Assembly (NCBI GenBank): GCA_034439735.1
Contig: JAWXAX010000122.1
Span: 1 to 42,339 of the forward strand
Source: Rhodothermales bacterium
Lineage (GTDB): Bacteria; Bacteroidota; Rhodothermia; Rhodothermales; JAHQVL01
Direction of reading: 5' to 3'
Length of the DNA stretch: 42,339 bases
The notes under the pieces: generated by a model
Database searches by the model: none
Told to the model about the DNA's origin: nothing
What the model saw: the letters and a program-made list of their open reading frames with translations, nothing else
Made by a program: the position numbers and the translations under genes
In this document: in pieces, positions 1 to 42,339 of the stretch
How positions within the stretch are numbered: the first letter of the stretch is position 1
Layout of the letters: the number at the start of each line of letters is the position of its first letter

Positions 1-1080
1 CCCATCCGCGGCGAACAGCCGCAGGCGGTGCAGGATGTCTACCTACCCGAACCGGCCGGCATCGAGGTCCAGACCTGGGTGGATAGCCTCTCGATCCCCT
101 GGTCGATCGTCTTTCTTCCAAACGGCGATGCCCTCATCGCCGAGCGGCCCGGGCGGATCCAGCGGGTGCCGGCCGGCAGCACATCGCCCCACGTCGTCGC
201 CACCTTCGAGGTAGTACACGATGCCGACATCGGGCTCATGGGGCTGGCCGCGCACCCGGAATTCGAGACGATGCCCTACATCTATGCGATGTACGCGTAT
301 CGTGCCGGTGAGACCATCTATTCGAAGGTCGTGCGCCTGACCTTTACGCCGGACCGGTTGACGGAGGAGCGCGCCATCCTCGATCGCATCCCGTCGGCGA
401 TCATGCACGCCGGCGGGCGCATCGCGTTCGGGCCGGATGGGATGTTGTACATCGGCACGGGCGACACCGGACAGCCGGAGCTGGCGCAGGAGCTGCATTC
501 GCTGGCCGGCAAGATCCTCCGCATCACCCCCGATGGCGCCATCCCGGCCGATAATCCCTTTGCCGGCTCCCCGGTCTATTCGCTCGGACACCGCGCCATT
601 CAGGGCCTCGCGTGGGACCCGGCCACGGGCGCGCTCTTCGCCTCCGAACACGGGCCGTCCGGCTTCCCCCAGGAAAGCGGCGTCCGGAATCGCGACGAGA
701 TCAACTGGATCCTGCCTGGCAAAAACTACGGATGGCCGAATGTTGTCGGCGCTCCCGGATTGCCGCAATACGAGGACCCGGTCGCCATGTGGCAACTCCA
801 CTCCGTCCCGCCGTCCGGCATCGCGTTTTATGAGGGCGACCTCTTCGTGTCCACCTTGCGCACGCAGGCGCTCATCCGCATCCGGTTCGCCGATGACTAC
901 ACGGTCTCCGCCGTCGAGCGCTGGTTCGCGGACAACCCGAACGAGGGCCGGCTCGGTCGGCTTCGCACCGTGGCCGCCGGGCCAGACGGCTACCTCTACG
1001 TCGGCACCGGCAATGGCGATGGCAAGGCACCCTTCCGCCCCGGCGACGACCGGATTCTCCGCATTCGATACACGCCGTAG
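1..1080 (+). CDS. PQQ-dependent soluble aldose (glucose) dehydrogenase family protein, 5' partial
   Basis: Frame 1 is open from the first base, so the start lies upstream of the window; an internal GTG at 28 would truncate the leader and is probably not the start. The visible 359 residues form a six-bladed propeller of the soluble glucose dehydrogenase/YliI type. Marks are the blade phrase GLMGLAAHP, the catalytic-type histidine in HAGGRIAFGPDGMLYIGTGD, LAGKILRI, a SEHGP segment followed by RDEIN, NYGWP, and a last blade GPDGYLYVGTGNGDG. The family oxidises aldoses at C1 in the periplasm with PQQ and passes electrons to the respiratory chain. It heads a run of sugar oxidoreductase genes and ends in a palindrome covering the stop codon. 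Substrate is not deducible. Confidence 0.88.
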   Translation, partial: PIRGEQPQAVQDVYLPEPAGIEVQTWVDSLSIPWSIVFLPNGDALIAERPGRIQRVPAGSTSPHVVATFEVVHDADIGLMGLAAHPEFETMPYIYAMYAYRAGETIYSKVVRLTFTPDRLTEERAILDRIPSAIMHAGGRIAFGPDGMLYIGTGDTGQPELAQELHSLAGKILRITPDGAIPADNPFAGSPVYSLGHRAIQGLAWDPATGALFASEHGPSGFPQESGVRNRDEINWILPGKNYGWPNVVGAPGLPQYEDPVAMWQLHSVPPSGIAFYEGDLFVSTLRTQALIRIRFADDYTVSAVERWFADNPNEGRLGRLRTVAAGPDGYLYVGTGNGDGKAPFRPGDDRILRIRYTP

Positions 1081-1104
1081 AGACGGGATACCTCGCGTCT
1101 CTAC
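1077..1104. repeat. 9-bp palindrome overlapping the stop codon of the sugar dehydrogenase
   Basis: GTAGAGACG (1077-1085) pairs perfectly with CGTCTCTAC (1096-1104) across a 10-nt loop. There is no T-tract, so it is not a textbook intrinsic terminator. It may act as a weak terminator or mRNA 3' stabiliser. A similar palindrome with an ACCTCG loop side follows the gene ending at 14331. Confidence 0.6.
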
Positions 1105-1301
1105 ACCATAATCGCGTATTTGTGCCGTTATTGCGATCGTACCCCGGTTTGCGTTGATATCCCTTCCCGGGATCACCCTACGCACCATCTTCTCAGCGGC
1201 CTACAACCGACCTGGCGTCACACCGGCCAGTACCGTAGTCCACTTCACCCTACCCTGTCATTGTCCGGGCTACCCGGCGCGAAACCAATTCTGACAACGA
1301 C

Positions 1302-2063
1302 ATGGAAACGACATACACAGGCAAAACAGCGCTTGTAACGGGTGCCTCTTCGGGAATAGGTAGGGCAACGGCTATCGCTTTCGCTCAGGCCGGCGCCTCG
1401 GTGGCCGTGGCCGACTGGGACGAGGCCGGCGCGCGCGAAACCGTCCGCTTGATTGCCGACAATGGCGGCAAGGCCATCGCCATAAAAGTCGACGTCTCCG
1501 ACCCCGCCCAGGTCGACGCCATGGTAGCCCAGACCGTAAAGGCCTTCGGCCGGCTCGACGCGGCGTGTAATAACGCCGGCATCGGCGGGGCGCTGGCGCT
1601 CACGGCCGACTACCCGATCGACGAATGGGATAAGGTGATCGCCATCAACCTGCGCGGCGTCTTTCTCTGCATGCGCGCCGAGATGCCGCATCTCCTACAA
1701 CAGGGCGGGGCCATCGTAAACGTGGCGTCTATCCTCGGGACCGTCGGGTTCGCGAACGCCTCGGCCTATACCGCCGCGAAACACGGCGTGGTGGGGTTGA
1801 CAAAAGTCGCCGCGCTGGAGTATTCCGCGAAAGGCGTCCGCGTGAACGCCATCTGCCCGGCGTTTATCGAGACCCCGATGCTGGAAAAGGCGGGGTTGCT
1901 TGGGGATCCGGTCGCGAAACAGGGCCTGGTGGCTGTGCATCCCATCGGGCGGCTCGGAACGTCGGACGAAATCGCCAGCACCATTGTCTGGATGGCCTCG
2001 CCGGCCGCCGGATTCGTCACCGGAGCGGCCGTCCTGGCGGACGGCGGGTATTGTGCTCAGTAG
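1302..2063 (+). CDS. SDR family NAD(P)-dependent oxidoreductase
   Basis: A 253-residue classical short-chain dehydrogenase. The Rossmann nucleotide motif TGASSGIG is at residues 13-20, an acidic residue ending beta-2 (D38) suggests NAD rather than NADP, NNAG is at 90-93, catalytic Ser is near 143, and Y156-x3-K160 (YTAAK) completes the active site. The C-terminal half has the usual PAFIETPM and GAAVLADGGY phrases. The nearest family names are glucose 1-dehydrogenase/3-oxoacyl-ACP reductase-like SDRs; substrate cannot be called. A 221-bp spacer separates it from the upstream sugar dehydrogenase, and a terminator directly follows, so it is probably a single-gene unit. Confidence 0.93.
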   Translation: METTYTGKTALVTGASSGIGRATAIAFAQAGASVAVADWDEAGARETVRLIADNGGKAIAIKVDVSDPAQVDAMVAQTVKAFGRLDAACNNAGIGGALALTADYPIDEWDKVIAINLRGVFLCMRAEMPHLLQQGGAIVNVASILGTVGFANASAYTAAKHGVVGLTKVAALEYSAKGVRVNAICPAFIETPMLEKAGLLGDPVAKQGLVAVHPIGRLGTSDEIASTIVWMASPAAGFVTGAAVLADGGYCAQ

Positions 2064-2077
2064 GCGGGAAATACCAT

Positions 2078-2115
2078 AAAAAAAGCCCTGCGTGTTTGGC
2101 GCGCAGGGCTTTTTT
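2078..2115. terminator. Bidirectional intrinsic terminator between the SDR gene and tRNA-Asp
   Basis: GCCCTGCG (2085-2092) pairs with CGCAGGGC (2102-2109) around a 9-nt loop. The hairpin is preceded by an A-run (2078-2084) and followed by a T-run (2110-2115), so it can end transcription of the SDR gene on the plus strand and of the tRNA on the minus strand. Confidence 0.9.
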
Positions 2116-2125
2116 AATATATGTG

Positions 2126-2199
2126 CGGTCCGGACGGGACTCGAACCCGCGACCTCCGCCGTGACAGGGCGGCATTCTAACCAACTGAACTACCGGACC
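2126..2199 (-). tRNA. tRNA-Asp (GTC anticodon)
   Basis: On the minus strand the gene starts GGTCCGG and ends CCGGACC plus discriminator G, a perfect 7-bp acceptor stem. The D arm (AGTTCAGTTGGTTAGA), the anticodon loop CTGTCAC with anticodon GTC, and the T arm with GGTTCGAAC are all intact. The G discriminator is normal for tRNA-Asp. The terminal CCA is not encoded. Length is 74 nt. The terminator at 2078-2115 lies directly downstream. Confidence 0.97.
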
Positions 2200-2686
2200 A
2201 GGATGTAATGCCAATCGTAACGAGCGGCGTTTTGGTTCGAGGGGGCTTCTACCGGCCGCCACGAAAAGAGATCCAGATGATACGGTGGGCGGTATCTCGC
2301 CACAAGCCCCGTGTTCACGAAAAAGGCCTGTGGGCCGTGAAAAACAGTTGAAGAGCCAGAATGCCTCCCAAAAAGGCCTTTCTCTACCTATTTGCACATG
2401 GTTTCGGATCTGTTTAGATTGCCCGTCGCCACGACACATGCTCGAAATGGGGGTGCGGTCGTGATGGTCACGTGTTGTTGTTTCTGAATTGCCTTTATGA
2501 GATCAGTGCCGCTGTAAGCGCTTGCGGCCGGCGCATCACCGTTCCACCACCGGCCCGATGCGTCGCTGTTCCCCCCGCGAATACAGCTTCTGATAGATTT
2601 TTTCCCAAACAGTCCGGTCGCTTGCTTACCGCCAAGCGTCCCGTGCCGGGCTGACGTTTGTACATCTGACCGTGGAGAAACCAACC
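2200..2686. other. Intergenic region upstream of the MFS transporter
   Basis: About 490 bp with no credible gene; open frames here lack family features. It must hold the promoter of tRNA-Asp (reading left) and of the transporter (reading right). The only structured signal I see is the palindrome at 2511-2528, listed separately. Confidence 0.55.
2511..2528. promoter_or_regulatory. LacI/GalR-type operator-like palindrome
   Basis: GCTGTAAGCGCTTGCGGC contains the perfect 8-bp palindrome AAGCGCTT (2516-2523), with further symmetric bases outside it. The central CG flanked by AAG/CTT is the hallmark of LacI-family operators. It lies about 160 bp before the start of a sugar-type MFS gene. No LacI-family regulator is encoded in the window. 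Confidence 0.45.
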
Positions 2687-4183
2687 ATGACAACAAGTAA
2701 CGCGGGCATCAATCGCGAAAAACTGTTCTGGGGCAGCTGTTTAGCGTTGCTCACCACCGCTTTTGCCTTCACAGTGATCACGTCGATTGCCTATGCCGTG
2801 AAGCAGGAGTTTAACGTCACGAACGAGCAGCTGGGCCTGTTTACCGGCGTCTTTTTTATCGGGTTTACGGTCTCCCAGGTGATCTTTGCCCCCTTCTGCG
2901 ACACGATCGGCATGCGCTGGATCGTTCGTCTCGCGTTTGTCGGCCATGTGGTGGGCGCGCTGCTGCTGCTCTTCGCCGGTAGCTTCCCGATGGCGGTCGC
3001 CGGCTCGCTGTTCGCCGGGCTAGGCGCCGGGTTGGTCGAAGCCGGCTGCAATCCGCTCGTAGCGGCGCTCTATCCGGATAATAAGTCGACCAAGCTGAAC
3101 CTCTTCCACATGTGGTTTCCCTACGGCAACCTGATCGCCGCCCTGCTCACTACCTTTATTCTGAGCAGCCTCGTAGGCGACGGCTGGAGAGGGTACACGG
3201 CCCTCATCCTGGTGCCCGCTGCGGCGTACGGTGTGATGATGCTTTTTGTGCCTTATCCGAAGACGGAAGGCGCCAGCGCTGGCATCAGCTTCACGGAATC
3301 GCTGAAAGCGACCTTTGCCCCGATCATGCTGATCATGCTGCCGATGATGTTGCTTACGGCGTCGATGGAGCTGCCCCCGAGCAGCTGGGTGCCCTCGGTA
3401 CTCACCTCGGGTGGAGTCAATGGCATCCTGGTCTTTGGCTTTATCTTCGGGATCATGGGCACCTTGCGGTTGGTGGCCGGCCCCATCCTGAAGGCGCTTA
3501 CGCCTACCGGTGTCCTCTTCGGCGGCTCCATTCTGGCCACTATCGGCCTCTATCTGTTCAGCCAGGCCAACTCGGTAGGCATGTACTTCGCCACCGCCGC
3601 CATCTGGGCCACCGGTATAGCCCTTTTCTGGCCGACCATGCTCGGCTTCGTGTCCGAGCGGAATCCGCGTAGCGGTGCGCTCGGGCTTGGCGCGATGGGC
3701 GCCGTCGGCATGCTCGCTTCGTTTCTCGTGACCCCGTGGCTGGGCCAGATCGCCGACATCGAAGGCCACTCGCAAATCGGCGCTGCGCCGACCATGGAGG
3801 TGTTCGAGACGGTCCAGCGCGATTGGCCGGCGGCCGCCGCCAACGCCGGCGTCCTCCGGACTGAACTAGAAGCCGTTATTGCACAAGTTGACGGCGTCAC
3901 GTCAACATATGAAAGCACGGGCGAGCTACCCGCCGGGACCACGGCGCAGGCACTCCGCGCCGTCGCCACGGCCGACATCGACTCTCCCGCCAAAGGACAG
4001 GCTTCGGCCATCCTGAACCCGGCGGATAACTACGGCGGAAAAACCTCATTCGCCAAGCTGGCGCCCATAGGCATCATCCTCATTCTGGTCTTCGGCGGGT
4101 TCTTCATCCGAGATCGCATGACGGGAGGTTACAAGGCCGAGAAGCTGGTAGCCTACGACGCGGAAGAGGCGTCGTCCTACTAA
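2687..4183 (+). CDS. MFS transporter, sugar/FucP-like
   Basis: A 498-residue major facilitator. I start at ATG 2687 rather than GTG 2672 because GGAG at 2674-2677 sits 9 nt before it. Hydrophobic segments begin with WGSCLALLTTAFAFTVITSIAYAV and continue through about twelve helices. Loop 2-3 has DTIGMRW where MFS proteins carry their conserved D-x-G-R-like motif. An acidic residue in GLVEAGCNPL and the FHMWFPYGN segment resemble nucleoside/fucose-type permeases. An unusual insert of about 95 residues (roughly 370-465) separates the last two helices and looks soluble. Its position before a sugar dehydrogenase pair suggests uptake of a sugar or glycoside, but the substrate is unknown. Confidence 0.88.
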   Translation: MTTSNAGINREKLFWGSCLALLTTAFAFTVITSIAYAVKQEFNVTNEQLGLFTGVFFIGFTVSQVIFAPFCDTIGMRWIVRLAFVGHVVGALLLLFAGSFPMAVAGSLFAGLGAGLVEAGCNPLVAALYPDNKSTKLNLFHMWFPYGNLIAALLTTFILSSLVGDGWRGYTALILVPAAAYGVMMLFVPYPKTEGASAGISFTESLKATFAPIMLIMLPMMLLTASMELPPSSWVPSVLTSGGVNGILVFGFIFGIMGTLRLVAGPILKALTPTGVLFGGSILATIGLYLFSQANSVGMYFATAAIWATGIALFWPTMLGFVSERNPRSGALGLGAMGAVGMLASFLVTPWLGQIADIEGHSQIGAAPTMEVFETVQRDWPAAAANAGVLRTELEAVIAQVDGVTSTYESTGELPAGTTAQALRAVATADIDSPAKGQASAILNPADNYGGKTSFAKLAPIGIILILVFGGFFIRDRMTGGYKAEKLVAYDAEEASSY

Positions 4184-4203
4184 CGGTTCAACGTTTCGGG
4201 TTC

Positions 4204-4240
4204 AAGGTTCAAGGAGGGCTTGTTGCCTTCCTTGAACCTT
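4204..4240. repeat. Hairpin of GGTTCAA-type repeats in the 4184-4295 spacer
   Basis: AAGGTTCAAGGA (4204-4215) pairs perfectly with TCCTTGAACCTT (4229-4240), and an inner GGC/GCC extends the stem. More copies of CAAGGTTCAA and of TTAACGTTTAA-like words fill the rest of the spacer. No T-tract follows. This spacer shares its style with those at 4866, 10800, 11823 and 13144. Confidence 0.7.
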
Positions 4241-4295
4241 ACCCCGTTAACGCTACCGCAAGTACCTTGAACCTGGAACGTTAAACATTAAACCA

Positions 4296-4865
4296 ATGAT
4301 GGACAGACGCGAAGCACTCAAACGCGTAGGCGCGGTGATGGGGGCGACGCTCTCTTTGCCGTTGATTTCGGGCGTACTTGCCGGCTGCGGCGGCGGCGCG
4401 AGCGATATGACGGCGTTTGTCCCGAAGACGCTGTCGGCCGATCAAAATGAGCTCGTCTCGACGCTGGCGGAGTTGATCATCCCTACGACTGACACGCCCG
4501 GCGCTCGCGCCGCCGGCGTTAATGAGTTCATCGACCTGATGATCACAGACTGGTACGGCGCCGAGGATCGCACCCGCTTTCTCGAAGGACTTGCCGCGGC
4601 CGACGAGCGCGCACGCACCGCTCATAAAGTGGCCTTTGTGGATGCCACTGTCGAGCAGCAAACCGCCATCCTCACCGGGTTCGAACAAGAAGCCCTCGCC
4701 GGCTCTAGTGCCGACAAGCCGTTCTTCTCGCTGTTGAAGGAGATGACGATCACGGGGTATTATACATCCGAAATCGGCGCCTCTCAGGAGTTGAAATACC
4801 TCCATTCCGCTGGCTATTATAACGGCGATGTGCCCTACGCCGAAGTCGGCCGGGCCTACTCGTAA
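4296..4865 (+). CDS. Gluconate 2-dehydrogenase subunit 3 family protein (small Tat/lipoprotein subunit)
   Basis: 189 residues. The N terminus carries twin arginines (MMDRREALKRVG), a hydrophobic stretch and a lipobox ending LAGC, so export by Tat with lipid anchoring is likely. The mature part contains the family phrase ELVSTLAELIIPTTDTPGA (near residues 50-70), then VNEFIDLMI, and ends with a conserved ITGYYTSEIG and LKYLHSAGYYNGD block. This family is the small subunit of membrane-linked flavoprotein dehydrogenases (gluconate 2-dehydrogenase, glucoside 3-dehydrogenase) and escorts the large subunit through Tat. The GMC partner follows 87 bp downstream and has no signal peptide of its own, which fits hitch-hiker export. 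Confidence 0.92.
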   Translation: MMDRREALKRVGAVMGATLSLPLISGVLAGCGGGASDMTAFVPKTLSADQNELVSTLAELIIPTTDTPGARAAGVNEFIDLMITDWYGAEDRTRFLEGLAAADERARTAHKVAFVDATVEQQTAILTGFEQEALAGSSADKPFFSLLKEMTITGYYTSEIGASQELKYLHSAGYYNGDVPYAEVGRAYS

Positions 4866-4952
4866 AACGACGTTAAACGTTATCTCGTTAAGCCTGTCAA
4901 ACGTTCAACGCCCAAACGTTCAACGTTTTTTGTTCAACGCGTTTATGCACCG
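4866..4952. repeat. AACGTT-type reiterated spacer
   Basis: Two exact copies of AAACGTTCAACG (4899-4910 and 4914-4925) stand with further CGTTAAACGTT and TTCAACGCG words between the small and large dehydrogenase subunits. The words are partly self-complementary, so the spacer can fold. Confidence 0.65.
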
Positions 4953-6671
4953 ATGAAAAAAAACGTTTATATCGCCCAGGAAACGAACACGTACGACGCC
5001 ATCGTTGTCGGGTCCGGCATTTCCGGTGGATGGGCGGCCAAGGAGTTGACTGAAAAGGGGCTCAAGACGATCGTGCTGGAACGAGGCCGGCCCGTGGAGC
5101 ATGGGGCCGACTACATCACCGAGCACAAGTCACCCTGGGAGCTGCCCATGCGCGGGCGCGTGCCGACGGCGGTCGCCGAGCAGGATTACGCCATCCAGCG
5201 GCGAACCGGCCAGTTCGATAGCACCGCAAAGCACTGGTTCATCAACGACCGCGAAAACCCGTATATCGAGGAGGAGCCCTTCACCTGGATCCGCGGTAAC
5301 CATGTCGGCGGCCGGTCGCTCATCTGGGGCCGGCAGTGTTACCGGTTGAGCGATCTGGACTTCGAGGCGAACCTGCGGGATGGGCTCGCGGTCGACTGGC
5401 CCATCCGCTACAGCGATATCGCCCCGTGGTACGATTATGTCGAGCGCTTCGCCGGCATCAGCGGAGAGTCGCTCGGGCTACCCCATCTTCCCGATAGTGT
5501 TTTCCAACCAGGGATGGACCTGAATGTGGTCGAGAAACACCTGCGTGAACGGGTCCGTGCCGCGTTTCCCGAGCGCTACGTCACCATCGGCCGCGTGGCC
5601 ATCCTCACCCAGGCGCTGAATGGCCGGGCGGCCTGTCATTACTGCGGCCCCTGCATTCGCGGCTGCTCGACAGGCTCGTACTTCAGCAGCCAGGCTTCGA
5701 CCCTGCCGGCAGCCGCCGCCACGGGAAACCTCACGCTGCGGCCGTATAGCGTCGTCCATAGCATCATCTTCGATCCAGAAACCGGCAAGGCGGCCGGCGT
5801 GCGGGTCATCGACGCCGAAACCCGCGAGGCCATCGAATACCGGGCGAAGGTGGTATTCCTCTGCGCCTCCACCCTCGCGAGTACGCAGATCCTGCTTAAC
5901 TCGGCCGAGACCCGTTTCCCGAACGGACTCGCTAATTCCAGCGGTGTCCTGGGGCAGAATCTGATGGACCACCATTTCCAGGTGGGGGCTTCCGCCATCG
6001 CGGAGGGATTCGAGGACCGCTATCACTACGGCAACCGTCCTAATGGGTTCTATATCCCGCGTTTCAGGAATATCGATGCCGCCACCCGGCGGCAAGACTA
6101 TATCCGTGGGTTTGGATATCAAGGGTCGGCCGGCCGCATGAACTGGGGCCGCGGGGCGCAACGACCGGGATTCGGCGCCGAGCTAAAACAGGCGCTTCGC
6201 GAGCCGGGGCCGTGGCGAGTGAACATGACGGCCTTCGGGGAATGCCTCCCGCGGACCGAAAATGCCGTCACCCTGGATCCTACCGCGACGGATATATACG
6301 GCATCCCCGCCCTGCGCATCCGGTGCACCTGGGGTGATAATGAAAAGGCGATGCGCGCCGATATGGGCGCCAGTGCCGCCGAGATGCTCAATGCCGCCGG
6401 CTTCGCGAATGTCTCCATCTACGATAATTACGTGGAAGGCACGACGAACGCCGCCCCCGGCCTTGGCATCCATGAAATGGGCACCGCCCGGATGGGGCGC
6501 GACCCTCGAACCTCGGTCCTTAATGCCTTCAACCAGGCCCACGATGTCCCTAATCTCTACGTAACTGACGGATCGTGCATGACCTCCTCCGGCTGCCAGA
6601 ACCCGTCCATCACCTACATGGCCCTCACCGCCCGCGCCGTCGATCATGCGGTCAAGGCATTGCAAGGATGA
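4953..6671 (+). CDS. GMC family FAD-dependent oxidoreductase (large subunit of sugar/glycoside dehydrogenase)
   Basis: 572 residues. The FAD-binding GSGISGG motif is near residue 20, followed by the ribose-binding acidic LERGR. GGRSLIWGRQ is a GMC signature. The C-terminal catalytic His is in LGIHEMGTARMG and the Asn in CQNPSITYMALTARA, as in other GMC enzymes. A cysteine cluster CHYCGPCIRGC (Cys 228, 231, 234, 238) is typical of the subgroup that pairs with a subunit-3 protein and is expected to hold an iron-sulfur centre; that is inference. The protein lacks a leader and is probably co-exported with the preceding subunit. Likely activity is oxidation of a sugar, alcohol or glycoside hydroxyl with electrons to a cytochrome. 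A glucoside 3-dehydrogenase-like role fits the neighbours. Confidence 0.93.
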   Translation: MKKNVYIAQETNTYDAIVVGSGISGGWAAKELTEKGLKTIVLERGRPVEHGADYITEHKSPWELPMRGRVPTAVAEQDYAIQRRTGQFDSTAKHWFINDRENPYIEEEPFTWIRGNHVGGRSLIWGRQCYRLSDLDFEANLRDGLAVDWPIRYSDIAPWYDYVERFAGISGESLGLPHLPDSVFQPGMDLNVVEKHLRERVRAAFPERYVTIGRVAILTQALNGRAACHYCGPCIRGCSTGSYFSSQASTLPAAAATGNLTLRPYSVVHSIIFDPETGKAAGVRVIDAETREAIEYRAKVVFLCASTLASTQILLNSAETRFPNGLANSSGVLGQNLMDHHFQVGASAIAEGFEDRYHYGNRPNGFYIPRFRNIDAATRRQDYIRGFGYQGSAGRMNWGRGAQRPGFGAELKQALREPGPWRVNMTAFGECLPRTENAVTLDPTATDIYGIPALRIRCTWGDNEKAMRADMGASAAEMLNAAGFANVSIYDNYVEGTTNAAPGLGIHEMGTARMGRDPRTSVLNAFNQAHDVPNLYVTDGSCMTSSGCQNPSITYMALTARAVDHAVKALQG

Positions 6672-6717
6672 TACAAGGCACCTTAACCCTTTAATCCTAT
6701 AATTTTTAACCACTTTC

Positions 6718-7581
6718 ATGGATAGACGCGCTTTTATTCAACATACCGGCGTTGCCGCACTCGCTGGCTTCGCGCTTCGGTGCGCCGGCGAGACGCCCGC
6801 ACCCCCTACCGAATCCGCTGCCCTGATAGGGAAGGTCCGGCCCCAATTGGCTACGGTAGGGCTGCAGTTATACACGCTGCGCTCGATCATGGGCGACGAC
6901 TTTACGGGCCCCATCCGACAGGCCGCCGAAATTGGCTACAAAGAGTTCGAGTTCGCCGGCTACGGCAACCTCACCCCGCAAGAGGTCCGCGCCCTGCTCG
7001 ATGAGCTGGGCGTGACCGCTCCGTCGACCCACGTTAGCGCCCAGCAACTCCGCGAAGACCTCCCCGGCCTCATCGAACGCTCGGCCATCATCGGGCATAA
7101 ATACCTCATCTGTCCGCACCCCGGCGAGCTTCCGTTTAAGACGGTGGACGACTACAAGGCGATGGCCGCGAAATTCAACGAATGGGGCGCCGTGACGATG
7201 GCCAACGGCATCCAGTTTGGCTACCACAACCACTCGTTCGAGTTCGAAGCCATCGATGGCGTGCTGCCGATGGACATCCTGATCCAGGAGACGGACCCGA
7301 ACCTCGTCGCCATCGAGCTCGATTTATGCTGGGCGGTCAACGCCGGCACGGATCCAGTGGCGTATTTCGATAAATTCCCGGGCCGCTTCCACCTCTGCCA
7401 CGTGAAAGACCTGGACGCCGCCGGCGAACTGGCTGACGTCGGGGCTGGCACGATCGATTTTGCAGCGATATTCGACAAGGCACAGACGGCGGGCCTTCGG
7501 CACTATGTCGTTGAACATGACCGCCCTACCGAGCCGATCACCAGCATTCGGAACAGCTTCAACTACCTGACCGGGGCCTGA
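6718..7581 (+). CDS. Sugar phosphate isomerase/epimerase family TIM-barrel protein (exported)
   Basis: 287 residues. The start MDRRAFIQHTG carries twin arginines, and the hydrophobic core ends in LRCAG, a lipobox-like sequence, so it is likely exported. The mature part is an AP-endonuclease-2-type TIM barrel: VGLQLYTLRS, IGYKEFEFAGYG, FGYHNHSFEF, AIELDLCWAVNAG, FHLCHVKDLD and YVVEHDRP contain the metal-binding Glu/Asp/His set of this superfamily. Related proteins isomerise sugars or act on 3-keto sugars and 3-keto-glycosides. It directly follows the GMC pair (46 bp) and is probably co-transcribed with it. A strong terminator follows at 7606. Confidence 0.9.
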   Translation: MDRRAFIQHTGVAALAGFALRCAGETPAPPTESAALIGKVRPQLATVGLQLYTLRSIMGDDFTGPIRQAAEIGYKEFEFAGYGNLTPQEVRALLDELGVTAPSTHVSAQQLREDLPGLIERSAIIGHKYLICPHPGELPFKTVDDYKAMAAKFNEWGAVTMANGIQFGYHNHSFEFEAIDGVLPMDILIQETDPNLVAIELDLCWAVNAGTDPVAYFDKFPGRFHLCHVKDLDAAGELADVGAGTIDFAAIFDKAQTAGLRHYVVEHDRPTEPITSIRNSFNYLTGA

Positions 7582-8543
7582 TCTGCCGTCGATCGTACGA
7601 ATGCCCGAAGGTCTGGTCGCTCCGCAAGGAGGGCCAGACCTTCGTCTTTTGTAAGTACCGTCAACGCCGTTGCGTAACTGTCGGCCGTCATCCCATCCGG
7701 CGCGATGACGGTGGCCAGGGCGCGGCTCGTGAGCGCCATCCCCGTTCGCGGGTCGAGGACGTGGGAGTAGCGGACGCCGTCTACGTCCATGTACTGCTTG
7801 GTGTCGCCCGAGGTGGCGACGGCGGCGAACGTGAGCGCCGAGGCTGCCGCGGCCAGGTCTGGCGGAGCGTTCGGGATGGCGATCTGCCAGCCGGCGCGCC
7901 CCGGCGGGGCCCCCGAGACCAGAAGGTCGCCGCCGGCCTCAATCAGCGCGCTGTGGATCCCGCGACGCGTTAATTCCACCATGGCCTCGTCCAGGATGTA
8001 CCCCTTGGCGATGCCCCCGAGGTCGATTGCCATGCCGGCGAGAGCCAGGCGGACCGTTAACTCAGCAGCGTCGAGCTGGACAGCCGTCCAGCCAACCCGG
8101 GCGCGGGCCAGCGCCAGATCGGTGCTGTCCGGCAGGGCGCCCGAGCGCCGCGCGTCGCGCCACAGGGCGACGAACGGGCCGGCGGTGACGTCAAACGCGC
8201 CGTCCGTCCGCCGCGCCAGGTCGGTCGCTGCCGCCAGTACCCGAAACAGCTCCGGACTCACCGGCGCCGGGCGCTCATGGGCCGTCTCCGAGAGCCGGCG
8301 AATTTCACTGTGGGCCCGGTAGTCGCTGAAGACGTCTTCGAGCATGGCCATGCGGTCGTACGCGGCGCGTGCAGCCCCGCGAGCATCCGCCTCTTTTCGC
8401 GCATAGAGAACGATTCGGACTTGTACACCTAGATGGAGTTGCCTATACTCATAGGGCTCAGCCGGCGACGCCGGCGGAGCGCCACACGAGATCTGCAGCC
8501 CTATAATCGATACCGCCATGAATGCCGGCAATTGGCAGCGCAT
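7563..8543 (-). CDS. apbE: FAD:protein FMN transferase (ApbE), lipoprotein
   Basis: 326 residues from ATG 8543. An ATG at 8585 would give 340 residues with a more basic n-region, but would overlap the start codon of the divergent gene; 8519 is also possible. A short hydrophobic leader ends LQISC, a plausible lipobox. Family marks are YSHVLDPRTG, DLGGIAKGYILD, LIEAGGDLLVSG and the DGMTADSYATAL metal/active-site segment. ApbE moves FMN from FAD onto a Thr/Ser of secreted flavoproteins. Its last 19 bp overlap the end of the convergent isomerase gene, and its 3' part contains that operon's terminator. No obvious acceptor protein is encoded in the window. Confidence 0.9.
   Translation of the reverse strand: MRCQLPAFMAVSIIGLQISCGAPPASPAEPYEYRQLHLGVQVRIVLYARKEADARGAARAAYDRMAMLEDVFSDYRAHSEIRRLSETAHERPAPVSPELFRVLAAATDLARRTDGAFDVTAGPFVALWRDARRSGALPDSTDLALARARVGWTAVQLDAAELTVRLALAGMAIDLGGIAKGYILDEAMVELTRRGIHSALIEAGGDLLVSGAPPGRAGWQIAIPNAPPDLAAAASALTFAAVATSGDTKQYMDVDGVRYSHVLDPRTGMALTSRALATVIAPDGMTADSYATALTVLTKDEGLALLAERPDLRAFVRSTADQAPVR
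7606..7650 (+). terminator. Intrinsic terminator of the transporter/GMC operon, embedded in the antisense 3' end of apbE
   Basis: CGAAGGTCTGG (7606-7616) pairs perfectly with CCAGACCTTCG (7634-7644). The loop contains a second helix CTCC/GGAG closed by a GCAA tetraloop. TCTTTT follows. It lies 25 bp after the isomerase stop codon, on the same strand. Confidence 0.82.
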
Positions 8544-8583
8544 CGCGCGCCGGATGGCCTGAAATGGCGGATAGGAGAAAACC

Positions 8584-9435
8584 ATGATGGGGAGGTTCGG
8601 CCCTACGTCCGTCGCGCGCGCGTCGCTGGGCGCGTTTGTGCTGCTCGGGCTTATCGCCGGGTGGGGATTCGATACCCGAGACCGTCCGATCGTTACCGCG
8701 TCCGACCCGGTGCGGGATTCGATTCCCGGTACCCTCGTTTCCTTCGAGATGATCCCCGTTCCCGGGGGGACAGTGACCATTCACACCGACAGCGGCGCCG
8801 TTGACGTTGAGGTCGCGCCGTTTCTGATCGGCCAGACGGAGATCACCTGGAACGAGTACGATGTGTTCGCCTACCGGCTGGACCTGCCGCCGGAGCGACG
8901 GACAGATCATGAGGATGCGACCTCGCGCCCGAGCCGGCCCTATGCTCCACCGGATTACGGCTTCGGGCACGACGGCTATGCCGCCATCTGTATTACCTAC
9001 CGCGCCGCGCAGGGTTACGCCGCCTGGCTCTCTGAAAAAACCGGCAAGACGTATCGGTTGCCCACCGAAGCCGAGTGGCAGTGGGCCAGCCAGGCCGCCG
9101 CACCGTCCAGCCCCGCCCTGAGCGCGGAAGCGCTTGCTGAAGTCGCCTGGTTCGCCGGCAACGCCGGCGATAAAACCCAGGCCGTGGCCACCAAAGCGCC
9201 CAACGGCCTCGGCCTATTCGATACGCTCGGCAACGTGGCCGAGTGGATCACCGGACACGACGGCAAGCCGGTCACGGCCGGCGGTTCGTTCCAGGACGAA
9301 GTCGATGCCGTACAGATCCACGCCCGGGCCAAACAGGCGCGGCCATGGAATCAAACCGACCCTCAGATACCCAAAAGCAAGTGGTGGTTGTCCGACGGAT
9401 ACTTCGTCGGCTTCCGGCTCGTACGCGAGCCATGA
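8584..9435 (+). CDS. SUMF1/FGE-sulfatase-domain protein lacking the catalytic cysteines
   Basis: 283 residues with an N-terminal hydrophobic anchor (ASLGAFVLLGLIAGWGF). The domain follows from MIPVPGGTVTI through IGQTEITWNEY, RLPTEAEWQWA, LGNVAEWITG and AGGSF to FVGFRLVREP, the standard formylglycine-generating-enzyme fold. The segment after AGGSF has no Cys pair, unlike true FGE and unlike the homologue at 21273. It is therefore probably a binding or structural member, not a sulfatase activator. Alternative starts ATG 8584 and 8587 are adjacent. The gene is divergent from apbE and 40 bp upstream of an exported Gfo/Idh oxidoreductase, with which it probably forms an operon. Confidence 0.85.
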   Translation: MMGRFGPTSVARASLGAFVLLGLIAGWGFDTRDRPIVTASDPVRDSIPGTLVSFEMIPVPGGTVTIHTDSGAVDVEVAPFLIGQTEITWNEYDVFAYRLDLPPERRTDHEDATSRPSRPYAPPDYGFGHDGYAAICITYRAAQGYAAWLSEKTGKTYRLPTEAEWQWASQAAAPSSPALSAEALAEVAWFAGNAGDKTQAVATKAPNGLGLFDTLGNVAEWITGHDGKPVTAGGSFQDEVDAVQIHARAKQARPWNQTDPQIPKSKWWLSDGYFVGFRLVREP

Positions 9436-9475
9436 TGGCTGCCACACCGCACAACGAAACCAGAAGGTGTAAACG

Positions 9476-10789
9476 ATGAGTAGCTTCAACGACCCGCGCT
9501 TCTCCCTATCACGCCGGCAATTCGTCCAGACCACGGCGGCCGCCACGGCCGGCCTCATGGCGTCCGGCAATTTTGCGTTCGCCCGGGGCGCGGATGCCAT
9601 CCGCGTGGGCGTCATCGGCTGCGGAGGGCGCGGCACGGGTGCGGCGGTACAGGCCCTGAGCTCGGGCCAGAACGTACAGCTCGTCGCGATGTGTGATGCG
9701 TTCCAGGATCGTCTCGACATGAGCCTGATGAGCATCATGGAAGAAGTGGAGGACAAGACCCGTATCGCGGTGCCCGAAGATGCGCGCTTCGTCGGATTCG
9801 ACGGGTATAAAGAGGTGATCAAGCGGAGCGATGTGATCATCCTGACCACCCCTCCCGGCTTCCGCCCGATACACTTTGCCGCAGCCGTCGAAGCCGGCAA
9901 ACACGTGTTCATGGAAAAACCCGTCGCCACCGATGCGCCGGGTATCCGCAGCGTGCTGGCCTCGGCCGAAATCGCGAAGCAGAAAAAACTCAACGTGGTC
10001 GTCGGTCTCCAGCGCCATTACCAGCACGTGTACCGGGAGTGGGTGCAGCGCATTCACGACGGCGCCATCGGAGACATCACCTCGTCGCGCGTGTACTGGA
10101 ACAGCGATGGGGTATGGGTGCGACCGCGCGAGGCCGGCCAGACCGAGATGGAGTACCAGATGCGCAACTGGTATTACTTCAACTGGTTGTGTGGCGACCA
10201 CATCAACGAGCAACACATCCACAATATCGACGTCGGCAACTGGGTCAAGAAAGGATATCCCGTACGCGCCCAGGGCATGGGCGGCCGGCAGGTCCGCAAC
10301 GGCAAAGAGTTCGGGGAGATCTTCGACCACCACTTCGTCGAATACGAATATGCCGACGGCAGCCGGATGTACAGCCAGTGCCGGCACATCGAAGGGACGA
10401 TGAGCCGCGTCACCGAGGCGTTTCAGGGCACCAGCGGCTCCGCGCCGCAACCCGGTCTGCTCCTCACGTCGAGCGGCCACTCGATCTGGTCCTACGACGA
10501 TAAAAACGACCCGAACCCGTACCAGGTAGAGCACGACGAACTCTTCGCGGCCATCGCCGCCGGCGAGTGTAAGTTCGCCGATGCTGAAAACGGCGCCTAC
10601 AGCACGATGACCTCCATCCTGGGCCGTATGGCCACCTATTCGGGCCAGGTGATCGAATGGAACGACGCGCTGAACTCGAACCTCAGCCTCATGCCGAAGA
10701 AATTCGCCTGGGACGCCCCACCGCCCGTCCTTCCCGATGAATACGGGTTCTACCCGGTCGCCGTGCCGGGCAAAACGGTCGTCCTGTAA
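9476..10789 (+). CDS. Gfo/Idh/MocA family oxidoreductase with Tat signal
   Basis: 437 residues. SRRQFVQTTAAATAG at residues 12-26 is a twin-arginine leader ending near FAFARG. The Rossmann motif VGVIGCGGRG is at 44-53 and the EKP catalytic lysine motif (MEKPVATD) at 146-153. The C-terminal half contains DHINEQHIHNID, which supplies the usual His/Asp residues. The family binds NAD(P) tightly and oxidises or epimerises sugars; Tat-exported members carry their cofactor across folded. It belongs to the second half of the sugar block with another Gfo/Idh protein at 11948. Substrate is not readable. Confidence 0.92.
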   Translation: MSSFNDPRFSLSRRQFVQTTAAATAGLMASGNFAFARGADAIRVGVIGCGGRGTGAAVQALSSGQNVQLVAMCDAFQDRLDMSLMSIMEEVEDKTRIAVPEDARFVGFDGYKEVIKRSDVIILTTPPGFRPIHFAAAVEAGKHVFMEKPVATDAPGIRSVLASAEIAKQKKLNVVVGLQRHYQHVYREWVQRIHDGAIGDITSSRVYWNSDGVWVRPREAGQTEMEYQMRNWYYFNWLCGDHINEQHIHNIDVGNWVKKGYPVRAQGMGGRQVRNGKEFGEIFDHHFVEYEYADGSRMYSQCRHIEGTMSRVTEAFQGTSGSAPQPGLLLTSSGHSIWSYDDKNDPNPYQVEHDELFAAIAAGECKFADAENGAYSTMTSILGRMATYSGQVIEWNDALNSNLSLMPKKFAWDAPPPVLPDEYGFYPVAVPGKTVVL

Positions 10790-10799
10790 AACATAAAAC

Positions 10800-10914
10800 G
10801 TTTGCACGTTGAACGTTGGATCGTTGTTCGATGAAACGGTTCGCGTTCAACGTGCAAACTCCCCATCGCTACTCGCTACTCGCTAATCGTTTAATCGCTA
10901 ATCTCGAATCCCGA
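10800..10914. repeat. 16-bp inverted repeat plus TCGCTAATCG words in the spacer
   Basis: GTTTGCACGTTGAACG (10800-10815) is perfectly matched by CGTTCAACGTGCAAAC (10844-10859), with a 28-nt loop. After it come ACTCGCTACTCGCTAATCG and TTTAATCGCTAATC words, the same word family that forms the long array at 13144. No coding potential is apparent; an open frame runs through it only by accident. Confidence 0.75.
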
Positions 10915-11823
10915 ATGGATCGTCGCAATTTCGTCAAAACCGGCCTCGCCGCCGGCACCGCCGCGTTTGGCGCCCCCGCCTTCAACCGGCTGACCAACCC
11001 CTCGGCTGCGGCTTTCAAGCTGCATTACGCCCCGCATTTCGGCATGTTCGAGCAGCACGCCGGCAAAGACCTGGTCGACCAGGTGAAGTTCATGGCCGAT
11101 GCGGGATTCACGGCCATGGAGGACAACGGGATGAAGGGCCGGTCCGTGGCGGACCAGGAGCGCATCGCCGCCGAAATGGGCCGGCGGGGGATGATGATGG
11201 GCGTGTTCGTTGCCCACAAAATCTACTGGACCGAACCGAACCTGGCCAGCGGCAAGGCGGACCTCCGCGACGAGTTTCTTGCGGATATCCGAAGCTCGGT
11301 CGATGTCGCCAAACGCGTGAATGCAAAGTGGATGACGGTGGTCCCGGGGTTTGTCGACCTGCGCCTGGAGATGGCGTACCAGACGGCGCATGTCGTCGAG
11401 TCGCTCAAACAGGCGAGCGCGATCCTGGAGCCTCACGGCCTCACCATGGTCCTAGAGCCCCTGAATTTCTATAACCACCCGGGGCTGTTTCTGACAAAGG
11501 TGCCGCAGGCGTACGAGATCTGCAAAGCGGTTGGTAGCCCGGCCTGTAAGATCCTGGACGACCTGTACCACCAGCAGATCCAGGAGGGCAACCTGATTCC
11601 TAACATCGACCTCGCCTGGGACGAGATCGCCTATTTCCAGATCGGCGACAACCCCGGCCGCAACGAGCCCACGACAGGGGAGATCAACTACAAGAATATC
11701 TTCAAACACATCCACGGCAAAGGCTTCACCGGCATCCTCGGCATGGAACACGGCAACGCCGCCCCCGGCAAAGAAGGCGAATCCGCCCTGATCCAGGCGT
11801 ATCAAGAAGTGGATGGGTTTTAG
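10915..11823 (+). CDS. Hydroxypyruvate isomerase-like TIM-barrel protein, Tat-exported
   Basis: 302 residues. I start at ATG 10915 because it opens with MDRRNFVKTGLAAGTAAFGAP, a clean twin-arginine leader; an in-frame ATG at 10816 would only add translated repeat sequence. The barrel resembles Hyi and related sugar isomerases: MVLEPLNFYNHPG, ILDDLYHQQIQEGN, FQIGDNPGRNEPTTGEINY and ILGMEHG contain the expected Glu/Asp/His metal ligands. It may act on a keto sugar made by the neighbouring oxidoreductases. Spacers on both sides are repeat-rich. Confidence 0.88.
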   Translation: MDRRNFVKTGLAAGTAAFGAPAFNRLTNPSAAAFKLHYAPHFGMFEQHAGKDLVDQVKFMADAGFTAMEDNGMKGRSVADQERIAAEMGRRGMMMGVFVAHKIYWTEPNLASGKADLRDEFLADIRSSVDVAKRVNAKWMTVVPGFVDLRLEMAYQTAHVVESLKQASAILEPHGLTMVLEPLNFYNHPGLFLTKVPQAYEICKAVGSPACKILDDLYHQQIQEGNLIPNIDLAWDEIAYFQIGDNPGRNEPTTGEINYKNIFKHIHGKGFTGILGMEHGNAAPGKEGESALIQAYQEVDGF

Positions 11824-11944
11824 GTTGCAGGTTCTCAAGTTGCAGGTTACAGGTTTCTTATATGTGAACCTGGTGCCATAACTCAATCACGCGCAACCTT
11901 CCAACCTGCCTACCTCCAACCTGCCAACCTGCCAACCTGCAACC
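11823..11944. repeat. GGTTGCA/TGCAACC inverted-repeat spacer
   Basis: GGTTGCAGGTT (11823-11833) is mirrored by AACCTGCAACC (11934-11944) at the two ends of the spacer. Inside, AAGTTGCAGGTTACAGG occurs on the left, and four copies of a CCAACCTG word occur on the right. The whole spacer can pair end to end. Repeat sequence begins on the last base of the stop codon upstream and ends 3 bp before the next ATG. Confidence 0.72.
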
Positions 11945-11947
11945 AAC

Positions 11948-13120
11948 ATGTCTCTCGGTAGAAAAATTCGATACGGAATGGTGGGCGGCGGCCCGGGCGC
12001 GTTTATCGGCGCGGTGCATCGCAAGGCCGCGGCGCTGGACGGTGAGATTGAACTGGTGGCCGGCGCTTTCTCGTCGTCGCCCGAGAAATCGGCCCAGCAG
12101 GGCCGTGAGCTCTACCTCGACCCCGCGCGTGTCTACGGTTCCTACAAAGAAATGGCGGATCGGGAGAGTAAGCTGCCGCTCGGCGAACGGATCGACTTCG
12201 TCTCCATCGACACCCCGAATAACTCGCATTATGAGATCGCGAAGACGTTCATCGAAGCCGGCTTCCATGTCGTGTGCGACAAGCCAATGACGATGACCGT
12301 TCAGGAGGCAGAGGACCTCTGCCGGCTCGTCAAGAAGTACGACGCCGTATTCACCCTCACCCATAATTACACCGGCTACCCGATGGTGAAAGAGGCGCGG
12401 CACCTCATCCGCGCCGGCAAACTGGGCACCCTCCGTAAGGTGGTCGTGGAGTACCCCCAGGGCTGGCTCGCGACCTTCCTGGAAGGCGATGGCGCCAAAC
12501 AGGCGGTGTGGCGGACGGACCCCAAGCAGGCCGGCGTCTCCTCGGCCATCGGAGACATCGGCTCCCATGCTGAAAACCTCGCACGGTATATCACGGGGCT
12601 GGAGATCGAACGCATCTGCGCCGACCTCACCACGTTCGTCCCGGGCCGGAAACTCGAGGACGACGCCAACATGCTGGTGCACTACAAAGGCGGCGCCCGC
12701 GCCGTGTTGTATTGCTCACAGGTGTCCGTGGGCGAGGAGAACAACCTCAAGATCCGCGTCTACGGTACGGAGGCCTCCATCGAATGGCACCAGGAGCATC
12801 CGAATTACCTGTATTTCCGCCCGGCTAGTGGTCCGGAAGAGGTGCTCAAGCGCGGCAACGGCTACCTGAGCGATGCCGCTAAGCACCACAGCCGGCTCCC
12901 CTCCGGCCACCCGGAGGCGTTCCTTGAGGCCTTCGCCAACATCTACGTCAACGCGGCTCGTACGATCGCCGCGAAGTTGGCCGGCGTCAAGCCGGGCCCG
13001 TTCGACACCGACTTCCCCACCGTCCAGGACGGCGCCGTTGGCGTCCACTTCATCCATAAAGCCGTCGAAAGCGGCCAGAAAAAAGGATGGGTCGATGCCG
13101 GCTACACCCCGCCCACATGA
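11948..13120 (+). CDS. Gfo/Idh/MocA family oxidoreductase (cytoplasmic)
   Basis: 390 residues without a leader. The N terminus has [14 protein letters not shown] (Rossmann, residues 8-21), [16 protein letters not shown] and the catalytic CDKPMTMT at 110-117. [15 protein letters not shown] supplies the conserved acidic and His residues of the C-terminal domain. The protein lies in an isomerase/oxidoreductase run and shares this layout with inositol and levoglucosan dehydrogenase-type clusters. Its cytoplasmic location contrasts with the exported homologue at 9476, so two successive oxidation steps in different compartments are possible. Confidence 0.93.
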
Positions 13121-13143
13121 TCAACGCCCATTTGCTGAATCAC

Positions 13144-13325
13144 CAATCGCTTAATCGCTAATCGCTTAATCGCTAATCGCTAATCGCTTAATCGCTAATC
13201 GCTTAATCGCTAATCGCTTAATCGCTAATCGCTTAATCGCTAATCGCTTAATCGCTAATCGCTTAATCGCTAATCGCCTAATCGCTAATCGCTTAATCGC
13301 TAATCGCTTAATCGCTAATCGCTAA
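13144..13325. repeat. 15-bp (7+8) tandem repeat array, TAATCGC/TTAATCGC
   Basis: About 24 alternating copies of TAATCGC and TTAATCGC (mostly a regular 15-mer) fill the whole spacer between two genes. Deviations are few: one CAATCGC at the left edge, two places with consecutive 7-mers, and one CTAATCGC. The array ends 4 bp before ATG 13330. There are no spacers, so it is not CRISPR. Short versions of the same words lie at 10870-10905. Confidence 0.95.
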
Positions 13326-13329
13326 CCCC

Positions 13330-14331
13330 ATGTCCCGCCCAGTAACCCTCTTCACCGGCCAGTGGGCCGACCTCCCGCTGGCAACCCTCGCCGAAAAAGC
13401 GGACGACTTCGGCTTCGACGGCCTCGAACTCGCCTGCTGGGGCGATCATTTCGATGTCCAGAAGGCGCTGTCGGACCCTACGTACTGCCAGAGCCGCCAC
13501 GACATCCTGAAGAAAAACGACCTCGGGGTGTGGGCTATCAGTAATCACCTGGTTGGCCAGGCCGTGTGCGACCACATCGACATCCGGCACAAATCCATCC
13601 TCCCGCCGCACGTCTGGGGCGACGGTAACCCCGAAGGCGTCCGCCAGCGCGCGGCGAAGGAGATGATGGATACCGCCCGCGCCGCGGCCAAACTGGGTGT
13701 CAAGGTGGTCAACGGCTTTACCGGAAGCAGCATCTGGCATCTGCTGTACTCCTTCCCGCCGGTTTCGGCCGATATGATCGAGGCCGGCTTCAAGGACTTC
13801 GCCGACCGCTGGAATCCCATCCTCGATGTGTTCGACGAGGTAGGCGTCCGCTTCGCCCTCGAAGTCCACCCGACGGAGATCGCGTTCGACATCTCGTCCG
13901 CCCGCAAAGCCCTGAAGGCCATTGGCAACCGGCCGGCCTTCGGCTTTAACTACGATCCGAGCCACTTTGGGTACCAGGGCGTCGACTATATCGGGTTCAT
14001 CGAGACGTTCGGCGACCGCATCTACCACACCCACATGAAAGATGTCTGGTGGTCCGACAAGCCTAAAGAAGCCGGCGTCTTCGGTGGCCACATCGAATTT
14101 GGTCATCGTGACAGGTTCTGGGATTTCCGCTCCATCGGCCGCGGCGCGATCGACTTCGAGGAGATCGTCCGCATGCTCAATCGTGTCGGATACACCGGGC
14201 CGCTCTCGATCGAATGGGAGGACTCCGGCATGGATCGTGAGCACGGCGCCGAGGAGGCCTGCTCGTTCGTCAAAGGCGTCGATTTCGCCCCCGCCCACGG
14301 CGCCTTCGATGCCGCTTTCGCCAAAAAATAA
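13330..14331 (+). CDS. Sugar phosphate isomerase/epimerase family TIM-barrel protein
   Basis: 333 residues, no leader. [17 protein letters not shown] opens a TIM barrel with [68 protein letters not shown] and [13 protein letters not shown], giving the usual Glu-Asp-His-Glu metal site. It matches a widespread cytoplasmic group found beside Gfo/Idh oxidoreductases. With the gene at 11948 it makes a likely functional pair, separated only by the tandem array. A role on keto sugars or 3-keto-glycosides is plausible but unproven. Confidence 0.92.
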
Positions 14332-14340
14332 CCGGTCGTA

Positions 14341-14362
14341 CGGACACGACACCTCGTGTCCG
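14341..14362. repeat. 9-bp palindrome downstream of the isomerase gene
   Basis: CGGACACGA (14341-14349) pairs perfectly with TCGTGTCCG (14354-14362) over a 4-nt loop, 9 bp after the stop codon. No T-tract follows. It resembles the palindrome at 1077 in position and in its ACCTCG core, so both may be members of one dispersed family. Confidence 0.6.
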
Positions 14363-14383
14363 GGCTGAAAAACCCGCACCTAC

Positions 14384-14743
14384 GTGAAACCTCTCAACGT
14401 CATCAGCGCCGGCATGACCGTCCTTTTCGTCGTCTGGGCCTATTACCAGCTGGACGATGTGGATGGCGAGGCCGCGATCTGGGCCGCGGCGTATGGGGTC
14501 GCGGCCGTGATTAGTGCGCTGTTCGTATTCCGCAAAATCGCCCTTATGCCTGTCGCGATCGTGGCCGGGCTGTATCTCCTCTGGGCGCTTGTAAACATCC
14601 CGCGCATCGAACTGCAAAGCTCGCTGTTTGGCGCCGAGGTGTGGATGCAGAACGAGTTGCTTCGCGAGACGGGCGGATTGCTGATCATGGTCCTGTGGCT
14701 GGGTGTGCTCACGCTGCATCTATACCGTCGAGGCAGAGGGTGA
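14384..14743 (+). CDS. Small membrane protein, TMEM220-like
   Basis: 119 residues from GTG 14384. It has four hydrophobic segments: VISAGMTVLFVVWAYYQL, AAAYGVAAVISALFVF, LMPVAIVAGLYLLWAL and GGLLIMVLWLGVLTLHLY. The order, the aromatic first helix followed by an acidic loop, and the polar ELLRETGG stretch before the last helix resemble the TMEM220 family, whose function is not established. Its end overlaps a longer open frame of the next gene, but that gene's start is placed downstream. Confidence 0.7.
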   Translation: MKPLNVISAGMTVLFVVWAYYQLDDVDGEAAIWAAAYGVAAVISALFVFRKIALMPVAIVAGLYLLWALVNIPRIELQSSLFGAEVWMQNELLRETGGLLIMVLWLGVLTLHLYRRGRG

Positions 14744-14873
14744 CGGCGACTTGGGCCGGCTGAACCTTCAGCGGAGGCAGACGTACTTCCTGGGCACGGT
14801 GCGCACCCCAGCGCATCGTGCCCTTTTTGATTCACCCCCCGTTTCGTCCGTCTGGCCCCCCACATGGTGCGGT

Positions 14874-15845
14874 ATGCGCGACTGGCAGGTCCTCGTTTTA
14901 TGCATGGCTATGAGCATCGGTGCCTCCCCGGTGCGCGCACAGCCGCATGTGCTCGGGCCGGAGGTAGTGATGGGGGGCCTCGAGGATCGTGGGCACGTAC
15001 TCGCCGTCGCGTTGCACCCGGAATACTGGGCGGCGTACGACGTCGAACGTGGCAGTCTGTATCGGGTGTGGAAAGGATCGCTGGATGAGGAGAACGGTGC
15101 GTCCGGAGCCGCGGTGCGCGGGCAGGTGGTCCAGCGAGATACCGAGGGCGAGGCATGGCGGCTCCGCATCGCCGGCCGCGACACCACGACGACGTTTCGG
15201 TATCTCGGCTTTAGGAAGGAAACGGACCAAATCGTGCTCAGTTACGCGTTAGCGGTGGGAGATAGCGGACGGATCCTCGTCGACGAGACCCCGCGGCTGA
15301 TCGTTTCCGAGGCCGGTCACCCCGAGTTGCGCCGGCGCTTTGTGGTGCACGACGCCCCGCCCGAGGTGGAGGTGCTCCACCGGGTCGAAATCGAACACGC
15401 CGCCGTGCAGGATGCCGTAGTATACGAAGGGATACTGTTCCGCACCGAAGGCCGACGCCACCGCCATGGCTGGGGCATCACCTACGATGTCGGGGGATGG
15501 GTCGTCCTATCGCCCGATGGGCGGGTTTCCGACGTGATTACACAGTACGGCCTTGACGTCCTGCGCCGTGTCGCCCGCGACGCCGAAGCACCGGCCCTAA
15601 CACCGGAGGCTTTCCGTCGCCACCCGCCCGTGGCTCTGCGTACGATCGGCCATTCGCCCGCTCAGTCCGCTCCCTCGTCACCAGACTCGGCTGTCGCCGC
15701 GCCGTCGGGCACCCGGGACATTCCGGTCGAGGAGCACCAGAGCAACACACCTTGTTTTTGGGCCGGACCTCCGCCCTTCGACCATTCCGTGGCCACGGGA
15801 AACCCCACGCGAGGGGTGACCTGCGCCCCATCGGCAGAGCTTTAA
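14874..15845 (+). CDS. Secreted protein with an orphan domain of cytochrome/PQQ-dehydrogenase assemblies
   Basis: 323 residues from ATG 14874, chosen because it opens with a signal peptide (MRDWQVLVLCMAMSIGASPVRA). The first 60 mature residues carry VLAVALHPEYWAAYD, SLYRVWKG and a GxVVQ-like stretch. I recognise this as the module (VALHxxLWVAYD...YKVWKG) that normally begins large secreted c-type cytochrome or sugar dehydrogenase proteins of Bacteroidota and Planctomycetota. Here no CxxCH haem motif or dehydrogenase domain follows. The tail (about residue 245 on) is rich in Ser/Pro/Ala and ends with two Cys. Function unknown. Confidence 0.72.
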   Translation: MRDWQVLVLCMAMSIGASPVRAQPHVLGPEVVMGGLEDRGHVLAVALHPEYWAAYDVERGSLYRVWKGSLDEENGASGAAVRGQVVQRDTEGEAWRLRIAGRDTTTTFRYLGFRKETDQIVLSYALAVGDSGRILVDETPRLIVSEAGHPELRRRFVVHDAPPEVEVLHRVEIEHAAVQDAVVYEGILFRTEGRRHRHGWGITYDVGGWVVLSPDGRVSDVITQYGLDVLRRVARDAEAPALTPEAFRRHPPVALRTIGHSPAQSAPSSPDSAVAAPSGTRDIPVEEHQSNTPCFWAGPPPFDHSVATGNPTRGVTCAPSAEL

Positions 15846-16053
15846 CGGTCGCCTCTCGCCTGCGTTACCCTTCTCGCTTTACCCTTTCGCGCGCCCGTGA
15901 CGATACCGTATATTGTCGCCACACGTCCGTGCATTCGGTACGCGTCTTGCGGACGCATCGACATCTTCTCTTGCGCGCCCCCACTTCGGCGTCGTGGCAT
16001 CCACCCCACAGGCCACTACCGTCGACGGCGCCGACATCGCTTTATCATCACCC

Positions 16054-17076
16054 ATGATGCTTCGTACCCGCGCGCACGCACGCGCCGGTCTGATCGGAAA
16101 CCCGTCGGATGGGTATTTCGGGAAGACGATTTCGTTCATCGTCCGCAACTTCGGCGCTGAAATCACCTGTTATGAGTCACCCCGCGTGGTCATCATGCCG
16201 GGGCCGCGCGATCATCTGACCTTCCAGAGCCGTGAGGCGCTGGTGTCGGACGTGCGGCTAAACGGTTATTACGGAGGGATCCGGCTGATCAAGGCGACGA
16301 TCAAAGCGTTCAGCGATTCCTGCGACGAGCGGGGCATCGTGCTGGACCGCCGTAACTTTACGATCGAATACCAGACGAACATTCCGGTTCGTGTGGGTCT
16401 CGCCGGCTCGAGCGCCATCATCACCGCCACGATGCGTGCGTTGATGACGTTTTACGGGGTCGAGATCGATCTGCCCCTGCTGCCCAACCTCATCTTGCGT
16501 GTCGAAACCGAAGAACTCGGCATCGGGGCCGGCCTGCAGGACCGCGTGATCCAGGTCTACGAAAACGCCGTCTACATGGATTTCGACCGCGAGCTGATCG
16601 CGCAGCAGGGGTACGGGCACTACGAATATGTCGATCTGGCCAGCCTCCCCCCGCTTTTCATCGCCTACCACGACAACCTGTCCGAGGGCACCGAGATCAC
16701 CCACAACGATTTGCGAAGCCGGTTCAACCGGGGCGACCGGGCGGTGGTGGAGGGAATGAAGACGTTCGCCGGCTTCGCCGAAGAGGCGCGCCAGCTGATC
16801 GCCACGGGGCGAGGCCGCGAAATTGGTCCGCTGATGGACGCCAACTTCGATCTTCGCGAGCGGCTCGTCCGGATCAGCGAAGGCAACATCCGACTCATTC
16901 AAACGGGCCGCCGCCTCGGCGCCCACACGAAGTTCGCCGGCTCGGGCGGCGCCATCGTTGGCGCGTACGACGGCGACCCCGAACGGCTGGAGCGGCTTCG
17001 CGCCGCCTATGAAGCCTTCGGCGCCCGCCTGATTCAACCCATCATCGAACCCATCCTACACGAGGTCCACGCATGA
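16054..17076 (+). CDS. GHMP kinase, plant glucuronokinase-like
   Basis: 340 residues from ATG 16054 (16057 is an alternative). GLIGNPSDGYFGKTISF at residues 12-28 and RVGLAGSSAIITA (113-125) are the GHMP substrate and ATP motifs. EELGIGAGLQDRV and FAGSGGAIVGAY follow in the expected order. The N-terminal phrase and the GYYGGIRLI segment match plant glucuronokinase more than galactokinase or homoserine kinase. The predicted reaction is D-glucuronate (or a related sugar) + ATP to the 1-phosphate. The stop overlaps the galU start by 4 bp (ATGA), implying coupled translation and a salvage route to a UDP-sugar. Confidence 0.85.
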   Translation: MMLRTRAHARAGLIGNPSDGYFGKTISFIVRNFGAEITCYESPRVVIMPGPRDHLTFQSREALVSDVRLNGYYGGIRLIKATIKAFSDSCDERGIVLDRRNFTIEYQTNIPVRVGLAGSSAIITATMRALMTFYGVEIDLPLLPNLILRVETEELGIGAGLQDRVIQVYENAVYMDFDRELIAQQGYGHYEYVDLASLPPLFIAYHDNLSEGTEITHNDLRSRFNRGDRAVVEGMKTFAGFAEEARQLIATGRGREIGPLMDANFDLRERLVRISEGNIRLIQTGRRLGAHTKFAGSGGAIVGAYDGDPERLERLRAAYEAFGARLIQPIIEPILHEVHA

Positions 17077-17978
17077 GCGCGAAACAGGTAAGAAAAGCCA
17101 TCATCCCAGCGGCCGGTATGGGCACGCGGTTTCTGCCGGCGACCAAGTCGATGCCCAAGGAGATGCTCCCGATCATCGACAAGCCTGTCCTCCAGTTTGT
17201 CATCGAGGAAGCCATCGCCAGTGGCATCACGGACATCCTGATCGTCACCGGGCGCGGCAAGCGGGCCATCGAGAACCACTTTGACTATGCGCCGGAGCTC
17301 GAGGCCTTCCTCGTGCAGGCGGACAAGCGTGAGCTGCTCGGTCAGATCCGAGACATCGGCGAGCAAGCCTCCATCTTCTACATCCGACAGAAAGTCCAGC
17401 GCGGCCTCGGAGACGCCATCCGTCTCGGCCGCGACCACATGGGCGACGAGCCGTTCGCCGTCCTGCTGGGCGATACGATCATTCACCCGATCGATGACGA
17501 GCGGCCCGGGTTGCGTCAGCTGCTGGACATATACGAAGAAAAACAGGCGAGTGTCGTGGCCGTGCAGAAGGTGCCCCACGAGTGGGTGAGCCGCTACGGC
17601 ATCGTCGCCGGCCGCGCCGAACCGGACAACCACGAACTCGTCCGCCTGGACCACCTGGTCGAGAAGCCGGCCGCCGGTAAGGCGCCGAGCAACCTCGCCA
17701 TCGCCGGCCGTTACGTCTTCACCCCCGAGATATTCGACTGCCTCGATGAAACGACCGAAGGCCACGGCGGTGAAATCCAGCTCACCGACGCGATGAATCT
17801 GCTGGCCCAGCGCGAGCCGATGTTTGCGCTCGACTGGCATGCGAAACGGTATGACATCGGCAATCGGGTGGAGTACGCGAAGTGTTTTCTCGACTATGCC
17901 CTGCGCCGTGAGGATACCCGCGACGCGATCCTCGAACATCTGATCAAACTGCTATCGCTTCGTCAAGAGGCGGCCTGA
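17073..17978 (+). CDS. galU: UTP--glucose-1-phosphate uridylyltransferase (GalU type)
   Basis: 301 residues. The N terminus KAIIPAAGMGTRFLPATKSMPKEMLP, read across residues 8-33, is the nucleotidyltransferase signature. EHFDYAPELEAFL-like sequence (NHFDYAPELE) and the VLLGDTI metal-binding Asp follow. GRYVFTPEIFDCL and the Lys in WHAKRYDIGNRVEY complete the active site. It converts a sugar 1-phosphate and UTP into UDP-sugar plus PPi. Translational overlap with the GHMP kinase suggests it may take glucuronate 1-phosphate; the housekeeping UDP-glucose role is the alternative. hutH follows after 4 bp. Confidence 0.95.
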   Translation: MSAKQVRKAIIPAAGMGTRFLPATKSMPKEMLPIIDKPVLQFVIEEAIASGITDILIVTGRGKRAIENHFDYAPELEAFLVQADKRELLGQIRDIGEQASIFYIRQKVQRGLGDAIRLGRDHMGDEPFAVLLGDTIIHPIDDERPGLRQLLDIYEEKQASVVAVQKVPHEWVSRYGIVAGRAEPDNHELVRLDHLVEKPAAGKAPSNLAIAGRYVFTPEIFDCLDETTEGHGGEIQLTDAMNLLAQREPMFALDWHAKRYDIGNRVEYAKCFLDYALRREDTRDAILEHLIKLLSLRQEAA

Positions 17979-17982
17979 AAAC

Positions 17983-19533
17983 GTGGCAACGGACTCGCTG
18001 GATGCATTTTTCGCTGTTGGCGATCGGGTTTCGATCCCCGGCCTGTACGAGGACCTGGACCGCCGCCGGCGGCTGCTTTCGACCTCCGCCCGGGCCGTGG
18101 AGCGCAGCCGCGCTGTCGTGGAACGAGCGCTCGCGGCCGGCGAGGTGCACTACGGGATCAACACCGGGTTCGGCTATCTCAAAAACAAGCGCATCCCTCC
18201 CGAACAGATCGAAACGTTACAGCAGAATCTGATTCTGAGCCATGCGGTCGGGGTAGGGGACTGGATTCCGCGGCCCATCTGCCGGCTGATGTTGCTGCTC
18301 AAGATCCACGCGTTGGGACTGGGGTATTCGGGTGTCTCGCCGGGGACCTTCGCACGGTTGCTGTTGCTGGCGGAGCGGGACCTCATCCCGGCGGTGCCGC
18401 AACAGGGCAGCCTTGGCGCTTCCGGGGACCTCGCGCCGCTCGCGCATCTGTCGTTGCCTCTGTTGGGGTACGGATATTTCTGGGATGAGGCCGGCGCCGG
18501 CGTGACGCCCACCGAAGAGGTTTATGCCCGTGAAGGTCTGGCCCCGATTGCACTCAAGGCCAAGGATGGGCTCGCGCTCATCAACGGCACCCAGATGATG
18601 GGCGCCTATGGCGCGTTTATTCTCCATCGAGCCGTTCACGCCGTAAAAGTGGCCGACATTCTGGCCGCCATGAGCCTCGAAGCGCTCCAGGGCAGTCTCA
18701 CCCCATTCGATCCGCGCATCCAGGCCCTCCGCCCCCATCGCGGGCAGCGTGAGGTGGCGGACAACGTCCGTGCCCTGCTGGCCGAGAGCCAGATTTTAGC
18801 GTCCCACCGCGATTGTGGCAAGGTGCAGGATCCCTACAGCCTCCGTTGCGTCCCACAGGTACATGGCGCCAGCCGGGACAGCCTGCGGCATGCCGTCTCC
18901 GTCGTCGAGACCGAGATCAACAGCGTGACCGATAATCCGTTGGTGTTTGAAAATGGGGATATTCTGAGCGGGGGCAATTTCCACGGCGAGCCGCTGGCTC
19001 TGGTGTACGATTTTGCGGCGATGGCCCTGGCCGAGCTGGCGAGTATTTCCGAACGACGCACCTACCTGCTGCTCGAGGGGCATGACGGCCTGCCGGCGTT
19101 GTTGATGAAAGAGACCGGCATTAACTCCGGCTTCATGATTCCCCAGTACACGGCCGCGGCGCTGGTCTCGGAAAACAAGGTCCTGTGCCACCCGGCATCC
19201 GTCGACTCCATCCCCACCTCGCTCGGGCAGGAAGATCATGTGAGTATGGGGAGCGTAGGGGCCCTCAAGTTGCTGCGGGTACTACATAACGTAGAGCATG
19301 TGTTCGCCATCGAAGCCTTCACCGTGGCGCAGGCACTCGATTTTCGGCATCCACTCCGGCCGGGTCGTGGCGTCGAAGAGGCCCACGGCTACATTCGCGA
19401 TCGCGTGCCGCATGGCGAAAAAGATTATTATTTCAAGAACGACTTAAACGCCTGCACCGAGATTGTGCGGAGCCCGGACTTTGTTTCGATGGTAGAAACA
19501 GCAACCGGAGCGCTTGTAGGTCTGCCGGCGTAA
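17983..19533 (+). CDS. hutH: Histidine ammonia-lyase
   Basis: 516 residues from GTG 17983, 4 bp after galU. The MIO cofactor triad Ala146-Ser147-Gly148 sits in GSLGASGDLAPLAH. HYGINTGFG, HRDCGKVQDPYSLRC, EINSVTDNPLVF, ILSGGNFHGEP, ISERR and PASVDSIPTSLGQEDHVSMG are all canonical for HutH, so this is not a phenylalanine or tyrosine lyase by motif. It deaminates histidine to urocanate. hutU, hutI and hutG are absent from the window, and its placement behind galU is unusual. Regulation would follow the GHMP-galU promoter upstream of 16054. Confidence 0.95.
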   Translation: MATDSLDAFFAVGDRVSIPGLYEDLDRRRRLLSTSARAVERSRAVVERALAAGEVHYGINTGFGYLKNKRIPPEQIETLQQNLILSHAVGVGDWIPRPICRLMLLLKIHALGLGYSGVSPGTFARLLLLAERDLIPAVPQQGSLGASGDLAPLAHLSLPLLGYGYFWDEAGAGVTPTEEVYAREGLAPIALKAKDGLALINGTQMMGAYGAFILHRAVHAVKVADILAAMSLEALQGSLTPFDPRIQALRPHRGQREVADNVRALLAESQILASHRDCGKVQDPYSLRCVPQVHGASRDSLRHAVSVVETEINSVTDNPLVFENGDILSGGNFHGEPLALVYDFAAMALAELASISERRTYLLLEGHDGLPALLMKETGINSGFMIPQYTAAALVSENKVLCHPASVDSIPTSLGQEDHVSMGSVGALKLLRVLHNVEHVFAIEAFTVAQALDFRHPLRPGRGVEEAHGYIRDRVPHGEKDYYFKNDLNACTEIVRSPDFVSMVETATGALVGLPA

Positions 19534-19634
19534 CCCACCCCGGTGACTGTCTGAGCAGCGCGGAACGATTTGTGACTCGCACGTCCACGCTACCTTCCGC
19601 TAAACTTTTCCCTGGGGCTCGCCTCCAGCGTCCG

Positions 19635-21221
19635 ATGAACTTCTCGCCCTCGATCATACGTCGTCTCTCACGCCGCCCTATGGCCACATCCGCACTGTTG
19701 GCCCTGTTTGTGGTCACCGGCGCCTTCAGCTTGCTAGTGCCAGGACCGCTGGTCTGGCGCGAAGTGGATCAGACGAACACACCGGATGCCCGGCACGAAA
19801 ATGCCTTTATCGAAGTAGGGGGTAAGTTTTACCTGCTCGGCGGCCGGAGTACACGCCGCGTGGAGATCTACGATCCGTCGGACAGCACCTGGACCAACGG
19901 GGCGTTCCCACCCTTGTCCATCTCGCTCCATCACTTCCAGGCCGTCGCGATCGGAACCACGATCTACGTGGTCGGCGCCTATACCGAATCGTACCCGGAC
20001 GAAGTGACGGTGCCGAATATCTATACCTATAACACGACGAACAATACGTGGTCGACCGGGTCTGCGATTCCGACGGAGTTTCAGCGCGGCTCCGCGGCAG
20101 CGGTTGTGTATAACGGTAATATCTATCTGGTCGGGGGCAGCGTCGGCGGTCACGGCGGGTCGGCCGTCCGGAAGAAGGACTTTTCGATGTACAATCCCAA
20201 CACGAACACCTGGACGGCGCTGACCCAGGCGCCGCGTGCACGCGATCACTTTCACGCCACGGTACACGGGCACAAGCTGTATGTCGCCGGCGGGCGCGAC
20301 GGCTCCAACCCGGACAACATCGCTCCGGTCGACGTCTACAACTTCAACAGCGGGTTCTGGTCGACGCTCAGCAACAACATTCCCACGCCCAGGGGCGGCA
20401 CGACGTCGGTTACGCTGGGAGACTATGTGCTCGTCATCGGCGGCGAAACGTCGCAGCAGCTCGCGCATGACGAGGTCGAGGCCCTCAATGTGCTGACGGG
20501 CGACTGGTTGGAACTGAATCCGCTGGTCACGGGCCGGCATGGGATGCAGGCGATCGTGTATGGCGACGACCTTTTTGTCGTCGCCGGCTCCGGGGAGAAA
20601 GGGGGCGGTCCGGAATTGACCTCGCTCGAAACCTATGAAACGAGCGGCGAGACGACGCTTCCGGTAGAACTGGCGCCCGGCTTCGAGGCCGTGGTGGATG
20701 GAGGGTCCATACACCTCCACTGGGAGACGCTGTCGGAAACCAACAACGCCGGCTTCGAGGTTCAGCAAGACGTTGATGGCCGTTTCGAGACCCTGGGCTT
20801 TGTGCCGGGATTTGGGACGACCACCATTCACCAGAAATACACGTACACCGTCAACCACGCCACGCCGGGACGGCATCGATTCCGCCTCAGACAGGTCGAT
20901 TTCGACGGGGCGTTTGTCCTCAGCCCGGTCGCGCACGCCCTGATCGATCTCTTGGGTAGCCACTACCTCGGCGAGGTCTACCCGAACCCGTTTAATCCAG
21001 AGGCGCGCTTTGTGCTCACCGTTCCGCGCGAGCAGCAGGTGAAAATCGAGATTTATGATCTGCTCGGGCGCCAGCAAAAGACCCTGTTTGATGGGATGAT
21101 CCTGGCCCAGGAGCCGACGTCGTTTACGATTCAGAGCGATGGCCTGGCCGGCGGAAGGTACCTCCTACGCGTCGTCGGCGAAAGCTTCACGGACAGCCAG
21201 GTCATCACGCTGCTGAAATAG
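19635..21221 (+). CDS. Secreted Kelch-repeat protein with T9SS C-terminal sorting domain
   Basis: 528 residues from ATG 19635; a GTG at 19572 would add 21 residues. RRLSRRPMATSALLALFVVTGAFSLL is a signal peptide. Five to six Kelch blades follow (GGKFYLLGGRSTRRVEIYD, AVVYNGNIYLVGGS, HKLYVAGGRDG, DYVLVIGGE, DDLFVVAGSGEKGG). A fibronectin-like module (residues about 360-460) precedes the sorting domain GEVYPNPFNPEARFVL ... IYDLLGRQ ... GGRYLLRVVG, typical of type A T9SS substrates. It is predicted to be exported to the cell surface. This is the strongest single taxonomic clue in the window. Confidence 0.92.
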   Translation: MNFSPSIIRRLSRRPMATSALLALFVVTGAFSLLVPGPLVWREVDQTNTPDARHENAFIEVGGKFYLLGGRSTRRVEIYDPSDSTWTNGAFPPLSISLHHFQAVAIGTTIYVVGAYTESYPDEVTVPNIYTYNTTNNTWSTGSAIPTEFQRGSAAAVVYNGNIYLVGGSVGGHGGSAVRKKDFSMYNPNTNTWTALTQAPRARDHFHATVHGHKLYVAGGRDGSNPDNIAPVDVYNFNSGFWSTLSNNIPTPRGGTTSVTLGDYVLVIGGETSQQLAHDEVEALNVLTGDWLELNPLVTGRHGMQAIVYGDDLFVVAGSGEKGGGPELTSLETYETSGETTLPVELAPGFEAVVDGGSIHLHWETLSETNNAGFEVQQDVDGRFETLGFVPGFGTTTIHQKYTYTVNHATPGRHRFRLRQVDFDGAFVLSPVAHALIDLLGSHYLGEVYPNPFNPEARFVLTVPREQQVKIEIYDLLGRQQKTLFDGMILAQEPTSFTIQSDGLAGGRYLLRVVGESFTDSQVITLLK

Positions 21222-21222
21222 A

Positions 21223-21258
21223 GGTGAACGTTTTGTACGTTTAACGTCGAACGTCACC
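21223..21258. repeat. AACGTT-type hairpin between the Kelch and FGE genes
   Basis: GGTGAACGTT (21223-21232) pairs with AACGTCACC (21250-21258) with one bulge. The loop repeats the ACGTTTAACGT words seen in other spacers of the window. Confidence 0.6.
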
Positions 21259-21272
21259 ATCAGCCGCTGCCC

Positions 21273-22247
21273 ATGCCCACCGTTACCCCTGCCTCATCCG
21301 TTTCGACTTCGCCGCGTCAAATTCTCGTCCGCGTGGGCCTGCCGCTCTTGTTCATGGGTATCGCGGTAGCGGTTCTGGTGAGCAGTACCCGGCCGGCCGC
21401 GCCGTTTGTGCTTGCCTTTGACGGGCCCGTGGCGCCCCCGGCAGGGGTTACCCAACCTGCCGGCATGGTCTACATCCCCGGGGGGCGGACGCAGATCGGA
21501 TCACAAAAGGGCCTCCCGATGGAAATGCCGGTTTTCGAAACAGAGATCGGACCCTTCTTTATGGACGAGCACCCGGTCACCGTCGCCCAATTCCGTGCGT
21601 TTGTCGATTCGACGGGGTACGTGACGCAGGCGGAGGCCTTTGGCGATGCGGCGGTGCTGAACATGGAAACGTACGAGTGGGTCCTGCTATCCGGCGCCAC
21701 GTGGGAGTACCCGCAAGGTCCCGGTGGGCCCGTGGCGGCGGATGACCACCCGGTGACGCAGGTCTCCTGGAACGATGCCGCTGCCTACGCGCGCTGGGCC
21801 GGGCGCCGGCTGCCGACCGAGTTCGAGTGGGAGCACGCGGCCCGTGGGGCCACTTCGGCGCCGCACGAGTATGCCTGGGGCAATGCCCTCTTCGCCGATG
21901 GGAAGCCGCGCGCCAATACCTGGGAGGGCGAGTTTCCGTTTAATAATTCGGGGGAAGATGGATTCCTCTTCACATCGCCCGTCGGCGCTTATGGCAAAAC
22001 GCCGCTGGGGCTGACCGACATGGGCGGCAACGTGTGGGAGTGGACGGATAGCTGGTACCGCTCCTATGCCGACCGCGATGCGCCGTTCGAGGCCGACGAA
22101 CACAGCGAACGTGTCCAGCGCGGTGGGTCGTTCCTATGCAACGACGGCTACTGCCACGGCTACCGGGTGTCGGCGCGCAGCCACTCGACCCCGGAGTCAT
22201 CGCTGTTTCACGTCGGCTTCCGCACCGTGATGGACCTACCCGGCTGA
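21273..22247 (+). CDS. Formylglycine-generating enzyme family protein with both catalytic cysteines, membrane-anchored
   Basis: 324 residues. An N-terminal helix (ILVRVGLPLLFMGIAVAVLVS) anchors it to the membrane with the domain outside. MVYIPGGRTQIGSQ, MDEHPVTVAQFRAFVDSTGYVT, RLPTEFEWEHAARG and MGGNVWEWTDSWY are classic. GGSFLCNDGYCHGYRVSAR contains Cys289 and Cys294, the copper-binding redox pair of true FGE, followed by GFRTVMDLPG. It can be predicted to convert Cys to formylglycine in sulfatases, or to be a close non-sulfatase homologue. No sulfatase gene is present in the window. It converges on the GH32 gene with a 4-bp gap. Confidence 0.9.
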   Translation: MPTVTPASSVSTSPRQILVRVGLPLLFMGIAVAVLVSSTRPAAPFVLAFDGPVAPPAGVTQPAGMVYIPGGRTQIGSQKGLPMEMPVFETEIGPFFMDEHPVTVAQFRAFVDSTGYVTQAEAFGDAAVLNMETYEWVLLSGATWEYPQGPGGPVAADDHPVTQVSWNDAAAYARWAGRRLPTEFEWEHAARGATSAPHEYAWGNALFADGKPRANTWEGEFPFNNSGEDGFLFTSPVGAYGKTPLGLTDMGGNVWEWTDSWYRSYADRDAPFEADEHSERVQRGGSFLCNDGYCHGYRVSARSHSTPESSLFHVGFRTVMDLPG

Positions 22248-22251
22248 GGCG

Positions 22252-23772
22252 TCAGGGAGCCGGCGAATTCCAGATCGAGCGGAGTCTCCACACATCCAGC
22301 GACTCGATCGTAGCCGTGCCGCCTTCACTTGTGAACCGAACGCCCTGGCTCGAGGCGCGCGGGAACACACGGTCCGACAGCACCGCCAATCCGTCGTCGG
22401 CAAACACCTCCACCGAGGACCAGTCGACAAACACATGCAGCCGGACGCGTCCGTCCGGGGCCGCCAGAGGTGCGGCGTGGCGGGCGAGGAAGGCCTCATG
22501 GAAATCGCCTACACCGGAGGCCGACCGATCGATGTACACCTCGCCTTCGACGGCGTCGTACCCCACGATGGTGCGTTCGGTCTCGCCGGCCAGCACGGCA
22601 AGTTCGACGCGCGGCGCCCCGTTTAGGACAACATCCACCAGTATCTCCAGCTGGTTGTCGCGGATGTTCAGATCAGTCGCGTCGTCGAAGTCGAGGGATG
22701 AAACCGATTGATGCGCTTCGCGAAGCGTTTGCAGTTCGCGGACGGGCTGCTGGACGAGGCGGATGCCCTCGGGCGAAGCGCGGAGGCCGAGCGTCCGAGG
22801 GAGCGATTGCGAACTGCGCCAGGGCGAAGTCGGGATGTCCTGCGCGTACTGCCAGTTGTTGAGCCAGCCGAGCAGGATGCGCCGGCCATCGGAGGCCGGC
22901 ATGTCCGACCATGTGACGCCGGCGTAGAAGTCGGCCCCATGGTCCACCCACAGGGTCTGCTCCGGCGGGTTGTCGTTCAGGAACGTACGCCCGTCGAACG
23001 AGCCGACGAAATACTGTCCGCCGGACCCGCCCGCGGCGGCTTTGGACCCGATATTGACGATGAGCACCCAGCGCGATTCGCCGCTGCCTTCGACGGGCAG
23101 CAAGAAGATATCCGGGCATTCCCAGATGCCTTCGGTCTCGCCGGCCGGTCCAAATTCGCTCAGAAACGTCCAACTCTTGAGATCTGGCGAGCCGTAGAAG
23201 TGCACTTTGCGCTCGGTTGAGAGCGATACGACCATGATCCACTGGCCAGATTCCTCGTGCCAGATCACCTTCGGATCCCGGAAATCCTTCATACCGAGGT
23301 CAAGCACCGGGTTGCCGGCGTATTTCGTCCACGTCCGGCCTCGGTCCACGCTGTAGGCGAGGTTCTGGTTTTGTAGCGTGTCCGTGTGGCCCGTGTAGAT
23401 GGCTACCAGCGGCGTTTCGCCAGGGCCGGCGAATCCCGCCGTATTTGCGGCATCGACGACGGCGCTGCCGGAGAAAATCATGACCCCATCATCTTCCTCC
23501 AGCGCGACGGGCAGGTGCTCCCAGTGCACGAGGTCCGGGCTTATGGCGTGCCCCCAGCTCATGTGTCCCCAGCGGTCGCCAAAAGGATTGTACTGATAAA
23601 AGAGGTGATATTCGCCGTCGTGGTACACCAGCCCGTTCGGGTCGTTCATCCAGTTGCGTTCGGGCGAAAAGTGGTACTGGAGGCGATACGGCTCGCTGTA
23701 GGTCGTGGGCCGGGTGGTGCAACCGCTCGAAAGGAAACAGGTTAAGAGCACTATGGCAAGGCGGGAGATCAT
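22252..23772 (-). CDS. Glycoside hydrolase family 32 protein (exo-levanase/fructosidase type), lipoprotein
   Basis: 506 residues. A leader with lipobox LSSGC (Cys18) makes it a lipoprotein. The nucleophile Asp44 lies in WMNDPNG. FYQYNPFG, the FSGSAV and FRDPKV (transition-state Asp) motifs, and the acid/base Glu in WECPDIFLLP are all present. The C-terminal beta-sandwich includes VDWSSVEVFADDG. The family cleaves beta-fructosyl bonds in sucrose, levan or inulin; lipid anchoring suggests extracytoplasmic use of levan or inulin. It has its own promoter region, divergent from the thermonuclease gene at 23854. Confidence 0.95.
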   Translation of the reverse strand: MISRLAIVLLTCFLSSGCTTRPTTYSEPYRLQYHFSPERNWMNDPNGLVYHDGEYHLFYQYNPFGDRWGHMSWGHAISPDLVHWEHLPVALEEDDGVMIFSGSAVVDAANTAGFAGPGETPLVAIYTGHTDTLQNQNLAYSVDRGRTWTKYAGNPVLDLGMKDFRDPKVIWHEESGQWIMVVSLSTERKVHFYGSPDLKSWTFLSEFGPAGETEGIWECPDIFLLPVEGSGESRWVLIVNIGSKAAAGGSGGQYFVGSFDGRTFLNDNPPEQTLWVDHGADFYAGVTWSDMPASDGRRILLGWLNNWQYAQDIPTSPWRSSQSLPRTLGLRASPEGIRLVQQPVRELQTLREAHQSVSSLDFDDATDLNIRDNQLEILVDVVLNGAPRVELAVLAGETERTIVGYDAVEGEVYIDRSASGVGDFHEAFLARHAAPLAAPDGRVRLHVFVDWSSVEVFADDGLAVLSDRVFPRASSQGVRFTSEGGTATIESLDVWRLRSIWNSPAP

Positions 23773-23853
23773 ACGATACTGGGACGGAGAGGATCAGAGG
23801 GATGGTCGAACGCACGATAATCCTGGCACTCAAAATACAACGCAGGATGCGAT

Positions 23854-24558
23854 ATGCGTAATAGATTGATGGTGATTCTGCTGATGCTGGGAATCGGTCA
23901 CGCGACGGCCGCGCAGCCTTACCGCGTAGCGGCCGTGATCGATGGCGATCGGCTGGTGCTAGACGATGGTCGGCGGATCCGGCTCGCCGGCGTAGATGCG
24001 CCTGAACGCCATGTCTCCGCCAAGCTCTCACAAGATGCCATCGCCTCCGGTCACGACGCCCCCCAGGAAGCACGGCTCGGGGAGATCTCGGCGGCCTACC
24101 TGGCTGCACTTGTGCGGGGAAATCTGTTGACAGTCGAGGTGATCGGCGATCCCGTCGTCGAGGTTGAAGGTGCGGAGCCGGCCTATCAGCCGGCGGTGGT
24201 GTACCTCGCCGATGAACGGGGCAACAGCCAGTACGAACTCAACGCTCGCCTCCTCGCCGACGGCTACGCACGCATCGCGATCGACGATGCCGTGGATGGG
24301 CTTAAGGAGTACATAGGCCTCTATCGCGAGGCACGCGCCAGAGGTCTGGGGCTGTGGGCGCCTGAGTCCATCGTTACGCCGCGCCCTGAGCTCGTCGGAC
24401 CCGACACCCTCCCGTCCAATGAATCCGATCCCGGCGAATCCGTCTGCACCACGCATACCGCCTGCCGCTGGGTTACCGCCGATACCACCGGCGCCGGCCC
24501 GGGCGTATGGCAATCCACTCCGGGCATGCAATGCCCCTGTGCGCGGCCGAAGTTTTAA
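23854..24558 (+). CDS. Secreted thermonuclease (SNase-like) family protein
   Basis: 234 residues with signal peptide MRNRLMVILLMLGIGHATAA. The SNase fold starts with VAAVIDGDRLVLDDGRRIRLAG and VDAPE, supplying the catalytic Asp/Arg/Glu positions, and continues with NARLLADGYARIAID and EARARGLGLWAPE. The C-terminal extension of about 55 residues holds five Cys (VCTTHTACRW ... MQCPCA) and ends KF; it resembles a Cys-rich surface or DNA-binding add-on, but I do not recognise a named domain. The predicted role is extracellular DNA/RNA degradation. Confidence 0.88.
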   Translation: MRNRLMVILLMLGIGHATAAQPYRVAAVIDGDRLVLDDGRRIRLAGVDAPERHVSAKLSQDAIASGHDAPQEARLGEISAAYLAALVRGNLLTVEVIGDPVVEVEGAEPAYQPAVVYLADERGNSQYELNARLLADGYARIAIDDAVDGLKEYIGLYREARARGLGLWAPESIVTPRPELVGPDTLPSNESDPGESVCTTHTACRWVTADTTGAGPGVWQSTPGMQCPCARPKF

Positions 24559-24574
24559 ATTGAGGACGGATATA

Positions 24575-24618
24575 ACGTTAAAAAGCGCAAAACGAGTCAT
24601 CGTTTAGCGCTTTAACGT
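24575..24618. repeat. Three-helix hairpin after the thermonuclease gene
   Basis: ACGTTAAA (24575-24582) pairs with TTTAACGT (24611-24618), GCGC (24585-24588) with GCGC (24607-24610), and AAACGA (24590-24595) with TCGTTT (24600-24605) around a GTCA loop. It lies 16 bp after the stop codon but lacks a terminal T-run. It may serve as a transcript end or stability element. Confidence 0.65.
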
Positions 24619-24634
24619 CGCAGGGGGAAGTGCC

Positions 24635-24670
24635 GGACGGAGGCCATACCCACCATGTAGGCCTCCGTCC
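24635..24670. repeat. Perfect 11-bp inverted repeat
   Basis: GGACGGAGGCC (24635-24645) and GGCCTCCGTCC (24660-24670) flank a 14-nt loop. No T-tract follows on either strand, so its role is unclear. Confidence 0.65.
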
Positions 24671-25002
24671 TCCTTGGAAGTGCAATTAAGCAATTTGCAA
24701 AACGCGTGCCCGTACATCGTGGGCGTTAAAATAATTTTACGGTTGATGCTTCGGCCCGGCATGCGTACCGCCAATAGGGTTTTTTGGTGGAAATCGGGCG
24801 GATTCTGAGCGGGAACGGGGAGGAAATGGGGAGTGACGAGTGAACGGCACATCACGCGATTCGGGGAATCAATCGGAGCGACGCCAGAAAACGTCTACCC
24901 GGGAGGAGGCACAAGCGTAAGTGAGACAGAGCCTGGCACTCGAAATGATATTGTGCGTTGAGACGCGCAACCACTTCGGCGTTGGAGAAGCGCCTTGCGT
25001 GG

Positions 25003-25395
25003 TTAATCCTGGCCGGCCCGGTCGGCCTCGGCGGGTGCGGACTCGTCCTCGCCCATCGACACTTCAAGCGCCTTAAGGTAGGCGGCGAGCAGGGCGTAAG
25101 CCGGGAATCGGGCGGTTTCGCTGATATACCGTTCGGCGATTTTTACGCCGGCGCGATACACGCCCTTTGAGGAGTAGAGAACGGACCACAACCAGTTGCG
25201 GGACTCGATCGTTTTCTGGATGACCGCCTGGAGCAACGCATGGTCCTCCTGCGTGGCGTTTCGATACTCGATATGGGCCCGGCCGGAGTCAAATACGATC
25301 GTGTACCACGGCTCCTCGAAATCGTGCTCTTCGGTGTACTGGCAGCGGTTCGGCTCCAGCTGCGCCCAGCGGTCGAGGAGGTGTTCCAGCTTCAT
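25003..25395 (-). CDS. Conserved-looking small soluble protein of unknown function
   Basis: 130 residues, opening MKLEHLLDRWAQLEPNRCQY. Codon use and the mix of charged helices and short strands look coding: FEEPWYTIVFD, AHIEYRNATQEDHALLQAVIQ, then the aromatic NWLWSVLYSSKGVY and YALLAAYLKALEVSMG. No catalytic motif, leader or membrane segment is visible. I do not recognise a family. It stands alone between two unstructured or hairpin-bearing spacers. Confidence 0.7.
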   Translation of the reverse strand: MKLEHLLDRWAQLEPNRCQYTEEHDFEEPWYTIVFDSGRAHIEYRNATQEDHALLQAVIQKTIESRNWLWSVLYSSKGVYRAGVKIAERYISETARFPAYALLAAYLKALEVSMGEDESAPAEADRAGQD

Positions 25396-25771
25396 GACGG
25401 TTAGAATACCGGCAGGTCATTCTGAGGCCGGGCATCCCGCCTCGTCATCGCGAGCCGGTACGCTCCAGCCGGGGAGGAGGGGGGACGGAGATGGAATCCG
25501 ATCTACAGCATACTTCCTTCGTCACGGCCGGCCCCTGGAGCAGGAAAAAAAGAAAAAACCGGCGCCGATAATCATACGATCGGATCCGGAAGGGCGAGGA
25601 GCGGGCAGCGGGCGCCGTGTGGGTACTACCCAGGCAAAAGCCCGCGATCTTACGGGACCGCGGGCCATGTGCTCGGACACTCAATCAAACTCGAGGATGC
25701 ACTAAAGTAGGTAGGCGTCCGGCGGAATGTGTGGTCGAAGTGTGCCGGTTTCGTAGTGAAAGCTTAACGAA
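25396..25771. other. Intergenic region between the small protein gene and the site-2 protease
   Basis: About 375 bp. It contains the terminator of the minus-strand protease gene (25636-25665) and, near 25411-25455, a GTCATTCTGAGG / GTCATCGCGAGC pair of words that looks like decayed repetitive extragenic sequence. No gene is supported here. Confidence 0.5.
25636..25665 (-). terminator. Intrinsic terminator downstream of the site-2 protease gene
   Basis: Read on the minus strand, GCCCGCG (25665-25659) pairs with CGCGGGC (25646-25640) across a 12-nt loop and is followed by TTTT (25639-25636). It is about 107 bp after the protease stop codon on the same strand. Confidence 0.65.
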
Positions 25772-26455
25772 TCAGCGCGTTACCGATTGCTGGACTTCCT
25801 GCTGAGCCGCGAGTACGATAAAGACGGCGATCAGGGGCAACATGAATTGCCCGGTGAACAGGCCAAAGACGAACATACCCAGGGCTACCACATGCCCTAC
25901 GAAGGCCGCCATCTGGGTGGCTCGGCCATATTCGAAGGACGTGGCCAGGCCGGCGCGTAACACACGCCCGCCGTCCATCGGAAACGCGGGTAGCATGTTG
26001 AAGGCGGCCATCGAGAAATTAAACCACATCAGCGCGCCAAGCACCTGCGTGGGGGCGGCCAGCACGCTTGGGAGCGAAGGCGCTCCTCCGAAAAGGCTCA
26101 GTAGCACGTAGAGGGCGCCTCCGATGCCGAGGTTGACCGCCGGGCCGGCAATGGCGATCATGAACTCCTGAAACGGCTCTCGAGGCAATCGACTCAGGCG
26201 CGCGACGCCGCCTATGGGGTACAGGGTGATATCAAGCGTCGGGATGTTGTAGTGACGGGCCATCAGCGCGTGTCCATATTCGTGCAGCACTACACAGACG
26301 AAAGCGGCGCCCATCATCGCCACACCGGCCAGCGCCGCGAGGACGCTTGCCCCTTGATACAGATAAAAGACAAAAATGCCTCCCAGCAGGAAGAAAAACG
26401 ACCAGTGTAGATTGACATCAATCCGGGAAAACGTCCCGATGCGAAATGGCTTCAT
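25772..26455 (-). CDS. Site-2 protease (M50) family membrane metalloprotease
   Basis: 227 residues, nearly all in membrane helices. The zinc motif HEYGH is at residues 58-62 within a helix, and the third ligand Asp lies in NMLPAFPMDGGRVLRA. ITLYPIGGVARL and AGPAVNLGIGG are typical loops. It lacks PDZ and CBS domains, so it is the short Rip3/SpoIVFB-like form. Such enzymes cut membrane-bound regulators within the bilayer. No anti-sigma factor lies next to it, so the substrate is unknown. Confidence 0.92.
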   Translation of the reverse strand: MKPFRIGTFSRIDVNLHWSFFFLLGGIFVFYLYQGASVLAALAGVAMMGAAFVCVVLHEYGHALMARHYNIPTLDITLYPIGGVARLSRLPREPFQEFMIAIAGPAVNLGIGGALYVLLSLFGGAPSLPSVLAAPTQVLGALMWFNFSMAAFNMLPAFPMDGGRVLRAGLATSFEYGRATQMAAFVGHVVALGMFVFGLFTGQFMLPLIAVFIVLAAQQEVQQSVTR

Positions 26456-26582
26456 AACGGTGCCGGTTGGTTGAAGATTGCGGCGGGTGATTGTGCCGGT
26501 CCGATGGGTGTAGTGCGAAGCCGGGCGGGTAAAGTTTCATTTTCGTATGTTCTCTCTCCTTGATTCTAGCTGCCATGGTGCG

Positions 26583-26876
26583 ATGACGGTTGAACGATTC
26601 GAATCCTCGCTGACGGAAGCCGAGCCTCCCGCCGGCCTTACGCCGCCGTTGCTCGGTCTGTGGCTCGCCCTCGCCGGCCGGTGGGACGATGCCCATACCG
26701 CTGTCCAGGATGAAACGACGTCCGCCGCTGCCTGGGTCCACGCCTATCTCCATCGCGAAGAGGGGGATAACTCGAATGCCGCCTACTGGTACCGTCGCGC
26801 GGGTCGGCCCATCGCACGGGGCAATCGAGAAGCCGAATGGCGTGAGATTGTGCGCTCCCTCCTCGAAATGCAATAA
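26583..26876 (+). CDS. Small conserved hypothetical protein (WDDAH...WVHAYLHR...YWYRRAG type)
   Basis: 97 residues from ATG 26583; a frame extending to 26547 adds only weak sequence. ALAGRWDDAHTAVQDE, AAWVHAYLHREEGDNSNAAYWYRRAGRP and the acidic/basic tail are features I recall from a widespread uncharacterised family of short cytosolic proteins with TPR-like helices. No enzymatic motif is visible. It lies 1 bp upstream of the M20 peptidase start, so the two are probably translated from one message. Confidence 0.78.
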   Translation: MTVERFESSLTEAEPPAGLTPPLLGLWLALAGRWDDAHTAVQDETTSAAAWVHAYLHREEGDNSNAAYWYRRAGRPIARGNREAEWREIVRSLLEMQ

Positions 26877-26877
26877 G

Positions 26878-28176
26878 ATGAAACGCGATCGGTCCGCCGT
26901 ACTCGCTCTTTTTGTCCTGGTCACCCTCACAGGCGCCGCGCAGGCCCAGCCTCTTTCGCTCGTGGAGCAGGCGCTGCGCGAGGCCGTCGACCGCCGGGCG
27001 GACGAGGCCATTCCGTTCCTCGAACGCACCGTGGCCATCAACAGCGGTACGTTTAATCTGGAGGGCGTGCGCGCCGTGGGGGCCGTCTACGACGAGGCGT
27101 TTCAGGAGCTGGGGATGACGACCGAATGGATCGAATATCCAGACTCGATCGGTCGAGCCGGCCATTTCGTCGCGCGGAGCCCTGGCCGGGAGGGGCCTCG
27201 GGTGCTGTTGCTGGGCCACCTGGACACCGTGTTCGAGCCGGCGAGCCCTTTTCAGAACATCGTCCGCGAAGGGGGAAATCTGGTCGGGCCCGGCGTGGTG
27301 GATATGAAAGGCGGCAATGCCGTCATCCTGTTCGCCTTACGTGCGATGCACGACGCCGGCGTCCTGAACGACGCCGCGATCACCGTCATGCTCACCGGGG
27401 ATGAAGAGGATCCCGGCCATGTGGAGGTCGTCCGTCGCGAACTGGTGGCCGAAGCTCGATTAGCCAGCGCCGCGCTCGAGTTTGAAGGCTCCGCGGGTAC
27501 GCACCACGCGACTGTTGCGCGGCGCGGCGTCAGCCGCTGGCAACTCGTCGTGGAGGCGCGCACCGGCCACTCGTCTCAGATCTTCTCGGATGCGCTCGGC
27601 TATGGCGCCGTTTACGAGGTGGCGCGCATCCTGGATGCCTTCCGGCGGGCGCTCGACAGCGAGACGTTTCTGACGCTCAACCCGGGCCTTGCGGTGGCCG
27701 GCGCCGATGCGTCGCTCGACGAAACGGCCTCGATTGGCGAGGCGTCGGGGAAATCCAATATCCTTGCCTCGCGCGCCCTCGTCGAGGGCGACCTTCGATT
27801 CATGACCGAGGAGCAGAAGGAGATGGCCCGATCGACCATGCGCAACATCGTCCGCCAGAACCTGCCCGGCACGCGCGCGACGATTTCGTTTCGCGACCGC
27901 TACCCCGCCATGCCGCCGACCGCCGGCAATCAACGTTTGTTCGACCTCTTCGATACGGCCAGCCGTGACCTCGATCTCGGCGACATCCAGCCCATCGACC
28001 CCGGCGCCCGCGGCGCGGCCGACATTTCTTTCGCCGCTCCCTATGTCGACGCCCTCGCCGGCCTGGGTCCCAACGGCGGCGGCGCACACGCTGAGGGCGA
28101 ACACATGGTGATCACCTCCCTGCGAATCGCTACCCAGCGCGCCACGCTGCTGATCTACCGGCTCACGCGGCCTTGA
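26878..28176 (+). CDS. M20 family metallopeptidase, secreted (carboxypeptidase G2-like)
   Basis: 432 residues from ATG 26878, chosen for its signal peptide (SAVLALFVLVTLTGAAQAQ). Zinc ligands follow the M20 order: His in LLGHLDTVF, bridging Asp in GPGVVDMKGG, catalytic Glu pair in TGDEEDPG, Glu in ALEFEG, and the last His in GAHAEGEHM. The lid domain includes TGHSSQIFSD. The family removes C-terminal or acyl-linked amino acids. The 97-residue protein gene directly upstream ends 1 bp before this start. Confidence 0.92.
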   Translation: MKRDRSAVLALFVLVTLTGAAQAQPLSLVEQALREAVDRRADEAIPFLERTVAINSGTFNLEGVRAVGAVYDEAFQELGMTTEWIEYPDSIGRAGHFVARSPGREGPRVLLLGHLDTVFEPASPFQNIVREGGNLVGPGVVDMKGGNAVILFALRAMHDAGVLNDAAITVMLTGDEEDPGHVEVVRRELVAEARLASAALEFEGSAGTHHATVARRGVSRWQLVVEARTGHSSQIFSDALGYGAVYEVARILDAFRRALDSETFLTLNPGLAVAGADASLDETASIGEASGKSNILASRALVEGDLRFMTEEQKEMARSTMRNIVRQNLPGTRATISFRDRYPAMPPTAGNQRLFDLFDTASRDLDLGDIQPIDPGARGAADISFAAPYVDALAGLGPNGGGAHAEGEHMVITSLRIATQRATLLIYRLTRP

Positions 28177-28262
28177 TCGTGAAACCTACAAAACATATGT
28201 TCGTTATGTGTGTAACACGCATACACCAATTATCCTGCACCAGTTATTCTTCACGATGAACC

Positions 28263-28601
28263 ATGGCGTACGACCAGGGACTGGCGGAGCGCATGCGCGA
28301 CTGCCTGTCGTCAACAGCGGCTATCACCGAAAAAAAGATGTTCGGAGGCCTCGCCTTCATCCACCGAGGCTACATGTTCTGTGGGATCGTGGGGAGCGAA
28401 TTGATGGCGCGTGTGGGGCCGGAGGCGCACGCCGCCTGTCTGGCGTTGCCGCACGTACGCCCGATGGACTTTACCGGCAAGCCGATGAGGGGGTACGTCT
28501 TTGTGGGCGTGGAGGGGATCGAAACGGATGAGACACTCCGGCTATGGATGGAGCGGACGATGAGGTTTGTGGAGACGTTGCCCGATAAAACGGGCGGATG
28601 A
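28263..28601 (+). CDS. TfoX/Sxy N-terminal domain protein
   Basis: 112 residues. MAYDQGLAERMRDCL, EKKMFGGLAFIHRGYMFCGIVG, LMARVGPE and DFTGKPMRGYVFVG are the hallmarks of the TfoX N-terminal domain. The C-terminal helix-rich domain of full Sxy is absent, as in most stand-alone members. The function of these short forms is not known; the competence link of Sxy should not be transferred. It is convergent with the next gene, with 2 bp between stop codons. Confidence 0.9.
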   Translation: MAYDQGLAERMRDCLSSTAAITEKKMFGGLAFIHRGYMFCGIVGSELMARVGPEAHAACLALPHVRPMDFTGKPMRGYVFVGVEGIETDETLRLWMERTMRFVETLPDKTGG

Positions 28602-28603
28602 AC

Positions 28604-28918
28604 TCAGCGCCGCAGCGCTTTGACCACGAGAATCGCCTGATCTTTCGACACCTCGGCGATTCCGGCGTCGCGCTCATGGGCTTTCGCGTCCTTGATTATG
28701 TCCTCCAGCTCCTGGACCTTCTCCGAATACGTGTAGCTTTTCCGGCGCTGCAGGCTTACCTCGAACCCTTTGTAGTGGGCCTGCTCCTTCGGCTCCTCCA
28801 TCAGGGCGTAAATCAGCGGCGCCTTCAGGGCTTCGAGTTCCTCTTCGAGCGCGGCGAGCTCAGCCTTGATTTCCAAGTAACGATCGAGGATGGAGGCATC
28901 GTCCAGGGCACGCAGCAT
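28604..28918 (-). CDS. Small coiled-coil protein of unknown function
   Basis: 104 residues. The first half (LDRYLEIKAELAALEEELEALKAPL) is a strong heptad coiled coil, and a second charged helix follows (KVQELEDIIKDAKAHERD). KGFEVSLQRRKSYTYSEKV lies between. No leader or active site is visible. The arrangement resembles short phage-type helical proteins, but I do not recognise a family. It is convergent with the TfoX-N gene and 37 bp downstream of the pentapeptide gene on the same strand, so it may share its message. Confidence 0.72.
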   Translation of the reverse strand: MLRALDDASILDRYLEIKAELAALEEELEALKAPLIYALMEEPKEQAHYKGFEVSLQRRKSYTYSEKVQELEDIIKDAKAHERDAGIAEVSKDQAILVVKALRR

Positions 28919-28955
28919 CGGCTCAACGGGTGTTGTGAAAGAAAAGGCGCGGGCG

Positions 28956-30152
28956 TTAGAGCCGGCGTTTTCGGAGCAGTTCGATCAGGACATCGACCTT
29001 GGAAGATAGGACCTTGATATCGCTTTTGCGATGTAGCTCGGTCATGGTGTCGAACAGGATCGGCTTCTGGAATTTTTGGGAGATGAGGAAGATCCAGCCA
29101 CTAAATACCAGGATCAACGCACCGAGCGCCCATTCGTACCAGGGCACGGAGACCCGTGGGAAGAACAGGTAGACGACCGGATGGAGCGCCATGACGGTTC
29201 GAATCAGCAGCGACGTCAGCCGGCGATCCCACCGCTGGCCGGGGTACCGGCTGAGCGACCACGGGAATCGCCCCACCTTGACGGCGCTTTCCCGGTCGCG
29301 CAGGTAACGCGTGCCTTCAATCGCGTCTTCCATGAAGGACTTGACATACGACAACACACCGGCCGTGAACATGAGCGCGAACAGCGTATACCGCTCGATG
29401 GGTGTGCGGATGCTGCCGAAGGTGTAAATGGACAACTCCGGTGGATTCGTGATCAGCAGCATGAGTGAGATAAACGCCAGCGCAAACGAAAATCCGTGGT
29501 ATCTACGCGCGCGAGTGAGGCTTTGGAGCACCGCCTCGGGGTGGGGGCCGAGCATCGAATCGCCGCGGGGGGTGGATGACATGAGCGCCGCGGAGTCCGT
29601 GCTGAACGAGTAGATGCCGTTGATGCCGGCGAGCACGTCTTTCGCCCCACGCAACCGAGTGGTTTCGTCGATAAAGGCGCCGCTGAAGTCGACTTCGCTG
29701 AGATTCGCGTCCTGCAGATTTGCGCTACGCAGGTTAGAACCGATGAGCCGGGCTCGGAATAAAATGGCCTTGCTGAGATCCGCCTCCTCCAGGTTGGCGC
29801 GTGTCAGGTTGGCGCGGCTCAGGTTGGCGTTGTGCAGCCGGGCGCGGCACAAGTTGGCGCGGAAGAGGTTGGCGCGCACGAAGTTGGCCCGGGTGAGGTC
29901 CGCGCTGAAGAGCTGTGCGCCGGAAAGGTCGCACTCGAATAGATTCGCCTTGATGAGATCTGTCCAGCGCAGATCCGCACCCTGGAGATTGGCCTCCAGG
30001 AGATTGACTTCGCGGAGGTTCGCCCCGCTGAGGTCGACTCCCTTCAAATTCAAACCGTGGAGGTCGGGCAGAACAGCTCGGTGTTCGTCGCGCCACTGGT
30101 TCCAAATCTCCACGCCCTGCCTTAAAATCTCAACGTGCTCGATATTGGCCAT
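28956..30152 (-). CDS. Pentapeptide-repeat membrane protein
   Basis: 398 residues from ATG 30152 (30179 is an alternative). About 25 A(D/N)LXX units run from roughly residue 35 to 160 (LSGANL, LQGADL, LTRANF, LSRANL, LEEADL and so on), forming a right-handed quadrilateral beta-helix. The rest has three hydrophobic helices (FALAFISLMLLIT, LFALMFTAGVLSYV, WALGALILVFSGWIFLI) and a basic loop. A helix-helix-loop ending in KKSDI-like sequence precedes the short cytosolic tail. The function of such fusions is unknown; the repeat alone does not imply a role against gyrase inhibitors. Confidence 0.88.
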   Translation of the reverse strand: MANIEHVEILRQGVEIWNQWRDEHRAVLPDLHGLNLKGVDLSGANLREVNLLEANLQGADLRWTDLIKANLFECDLSGAQLFSADLTRANFVRANLFRANLCRARLHNANLSRANLTRANLEEADLSKAILFRARLIGSNLRSANLQDANLSEVDFSGAFIDETTRLRGAKDVLAGINGIYSFSTDSAALMSSTPRGDSMLGPHPEAVLQSLTRARRYHGFSFALAFISLMLLITNPPELSIYTFGSIRTPIERYTLFALMFTAGVLSYVKSFMEDAIEGTRYLRDRESAVKVGRFPWSLSRYPGQRWDRRLTSLLIRTVMALHPVVYLFFPRVSVPWYEWALGALILVFSGWIFLISQKFQKPILFDTMTELHRKSDIKVLSSKVDVLIELLRKRRL

Positions 30153-30411
30153 GATGCGAGCTTCAAGTACGACATTCAATCCGCATGACGCTTGCAGGTG
30201 CGGAGATTGGGGGTTGGGTAACGGACAGGGTCAAAGGAGGAGCCGGACGAGCCGGCGCTTCCGCCGAGTTGAAGGGTGGATTCAGATTACACTCGTCCCG
30301 AATGGCTGCGCTGCGAAGAGTCAAGGCGCATCTTTTCACCGCTAGACTCCTATCTGCACGCCACGGTCGCGCATTGTATCTTGGCCGCACATTCATCCAG
30401 CCCTATCTAGT

Positions 30412-31470
30412 ATGCTCCGTCATCGCAGAAGGCGTAAGAAACCAGGCCTGGCGCCGGGTACCATGGAGTACACTGGGGCGCCTCGCACAGCGCCGGCTGA
30501 AATCTCGATTGTTGATTATGACGCCGACACGGTGCGCGAAAGCTTGAATGCAACCACGGCCGATTGCCAGATACTCGTGAATCCGGCGACGGTGACCTGG
30601 GTGAATGTCAACGGGGTGCACGATGCGAAGGTCATTGAAGCGATCGGAACGATTGCCGGACTGCACCCGCTCGTGATGGAAGACATCGTCAACCCGAACC
30701 AGCGCCCCAAATTCGAAGCCTACGATACGTACGCCTTCATTGAACTGTACATGGTACACCAGCGGCAGAACGGCTCGTTTGAGATCGAACAGGTGAGCAT
30801 GGTGGTGGGGCCCCGCTACGTGTTGTCGTTTCAGGAGTTTGCCAACGACGTGTTTGCCCCCGTCATTGAACGGATCCGAACCGGCAAGGGAAACATCCGT
30901 AAACAGGGGTCGGACTACCTCGCCTACGTCCTCATCGACACCGTCGTCGACCATTATTTCCACATCGTCGAGCGGGTTACCGACCGGATGGACGAGATCG
31001 AGTCCGCCCTCCTCGCCGATACACACGACGGTGGCCTCGTGACGATCAACAACGTCAAACGGGACGTCCTTCACCTCCGCCGCGCCATCTGGCCGCTCCG
31101 CGAGGTGCTGGCCGTGATGGAACGCGATGAGGACAAATTGTTCGATAAAAAGACCCGCATCTACCTGCGCGATGTGCACGACCACATCATTCAGGTCATC
31201 GAAATCCTTGAGACGCAACGCGACTTCCTCGCCAGCCTCACCGACCTCTATCTCTCCCGCCAGAATCAGCGGATGAACGAGATCATGAAATTCCTCACAA
31301 TCGTCGGCACCATCTTCATCCCCCTCACTTTTATCGTAGGGCTTTACGGGATGAATTTTGATTTTATGCCCGAGCTTCGGTGGAAATTCGGGTATCCGCT
31401 GGTGCTTGCAGGCATGCTCGGCCTTTCAGTCGCACTTGTTGTCTATTTCAAAAACAAAAAATGGTTATAA
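30412..31470 (+). CDS. corA: CorA-type magnesium/cobalt channel
   Basis: 352 residues. The long N-terminal cytosolic domain has the usual VMEDIVNPNQRPKFEAYDTY and LSFQEF phrases. Two C-terminal helices follow (IVGTIFIPLTFIVGLYG and the final YPLVLAGMLGLSVALVVYF). The selectivity motif GMN is at residues 313-315, followed by an acidic loop (FDFMPE) and a basic KNKKWL tail. It forms a pentameric divalent-cation channel in the inner membrane. It is divergent from the pentapeptide gene, with about 260 bp between them. Confidence 0.96.
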   Translation: MLRHRRRRKKPGLAPGTMEYTGAPRTAPAEISIVDYDADTVRESLNATTADCQILVNPATVTWVNVNGVHDAKVIEAIGTIAGLHPLVMEDIVNPNQRPKFEAYDTYAFIELYMVHQRQNGSFEIEQVSMVVGPRYVLSFQEFANDVFAPVIERIRTGKGNIRKQGSDYLAYVLIDTVVDHYFHIVERVTDRMDEIESALLADTHDGGLVTINNVKRDVLHLRRAIWPLREVLAVMERDEDKLFDKKTRIYLRDVHDHIIQVIEILETQRDFLASLTDLYLSRQNQRMNEIMKFLTIVGTIFIPLTFIVGLYGMNFDFMPELRWKFGYPLVLAGMLGLSVALVVYFKNKKWL

Positions 31471-31529
31471 CTCGTTGCGATCCGTGTTTCTCTGGGGCGC
31501 CCGGTGAGCTAATAAAAGGACGATGAGCC

Positions 31530-32084
31530 TTACGCCGTCTCCAGCGTTTCGGCTTGGCCATGCACATGCGTGGCCAAGGCCGGCCCATTCGGACGGTCGA
31601 CCGCGGCCTGGATATTCGGGTAGGCGGTGCTGTACAGATGCTGGGCTTCACGCTGGATGGCCATGCGATTGCCATCACCGATGGTAGCTGTCGCCAGAGC
31701 GACACACGCCTTCCACAACGCGGCACGCAGCCCCCATTTTGCGATGGAAACGCTGCGCGTGGTCAGTTTGCCGTGTCGCCGAACAGAGACATTCAGGTAG
31801 GGAAATGTGCCCGTAGCGCCCTCCTCGTAGCCCACCATCAATCCGGGGACACCCGTTTTGATGCCTTTTCGAGATTCTTCAATGCTCCGGCCGGCGAGCT
31901 TGGGGGAGGTCTTGAGTTGTTCGTCACGCCAGTTCATGGCCGCCTGAAGCGCTTCTTCTTGCCCACCGTTCTGGCGGTCGGCAAAAAACTTGGAGCAGGG
32001 GTTCGATTTTCGCGTGATACGGACTTGCCATCCGTGGGTCGCCCGCGTATCGATGCGGGAGATGTTATGCCTGTGGTTATTCAT
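31530..32084 (-). CDS. AP2-domain protein, probably two-lobed
   Basis: 184 residues from ATG 32084; the frame extends to 32237, but the extra part reads as non-coding. ISRIDTRATHGWQVRITR, KFFADRQNGG and EEALQAAMNWRDE match the bacterial AP2 DNA-binding domain (three strands and a helix). The second half, GVPGLMVGYEEG ... YLNVSVRRHGK ... SIAKWGLRAALWKAC, has the same strand-helix order and may be a second, more divergent AP2 unit. No HNH nuclease domain is present, so it is not an intact homing endonuclease. It stands alone between corA and the methyltransferase; a regulator or mobile-element remnant are both possible. Confidence 0.75.
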   Translation of the reverse strand: MNNHRHNISRIDTRATHGWQVRITRKSNPCSKFFADRQNGGQEEALQAAMNWRDEQLKTSPKLAGRSIEESRKGIKTGVPGLMVGYEEGATGTFPYLNVSVRRHGKLTTRSVSIAKWGLRAALWKACVALATATIGDGNRMAIQREAQHLYSTAYPNIQAAVDRPNGPALATHVHGQAETLETA

Positions 32085-32435
32085 CGCAAAGGACAGATTT
32101 CGATCCAGGTAGGTGCCTCGGCAAAGATGCTGTAGGGGTACAGCTATCCCCTGCGTTTCTCTTCGAGGGTGGATCGAGAAAACCGTCGCAGTACGCTTGC
32201 CTTCCGGATAGCGGCAGCCAGCGTTCGAGCTACACAATGATGTGGGTCACACTCCTATAATAAAACAATCAAATGGAGTTATTCTATACCGAAAATGAAA
32301 AGATTATGAGAAGCGGGCCGGTTGGCAGGCCTGTCCTGAGGGACGGCGGCGCAGCCGACGGACCCGAAGGATGGCAGGTTGTTAGGTAGATTATCCGTCT
32401 AGGATAATGACCTGTAATCTGCGAATCTGTACCCG
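32085..32435. other. Intergenic region between the AP2 gene and the RNA methyltransferase
   Basis: About 350 bp. ATTATCC (32390-32396) pairs with GGATAAT (32402-32408) shortly after the methyltransferase stop on its strand and may end that transcript, though no T-run follows. The segment 32245-32310 is noticeably AT-rich compared with its surroundings and is a likely promoter area for the AP2 gene. I see no gene here. Confidence 0.5.
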
Positions 32436-33575
32436 TTAATACATCTCGTAGCAGGCGAGACGGCCATCGAGGGCGCCGTTGACGAGGGGCTTTTTCCAGG
32501 TGGGGCGGAGGCCGACGGACTTGAGGAGGTCGCGGTCGCCGGCGTAGACGAAGGCTTTCGAACCGGTGCATTGCTGCTTGAGGAAGTCGCCAAGCTCCGC
32601 GTAAAACGGGTGCAGGTTCTCGTCGCGGCCCATCCGGAGGCCGTAGGGCGGATTGGTGACGATGGTTCGGTTGGCCAGGCCGCCGAGTTTCTGGTAGGGG
32701 GCGACGGTGAGGCGGATGGGTTCGCTGCCCGGCAGGGCGGCGAGGTTGGCGCGGGCCATCGCGATGGCCTCGAACGAGCTATCGCTGCCGGCGATCAGGC
32801 CTTCGGGCAAGGGGCGGATGAGGCCGTCCATCTCTGTTTTAACCTCATTCCAGCGGCGCTTTTCGAAATCGGGCATCCCCTCGAATCCGAATCGGGAGCG
32901 GAGAAAGCCGGCGGGGATGCGGCAATAATGCATGTGGGCCTCGGCGAGGAGCGTGCCCGAGCCGCACATCGGGTCGTAGAGCGGCATTTCTCCCTGCCAG
33001 CCACTGTGCCGGATGATGGCTGCGGCCACGGTTTCCTGCATGGGCGCCATGCCGCCTTCGAGGCGGTAGCCCCGCCGGTGGAGCGACCCGCCGGAGACGT
33101 CGATGCTGATCGTCGCGTGGTTGTTTTCGATGTAGAGGTTGATCCAGAGGTCGGGTTCGCGGGTGTCGACATCCGGCCGGCCCCCGGTCCGCTCGCGAAA
33201 CTGATCGACGATCGCGTCCTTGATGCGCAACGCGGCGTATTTCGAGTGGCGGATCTTGCTGTTGGAGACATTGGCGGAAACGGCAAACGTCTGGTCGGCT
33301 TGCATGAAATCCGTCCACTCGATCCCCATGGCCGTCCGGTAGAGGTAGTCCGGATTGTGGCAGTGGAACGCCGCGATGGGGGCGAGGACGCGCGTGATGA
33401 GACGGGAGCCGTAGACGATGCGGTAGAGCGAGGGCGGATTGGCGTCGAAAAAGATCCCACGGTACGAGGTGGAGACTCCGCGCGCGCCGAGTTCGGTGAG
33501 TTCTAGGGCGCCAAGTTCTTCGGTGCTGTGCGCGATCTGGGCGAAGAAGCGGCGGTTTTCCTGGTAGAGGTACAT
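32436..33575 (-). CDS. THUMP domain class I SAM-dependent RNA methyltransferase (RlmL N-terminal half/YpsC type)
   Basis: 379 residues from ATG 33575, where similarity begins (MYLYQENRRFFAQIAHSTEE). The THUMP region runs to about residue 155 (WTDFMQADQTFAVSANVSNSK-type phrase). The Rossmann methyltransferase has LYDPMCGSGTLLAEA (SAM) and TNPPYG (catalytic NPPY, 308-311). This corresponds to enzymes making m2G in 23S rRNA. The second (RlmK) half of the E. coli protein is absent, as is normal outside gamma-proteobacteria. Confidence 0.93.
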   Translation of the reverse strand: MYLYQENRRFFAQIAHSTEELGALELTELGARGVSTSYRGIFFDANPPSLYRIVYGSRLITRVLAPIAAFHCHNPDYLYRTAMGIEWTDFMQADQTFAVSANVSNSKIRHSKYAALRIKDAIVDQFRERTGGRPDVDTREPDLWINLYIENNHATISIDVSGGSLHRRGYRLEGGMAPMQETVAAAIIRHSGWQGEMPLYDPMCGSGTLLAEAHMHYCRIPAGFLRSRFGFEGMPDFEKRRWNEVKTEMDGLIRPLPEGLIAGSDSSFEAIAMARANLAALPGSEPIRLTVAPYQKLGGLANRTIVTNPPYGLRMGRDENLHPFYAELGDFLKQQCTGSKAFVYAGDRDLLKSVGLRPTWKKPLVNGALDGRLACYEMY

Positions 33576-33686
33576 AGTGGGGTCAGGGTTGGAAGAGGCC
33601 TTTATAGCCTCAGCCGGCGGGGATGTTCGGTGGAGTGTTTCAGGTTCGACGTTTAGAAACTGTTGAGATTTGAACAACCAAAGGCA

Positions 33687-33720
33687 TAGTCATCCCCCGG
33701 CTTTGACCGGGGGATGACTT
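33687..33720. repeat. REP-like palindrome in a divergent promoter region
   Basis: AGTCATCCCCCGG (33688-33700) pairs perfectly with CCGGGGGATGACT (33707-33719) across the 6-nt loop CTTTGA. It lies between the divergent methyltransferase and sensor genes. The sequence resembles widely dispersed extragenic palindromes of the form GTCAT(C)nGG...; only one copy is present in this window. Confidence 0.65.
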
Positions 33721-33870
33721 ACTCACTATGCAAAACGCAAATCTCGACGATTTCTTAATGGTTAAGGAATTGGGTAAGCCGTGCGCGGTGCAACGAAGCC
33801 TCGATCCTGGCCATAGCCTATTATTGATTTTGATTGTATTTTAGCGCCGGCCTGCGCTCTCGCTCAATCA

Positions 33871-35112
33871 ATGTCTCTGTCTATGAGGATCCGGACGTGT
33901 TCGATTTGCCTGCCTGGCATGGTCTTGACCCTGGCGATCTTCGTGGCCAGCGCGCACGCGCAGCCGGTTCAGTTTCAGCGCTACTCCACCGCCGAGGGCC
34001 TGTCCAGCCACGCTGTTACGGCCGTCTTGCAGGATTCCAGAGGGTTCGTGTGGGTTGGGACATACGACGGGCTCAACCGCTACGACGGGCGCCGATTCGT
34101 GCGTTATCCTGTCGGCGGCGCCTATCTGACGGATGACGCGGTGTTGCCGGGGGCCCTTCTTGAGCACGCCGGCGGTCTCTGGATCGGCACGGTGAACGGC
34201 CTCAATCGGCTCGATCTGGCGACGAACCGGGTCGATCGATTCCTGGAGGCGTCGCCAGCCGATGCCGCGCCGGTGGCGGGCGCGATCACCAGCATGGCCG
34301 CCACCGATACGGCATCGCTCTGGGTGGGTACGCGCAGTGGGCTCTGGCGATTGGATATCGCGACCCGCACGATGGAAGCCTATGCCGTCGATGCGGACAC
34401 CATTCCGGGCGCGCGGCTTGTCATGGCGCTTCACGTGGACGCGACCGGTGGGCTCTGGACCGGCACGAGCTCTGGCCTGTACCGCTTCGATGCCGGCCGC
34501 AACGCCTTTTCGCGGGTCGAAACGCCCGAGCCCCTGCCCGTTGTGCCGGTCACCGCGCTGCAAACGATGTCGGACGGTGCCTTGTGGATGGGGATCCTCG
34601 GCGGCGGCGTCATACGGCTTGAACCAGGCTCCCGGGCCTGGGCCACGGTCCGGCGTCCCCGCGAGGTGGTCAATGCCGAACATCACCGGGTGTACGCGAT
34701 GGCGGAGGACCACGCCGGCACGATCTGGATCACGTCGTTTGGGGACGGTGTCTGTGCCTATGGAGGAGCGCCGGACGCCTGGTCTTGCGCCACGCACGCG
34801 CTGGATGATCCTCGATCGCTTTCGGATAATCAGACGACTTCTCTCCACGTAGATCGTTCAGGAAATCTCTTTGTGGGCACCTGGAACGGCCTCAGCAAGC
34901 TCAGGTCGCCCAAAGCGTTTACGGTCTACCCGGCCGATCACGACGCGCCGGGTCTCCATCTGTCGCATCCCCGGGTGAACGCCATCCACGAGGCCCGCGA
35001 CGGCGCGCTGTGGGTGGGGCTGTACGGGGAGGTTGGATCGGCTGGATCGAGCGGCCGGCACACGCTCGCACTTCGAAGGACGCCCGGATCGCGACAGCCT
35101 CAGCAGCAATGA
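33871..35112 (+). CDS. Sensor histidine kinase, first part: periplasmic two-component propeller (frameshifted)
   Basis: 413 codons until a premature stop. Signal peptide MVLTLAIFVASAHAQ near residues 15-30, then repeated propeller units DSRGFVWVGTYDGLNRYD, AGGLWIGTVNGLNRLD, TASLWVGTRSGLWRLD, TGGLWTGTSSGLYRFD, SDGALWMGILGGGVIRLE, AGTIWITSFGDGVCAY and GNLFVGTWNGLSKL. At LWVGLYGE (about 35021-35032) the frame breaks: the expected GGLDRLD continuation is read in another frame from 35033. Together with the next entry this is one gene, 33871-36982. About two bases are missing, or one is gained, near 35029-35035. The break may be a real mutation or an assembly error. Confidence 0.85.
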   Translation: MSLSMRIRTCSICLPGMVLTLAIFVASAHAQPVQFQRYSTAEGLSSHAVTAVLQDSRGFVWVGTYDGLNRYDGRRFVRYPVGGAYLTDDAVLPGALLEHAGGLWIGTVNGLNRLDLATNRVDRFLEASPADAAPVAGAITSMAATDTASLWVGTRSGLWRLDIATRTMEAYAVDADTIPGARLVMALHVDATGGLWTGTSSGLYRFDAGRNAFSRVETPEPLPVVPVTALQTMSDGALWMGILGGGVIRLEPGSRAWATVRRPREVVNAEHHRVYAMAEDHAGTIWITSFGDGVCAYGGAPDAWSCATHALDDPRSLSDNQTTSLHVDRSGNLFVGTWNGLSKLRSPKAFTVYPADHDAPGLHLSHPRVNAIHEARDGALWVGLYGEVGSAGSSGRHTLALRRTPGSRQPQQQ

Positions 35113-36982
35113 GGTGTGGGACATCACAGAGGATAACGCCGGCGACATCTGGGTTGCGACAGGTGGGGGTGGCGTCAACCGGTTTAATCCGGCTCGACGG
35201 GCCTTCACGCGATACCTACCGATTCCGGGTGATTCCACCAGTCTACCCGACGCGCTGACCTACTCCGTGTTTGAGGATAGTAGGCAACGGCTCTGGATTG
35301 GCACCGTGACCCGGAGTCTGGCGCGGTACGACCGGGCGACGGACTCGTTTGTGTGGTATCCTCCCGGCGCCGGCCCTTCCCATTACTCCGTCTGGCCGAT
35401 CCTGGAGGACCGGCGCGGGACCCTCTGGCTCGGCACCGTTGGGAGCGGGGTCAACCGGCTGGATGCCGAAAGCGGGCGGTTCGAACGATTCCCGAACGTG
35501 CCCGATCTGCTCGTTCAGGCATCGCGGTTGAAAGTCGTGTCGATGACCGAGGCCGGCGACGGCGCCATCTGGGCGGCTACCATGGGCAATGGAGTGGTCC
35601 GGCTCGACCCCGAAGCCAACACGCTCCGGGCCTATGTCACGGCCGACAGTCTGGCGCACACCTCCGTCGCCTGCGTGTTGCCGGGGGATGGGAACGACCT
35701 GTGGGTGGCCACGGCGGCCGGGTTGTCGTATTTCGATGGGGAGAGGCAGGCGTTTACCAAGACCTATACCCCGAGCGATGGTCTGCCGGATGCGGCGTTT
35801 CTGGATGGGGCTTGCCACCGGAGCCGGCGGGGGGAGTTGTTTTTTGGGACGAACGATGGCCTTGTCGCGTTTTTCCCCCGGGACATTCGCGACAACGAGA
35901 CCCCGCCCCTGGCGGCGATCACCGGGTTCGATCTGTTCGGAAAACCGTACGTGTCGGGGTTGCCGGGGGACCCCGTGAGCGGCGCGCGACTGAAGCACAA
36001 CGAGAACGAGGTCACCCTTCATTTCGCGGCGCTGGAATTCACTTCGCCGGCCGAAAATCGGTTCGCCTACCGGCTGGACGACGTCGATGCCGGATGGGTG
36101 TTTACCTCCGATCCGTTTGCGCGCTACCCCAACCTGGCGCCCGGGGACTACACCTTTCGGGTGAAGGCGGCCAACAGCGACGGCGCCTGGAGCGCGGAGC
36201 ATGCCACGTTGGCGTGGACGATCCGGCCGTATTTTTTCTGGCAGTGGTGGGTGCAGGCGATTTTCTGGTCCGTGCTGCTGTTTGGGGCCTGGAAAGGGGT
36301 TCGGTATCGGCTCAAGAGTGAACTCAAGACCTCGCAGCTGGAGGTTCGCACGGTGCAACTGGAGCGGCAGGTGGAGGGGGAGCGCGAAAAAAGCCGGCAG
36401 GATATGGTGAGAAAGCTGCACGACGACATTGGCAGCGAGTTATCCGCGATTGTGCTCCGGGTCGATTTCCTGGCCTCGCGCGATCGGATACCGGGTGAGG
36501 ACCGGCGCGAGCTGCGGGCGATATGGGAGAGCAGCCGGCGGGTTGGTGAGTTCTTCAGGGATGCGACGTGGGGTATCGAAAGCGGGCACGATCGGTTGAC
36601 CGATCTCATCGATCGGCTGGAAGAATATGCGTACCACCTGTTCCGCGATGGGCGTTCCATTTTTAATCGCCCGGACATCCTCCCGGACGTGATGCTGGAC
36701 TCGCGGATCCGTCAGGAGCTCTACCAGATCGGCAAAGAAGCCATCCTGAACGCGCGGCGCCACGCCGGGGCGGAGCACGTCGCCATCGAAGTGACGTGTT
36801 CGGCCGACTTCCTGATGCTGACGGTGGCCGACGACGGCGTCGGGTTCGATGCCGCGGCGGAGCCGGCCGGGCACGGGCTCCGGCACATGCGTGAACGGGC
36901 GGAGGCGATCGGGGCAGATCTGACCATCGAAAGCGCCCCCGAACAGGGGTGCCGTGTGACGCTCCGCGCCAGAATAGCGTGA
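35033..36982 (+). CDS. Sensor histidine kinase, second part: propeller end, Y_Y_Y domain, kinase
   Basis: In-frame continuation of the gene above; TTG 35033 is only the first available codon in this frame, not a real start. It completes the propeller (DIWVATGGGGVNRFN, RLWIGTVTRSLARYD, TLWLGTVGSGVNRLD, GELFFGTNDGLVAF). A Y_Y_Y domain follows (ENRFAYRLDDVDAGW ... LAPGDYTFRVKAAN), then a membrane helix (FFWQWWVQAIFWSVLLFGAW), a coiled linker and a NarX-type dimerisation helix with the phospho-His in KLHDDIGSELSAI (36419-36421). The ATPase domain has EAILNARRHAG and VADDGVGFD ... GHGLRHMRERA. It probably phosphorylates the regulator encoded at 37054. Confidence 0.88.
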   Translation: MDRLDRAAGTRSHFEGRPDRDSLSSNEVWDITEDNAGDIWVATGGGGVNRFNPARRAFTRYLPIPGDSTSLPDALTYSVFEDSRQRLWIGTVTRSLARYDRATDSFVWYPPGAGPSHYSVWPILEDRRGTLWLGTVGSGVNRLDAESGRFERFPNVPDLLVQASRLKVVSMTEAGDGAIWAATMGNGVVRLDPEANTLRAYVTADSLAHTSVACVLPGDGNDLWVATAAGLSYFDGERQAFTKTYTPSDGLPDAAFLDGACHRSRRGELFFGTNDGLVAFFPRDIRDNETPPLAAITGFDLFGKPYVSGLPGDPVSGARLKHNENEVTLHFAALEFTSPAENRFAYRLDDVDAGWVFTSDPFARYPNLAPGDYTFRVKAANSDGAWSAEHATLAWTIRPYFFWQWWVQAIFWSVLLFGAWKGVRYRLKSELKTSQLEVRTVQLERQVEGEREKSRQDMVRKLHDDIGSELSAIVLRVDFLASRDRIPGEDRRELRAIWESSRRVGEFFRDATWGIESGHDRLTDLIDRLEEYAYHLFRDGRSIFNRPDILPDVMLDSRIRQELYQIGKEAILNARRHAGAEHVAIEVTCSADFLMLTVADDGVGFDAAAEPAGHGLRHMRERAEAIGADLTIESAPEQGCRVTLRARIA

Positions 36983-37053
36983 TCACGTGATGCCCTAGGA
37001 CCGCTCAAAGCAGTATGATTAGAGGTACCTCGACAGAAACCAGATTGACACCA

Positions 37054-37722
37054 ATGGCACGTTCGTCCATCCGGGTATGGGTAGTGGAAGATAACGACGC
37101 GCAGCGCATGGCCCTGTGCGCGCCGCTCTCCGAAGTGACGGACATGCACTGTGCCGCTTCGTTTCCGCATGGCGAGGCCTTGCTGGCGCATGTGGAGGCC
37201 ATGGCCCCGGAGGATGGCCCGGATGTCGTGCTGATGGATGTCGAGCTGGATAGTATGGCGCCGGGGAAACACAGGAATGGGGTCGAGTGCACGGCGCTGC
37301 TGAGGGCCCTGTTGCCGGATTGTGCGGTGGTGATGCTTACCGTTAGGGAAGATCCCCAGACCATTTTTAAGGCGTTTCGCGCCGGCGCATGTGGGTACAT
37401 TACCAAGCAGCCTAGCATCGAGGAGGTGGTGAACGGCATTCGCGAGGCGCATCGCGGGGGGATGTACATGTCGCCGCCCGTGGCGCGTCTGGTGATGGCG
37501 CATTTTACGGGTGAGACGGGCCCGGACGCCCACATCCTGAGCGATCGCGAGCGCGAGATCCTGCGGCTCATGGAGCGGGGATTGCGCCAGAAACAGATCG
37601 CCGAGACGCTGTTTCTGAGTCCGCACACGATCGATTCCCACCTGCGTCATATTTACCAGAAACTGCACGTCAACTCCGCCGCCGAGGCGCTGGCGCGGGC
37701 GATACGGAAGGGGGAGATCTAG
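37054..37722 (+). CDS. NarL/LuxR-family response regulator
   Basis: 222 residues from ATG 37054; ATG 37015 is possible but adds a low-quality leader. Receiver: acidic pair E12/D13 (VVEDND), phospho-acceptor Asp62 (VLMDVELD), and Lys118 (GYITKQ). LSDREREILRLMERGLRQKQIAETLFLSPHTIDSH marks the C-terminal HTH. It is the obvious partner of the sensor kinase just upstream (71-bp gap). Bacteroidota propeller sensors usually govern polysaccharide or stress genes, but no target is visible here. Confidence 0.93.
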   Translation: MARSSIRVWVVEDNDAQRMALCAPLSEVTDMHCAASFPHGEALLAHVEAMAPEDGPDVVLMDVELDSMAPGKHRNGVECTALLRALLPDCAVVMLTVREDPQTIFKAFRAGACGYITKQPSIEEVVNGIREAHRGGMYMSPPVARLVMAHFTGETGPDAHILSDREREILRLMERGLRQKQIAETLFLSPHTIDSHLRHIYQKLHVNSAAEALARAIRKGEI

Positions 37723-37823
37723 AGGGGGTGTATCGTCCAGGGTAGTAGACGGATCCGAATCGTTGGGTATATTGTACATCGGATCAGCATCAAGTACCAG
37801 ATGGAACTTGAACGCGTCGATTC

Positions 37824-38044
37824 ATGATACAAGCCGTTAGATAGCGTATCCGCATCCAGGCTGGAGGCGTCATCTCGGTGCAGGACGCCTCGCTGCCCGA
37901 AGGGGTCCAGGCAGAAGTTATTGTACTCCTTCCCTATGCCATTGGTGATGAAATGCCTCCTCTGACACTGGCCAACATGTTGGAAGCGGCAAAGGATTGT
38001 TCGCCACACCGGAGGACGACGCGTACATGATGCCCGTCGCGTGA
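37824..38044 (+). pseudogene. Decayed antitoxin-like gene (MazE/AbrB-like short antitoxin)
   Basis: From ATG 37824 the frame reads MIQAVR, an in-frame TAG (37842-37844), then RIRIQAGGVISVQDASLP, EGVQAEVIVLLPYAIG and LANMLEAAK. A one-base shift after AAK restores LFATPEDDAYM before a stop at 38044. IQAGG...LPEG-EVEVIVL and an ATPEEADAY tail are typical of small antitoxins paired with PIN toxins. No toxin gene follows. It lies in the remnant of the second integron cassette (left of the attC site) and reads opposite to cassette direction. Confidence 0.6.
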
Positions 38045-38102
38045 GCGGGTTGGGCAAGCAAAGCCCTTTGCCGCCCCCGCCCCCGAAGCCTCAAGCCGAA
38101 GC

Positions 38103-38169
38103 GGATAACGCCCTGCGGTTCACCTGCGCGCCGCGAAGCGGCGTGACAGGTGCAACCGCTCGTTATGCC
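38103..38169 (-). other. attC recombination site of an integron cassette
   Basis: Read on the minus strand: 1L GGCATAACG (38169-38161), 2L GCGGTT G CACCTG with an extra unpaired G, a hairpin core CACGCCGC TTC GCGGCG, 2R CAGGTG/AACCGC, and 1R CGTTATCC (38110-38103). All four arms pair (ATAACG/CGTTAT, GCGGTT/AACCGC, CACCTG/CAGGTG, core 8 bp). The two extrahelical bases (plus-strand C38153 and A38146) sit on the 2L side, as in known attC sites, and the CGCCGCTTCGCGGCG core resembles that of the aadA cassette. It lies 82 bp after the hydrolase stop codon. Confidence 0.85.
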
Positions 38170-39237
38170 TCACCGCCCGAGCGGGAAACGACATCTAGGA
38201 AGCCTGGAGTGGTTGACATCCGCGGCAGACCTCTGCGACGCGCCGGCGAATCAGCGCAGGAACTCCTCAACGTGCCGAAGAAAGGCGTCGGCCTGCTCAA
38301 GGTGCGGGAAATGGCCGGAACCTTCCACGAGGACCAACCTAGCTTCGGGAAACGCCGCCTCCCATTCCGCGGCGGAGACAGCCGGGATCGGATCCTTGTC
38401 GCCGTGGATGATCAGGACCGGCACCCGAGCGTCTCCGAAGTCGGCTCGCCAATCCCAGTCCCCCATCGGTCCCAACACGGACGCGTAAACGAGCCCGCCG
38501 TTGCGTATCGCCTCGGGCGGGGCGTCGCAGACATCGCCGCGCATCCGCGCGTGCAGGGCCGTGTCGTGGGGATCGGCGAAGTAGCCGCGGGCAAAAACCG
38601 ACCAGTAGGCCCGACACGCGGCCACCGGATCGCTGGCGTCGCGGCGGGCCTCCGCGAGCGTTGCGACCCGGGCCGCAGTGGTGCTGTCCATCCATGCATG
38701 CAGATTCTGACCGAACTGTTGCATGTAGGGTGTGGCCCGCGGCGGAATGGCGTCCACGAGGATCAGCCGCGCCGCGCGGTCCGGGTGCGATCGAGCGTAA
38801 TGCGCGGCGAGGCCCGCACCCCAGGAGTGTCCGAGGAGGGTCACGCGCGTCAGCCCAAAATGTCCCCGAACGGCCTCAAGATCCCTGATATGATCGGCGA
38901 GCCGCAACCGCATGGAGTCCGTCAGAACCGTCGACCGACCCGCGCCTCGCTGATCGTAAAAGATCAACGCGTGGTTCCGCGAGAGGAGATCGAGGTCCGG
39001 AGCCAAATAGGCTGAGCTGAGGCCAGGCCCACCGTGAAGCACGATGAGGGTGTCCGGTCCGCTACCCAACAACTGGTAGTGCAGCCGTACCCCGTCGTCG
39101 GTCAGCACATGTCCCTCGTGCACCTGTTCGAGCGGCACCGGCAGGCCCTGACATCCGGCGCTTGCCGCGATCAATAGCACGGTCCCCACTACATAAATCA
39201 TTCGTTCCATGGCTCCAACTCCCTGTTGTAGGCATAA
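38109..39237 (-). mobile_element. Integron gene cassette (1129 bp) carrying the alpha/beta hydrolase
   Basis: Boundaries come from the G/TT cut points: 1R of the attC (38109/38108) and the GTTATGCC sequence at 39238-39231 on the minus strand. The attC 1L (GGCATAAC) is the exact complement of GTTATGCC, as required if both formed one attC in the free circular cassette. One gene, short leader and attC make up the whole segment, the normal cassette layout. No second attC was found on either side. Confidence 0.8.
38251..39210 (-). CDS. Alpha/beta hydrolase (proline iminopeptidase-like, S33), lipoprotein, cassette-encoded
   Basis: 319 residues. Leader MERMIYVVGTVLLIAASAGC ends in a lipobox. Oxyanion loop LHGGPGLSSAY, the YDQRGAGRS motif, nucleophile elbow LGHSWGAG, catalytic Asp in IIHGDKDPIP and His in GSGHFPHLE are all in place. 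A Shine-Dalgarno-like GGGAG/TTGGAG precedes the ATG. The fold is that of S33 aminopeptidases and related epoxide or ester hydrolases; substrate unknown. Expression would come from the cassette promoter at 39261. Confidence 0.93.
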   Translation of the reverse strand: MERMIYVVGTVLLIAASAGCQGLPVPLEQVHEGHVLTDDGVRLHYQLLGSGPDTLIVLHGGPGLSSAYLAPDLDLLSRNHALIFYDQRGAGRSTVLTDSMRLRLADHIRDLEAVRGHFGLTRVTLLGHSWGAGLAAHYARSHPDRAARLILVDAIPPRATPYMQQFGQNLHAWMDSTTAARVATLAEARRDASDPVAACRAYWSVFARGYFADPHDTALHARMRGDVCDAPPEAIRNGGLVYASVLGPMGDWDWRADFGDARVPVLIIHGDKDPIPAVSAAEWEAAFPEARLVLVEGSGHFPHLEQADAFLRHVEEFLR

Positions 39238-39261
39238 CTAATAATATCCAGTCCTTGTCAA
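39231..39261 (-). promoter_or_regulatory. attI-like junction with candidate cassette promoter
   Basis: On the minus strand a perfect TTGACA (39261-39256) is followed, after 17 bp, by GTTATG at the recombination point; the -10 match is poor. The junction GTTATGCC (39238-39231) has no attC-like arms upstream of it, as expected for attI. The intI relic starts 172 bp to the right and reads away. The placement fits a Pc-type promoter for the array. Confidence 0.5.
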
Positions 39262-39409
39262 GATATCACACCCGGGCTGCCGGATGCAACGACGGGCAGA
39301 ATAAAGTGCTTACGGCGAAGGTACGTTTCCTATTGAGCCGTTGTCTGGATAAGAGGATTATGACCTCCCTCCTGCCGACATCCAGGGAAATCCCACCTCT
39401 TCGACTGCC

Positions 39410-39819
39410 ATGGAACACCGCCGTCCACCCGAGCCAAAGGTGCTTTCCCGGCTCCACGAAGCCTGCCGGCTTCGCCACCTGAGTCCGCGAACCGAAAAAG
39501 CGTACGCCAGCTGGATTCGACGCTGCGCCCACTACGACAACCTGCGCCACCCGGCCATAATGGGTGCGCGCGAAATCAAGCAATCCTCTCCCACCTCACC
39601 GCTCACTGCCATGTCTCGGCATCCACACAGAACCAGGCACTCAACGCACGGCTCTTTCTCTACCGCCATGTGCTCGGCCGCATCGTCGACTTCTGGACCT
39701 CAAGGTCGCTCGGTGTCGATTCGGCGATCTTACAAAGTCGCATGACCGCCTCGAACAGGATGCCCTGCAGCTCCTCCAGCGATCCCGTTTTCCGTTTCCT
39801 GGGCCCGGCCATGATGTGA
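39410..39819 (+). pseudogene. intI: Decayed integron integrase
   Basis: From ATG 39410: VLSRLHEACRLRHLSPRTEK, AYASWIRRCAHYDNLRHP and MGAREIKQ, then one base missing near 39584-39585, then LSHLTAHCHVSASTQNQALN and ARLFLYRHVLGRIVD up to about 39690. This is the N-terminal SAM-like domain of IntI-type tyrosine recombinases; the catalytic domain is missing. Beyond 39690 the frame runs to a stop at 39819 without similarity, and on the minus strand a 50-codon frame (39812-39660, MAGPRKRKTGSLEELQ...) overlaps it. It is divergent from the cassette, which is the normal integron arrangement. Confidence 0.75.
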
Positions 39820-39970
39820 AGTTGAGTTAGTACGGCTTAAGATCTTGTAATATAAAGATTAAATCCCGTATACCCCCCAGGGGGGCATTTCCCCGTGGTC
39901 AACATATGCTCAATATCAGGGAACGAGGATGCGGAGAAGTGCGCAATCTTGCCGGGAGGGGCCGAAACGA

Positions 39971-40017
39971 GAAACGCCCCAACTCTGCCGTTTCGGGCAA
40001 AATTGAGGCGTTTTCTT
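39971..40017 (+). terminator. Intrinsic terminator-like hairpin
   Basis: GAAACGCC (39971-39978) pairs with GGCGTTTTC (40007-40015, one bulge). Inner CAA/TTG and GCC/GGC pairs extend it, and TTTTCTT follows. It lies between the intI relic and the recombinase gene and can work on either strand (the reverse also has a GTTT end). Confidence 0.55.
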
Positions 40018-40046
40018 AGGGTGGTCAGGGAGGGAGTGTTGTTGTA

Positions 40047-40101
40047 GCCTTTTTAGGACACTTTTGAGGGGGTGAAATGCCCAAATTTGCGCTAAAAAGG
40101 C
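40047..40101. repeat. 10-bp inverted repeat before the recombinase gene
   Basis: GCCTTTTTAG (40047-40056) and CTAAAAAGGC (40092-40101) are perfect arms separated by 35 bp. They lie about 95-150 bp before the recombinase start. They may be recombinase arm-binding or operator sites; there is no direct proof. A CCCCCC-A-GGGGGG palindrome (39873-39885) is nearby. Confidence 0.5.
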
Positions 40102-40203
40102 ACATTGTGTATCTTGAGGCCGTCCAGATCCTTCGGAAAACAGGGAAAAACCTTTAGTTATACTTTTAGTTGTTTTCCGGTATGTAACGCATGAATGCAT
40201 CCT

Positions 40204-41442
40204 ATGGCGACGATCTCAATTGTCCGCTACCCGGGCATGAAAAATCACGAGGGAACGGTCCCGCTCTATCTCCGCGCGTCAGCGGGTAACAAGGTTCGAT
40301 ACGCCTCGCTCAACGTGCGCATACCGGAAGCCGACTGGAACAGTCGGACCGAGCAGGTTCGAAAAACCAACCCCCACCACGCAAACCTGAACCGGTACTT
40401 GCTGGATGTGAAGTCGGAGGCGCAGGCCGTCCTGGCCGAGTTATTGGCCAAGGGACAACAGGTGACGGCCGCGCGGCTCCGCGACGGACTCCGCTCGAAG
40501 ATCGACCCGGAAGAGGAGCAGAACGCCGGCGATTTCCTGGCGTACGCCATGGAGCTTTGTAATGAATACGAACGGCGGGGGCAGATTTCAACGTTCGAGA
40601 GCTACCGTACCTCCGTCCTTCAGCTGCGTGACTTCATGAAGGCCAGGTATGGCCGAGCGGAACTACCGTTCGAGGAAATCACTGTGACGCTGCTGCGAGG
40701 CTTCGAGACGTATCTACACGAAACGGTGAAGAGCGCGATCAACACCGTTCACAAGCGGATGCGATCGATTCGCACGCTGCTCTATACATCCATTCGAGAC
40801 GGCCGCTTTCCCCAGGAGCAAAACCCATTTTTTCAGCTCAAGCTGAAGTCAGCCAAAGTGGAGAAGGGCCGTCTTTCCATCGAGGAAATTGAAGCCATCG
40901 AACGTCTGGAGCTTCCAGCACATTCGCCGATCTGGCACACGCGCAATTCCTTCCTCTTTGCCTTTTACGCCGGCGGCATGCGGTTCTCCGACGTTGTACT
41001 GCTTCAGTGGCGTCATGTGCAGGGAGACCGGCTGTCTTACAAGATGAAAAAGACAAACGAGGCCACGTCGATAGCGCTTGTCCCGCCGGCGTTGAAGATC
41101 CTGGAGTTCTACGCGGATCGTCGGACATCACCCTATGGGAGCGTTTTTCCCATGATCGACGGCTACGACACATCGACCCAGCGCGATCTGCACAATGCCA
41201 TCAGCAGCCGGAATTCGCTTGCAAACAAGTACTTAAAGCAGATCCAACAGAAGCTGGGCATCCAGACACGCCTCTCGTTTCACCTTGCGCGCCACAGTCT
41301 GGCCGACTACCTCCGGCGGAAGGGGTGGAGCATTTATGACATCTCGAAAGTGCTGGCTCACGCCAATGTGCGGGTAACGGAGCAGTACCTCAGGGGTTTT
41401 GACAGCGAGGATCTGGACGAGAAGATGCGGTCGGTGTTCTGA
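40204..41442 (+). CDS. Tyrosine recombinase/site-specific integrase, Bacteroidota type
   Basis: 412 residues from ATG 40204 (40195 adds three). An N-terminal Arm-DNA-binding domain (VPLYLRASAGNKVRYASLNVRIPEADW-like, residues 20-45) and a SAM-like core domain (FLAYAMELCNEYERRGQIST) precede the catalytic domain. Catalytic residues: Arg260 (GGMRFSD), Lys near 282, His360/Arg363 (HLARH), His386 (LAHANV), Tyr395 (TEQYLRGF). The full set is intact, so the enzyme is probably active. It resembles integrases of Bacteroidota conjugative or genomic islands. It is unrelated to the intI relic, and no attachment repeats could be identified by eye. Confidence 0.92.
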   Translation: MATISIVRYPGMKNHEGTVPLYLRASAGNKVRYASLNVRIPEADWNSRTEQVRKTNPHHANLNRYLLDVKSEAQAVLAELLAKGQQVTAARLRDGLRSKIDPEEEQNAGDFLAYAMELCNEYERRGQISTFESYRTSVLQLRDFMKARYGRAELPFEEITVTLLRGFETYLHETVKSAINTVHKRMRSIRTLLYTSIRDGRFPQEQNPFFQLKLKSAKVEKGRLSIEEIEAIERLELPAHSPIWHTRNSFLFAFYAGGMRFSDVVLLQWRHVQGDRLSYKMKKTNEATSIALVPPALKILEFYADRRTSPYGSVFPMIDGYDTSTQRDLHNAISSRNSLANKYLKQIQQKLGIQTRLSFHLARHSLADYLRRKGWSIYDISKVLAHANVRVTEQYLRGFDSEDLDEKMRSVF

Positions 41443-41645
41443 GAAGGAGTGGATTTGATCGGTTCGCTTCGCAGGGTTTGGGCGATCGGGGGGAGATCCG
41501 ATCATTCCCGCTTACCCGGTTGGATGGGGCCTAATGTGGCATGGTACGTGTGTCACGTCGTGCTGCGAAACGCAAACCCCGCTCCGTGGGTTAGCAGAGG
41601 CAATCGGTTCACCGTGGAGACCGAAGTACCACCCTGCCTGCTGTT

Positions 41646-42339
41646 ATGGCCAATTTGCTCAACACCCGGACCGTCACGTTCCAGGAATTGCTGGGCATTG
41701 GCAAGAGGTACAGCGTCCCGCTCTACCAGAACGACTACTCCTGGACCGCCGAGCAGTGGGAAGACCTCTGGCTTGATGTGATGGAACTCCAGCCGGACTC
41801 GGAACGGCGCCATTACATGGGCGCTGTCGTCGTCAAAACCGAATCCGACCGGCTCGCGCTTATCATCGACGGGCAGCAGCGTATCGCCACGCCCAGCATC
41901 TTTGGACTGGCCATCATCGCGCGTCCGCACGAACTGGCCGAACGGACGGGCGACTCGGCCAATCGCGAACGCGCGGATGCACTCCGCGCGCGTTTCATCG
42001 GCGAACGCGACCCGGCCCATCTCACCGAAATCAGTAAACTATCCCTCAACGATCACGACGACGGGTTTTACCAGGACTACCTGGTTCAGCTTCGCGCGCC
42101 CAAAAATTCCCGCGCCCTGAAGAAATCGAATAAGCTACTCTGGGAGTGTTTTGTCTACTTCAAAAGGCACCTTGAGCAGGAGTGGAGCGTGGCCACGGAC
42201 GGCATCCGGCTGGCGGAGATGCTCGCGGAGGTGATCGCGCGTCAGCTCCTGTTCATCCTGATCTCGGTGCGCGATGAGATTAGCGCCTACACGGTTTTCG
42301 AGACCCTCAACGCGCGGGGATTGGAGCTGACCACGACGG
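41646..42339 (+). CDS. DUF262 (GmrS-like) domain protein, 3' truncated by the window
   Basis: ATG 41646 opens MANLLNTRTVTFQELLG, and 231 codons run open to the window end. Typical DUF262 phrases are present: YSVPLYQNDYSWTAEQWEDLW, HYMGAVVV, the nucleotide-binding IDGQQR (residues 74-79) and VFETLNARGLELTT. DUF262 is the N-terminal half of GmrSD-type, modification-dependent restriction proteins and of several defence genes, usually followed by an HNH (DUF1524) half that lies outside. It is 203 bp behind the recombinase, consistent with island cargo. Confidence 0.85.
   Translation, partial: MANLLNTRTVTFQELLGIGKRYSVPLYQNDYSWTAEQWEDLWLDVMELQPDSERRHYMGAVVVKTESDRLALIIDGQQRIATPSIFGLAIIARPHELAERTGDSANRERADALRARFIGERDPAHLTEISKLSLNDHDDGFYQDYLVQLRAPKNSRALKKSNKLLWECFVYFKRHLEQEWSVATDGIRLAEMLAEVIARQLLFILISVRDEISAYTVFETLNARGLELTTT

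Follow-up and report, generated by a model that had tools for sequence, protein, structure and literature searches.

Two overlapping genes in a 42,339-nucleotide contig of a Rhodothermales bacterium (the whole stretch analyzed, referred to here as the window) probably constitute a salvage module that converts glucuronate, through glucuronate 1-phosphate, to UDP-glucuronate by means of a dedicated uridylyltransferase; the histidine ammonia-lyase gene that lies next to them was most likely relocated to this place. The kinase would phosphorylate free D-glucuronate at C1 with ATP, and its partner, a member of the GalU family, would join the resulting glucuronate 1-phosphate to UTP; both substrate specificities are predictions from sequence. 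Together the two enzymes would yield UDP-glucuronate while bypassing UDP-glucose dehydrogenase, and the product could then enter glycans directly or via UDP-glucuronate decarboxylase, which would convert it to UDP-xylose.

All three genes lie on the plus strand. The first (positions 16054–17076) runs from an ATG at 16054 to a TGA ending at 17076 and encodes a glucuronokinase-like sugar-1-kinase of the GHMP superfamily (340 aa). Its stop codon overlaps the ATG (17073) of the galU-type uridylyltransferase gene (17073–17978; 301 aa) in a 4-bp ATGA, and hutH (17983–19533), which starts with GTG at 17983, follows after a gap of 4 bp. No promoter- or terminator-like sites above chance level were found in this region. 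The original prediction had described both the overlap and the 4-bp spacing (17978 to 17983), and the layout was confirmed; its treatment of kinase, galU, and hutH as a unit was not, as described below. Further upstream in the window (11948–14331) lies a pair encoding a Gfo/Idh/MocA oxidoreductase and a TIM-barrel isomerase-like protein; the family's two other genomes have this pair as well, likewise upstream of kinase-galU (82–84% identical).

The original prediction held direct salvage of this kind to be rare in bacteria, yet at least 565 stretches of GTDB genomes carry related kinases. Linkage was assessed in the best 80 of these at least 565 stretches, ranked by identity to the query rather than drawn at random; they represent ten named phyla, with Verrucomicrobiota and Planctomycetota foremost. 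In 50 of these best 80 loci, from at least seven phyla, galU adjoins the kinase gene, in 49 of the 50 on its downstream side and frequently with the same 4-bp overlap, and two families of the window's class (f16 and f58) have the reversed order, with galU first. Because it recurs in many phyla, the overlap of kinase and galU reflects more than chance. The two genes are presumably co-transcribed. Approximately 30 of the same 80 loci, those of Hydrogenedentota included, have no GalU gene adjoining the kinase; from four of the searched genomes GalU is missing altogether. The possibility that the gene order is unique to this strain was rejected for the kinase-galU pair and proved true for hutH, whose adjacency was seen in this genome only.

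In a number of Hydrogenedentota loci without an adjoining GalU gene (L054, L078, L085, L088, and similar), the gene next to the kinase belongs to one conserved, unrelated family. The Rufibacter tibetensis plasmid NZ_CP012644.1 (L193), typed as mobilizable, carries the kinase-galU pair, annotated as “GHMP kinase” and galU. Four genomes (G557, G549, G550, and G567; L194–L197) that carry the window-type kinase family also encode fusions of approximately 640–660 aa, in which an N-terminal galactokinase-like GHMP kinase (FGEHTDWAG) is joined to a C-terminal GalU-like uridylyltransferase, constituting a second, differently built kinase-GalU coupling.

Kinase and GalU are associated not only in position but also in occurrence. 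Of 395 phylum genomes sampled, 11, spanning five family codes, carry the kinase, and a strong GalU match was found in exactly those 11 (Fisher p = 1.3e-21, with shared ancestry ignored). Across 244 genomes of the window's class, 19 have the kinase and 20 have GalU; the GalU of the additional genome (G493, L222) displays the housekeeping residue signature and is cut by a contig end where the kinase would lie. In one genome (G190) both genes are present without being adjacent. The pairing that underlies the proposed direct route from glucuronate to UDP-glucuronate is thus both conserved and co-occurring, with substrates that are predicted, and what has been lost from the original prediction is the rarity of the route and its three-gene form. 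Nucleotide-sugar dehydrogenases are present in 18 sampled genomes without GalU, so there UDP-glucose must be made by another enzyme, and probably an enzyme other than the partner GalU supplies it in the window genome too.

The kinase matches the GHMP model PF00288 (45 bits) without reaching any equivalog, and it has the fold and motifs of a GHMP kinase. A GNPSDG motif (residues 15–20; 16096–16113) shows little or no variation across 39 aligned members of the family and is, we assume from established knowledge of GHMP kinases, the positional counterpart of the substrate motif GEHTDY of galactokinase. The phosphate-binding motif of the superfamily is represented by GLAGSSAI (residues 115–122; 16396–16419), and the invariant Asp163 in GLQDR (16540–16542), which aligns to the Asp of GGKQDQ in 3k85, is the presumed catalytic base. 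The closest solved sequences, the heptokinase HddA and mevalonate kinases, share the GHMP fold but reach only 25–26 bits by phmmer (best match 25.6 bits) at approximately 20% identity, and identification as a heptose, galactose, or mevalonate kinase was ruled out on these scores. Foldseek with the AlphaFold model (pLDDT 90.7) matched several types of GHMP kinase to a similar degree, with E values down to 7e-18. A profile of the kinase family matched no glucuronokinase in the PDB, and none of the sequence or fold matches reported was a solved glucuronokinase structure.

The likeness to plant glucuronokinases claimed in the original prediction is partly supported, in that no other solved GHMP family is close and the kinase is strongly tied to GalU. 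A provisional Arabidopsis glucuronokinase sequence, which we take as a lead only, is 40% identical to the window kinase over 331 residues, nearly its whole length. This provisional sequence has its highest identity to another family member (L063, 47%) rather than to the window kinase, and in a tree it lies among the bacterial family, away from galactokinase, HddA, and mevalonate kinase. In that tree it grouped with two family members from viral contigs (support 93/99), and long branches drew two distant rows, IspE and ThrB, into the family. The two viral kinases (L114, 5001–6020; L115, 3755–4741) are 45 and 39% identical to that of the window; the former is flanked by a RecA/UvsX-like gene on one side and by QueD and radical-SAM genes on the other, and a QueC-like gene and a second phrog_34407 protein are encoded close by.

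The foremost alternative, which we regard as possible but unlikely, is that the kinase acts at C1 of a different sugar or sugar acid, such as galacturonate or a pentose, and that GalU makes the matching UDP-sugar. The fold matches are roughly equidistant from mevalonate kinase, galactokinase, and heptokinase, such that the substrate cannot be read from them, and the Arabidopsis sequence used for the plant comparison is provisional, both of which leave room for this reading. Against it stand two loci in which a UDP-glucuronate decarboxylase gene lies downstream: in L092 it and galU share a 4-bp overlap, and L084 has it as the next gene called after galU. Both decarboxylases match human UXS1 with E values of approximately 1e-106, with the next family far behind in L092. 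Such linkages are few, two in all, and they point toward UDP-glucuronate as the product. In addition, the sequence of plant galacturonate kinase is reported to differ strongly from that of glucuronokinase (PMC3938481).

On another contig of the window genome a UDP-glucuronate decarboxylase gene adjoins one for a nucleotide-sugar dehydrogenase, and the predicted glucuronate-activating pair would therefore be a second, added route, that is, one of salvage. The free glucuronate may perhaps come from polysaccharides. Myo-inositol oxygenase (PF05153), the source in the plant-type oxygenation pathway, was not found in the window genome and was rejected as a source here; it was present in three of 22 kinase-bearing genomes searched.

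A second alternative, less probable again, is that GalU is an ordinary UDP-glucose pyrophosphorylase and that the kinase adjoins it since both feed nucleotide sugars generally. The protein does score above the equivalog cut-off of TIGR01099 (352.6 bits; cut-off 326.8), is the only strong match to that model in the window genome, and retains the catalytic Glu197 and Lys198 as well as Asp261, and alignment of the GD(T/S) motif identifies Asp134 as the Mg-binding residue. However, 384 of the 395 genomes in the phylum sample have no strong GalU match, and kinase-bearing Acidobacteriota have a second, housekeeping GalU. In a tree that was built quickly and contained several long branches and only a handful of housekeeping GalUs, all 64 kinase-linked GalUs grouped within a single branch comprising 74 rows (SH-aLRT 99). 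E. coli GalU lay outside this branch, as did the second copies from those Acidobacteriota.

Consistent residue differences at or near the sugar site also argue against an ordinary UDP-glucose enzyme. The position following the Mg-binding Asp, which coordinates glucose in the UGP of Pseudomonas aeruginosa (PMC11796359), is Thr in the window (Asp134-Thr135; 17472–17477), whereas UDP-glucose enzymes have Asp or Val. Thr occupies it in 55 and Ser in two of 59 sequences of the main partner clade and Ser in 15 of 15 from the f16/f58 clade (Thr or Ser in 72 of 74 overall), as against Asp or Val in seven of seven housekeeping GalUs and Asp in the four solved GalUs shown. Arg174 (17592–17594), immediately before the sugar-binding Tyr-Gly, is found in 55 of 59 members of the main partner clade and in none of the seven housekeeping enzymes, and His114 is replaced by Asp in most of the main clade; most f16/f58 GalUs have neither this Asp nor the Arg. 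The residue preceding GRY is mostly Ala or Ser in the partner clade versus Val, Ile, or Met in housekeeping and solved GalUs. The housekeeping counterparts of Thr135, Arg174, and Ala211 of the window enzyme are Asp, Ala, and Val, respectively. Separate branching and sugar-site substitutions place the window enzyme outside the UDP-glucose-specific subgroup; it looks like a specialized paralog rather than the ordinary UDP-glucose enzyme, and its clade has probably changed in sugar specificity.

That the three genes form one functional operon tying histidine breakdown to glucuronate activation, as their 4-bp spacing on one strand and the single copy of hutH in the genome might suggest, is very improbable and already largely refuted, since hutH adjoins the pair in none of the best 80 of at least 565 loci, a close relative (L017, L162) has the same Kelch gene after galU and no hutH, and in another genome of the family (G254:C188, L225) hutH lies between hutU and hutI. 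On these grounds hutH was rejected as a functional partner of the salvage pair; it is a passenger, an accidental neighbor outside the module. Its product scores 601 bits against TIGR01225 (cut-off 539) and has the triad Ala146-Ser147-Gly148 (18418–18426), which in the HutH family forms the MIO cofactor. Histidine ammonia-lyase genes are commonly, although not obligatorily, located in hut clusters, and that of the window is not. The family member G254 has a regular hutU-hutH-hutI-hutG cluster (hutU and hutH identified by search, hutI and hutG from position and sequence), whose HutH is 73% identical to that of the window; on another contig of the window genome (G000:C141, L223) hutU adjoins hutI, with no hutH between them. 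With the cluster intact in G254 and hutH missing from between hutU and hutI here, relocation is most likely. The simplest account is thus that this is the genome's ordinary histidine ammonia-lyase gene, moved out of the hut cluster in this lineage; we infer both the direction and the timing of the move.

The predicted glucuronate module may be compared with two eukaryotic systems. Plant and zebrafish enzymes have been shown by assay to be glucuronokinases, the latter accepting no other common sugar, and in zebrafish and Xenopus a glucuronate-selective glucuronokinase is fused to a nucleotidyltransferase, a putative UDP-GlcA pyrophosphorylase (DrGKUP; PMC3938481). The bacterial pair resembles the plant route in its GHMP sugar-1-kinase and two-step logic, but plants use a UDP-sugar pyrophosphorylase where a GalU-family enzyme is found here, and the window genome lacks the myo-inositol oxygenase. 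With DrGKUP it shares the coupling of a nucleotidyltransferase of bacterial size to a glucuronokinase, fused in animals and encoded by separate overlapping genes here. The literature covered, which excluded most subscription journals, yielded no account of a bacterial glucuronokinase, only this plant and zebrafish work and mentions of predicted function. The module is probably a bacterial variant of the pathway known from plants and fish, and the three-gene arrangement a chance outcome of genome rearrangement.

On balance, we lean toward the broader view that the protein annotated as “GalU” in Bacteroidota-type bacteria, Verrucomicrobiota, Planctomycetota, and their relatives is a separate glucuronate-1-phosphate uridylyltransferase, the partner of a bacterial glucuronokinase. 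If so, many genomes would be misannotated for UTP-glucose-1-phosphate uridylyltransferase and would carry instead a complete salvage path from glucuronate to UDP-glucuronate. The residues that distinguish the partner clade would constitute a testable set of candidates for changing the substrate of a uridylyltransferase from glucose to glucuronate. The pair would also provide enzymes for the synthesis of UDP-glucuronate from glucuronate, a reaction for which the pyrophosphorylase domain of the zebrafish protein yielded only traces of product (PMC3938481). Direct salvage of glucuronate, known from plants and some animals, would then be widespread in several bacterial phyla.

Follow-up and report, generated by a model that had tools for sequence, protein, structure and literature searches.

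A probable relic chromosomal integron and its related attI heads in one Rhodothermales genome

Can an integron be recognized in a stretch of DNA in which none of its genes for recombination has survived at full length? In a working integron the integrase IntI joins the folded attC site of a circular gene cassette to the attI site, and the cassette is then transcribed from a promoter in the integron head. The question is raised by positions 37824-39819 of a contig of 42,339 nucleotides from a Rhodothermales bacterium, which was analyzed over its whole length and is called the window in the following. The host order includes Salinibacter ruber DSM 13855 and belongs to Rhodothermia and Rhodothermota in the NCBI nomenclature; the taxonomic ranks of the genome set used here are those of GTDB. 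An earlier note, made from the letters of the window, had read the locus as an inactivated integron, and this is supported as the best reading by our analysis: we consider it very probable that the locus is a small chromosomal integron that survives as a relic. Neither of the two results named in advance as speaking against it, a grouping of the integrase fragment with Xer recombinases or phage integrases, or a hairpin other than attC at the end of the cassette, was obtained.

The attC site and the cassette that it closes

The attC site occupies positions 38103-38169 on the minus strand and is composed of an R'' box (GGCATAAC), an L'' box (CGGTTGCACCTG) with one extra base, a short variable stem-loop, an L' box (CAGGTGAACCG) and an R' box (GTTATCC). 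An extra base in L'' is a convention of attC sites, and it is present here along with all four boxes under both covariance models that were built, R1 and R2. A box-pairing scan of the window returned three attC candidates, of which this one is the best; the two weaker ones, at 4186 and 15797, were not recovered by either model. Not one of 100 dinucleotide shuffles yielded a site of this quality, for which at least 6 outer pairs, an inner score of at least 14 and a length of at most 80 were demanded. Folded as DNA, the bottom strand (the plus strand of the window) reaches z = -5.49 and the top strand z = -3.81.

Circularity was to be avoided, and therefore the training sites of both models were taken from arrays beside intI in other genomes of the class, with the window sequence excluded. 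R1 is a covariance model of 12 joined attC arm pairs with equal box spacing, and R2 is one of 13 full-length attC sites with a structure obtained by RNAalifold. From 60 selected candidates 4 were dropped as false-looking and 9 as near-duplicates, two of the latter (both from locus L060) being restored in R2, and general attC alignments made by MAFFT (A1, A2), in which the inner boxes are badly aligned, were kept out of the models. R1 scores the site with 29.3 bits on the minus strand (E 5.6e-5, 279 kb searched) and returns it as the top match in the 5.13-Mb genome of the host (E 1.0e-3), and R2 scores it with 40.0 bits (E 1.9e-7), second in the genome after the attC of a further contig, C80, that is described below. 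Both models give it the orientation of the hydrolase gene that it follows, so that the attC site claimed by the earlier note is borne out on the minus strand and the covariance check, in which a hairpin of another kind had been the alternative, scores 38103-38168 as a correctly oriented attC. These genome scans scored 150 of 6653 (R1) and 150 of 6137 (R2) first-look candidates, and the attC sites reported for the genome are accordingly a minimum. R1 missed or shortened many long attC sites including some of its own training sites, and the attC sites of C80 and of another contig, C137, are absent from its genome-scan list. Matches on contig C51 (37-44 nt; E 0.015 by R1, 0.34 by R2) and on C109, C166, C28 and C84 (E of 1 or more) were not accepted as attC sites. 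Another attC of this type, 72 nt long and excluded from R1 and R2, adjoins intI in a further genome of the order (G149; L048:1874-1945).

The first bases of a true cassette are complementary to the opening of the attC that belongs to it, that is, the R'' box. Read on the minus strand from position 39237, the first 8 nt (TTATGCCT) are complementary to the opening of the attC (AGGCATAA), and this is the sole match in the 3000 nt examined. The cassette therefore begins with TTATGCC at 39237 and ends at 38109, on the G of the R' box (minus strand, 1129 bp), which bears out two proposals of the earlier note, namely the junction at 39238 and one intact cassette with its attC. On the other side of the boundary, positions 39238-39354 hold the attI-like site and the presumed cassette promoter region, on the cassette strand (minus); the region recurs on contigs C137, C80 and C15. 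Its position beside the intI relic and the four related copies in the genome would fit a putative attI. A candidate for the promoter Pc at 39269-39241 (minus) matches the consensus weakly, at 9 of 12 positions, with 0.3 such matches expected by chance.

The cassette encodes an intact alpha/beta hydrolase of 319 amino acids (38251-39210, minus) of the proline-iminopeptidase-like group, with HGG at residue 59 and GHSWG at 127; it matches PF00561 with 111.5 bits and TIGR01250 with 109.3 bits, the latter below the cut-off of 167.65. Relatives at E<=1e-40 occur in 13 of the 244 genomes of the class, the own genome included, and by R2 (E<=0.5) an attC lies beside none of the 11 loci examined, which come from 11 of the 12 other genomes. 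That the hydrolase travels as a cassette elsewhere is thus unsupported, and the same observation fits an entirely different account of the locus, in which the hydrolase gene would be a chromosomal gene of the ordinary kind, the hairpin would be a terminator or a repeat that arose by chance, and the recombinase fragment would be left over from an unrelated phage or Xer gene. The weakness of the TIGR02249 matches reported below, and their frequency in control genomes, also agree with it. However, this account leaves unexplained the attC models, the complementarity of cassette start and attC, and three related heads with other cassettes, and we regard it as extremely improbable.

Beyond the attC the earlier note had seen the remains of a second cassette, and this is not supported. 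Positions 37845-38012 hold a decayed antitoxin-like gene on the plus strand, with relatives of 53-68% identity in 3 other genomes (244 searched); downstream of the one relative that was inspected, in G149, lies an ORF that was judged by eye, from its translation, to be PIN-domain-like. A second R'' box (CGGATAA) is absent before the response-regulator gene, its sole match in the 3000 nt lying 1.66 kb away, and neither R1 nor R2 finds an attC beyond 38103. The opposite strand, the lack of R'' and attC and the antitoxin-like relatives speak against a second cassette at 37824-38060, which was rejected.

The intI relic and its broken end

The intI relic lies at 39410-39690 on the plus strand and starts with ATG at 39410; it retains just the SAM-like region of the N-terminus, and near 39577 its frame shifts by one base. 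The hydrolase gene and the attC are on the minus strand, so that the divergent array with its parts in the order and orientation of an integron, as the earlier note had it, is confirmed. In the integrase family TIGR02249, positions 1-47 align at 39440-39580 and positions 47-83 at 39577-39687, in two frames and with scores of 26.5 and 25.2 bits against a cut-off of 265; in this way 83 of 315 positions are left, and the decayed intI claimed for this place is confirmed. The match by itself proves nothing, since the score is weak, a phage-type recombinase on contig C205 outscores the relic (45.7 bits), and TIGR02249 finds matches at E<=0.001 in 14 of 14 control genomes.

Other comparisons point to IntI. 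PF13495 matches the relic with 36.3 bits, above its cut-off of 27; within NCBIfam the first piece matches NF011946, 'integron integrase', best (E 6.8e-8, far below the family's cut-off in score), and no Xer family matches it at E<=1. The best solved structure is that of IntI4 (2a3v). The relic is 33-50% identical to each of 22 IntI proteins, which are those of 30 IntI loci that passed a motif filter, and 12-29% identical to four Xer-like recombinases. In an N-terminal tree of 91 columns the relic falls among IntI, weakly supported (29, 43, 14), and one Xer outgroup is misplaced, and hence the tree cannot decide. Taken together, the comparison with IntI and XerC suggested by the earlier note favours IntI by identity, NF011946 and 2a3v, with the tree being weak. 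The start of the relic further aligns with the intI start on C137. Among 309 candidate stretches, a scan with its first 56 amino acids returned two loci: an Acidobacteria MAG has a broken IntI-like ORF (60%) and a Verrucomicrobiota MAG a full one (50%), both ORFs being interpreted by eye; no attC was found beside either locus by R1 or R2 at E<=0.1.

A full-length IntI with its catalytic domain, as a functional integron has it, is absent at the locus, where TIGR02249 positions 1-83 of 315 remain, and no integrase in the assembly exceeds the family cut-off. At about 39690 the relic meets the start of an ORF on the opposite strand (39660-39812, minus, from the ORF listing), which suggests a deletion junction; searched against 59 other related genomes, plasmids or phages, this ORF has no relative at E<=0.01. 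An assembly error could account for the frame change but hardly for the truncation.

Instead of a deletion, the insertion of a tyrosine-recombinase island (40195-42339) into an intact intI may be considered, in which case the remainder of the gene would lie beyond the island and off the contig. The recombinase begins about 500 bp from the broken end and the contig stops inside the next gene, as such an insertion would have it. Yet TIGR02249 positions 83-315 have no match between the relic and the separate recombinase at 40195-41442, and in the assembly, which is 98.1% complete, matches to IntI 83-315 occur only in recombinases of 323, 362 and 415 amino acids, which were judged non-integron from their translations; the insertion is therefore regarded as unlikely. 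Independently of this, the segment 40195-42338 directly beyond the broken intI contains a GmrSD-like gene and the gene of a tyrosine recombinase whose domains are of the Arm-DNA-binding and SAM-like types, and it is possibly the edge of a defence island that is cut by the contig end.

For the relic integron the following course of events can be envisaged. The hydrolase cassette would once have been brought in by the integrase through recombination between attI and attC; after the insertion the last ~230 codons of intI would have disappeared, probably through a deletion with its junction near 39690, and the gene would also have shifted frame. With intI truncated and frameshifted, the hydrolase cassette would have become a fixed chromosomal gene.

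Related heads in the same genome

The genome contains at least four related attI heads, in the window and on contigs C137, C80 and C15, each adjoining its own cassette. The head on C80 (L040, 7948-8823) carries a DinB-like first cassette, whose attC scores 105.9 bits under R2, and then a YdeI/OmdA-like gene, and no intI was seen beside it. That on C137 (L091) lies at the contig end and comprises an attC of 31.2 bits (R2) and a GYD-domain cassette; the contig stops inside the intI start, and a 246-bp alignment with the window reaches across attI and the start of intI with 72% identity. The fourth head, on C15 (L101, 1014-1690), was located with 74.4 bits by R3, an attI profile made from the other three. 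It is associated with HicB-like and HicA-like genes, of which the latter scores below its Pfam cut-off; at most a few codons of intI are left (a 22-bp match), and of an attC only the R'' box was found, with no site detected by R2 or in the genome scan by R1. A gene with TIR and NB-ARC domains (L101:1980-3122) adjoins this integron remnant.

The complementarity of cassette start and R'' box is seen in four of four loci at four different boundaries (TTATGCC/GGCATAA, TTCTGCC/GGCAGAA, TTAGCCG/CGGCTAA and TTATACC/GGTATAA), over 8 nt in three of them and 7 nt on C15, and the attC is on the strand of the cassette gene in all three loci with a model-detected attC. For second cassettes on C80 and C137 no R'' box of their own is present within the sequence at hand. 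Searches of the own genome by plain DNA comparison, with the locus or the attI as query, recovered C80 (121 bp, 70% identity for the locus) and missed C137 and C15, for which R2 and R3 were needed. The absence of the head elsewhere therefore rests on R3, which returned nothing above 16 bits in the remaining 243 genomes of the class under the stricter filters used for large sets. A pattern scan for the attI block in a collection of genome contigs, from which records of the own genome may be excluded, gave 0 matches, and a 29-bp match on C61 inside a transposase-like ORF was taken as chance.

On C80 and C15 the cassette is kept without intI; the C137 contig stops within that gene. It seems that the integron platform existed in at least four copies in this genome, of which three lost or broke intI, the attI-adjacent cassettes staying behind. 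An integrase on C137 could in principle act in trans, and the locus in the window would then not be fully inactive, with its attC cassette and attI still workable. The intI start of C137, which is aligned with that of the window up to the contig end, would fit such an enzyme, but no IntI above cut-off is found in the assembly, and in the attI copies that lack intI the dense blocks are not additionally conserved. The four copies differ pairwise at 16-37% of sites, their invariant sites show no significant clustering (59.5 runs expected, 54 observed, p 0.18), and an excess of unique changes outside the dense blocks is seen in none of the four; these results give no support to attI docks maintained in trans. 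A remaining activity of this kind at the window locus is considered improbable, and it is very improbable that the C137 integrase serves all four attI docks in trans as a dispersed integron, in which the heads without intI would be live cassette ports.

Known integron remnants and the class context

Broken intI genes and integrase-less arrays are already well known, as the cited portions of several studies document (PMC2426708, PMC3607928, PMC12444791, PMC9024848). The inactivated chromosomal integrons of Xanthomonas, as far as the part of the study cited here describes them, have truncated, frameshifted or absent intI genes and kept, fixed cassettes, and they resemble our locus in the broken intI and the retained cassette (PMC12444791). 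Here a single genome of Rhodothermota has four or more related heads, each with one or two candidate cassettes, whereas the Xanthomonas integrons occupy, according to the same part, one site downstream of ilvD with two exceptions (PMC12444791). In Treponema phagedenis, the cited section reports remnants in which attC sites and cassettes outlast the loss of intI, as they do here (PMC3607928). In our case, by comparison with that section, the attI head and the beginning of intI have also been preserved, and the divergent layout therefore stays readable (PMC3607928). A survey of intI genes states in the portion used here that nearly one third are broken by a stop, a frameshift or a major deletion and that more than one integrase gene is present in 20% of bacteria (PMC2426708); as described there it targeted integrase genes, and heads without intI such as those found here are outside its reach. 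The locus also resembles CALIN elements, i.e., attC-bearing cassettes without a usable intI, of which the available description includes an example of S. ruber from the same phylum. However, a CALIN has at least two attC sites without intI in the default setting of IntegronFinder 2 and the window contains one, so that the locus is not a CALIN in this sense and probably escapes default reporting by that program. Relic integrons being known, what is new is another member of this group and its unusual fourfold setting in one genome.

Within the class, IntI above the cut-off was found in 105 of 244 genomes, and 11 of these 105 have more than one such match (manual count). In the own genome and in the two others of its family no IntI was found at E<=1e-30. 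One genome of this family without an IntI match at this threshold, G160, has attC-like sites by R2 at L092:661-787 (35.7 bits) and L093:6597-6726 (23.6 bits), and integrase-less cassettes possibly exist in the family. IntI-like frames that match TIGR02249 over about 15-246 are present in G183 (contig C3, locus L107), G184 (contig C208) and G181 (contig C122), the last with an internal stop; by eye, and for L107 only, the motifs with the catalytic arginine and tyrosine seem to be missing and the IntI-typical region seems to be kept. Such frames are perhaps dead or repurposed IntI genes that are retained in one family. In G164 an IntI match (1-258; C1:3843665-3844438) lies within an open frame of 1074 amino acids, possibly a fusion or an accident of frame. 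In G196 of the same order, a contig of 35,505 bases matches an S. ruber DSM 13855 plasmid with 100% over its first 8000 bases, the part that was searched.

A literature search, mostly of titles and the openings of abstracts, found no study of integrons in Rhodothermota and no paper that pairs the two terms, in line with the remark of the earlier note that they are little described. The class thus appears as one in which integrons are common yet scarcely described. The locus demonstrates that integron history is readable from fragments far below the length at which an integrase profile reaches its cut-off: four heads were recovered, by attC models, the complementarity of cassette start and attC, and an attI profile, from an assembly without an intI above cut-off. 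With several platforms that kept their first cassette, three of four having lost or broken the integrase, the fate of cassettes after integrase loss becomes testable within this genome.

Follow-up and report, generated by a model that had tools for sequence, protein, structure and literature searches.

A probable degraded chromosomal integron with a broken integrase gene, an attI site and one hydrolase cassette in a Rhodothermales bacterium

Loss of integrase function has been described at a large scale, since 43% of 1,135 intI homologues were judged inactive (PMC3108266). Clusters of attC sites without an integrase are designated CALIN in IntegronFinder 2.0, and degraded integrons have been proposed as their origin (PMC9024848). 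A complete integron has been reported in Salinibacter ruber M1 (PMC9024848). We have analyzed a contig of 42,339 nucleotides from a Rhodothermales bacterium (this whole stretch of DNA is called the window here) and found an element of a known kind. Very probably, the window contains what is left of a chromosomal integron, with a broken intI, an attI and one hydrolase cassette that was inserted by an integrase which died later. The features are as follows.

38103..38168, minus strand: attC, with R'' GCATAAC (38168-38162), R' GTTATCC (38109-38103) and a hairpin between them (R3 covariance model, 28.9 bits; DNA fold, z -5.5).
38109..39237, minus strand: putative integron gene cassette of 1129 bp, beginning with TTATGCC (39237) and ending with the final G of the attC (38109) (9-base matching ends; covariance-model attC; attI homology ends at 39238).
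38251..39210, minus strand: cassette gene coding for a 319-aa alpha/beta hydrolase with a GHSWG motif and a lipoprotein-like N-terminus (Abhydrolase_1; proline-iminopeptidase-like below cut-off; translation).
39238..39409, minus strand: attI region, ending in GGATATTATTAG at the crossover base G39238 (sister copies at C80:26035-26064 and C137:8802-8831; same position as the attI junctions of relatives).
39410..39687, plus strand: intI remnant, with a frameshift near residue 47 and missing from about residue 80-90 onwards (TIGR02249 in two frames; tblastn of the integrases of relatives).

The two ends of the proposed cassette match each other. The bases GTTATGCC at 39238-39231 (minus strand) are the exact complement of the attC 1L, GGCATAAC (38169-38162). 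A preliminary description of this DNA had already pointed to this exact complementarity of 8 bases at a distance of 1.1 kb, and the actual match is even longer, reaching 9 bases (GTTATGCCT at both ends of the segment). Specifically, on the minus strand the segment opens G39238/TTATGCCT and the attC 1L is AGGCATAAC (38170-38162). There are three copies of GTTATGCCT in the 42 kb, the two cassette ends and one more at 32064. Dinucleotide shuffling of 400 bases around the left end produced the 9-mer in 0.1% of the cases and the 8-mer in 0.5%.

Complementarity between the cassette ends and the 1L is a long-established consequence of circular cassettes. In order to gauge this rule in the integron arrays of related genomes, we compared the first bases of the cassettes with the 1L of whichever attC was detected next. 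Agreement over at least 9 bases was found in 44% of 39 successive attC pairs against 0.7% of mismatched pairs. For at least 7 bases the values were 49% and 10%, a weaker contrast due to the resemblance of attC cores to one another. Some of the pairs taken as successive probably were not, with attCs in between left undetected or one detected site being false. The 9-base agreement of the ends is informative and a match of the core alone is a weaker sign. The earlier statement that such a match is "predicted only if" both ends were joined in a circle was too strong, given how often mismatched pairs reach 7 bases.

The attC itself was examined by folding and by comparison with the sites of relatives. 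As single-stranded DNA, its bottom strand folds at -24.6 kcal/mol (shuffle mean -13.2, z -5.5, with none of the shuffles as good), and an A and a C remain unpaired on one side of the fold, six bases apart. Cassettes with attC sites of this A-N6-C type are excised efficiently by some integrases (PMC3053210). The R3 covariance model was built from 22 attC sites of relatives, found by folding in 20 integron regions of genomes that carry integron integrases, with the site of the window left out. In an unfiltered search of the window and contig C233, its top match was 38103-38168 on the minus strand (28.9 bits, E 7.8e-5). The site is absent from the matches of the filtered R3 search of the whole genome, and the genome-wide attC count is therefore a lower bound. 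Two previous models were set aside: R1, with a structure predicted automatically (6 pairs), was dropped, and R2 (9 sequences) was too narrow, missing the site of the window with filters and giving 14.9 bits without them. An Rfam scan gave tRNA only. The attC is short (66 bases), the sole one at the locus, and scores below most attCs of relatives. It is located 3' of the hydrolase gene and in the same orientation, as in a cassette.

On the other side of the cassette we found the remains of an integrase gene. The integron integrase profile TIGR02249 matches the plus strand at 39440-39580 and at 39577-39687, in different frames. By tblastn, the integrases of relatives align to this remnant at 24-65% identity up to about residue 80-90, with no match beyond. 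Hence the remnant amounts to about 80-90 of 315 residues, without the catalytic C-terminal part, and by its sequence the integrase of this locus is to be regarded as dead. No match to TIGR02249 above the family cut-off, as an intact integrase would give, was found anywhere in the 5.13-Mb assembly; other recombinases of the genome (C205, C291) match this profile weakly. Being frame-shifted and truncated, the remnant places the locus among the degraded integrons and not the complete ones.

The remnant and the cassette are divergent and separated by 172 bases, the arrangement of an integron platform with attI beside intI. A gap of this kind next to a divergent intI is the place of the attI, and the cassette thus occupies the first position after this attI. 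In relatives with intact integrases, attI and cassette join at ATATAATTATAG-GTTATGC or a similar sequence, about 160-250 bases upstream of the first residue of the profile. In the window the corresponding distance, measured from the junction GGATATTATTA-GTTATGCC, is 201 bases, inside that range. The preliminary description overlooked both the attI and the intI remnant, and therefore gave no reason for the location of the cassette. A scan for consensus promoters yielded a single weak match (39269-39241, minus strand) within the attI, which we do not take as evidence of a cassette promoter; the hydrolase gene is presumably expressed.

The least ordinary part of this case is that one genome has three sister attI sites. 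A 30-base attI pattern matches the site of the window, C80:26035-26064 and, with three mismatches, C137:8802-8831, and its reversed control gave no matches. In the 120 bases that precede the crossover, identity between the three sites is 69, 73 and 72%. After the crossover, identity under optimal alignment is 50-57%, not above what we would expect for unrelated sequence under that scheme. The first cassettes are all different, the hydrolase in the window, a DinB-like protein on C80 and a GYD-domain-like protein on C137 (the last two named by inspection of the translations), and the attC sites on C80 and C137 score 52.1 and 29.6 bits. The match between the start of each cassette and its own 1L extends over 9 (window), 11 (C80) and 10 (C137) bases. 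To the adjacent 1R, whose outer bases are those of the neighbouring DNA, the match is limited to 5, 3 and 4 bases. The longer match to the own 1L at all three sites, the one at the window included, is the pattern left by the insertion of a circle. At these sister sites the flank homology ends at the proposed boundary; the preliminary description had named homology running across the boundaries as grounds against its proposal. In this way, sister attI sites within one genome supply the comparison of cassette boundaries where a relative with an empty site is lacking.

By tblastn, no integrase remnant was found beside the attI of C80. The last 40 bases of this contig (region C80:17000-27664) are identical to the first 40 of C233, so that both are probably joined in one cassette array, in which the genes recognised by inspection are DinB-like, YdeI-like and two VOC-like. 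C137 carries the first 23 codons of a sister intI (MEHRYTPQPQLLTRLHEICRLRH, 8975-9043), at which point the gene runs off the contig end. Past this end the gene could be intact, and its integrase could serve the attI sites of all three loci. A general arrangement of several attI platforms of the same family, each with its own cassette set and no working neighbouring intI, all served in trans by one integrase (perhaps that of C137), seems to us rather unlikely.

The reading of 38109..39237 as a genuine mobile gene cassette is supported, and its predicted boundaries are backed by two independent tests (the R3 model and the sister attI sites). The 1129-bp cassette of the preliminary description was thus borne out with the same ends, both by the R3 match to the attC and by the attI homology that ends at the left boundary. 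The crossover points are 39238/39237 and 38109/38108. An empty site should read, on the minus strand, ...GGATATTATTAG/TTATCCGCTTCGG..., with G39238 joined to T38108. As to the mechanism, an active integrase, either of this locus or of a sister one, would have joined the folded bottom strand of the attC of a circular cassette to the attI. With this insertion, the cassette would have come to lie between G39238 and T38108, its two ends being complementary as a result. The integrase of the locus would have died afterwards, by a frameshift and the loss of its C-terminal part. With the local integrase dead, the cassette would not be movable by the enzyme of its own locus, and its gene may have become a fixed resident.

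Could the hairpin and the matching ends be the product of chance, the hydrolase being an ordinary chromosomal gene beside an unrelated palindrome? The locus has one short attC-like hairpin only, GTTAT-type cores are not rare, and weaker attC-like folds do occur elsewhere in the window. However, the next best of these folds reaches -16.6 against -24.2 kcal/mol, the model of relatives ranks 38103-38168 first, and the intI remnant and the attI are located exactly where expected. The sister attI loci also contradict this explanation, which we consider extremely improbable. Somewhat less so, although still very unlikely, is that the cassette arrived within a larger move and not by recombination at this attI, either in a genomic island of the tyrosine recombinase found at 40195-41442 or by duplication of a whole integron. 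Such a recombinase (Phage_integrase, Arm-DNA-bind_5) is indeed present 0.5 kb beyond the broken intI, and a duplication would fit the existence of sister attI copies. But the recombinase reaches only 22.7 bits, when the cut-off of the integron integrase family is 265, and the break between attI homology and cassette falls at the integron crossover base, as it does at the sister loci. Moreover, each attI carries a different cassette with an exact crossover join. Insertion at this attI by an integrase is thus the reading that we prefer.

The surroundings of the integron remains deserve some comments. The recombinase at 40195-41442 is of the phage type and is followed by a DUF262-type-like frame cut by the contig end; both may mark an island that removed the C-terminal part of intI. 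Just beyond the attC (37838-38045), a short and degraded reading frame (IQAGGVISVQDASLPEGVQAEVIVLLP...) resembles an antitoxin-type fragment. Comparisons with genomes, viral contigs and plasmids gave no close relative of the locus, and hence no empty site or alternative cassette; the region had no DNA match in plasmids. The neighbouring response regulator has distant relatives only, at most 49% identical. Within the order and class of this bacterium, integron integrases are common among the genomes searched. In one genome of the same order (G008) there is an intact integron integrase, with at least 27 attC sites spread over ten or more contigs. The two other genomes of the same family (G001 and G002) have attC-like matches and no integron integrase at E 1e-25. 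The integrase may have been lost more than once in the family.

The cargo is probably a lipoprotein alpha/beta hydrolase of the proline-iminopeptidase type, predicted to be secreted. The Abhydrolase_1 domain is found with an E value of 6.8e-32, and the hydrophobic stretch of the N-terminus ends in ASAGC and looks like a lipoprotein signal. The nearest solved structures are proline iminopeptidases. With this family (TIGR01250; PDB 1azw, 1qtr) it has in common the alpha/beta hydrolase domain, by sequence, and the GxSxG motif, here GHSWG. In contrast to the family, it has a lipoprotein-like N-terminus and a TIGR01250 score of 109.3, below the curated cut-off of 167.65 bits, and is not a proven member. 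The lipoprotein hydrolase of the preliminary description can thus be given a fold and a likely family, while the role that it suggested, detoxification or peptidase, is still a guess. No relatives of the hydrolase appeared in the genome contig or viral contig collections, the closest one in 60 genomes had 37% identity, and the surroundings of 14 of its homologues showed no attC.

The locus adds a degraded integron with sister sites to a bacterial order that, in the genomes searched, is rich in integron integrases. It shares with the integron of Salinibacter ruber M1 the presence in Bacteroidetes, and we presume a taxonomic link to Salinibacter; unlike in that complete integron, the integrase is broken in the window. 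Like CALIN, it has an attC without a working integrase. However, it keeps an attI and a recognisable intI remnant, and its one attC is below the default reporting threshold of two (PMC9024848). Closest are the chromosomal integrons with an inactivated integrase, such as the arrays of Xanthomonas (PMC8618304), where an attI and cassettes are found by a broken intI as they are here; in contrast to those arrays, the window has one cassette at the locus, and two sister attI sites are located elsewhere in the same genome.
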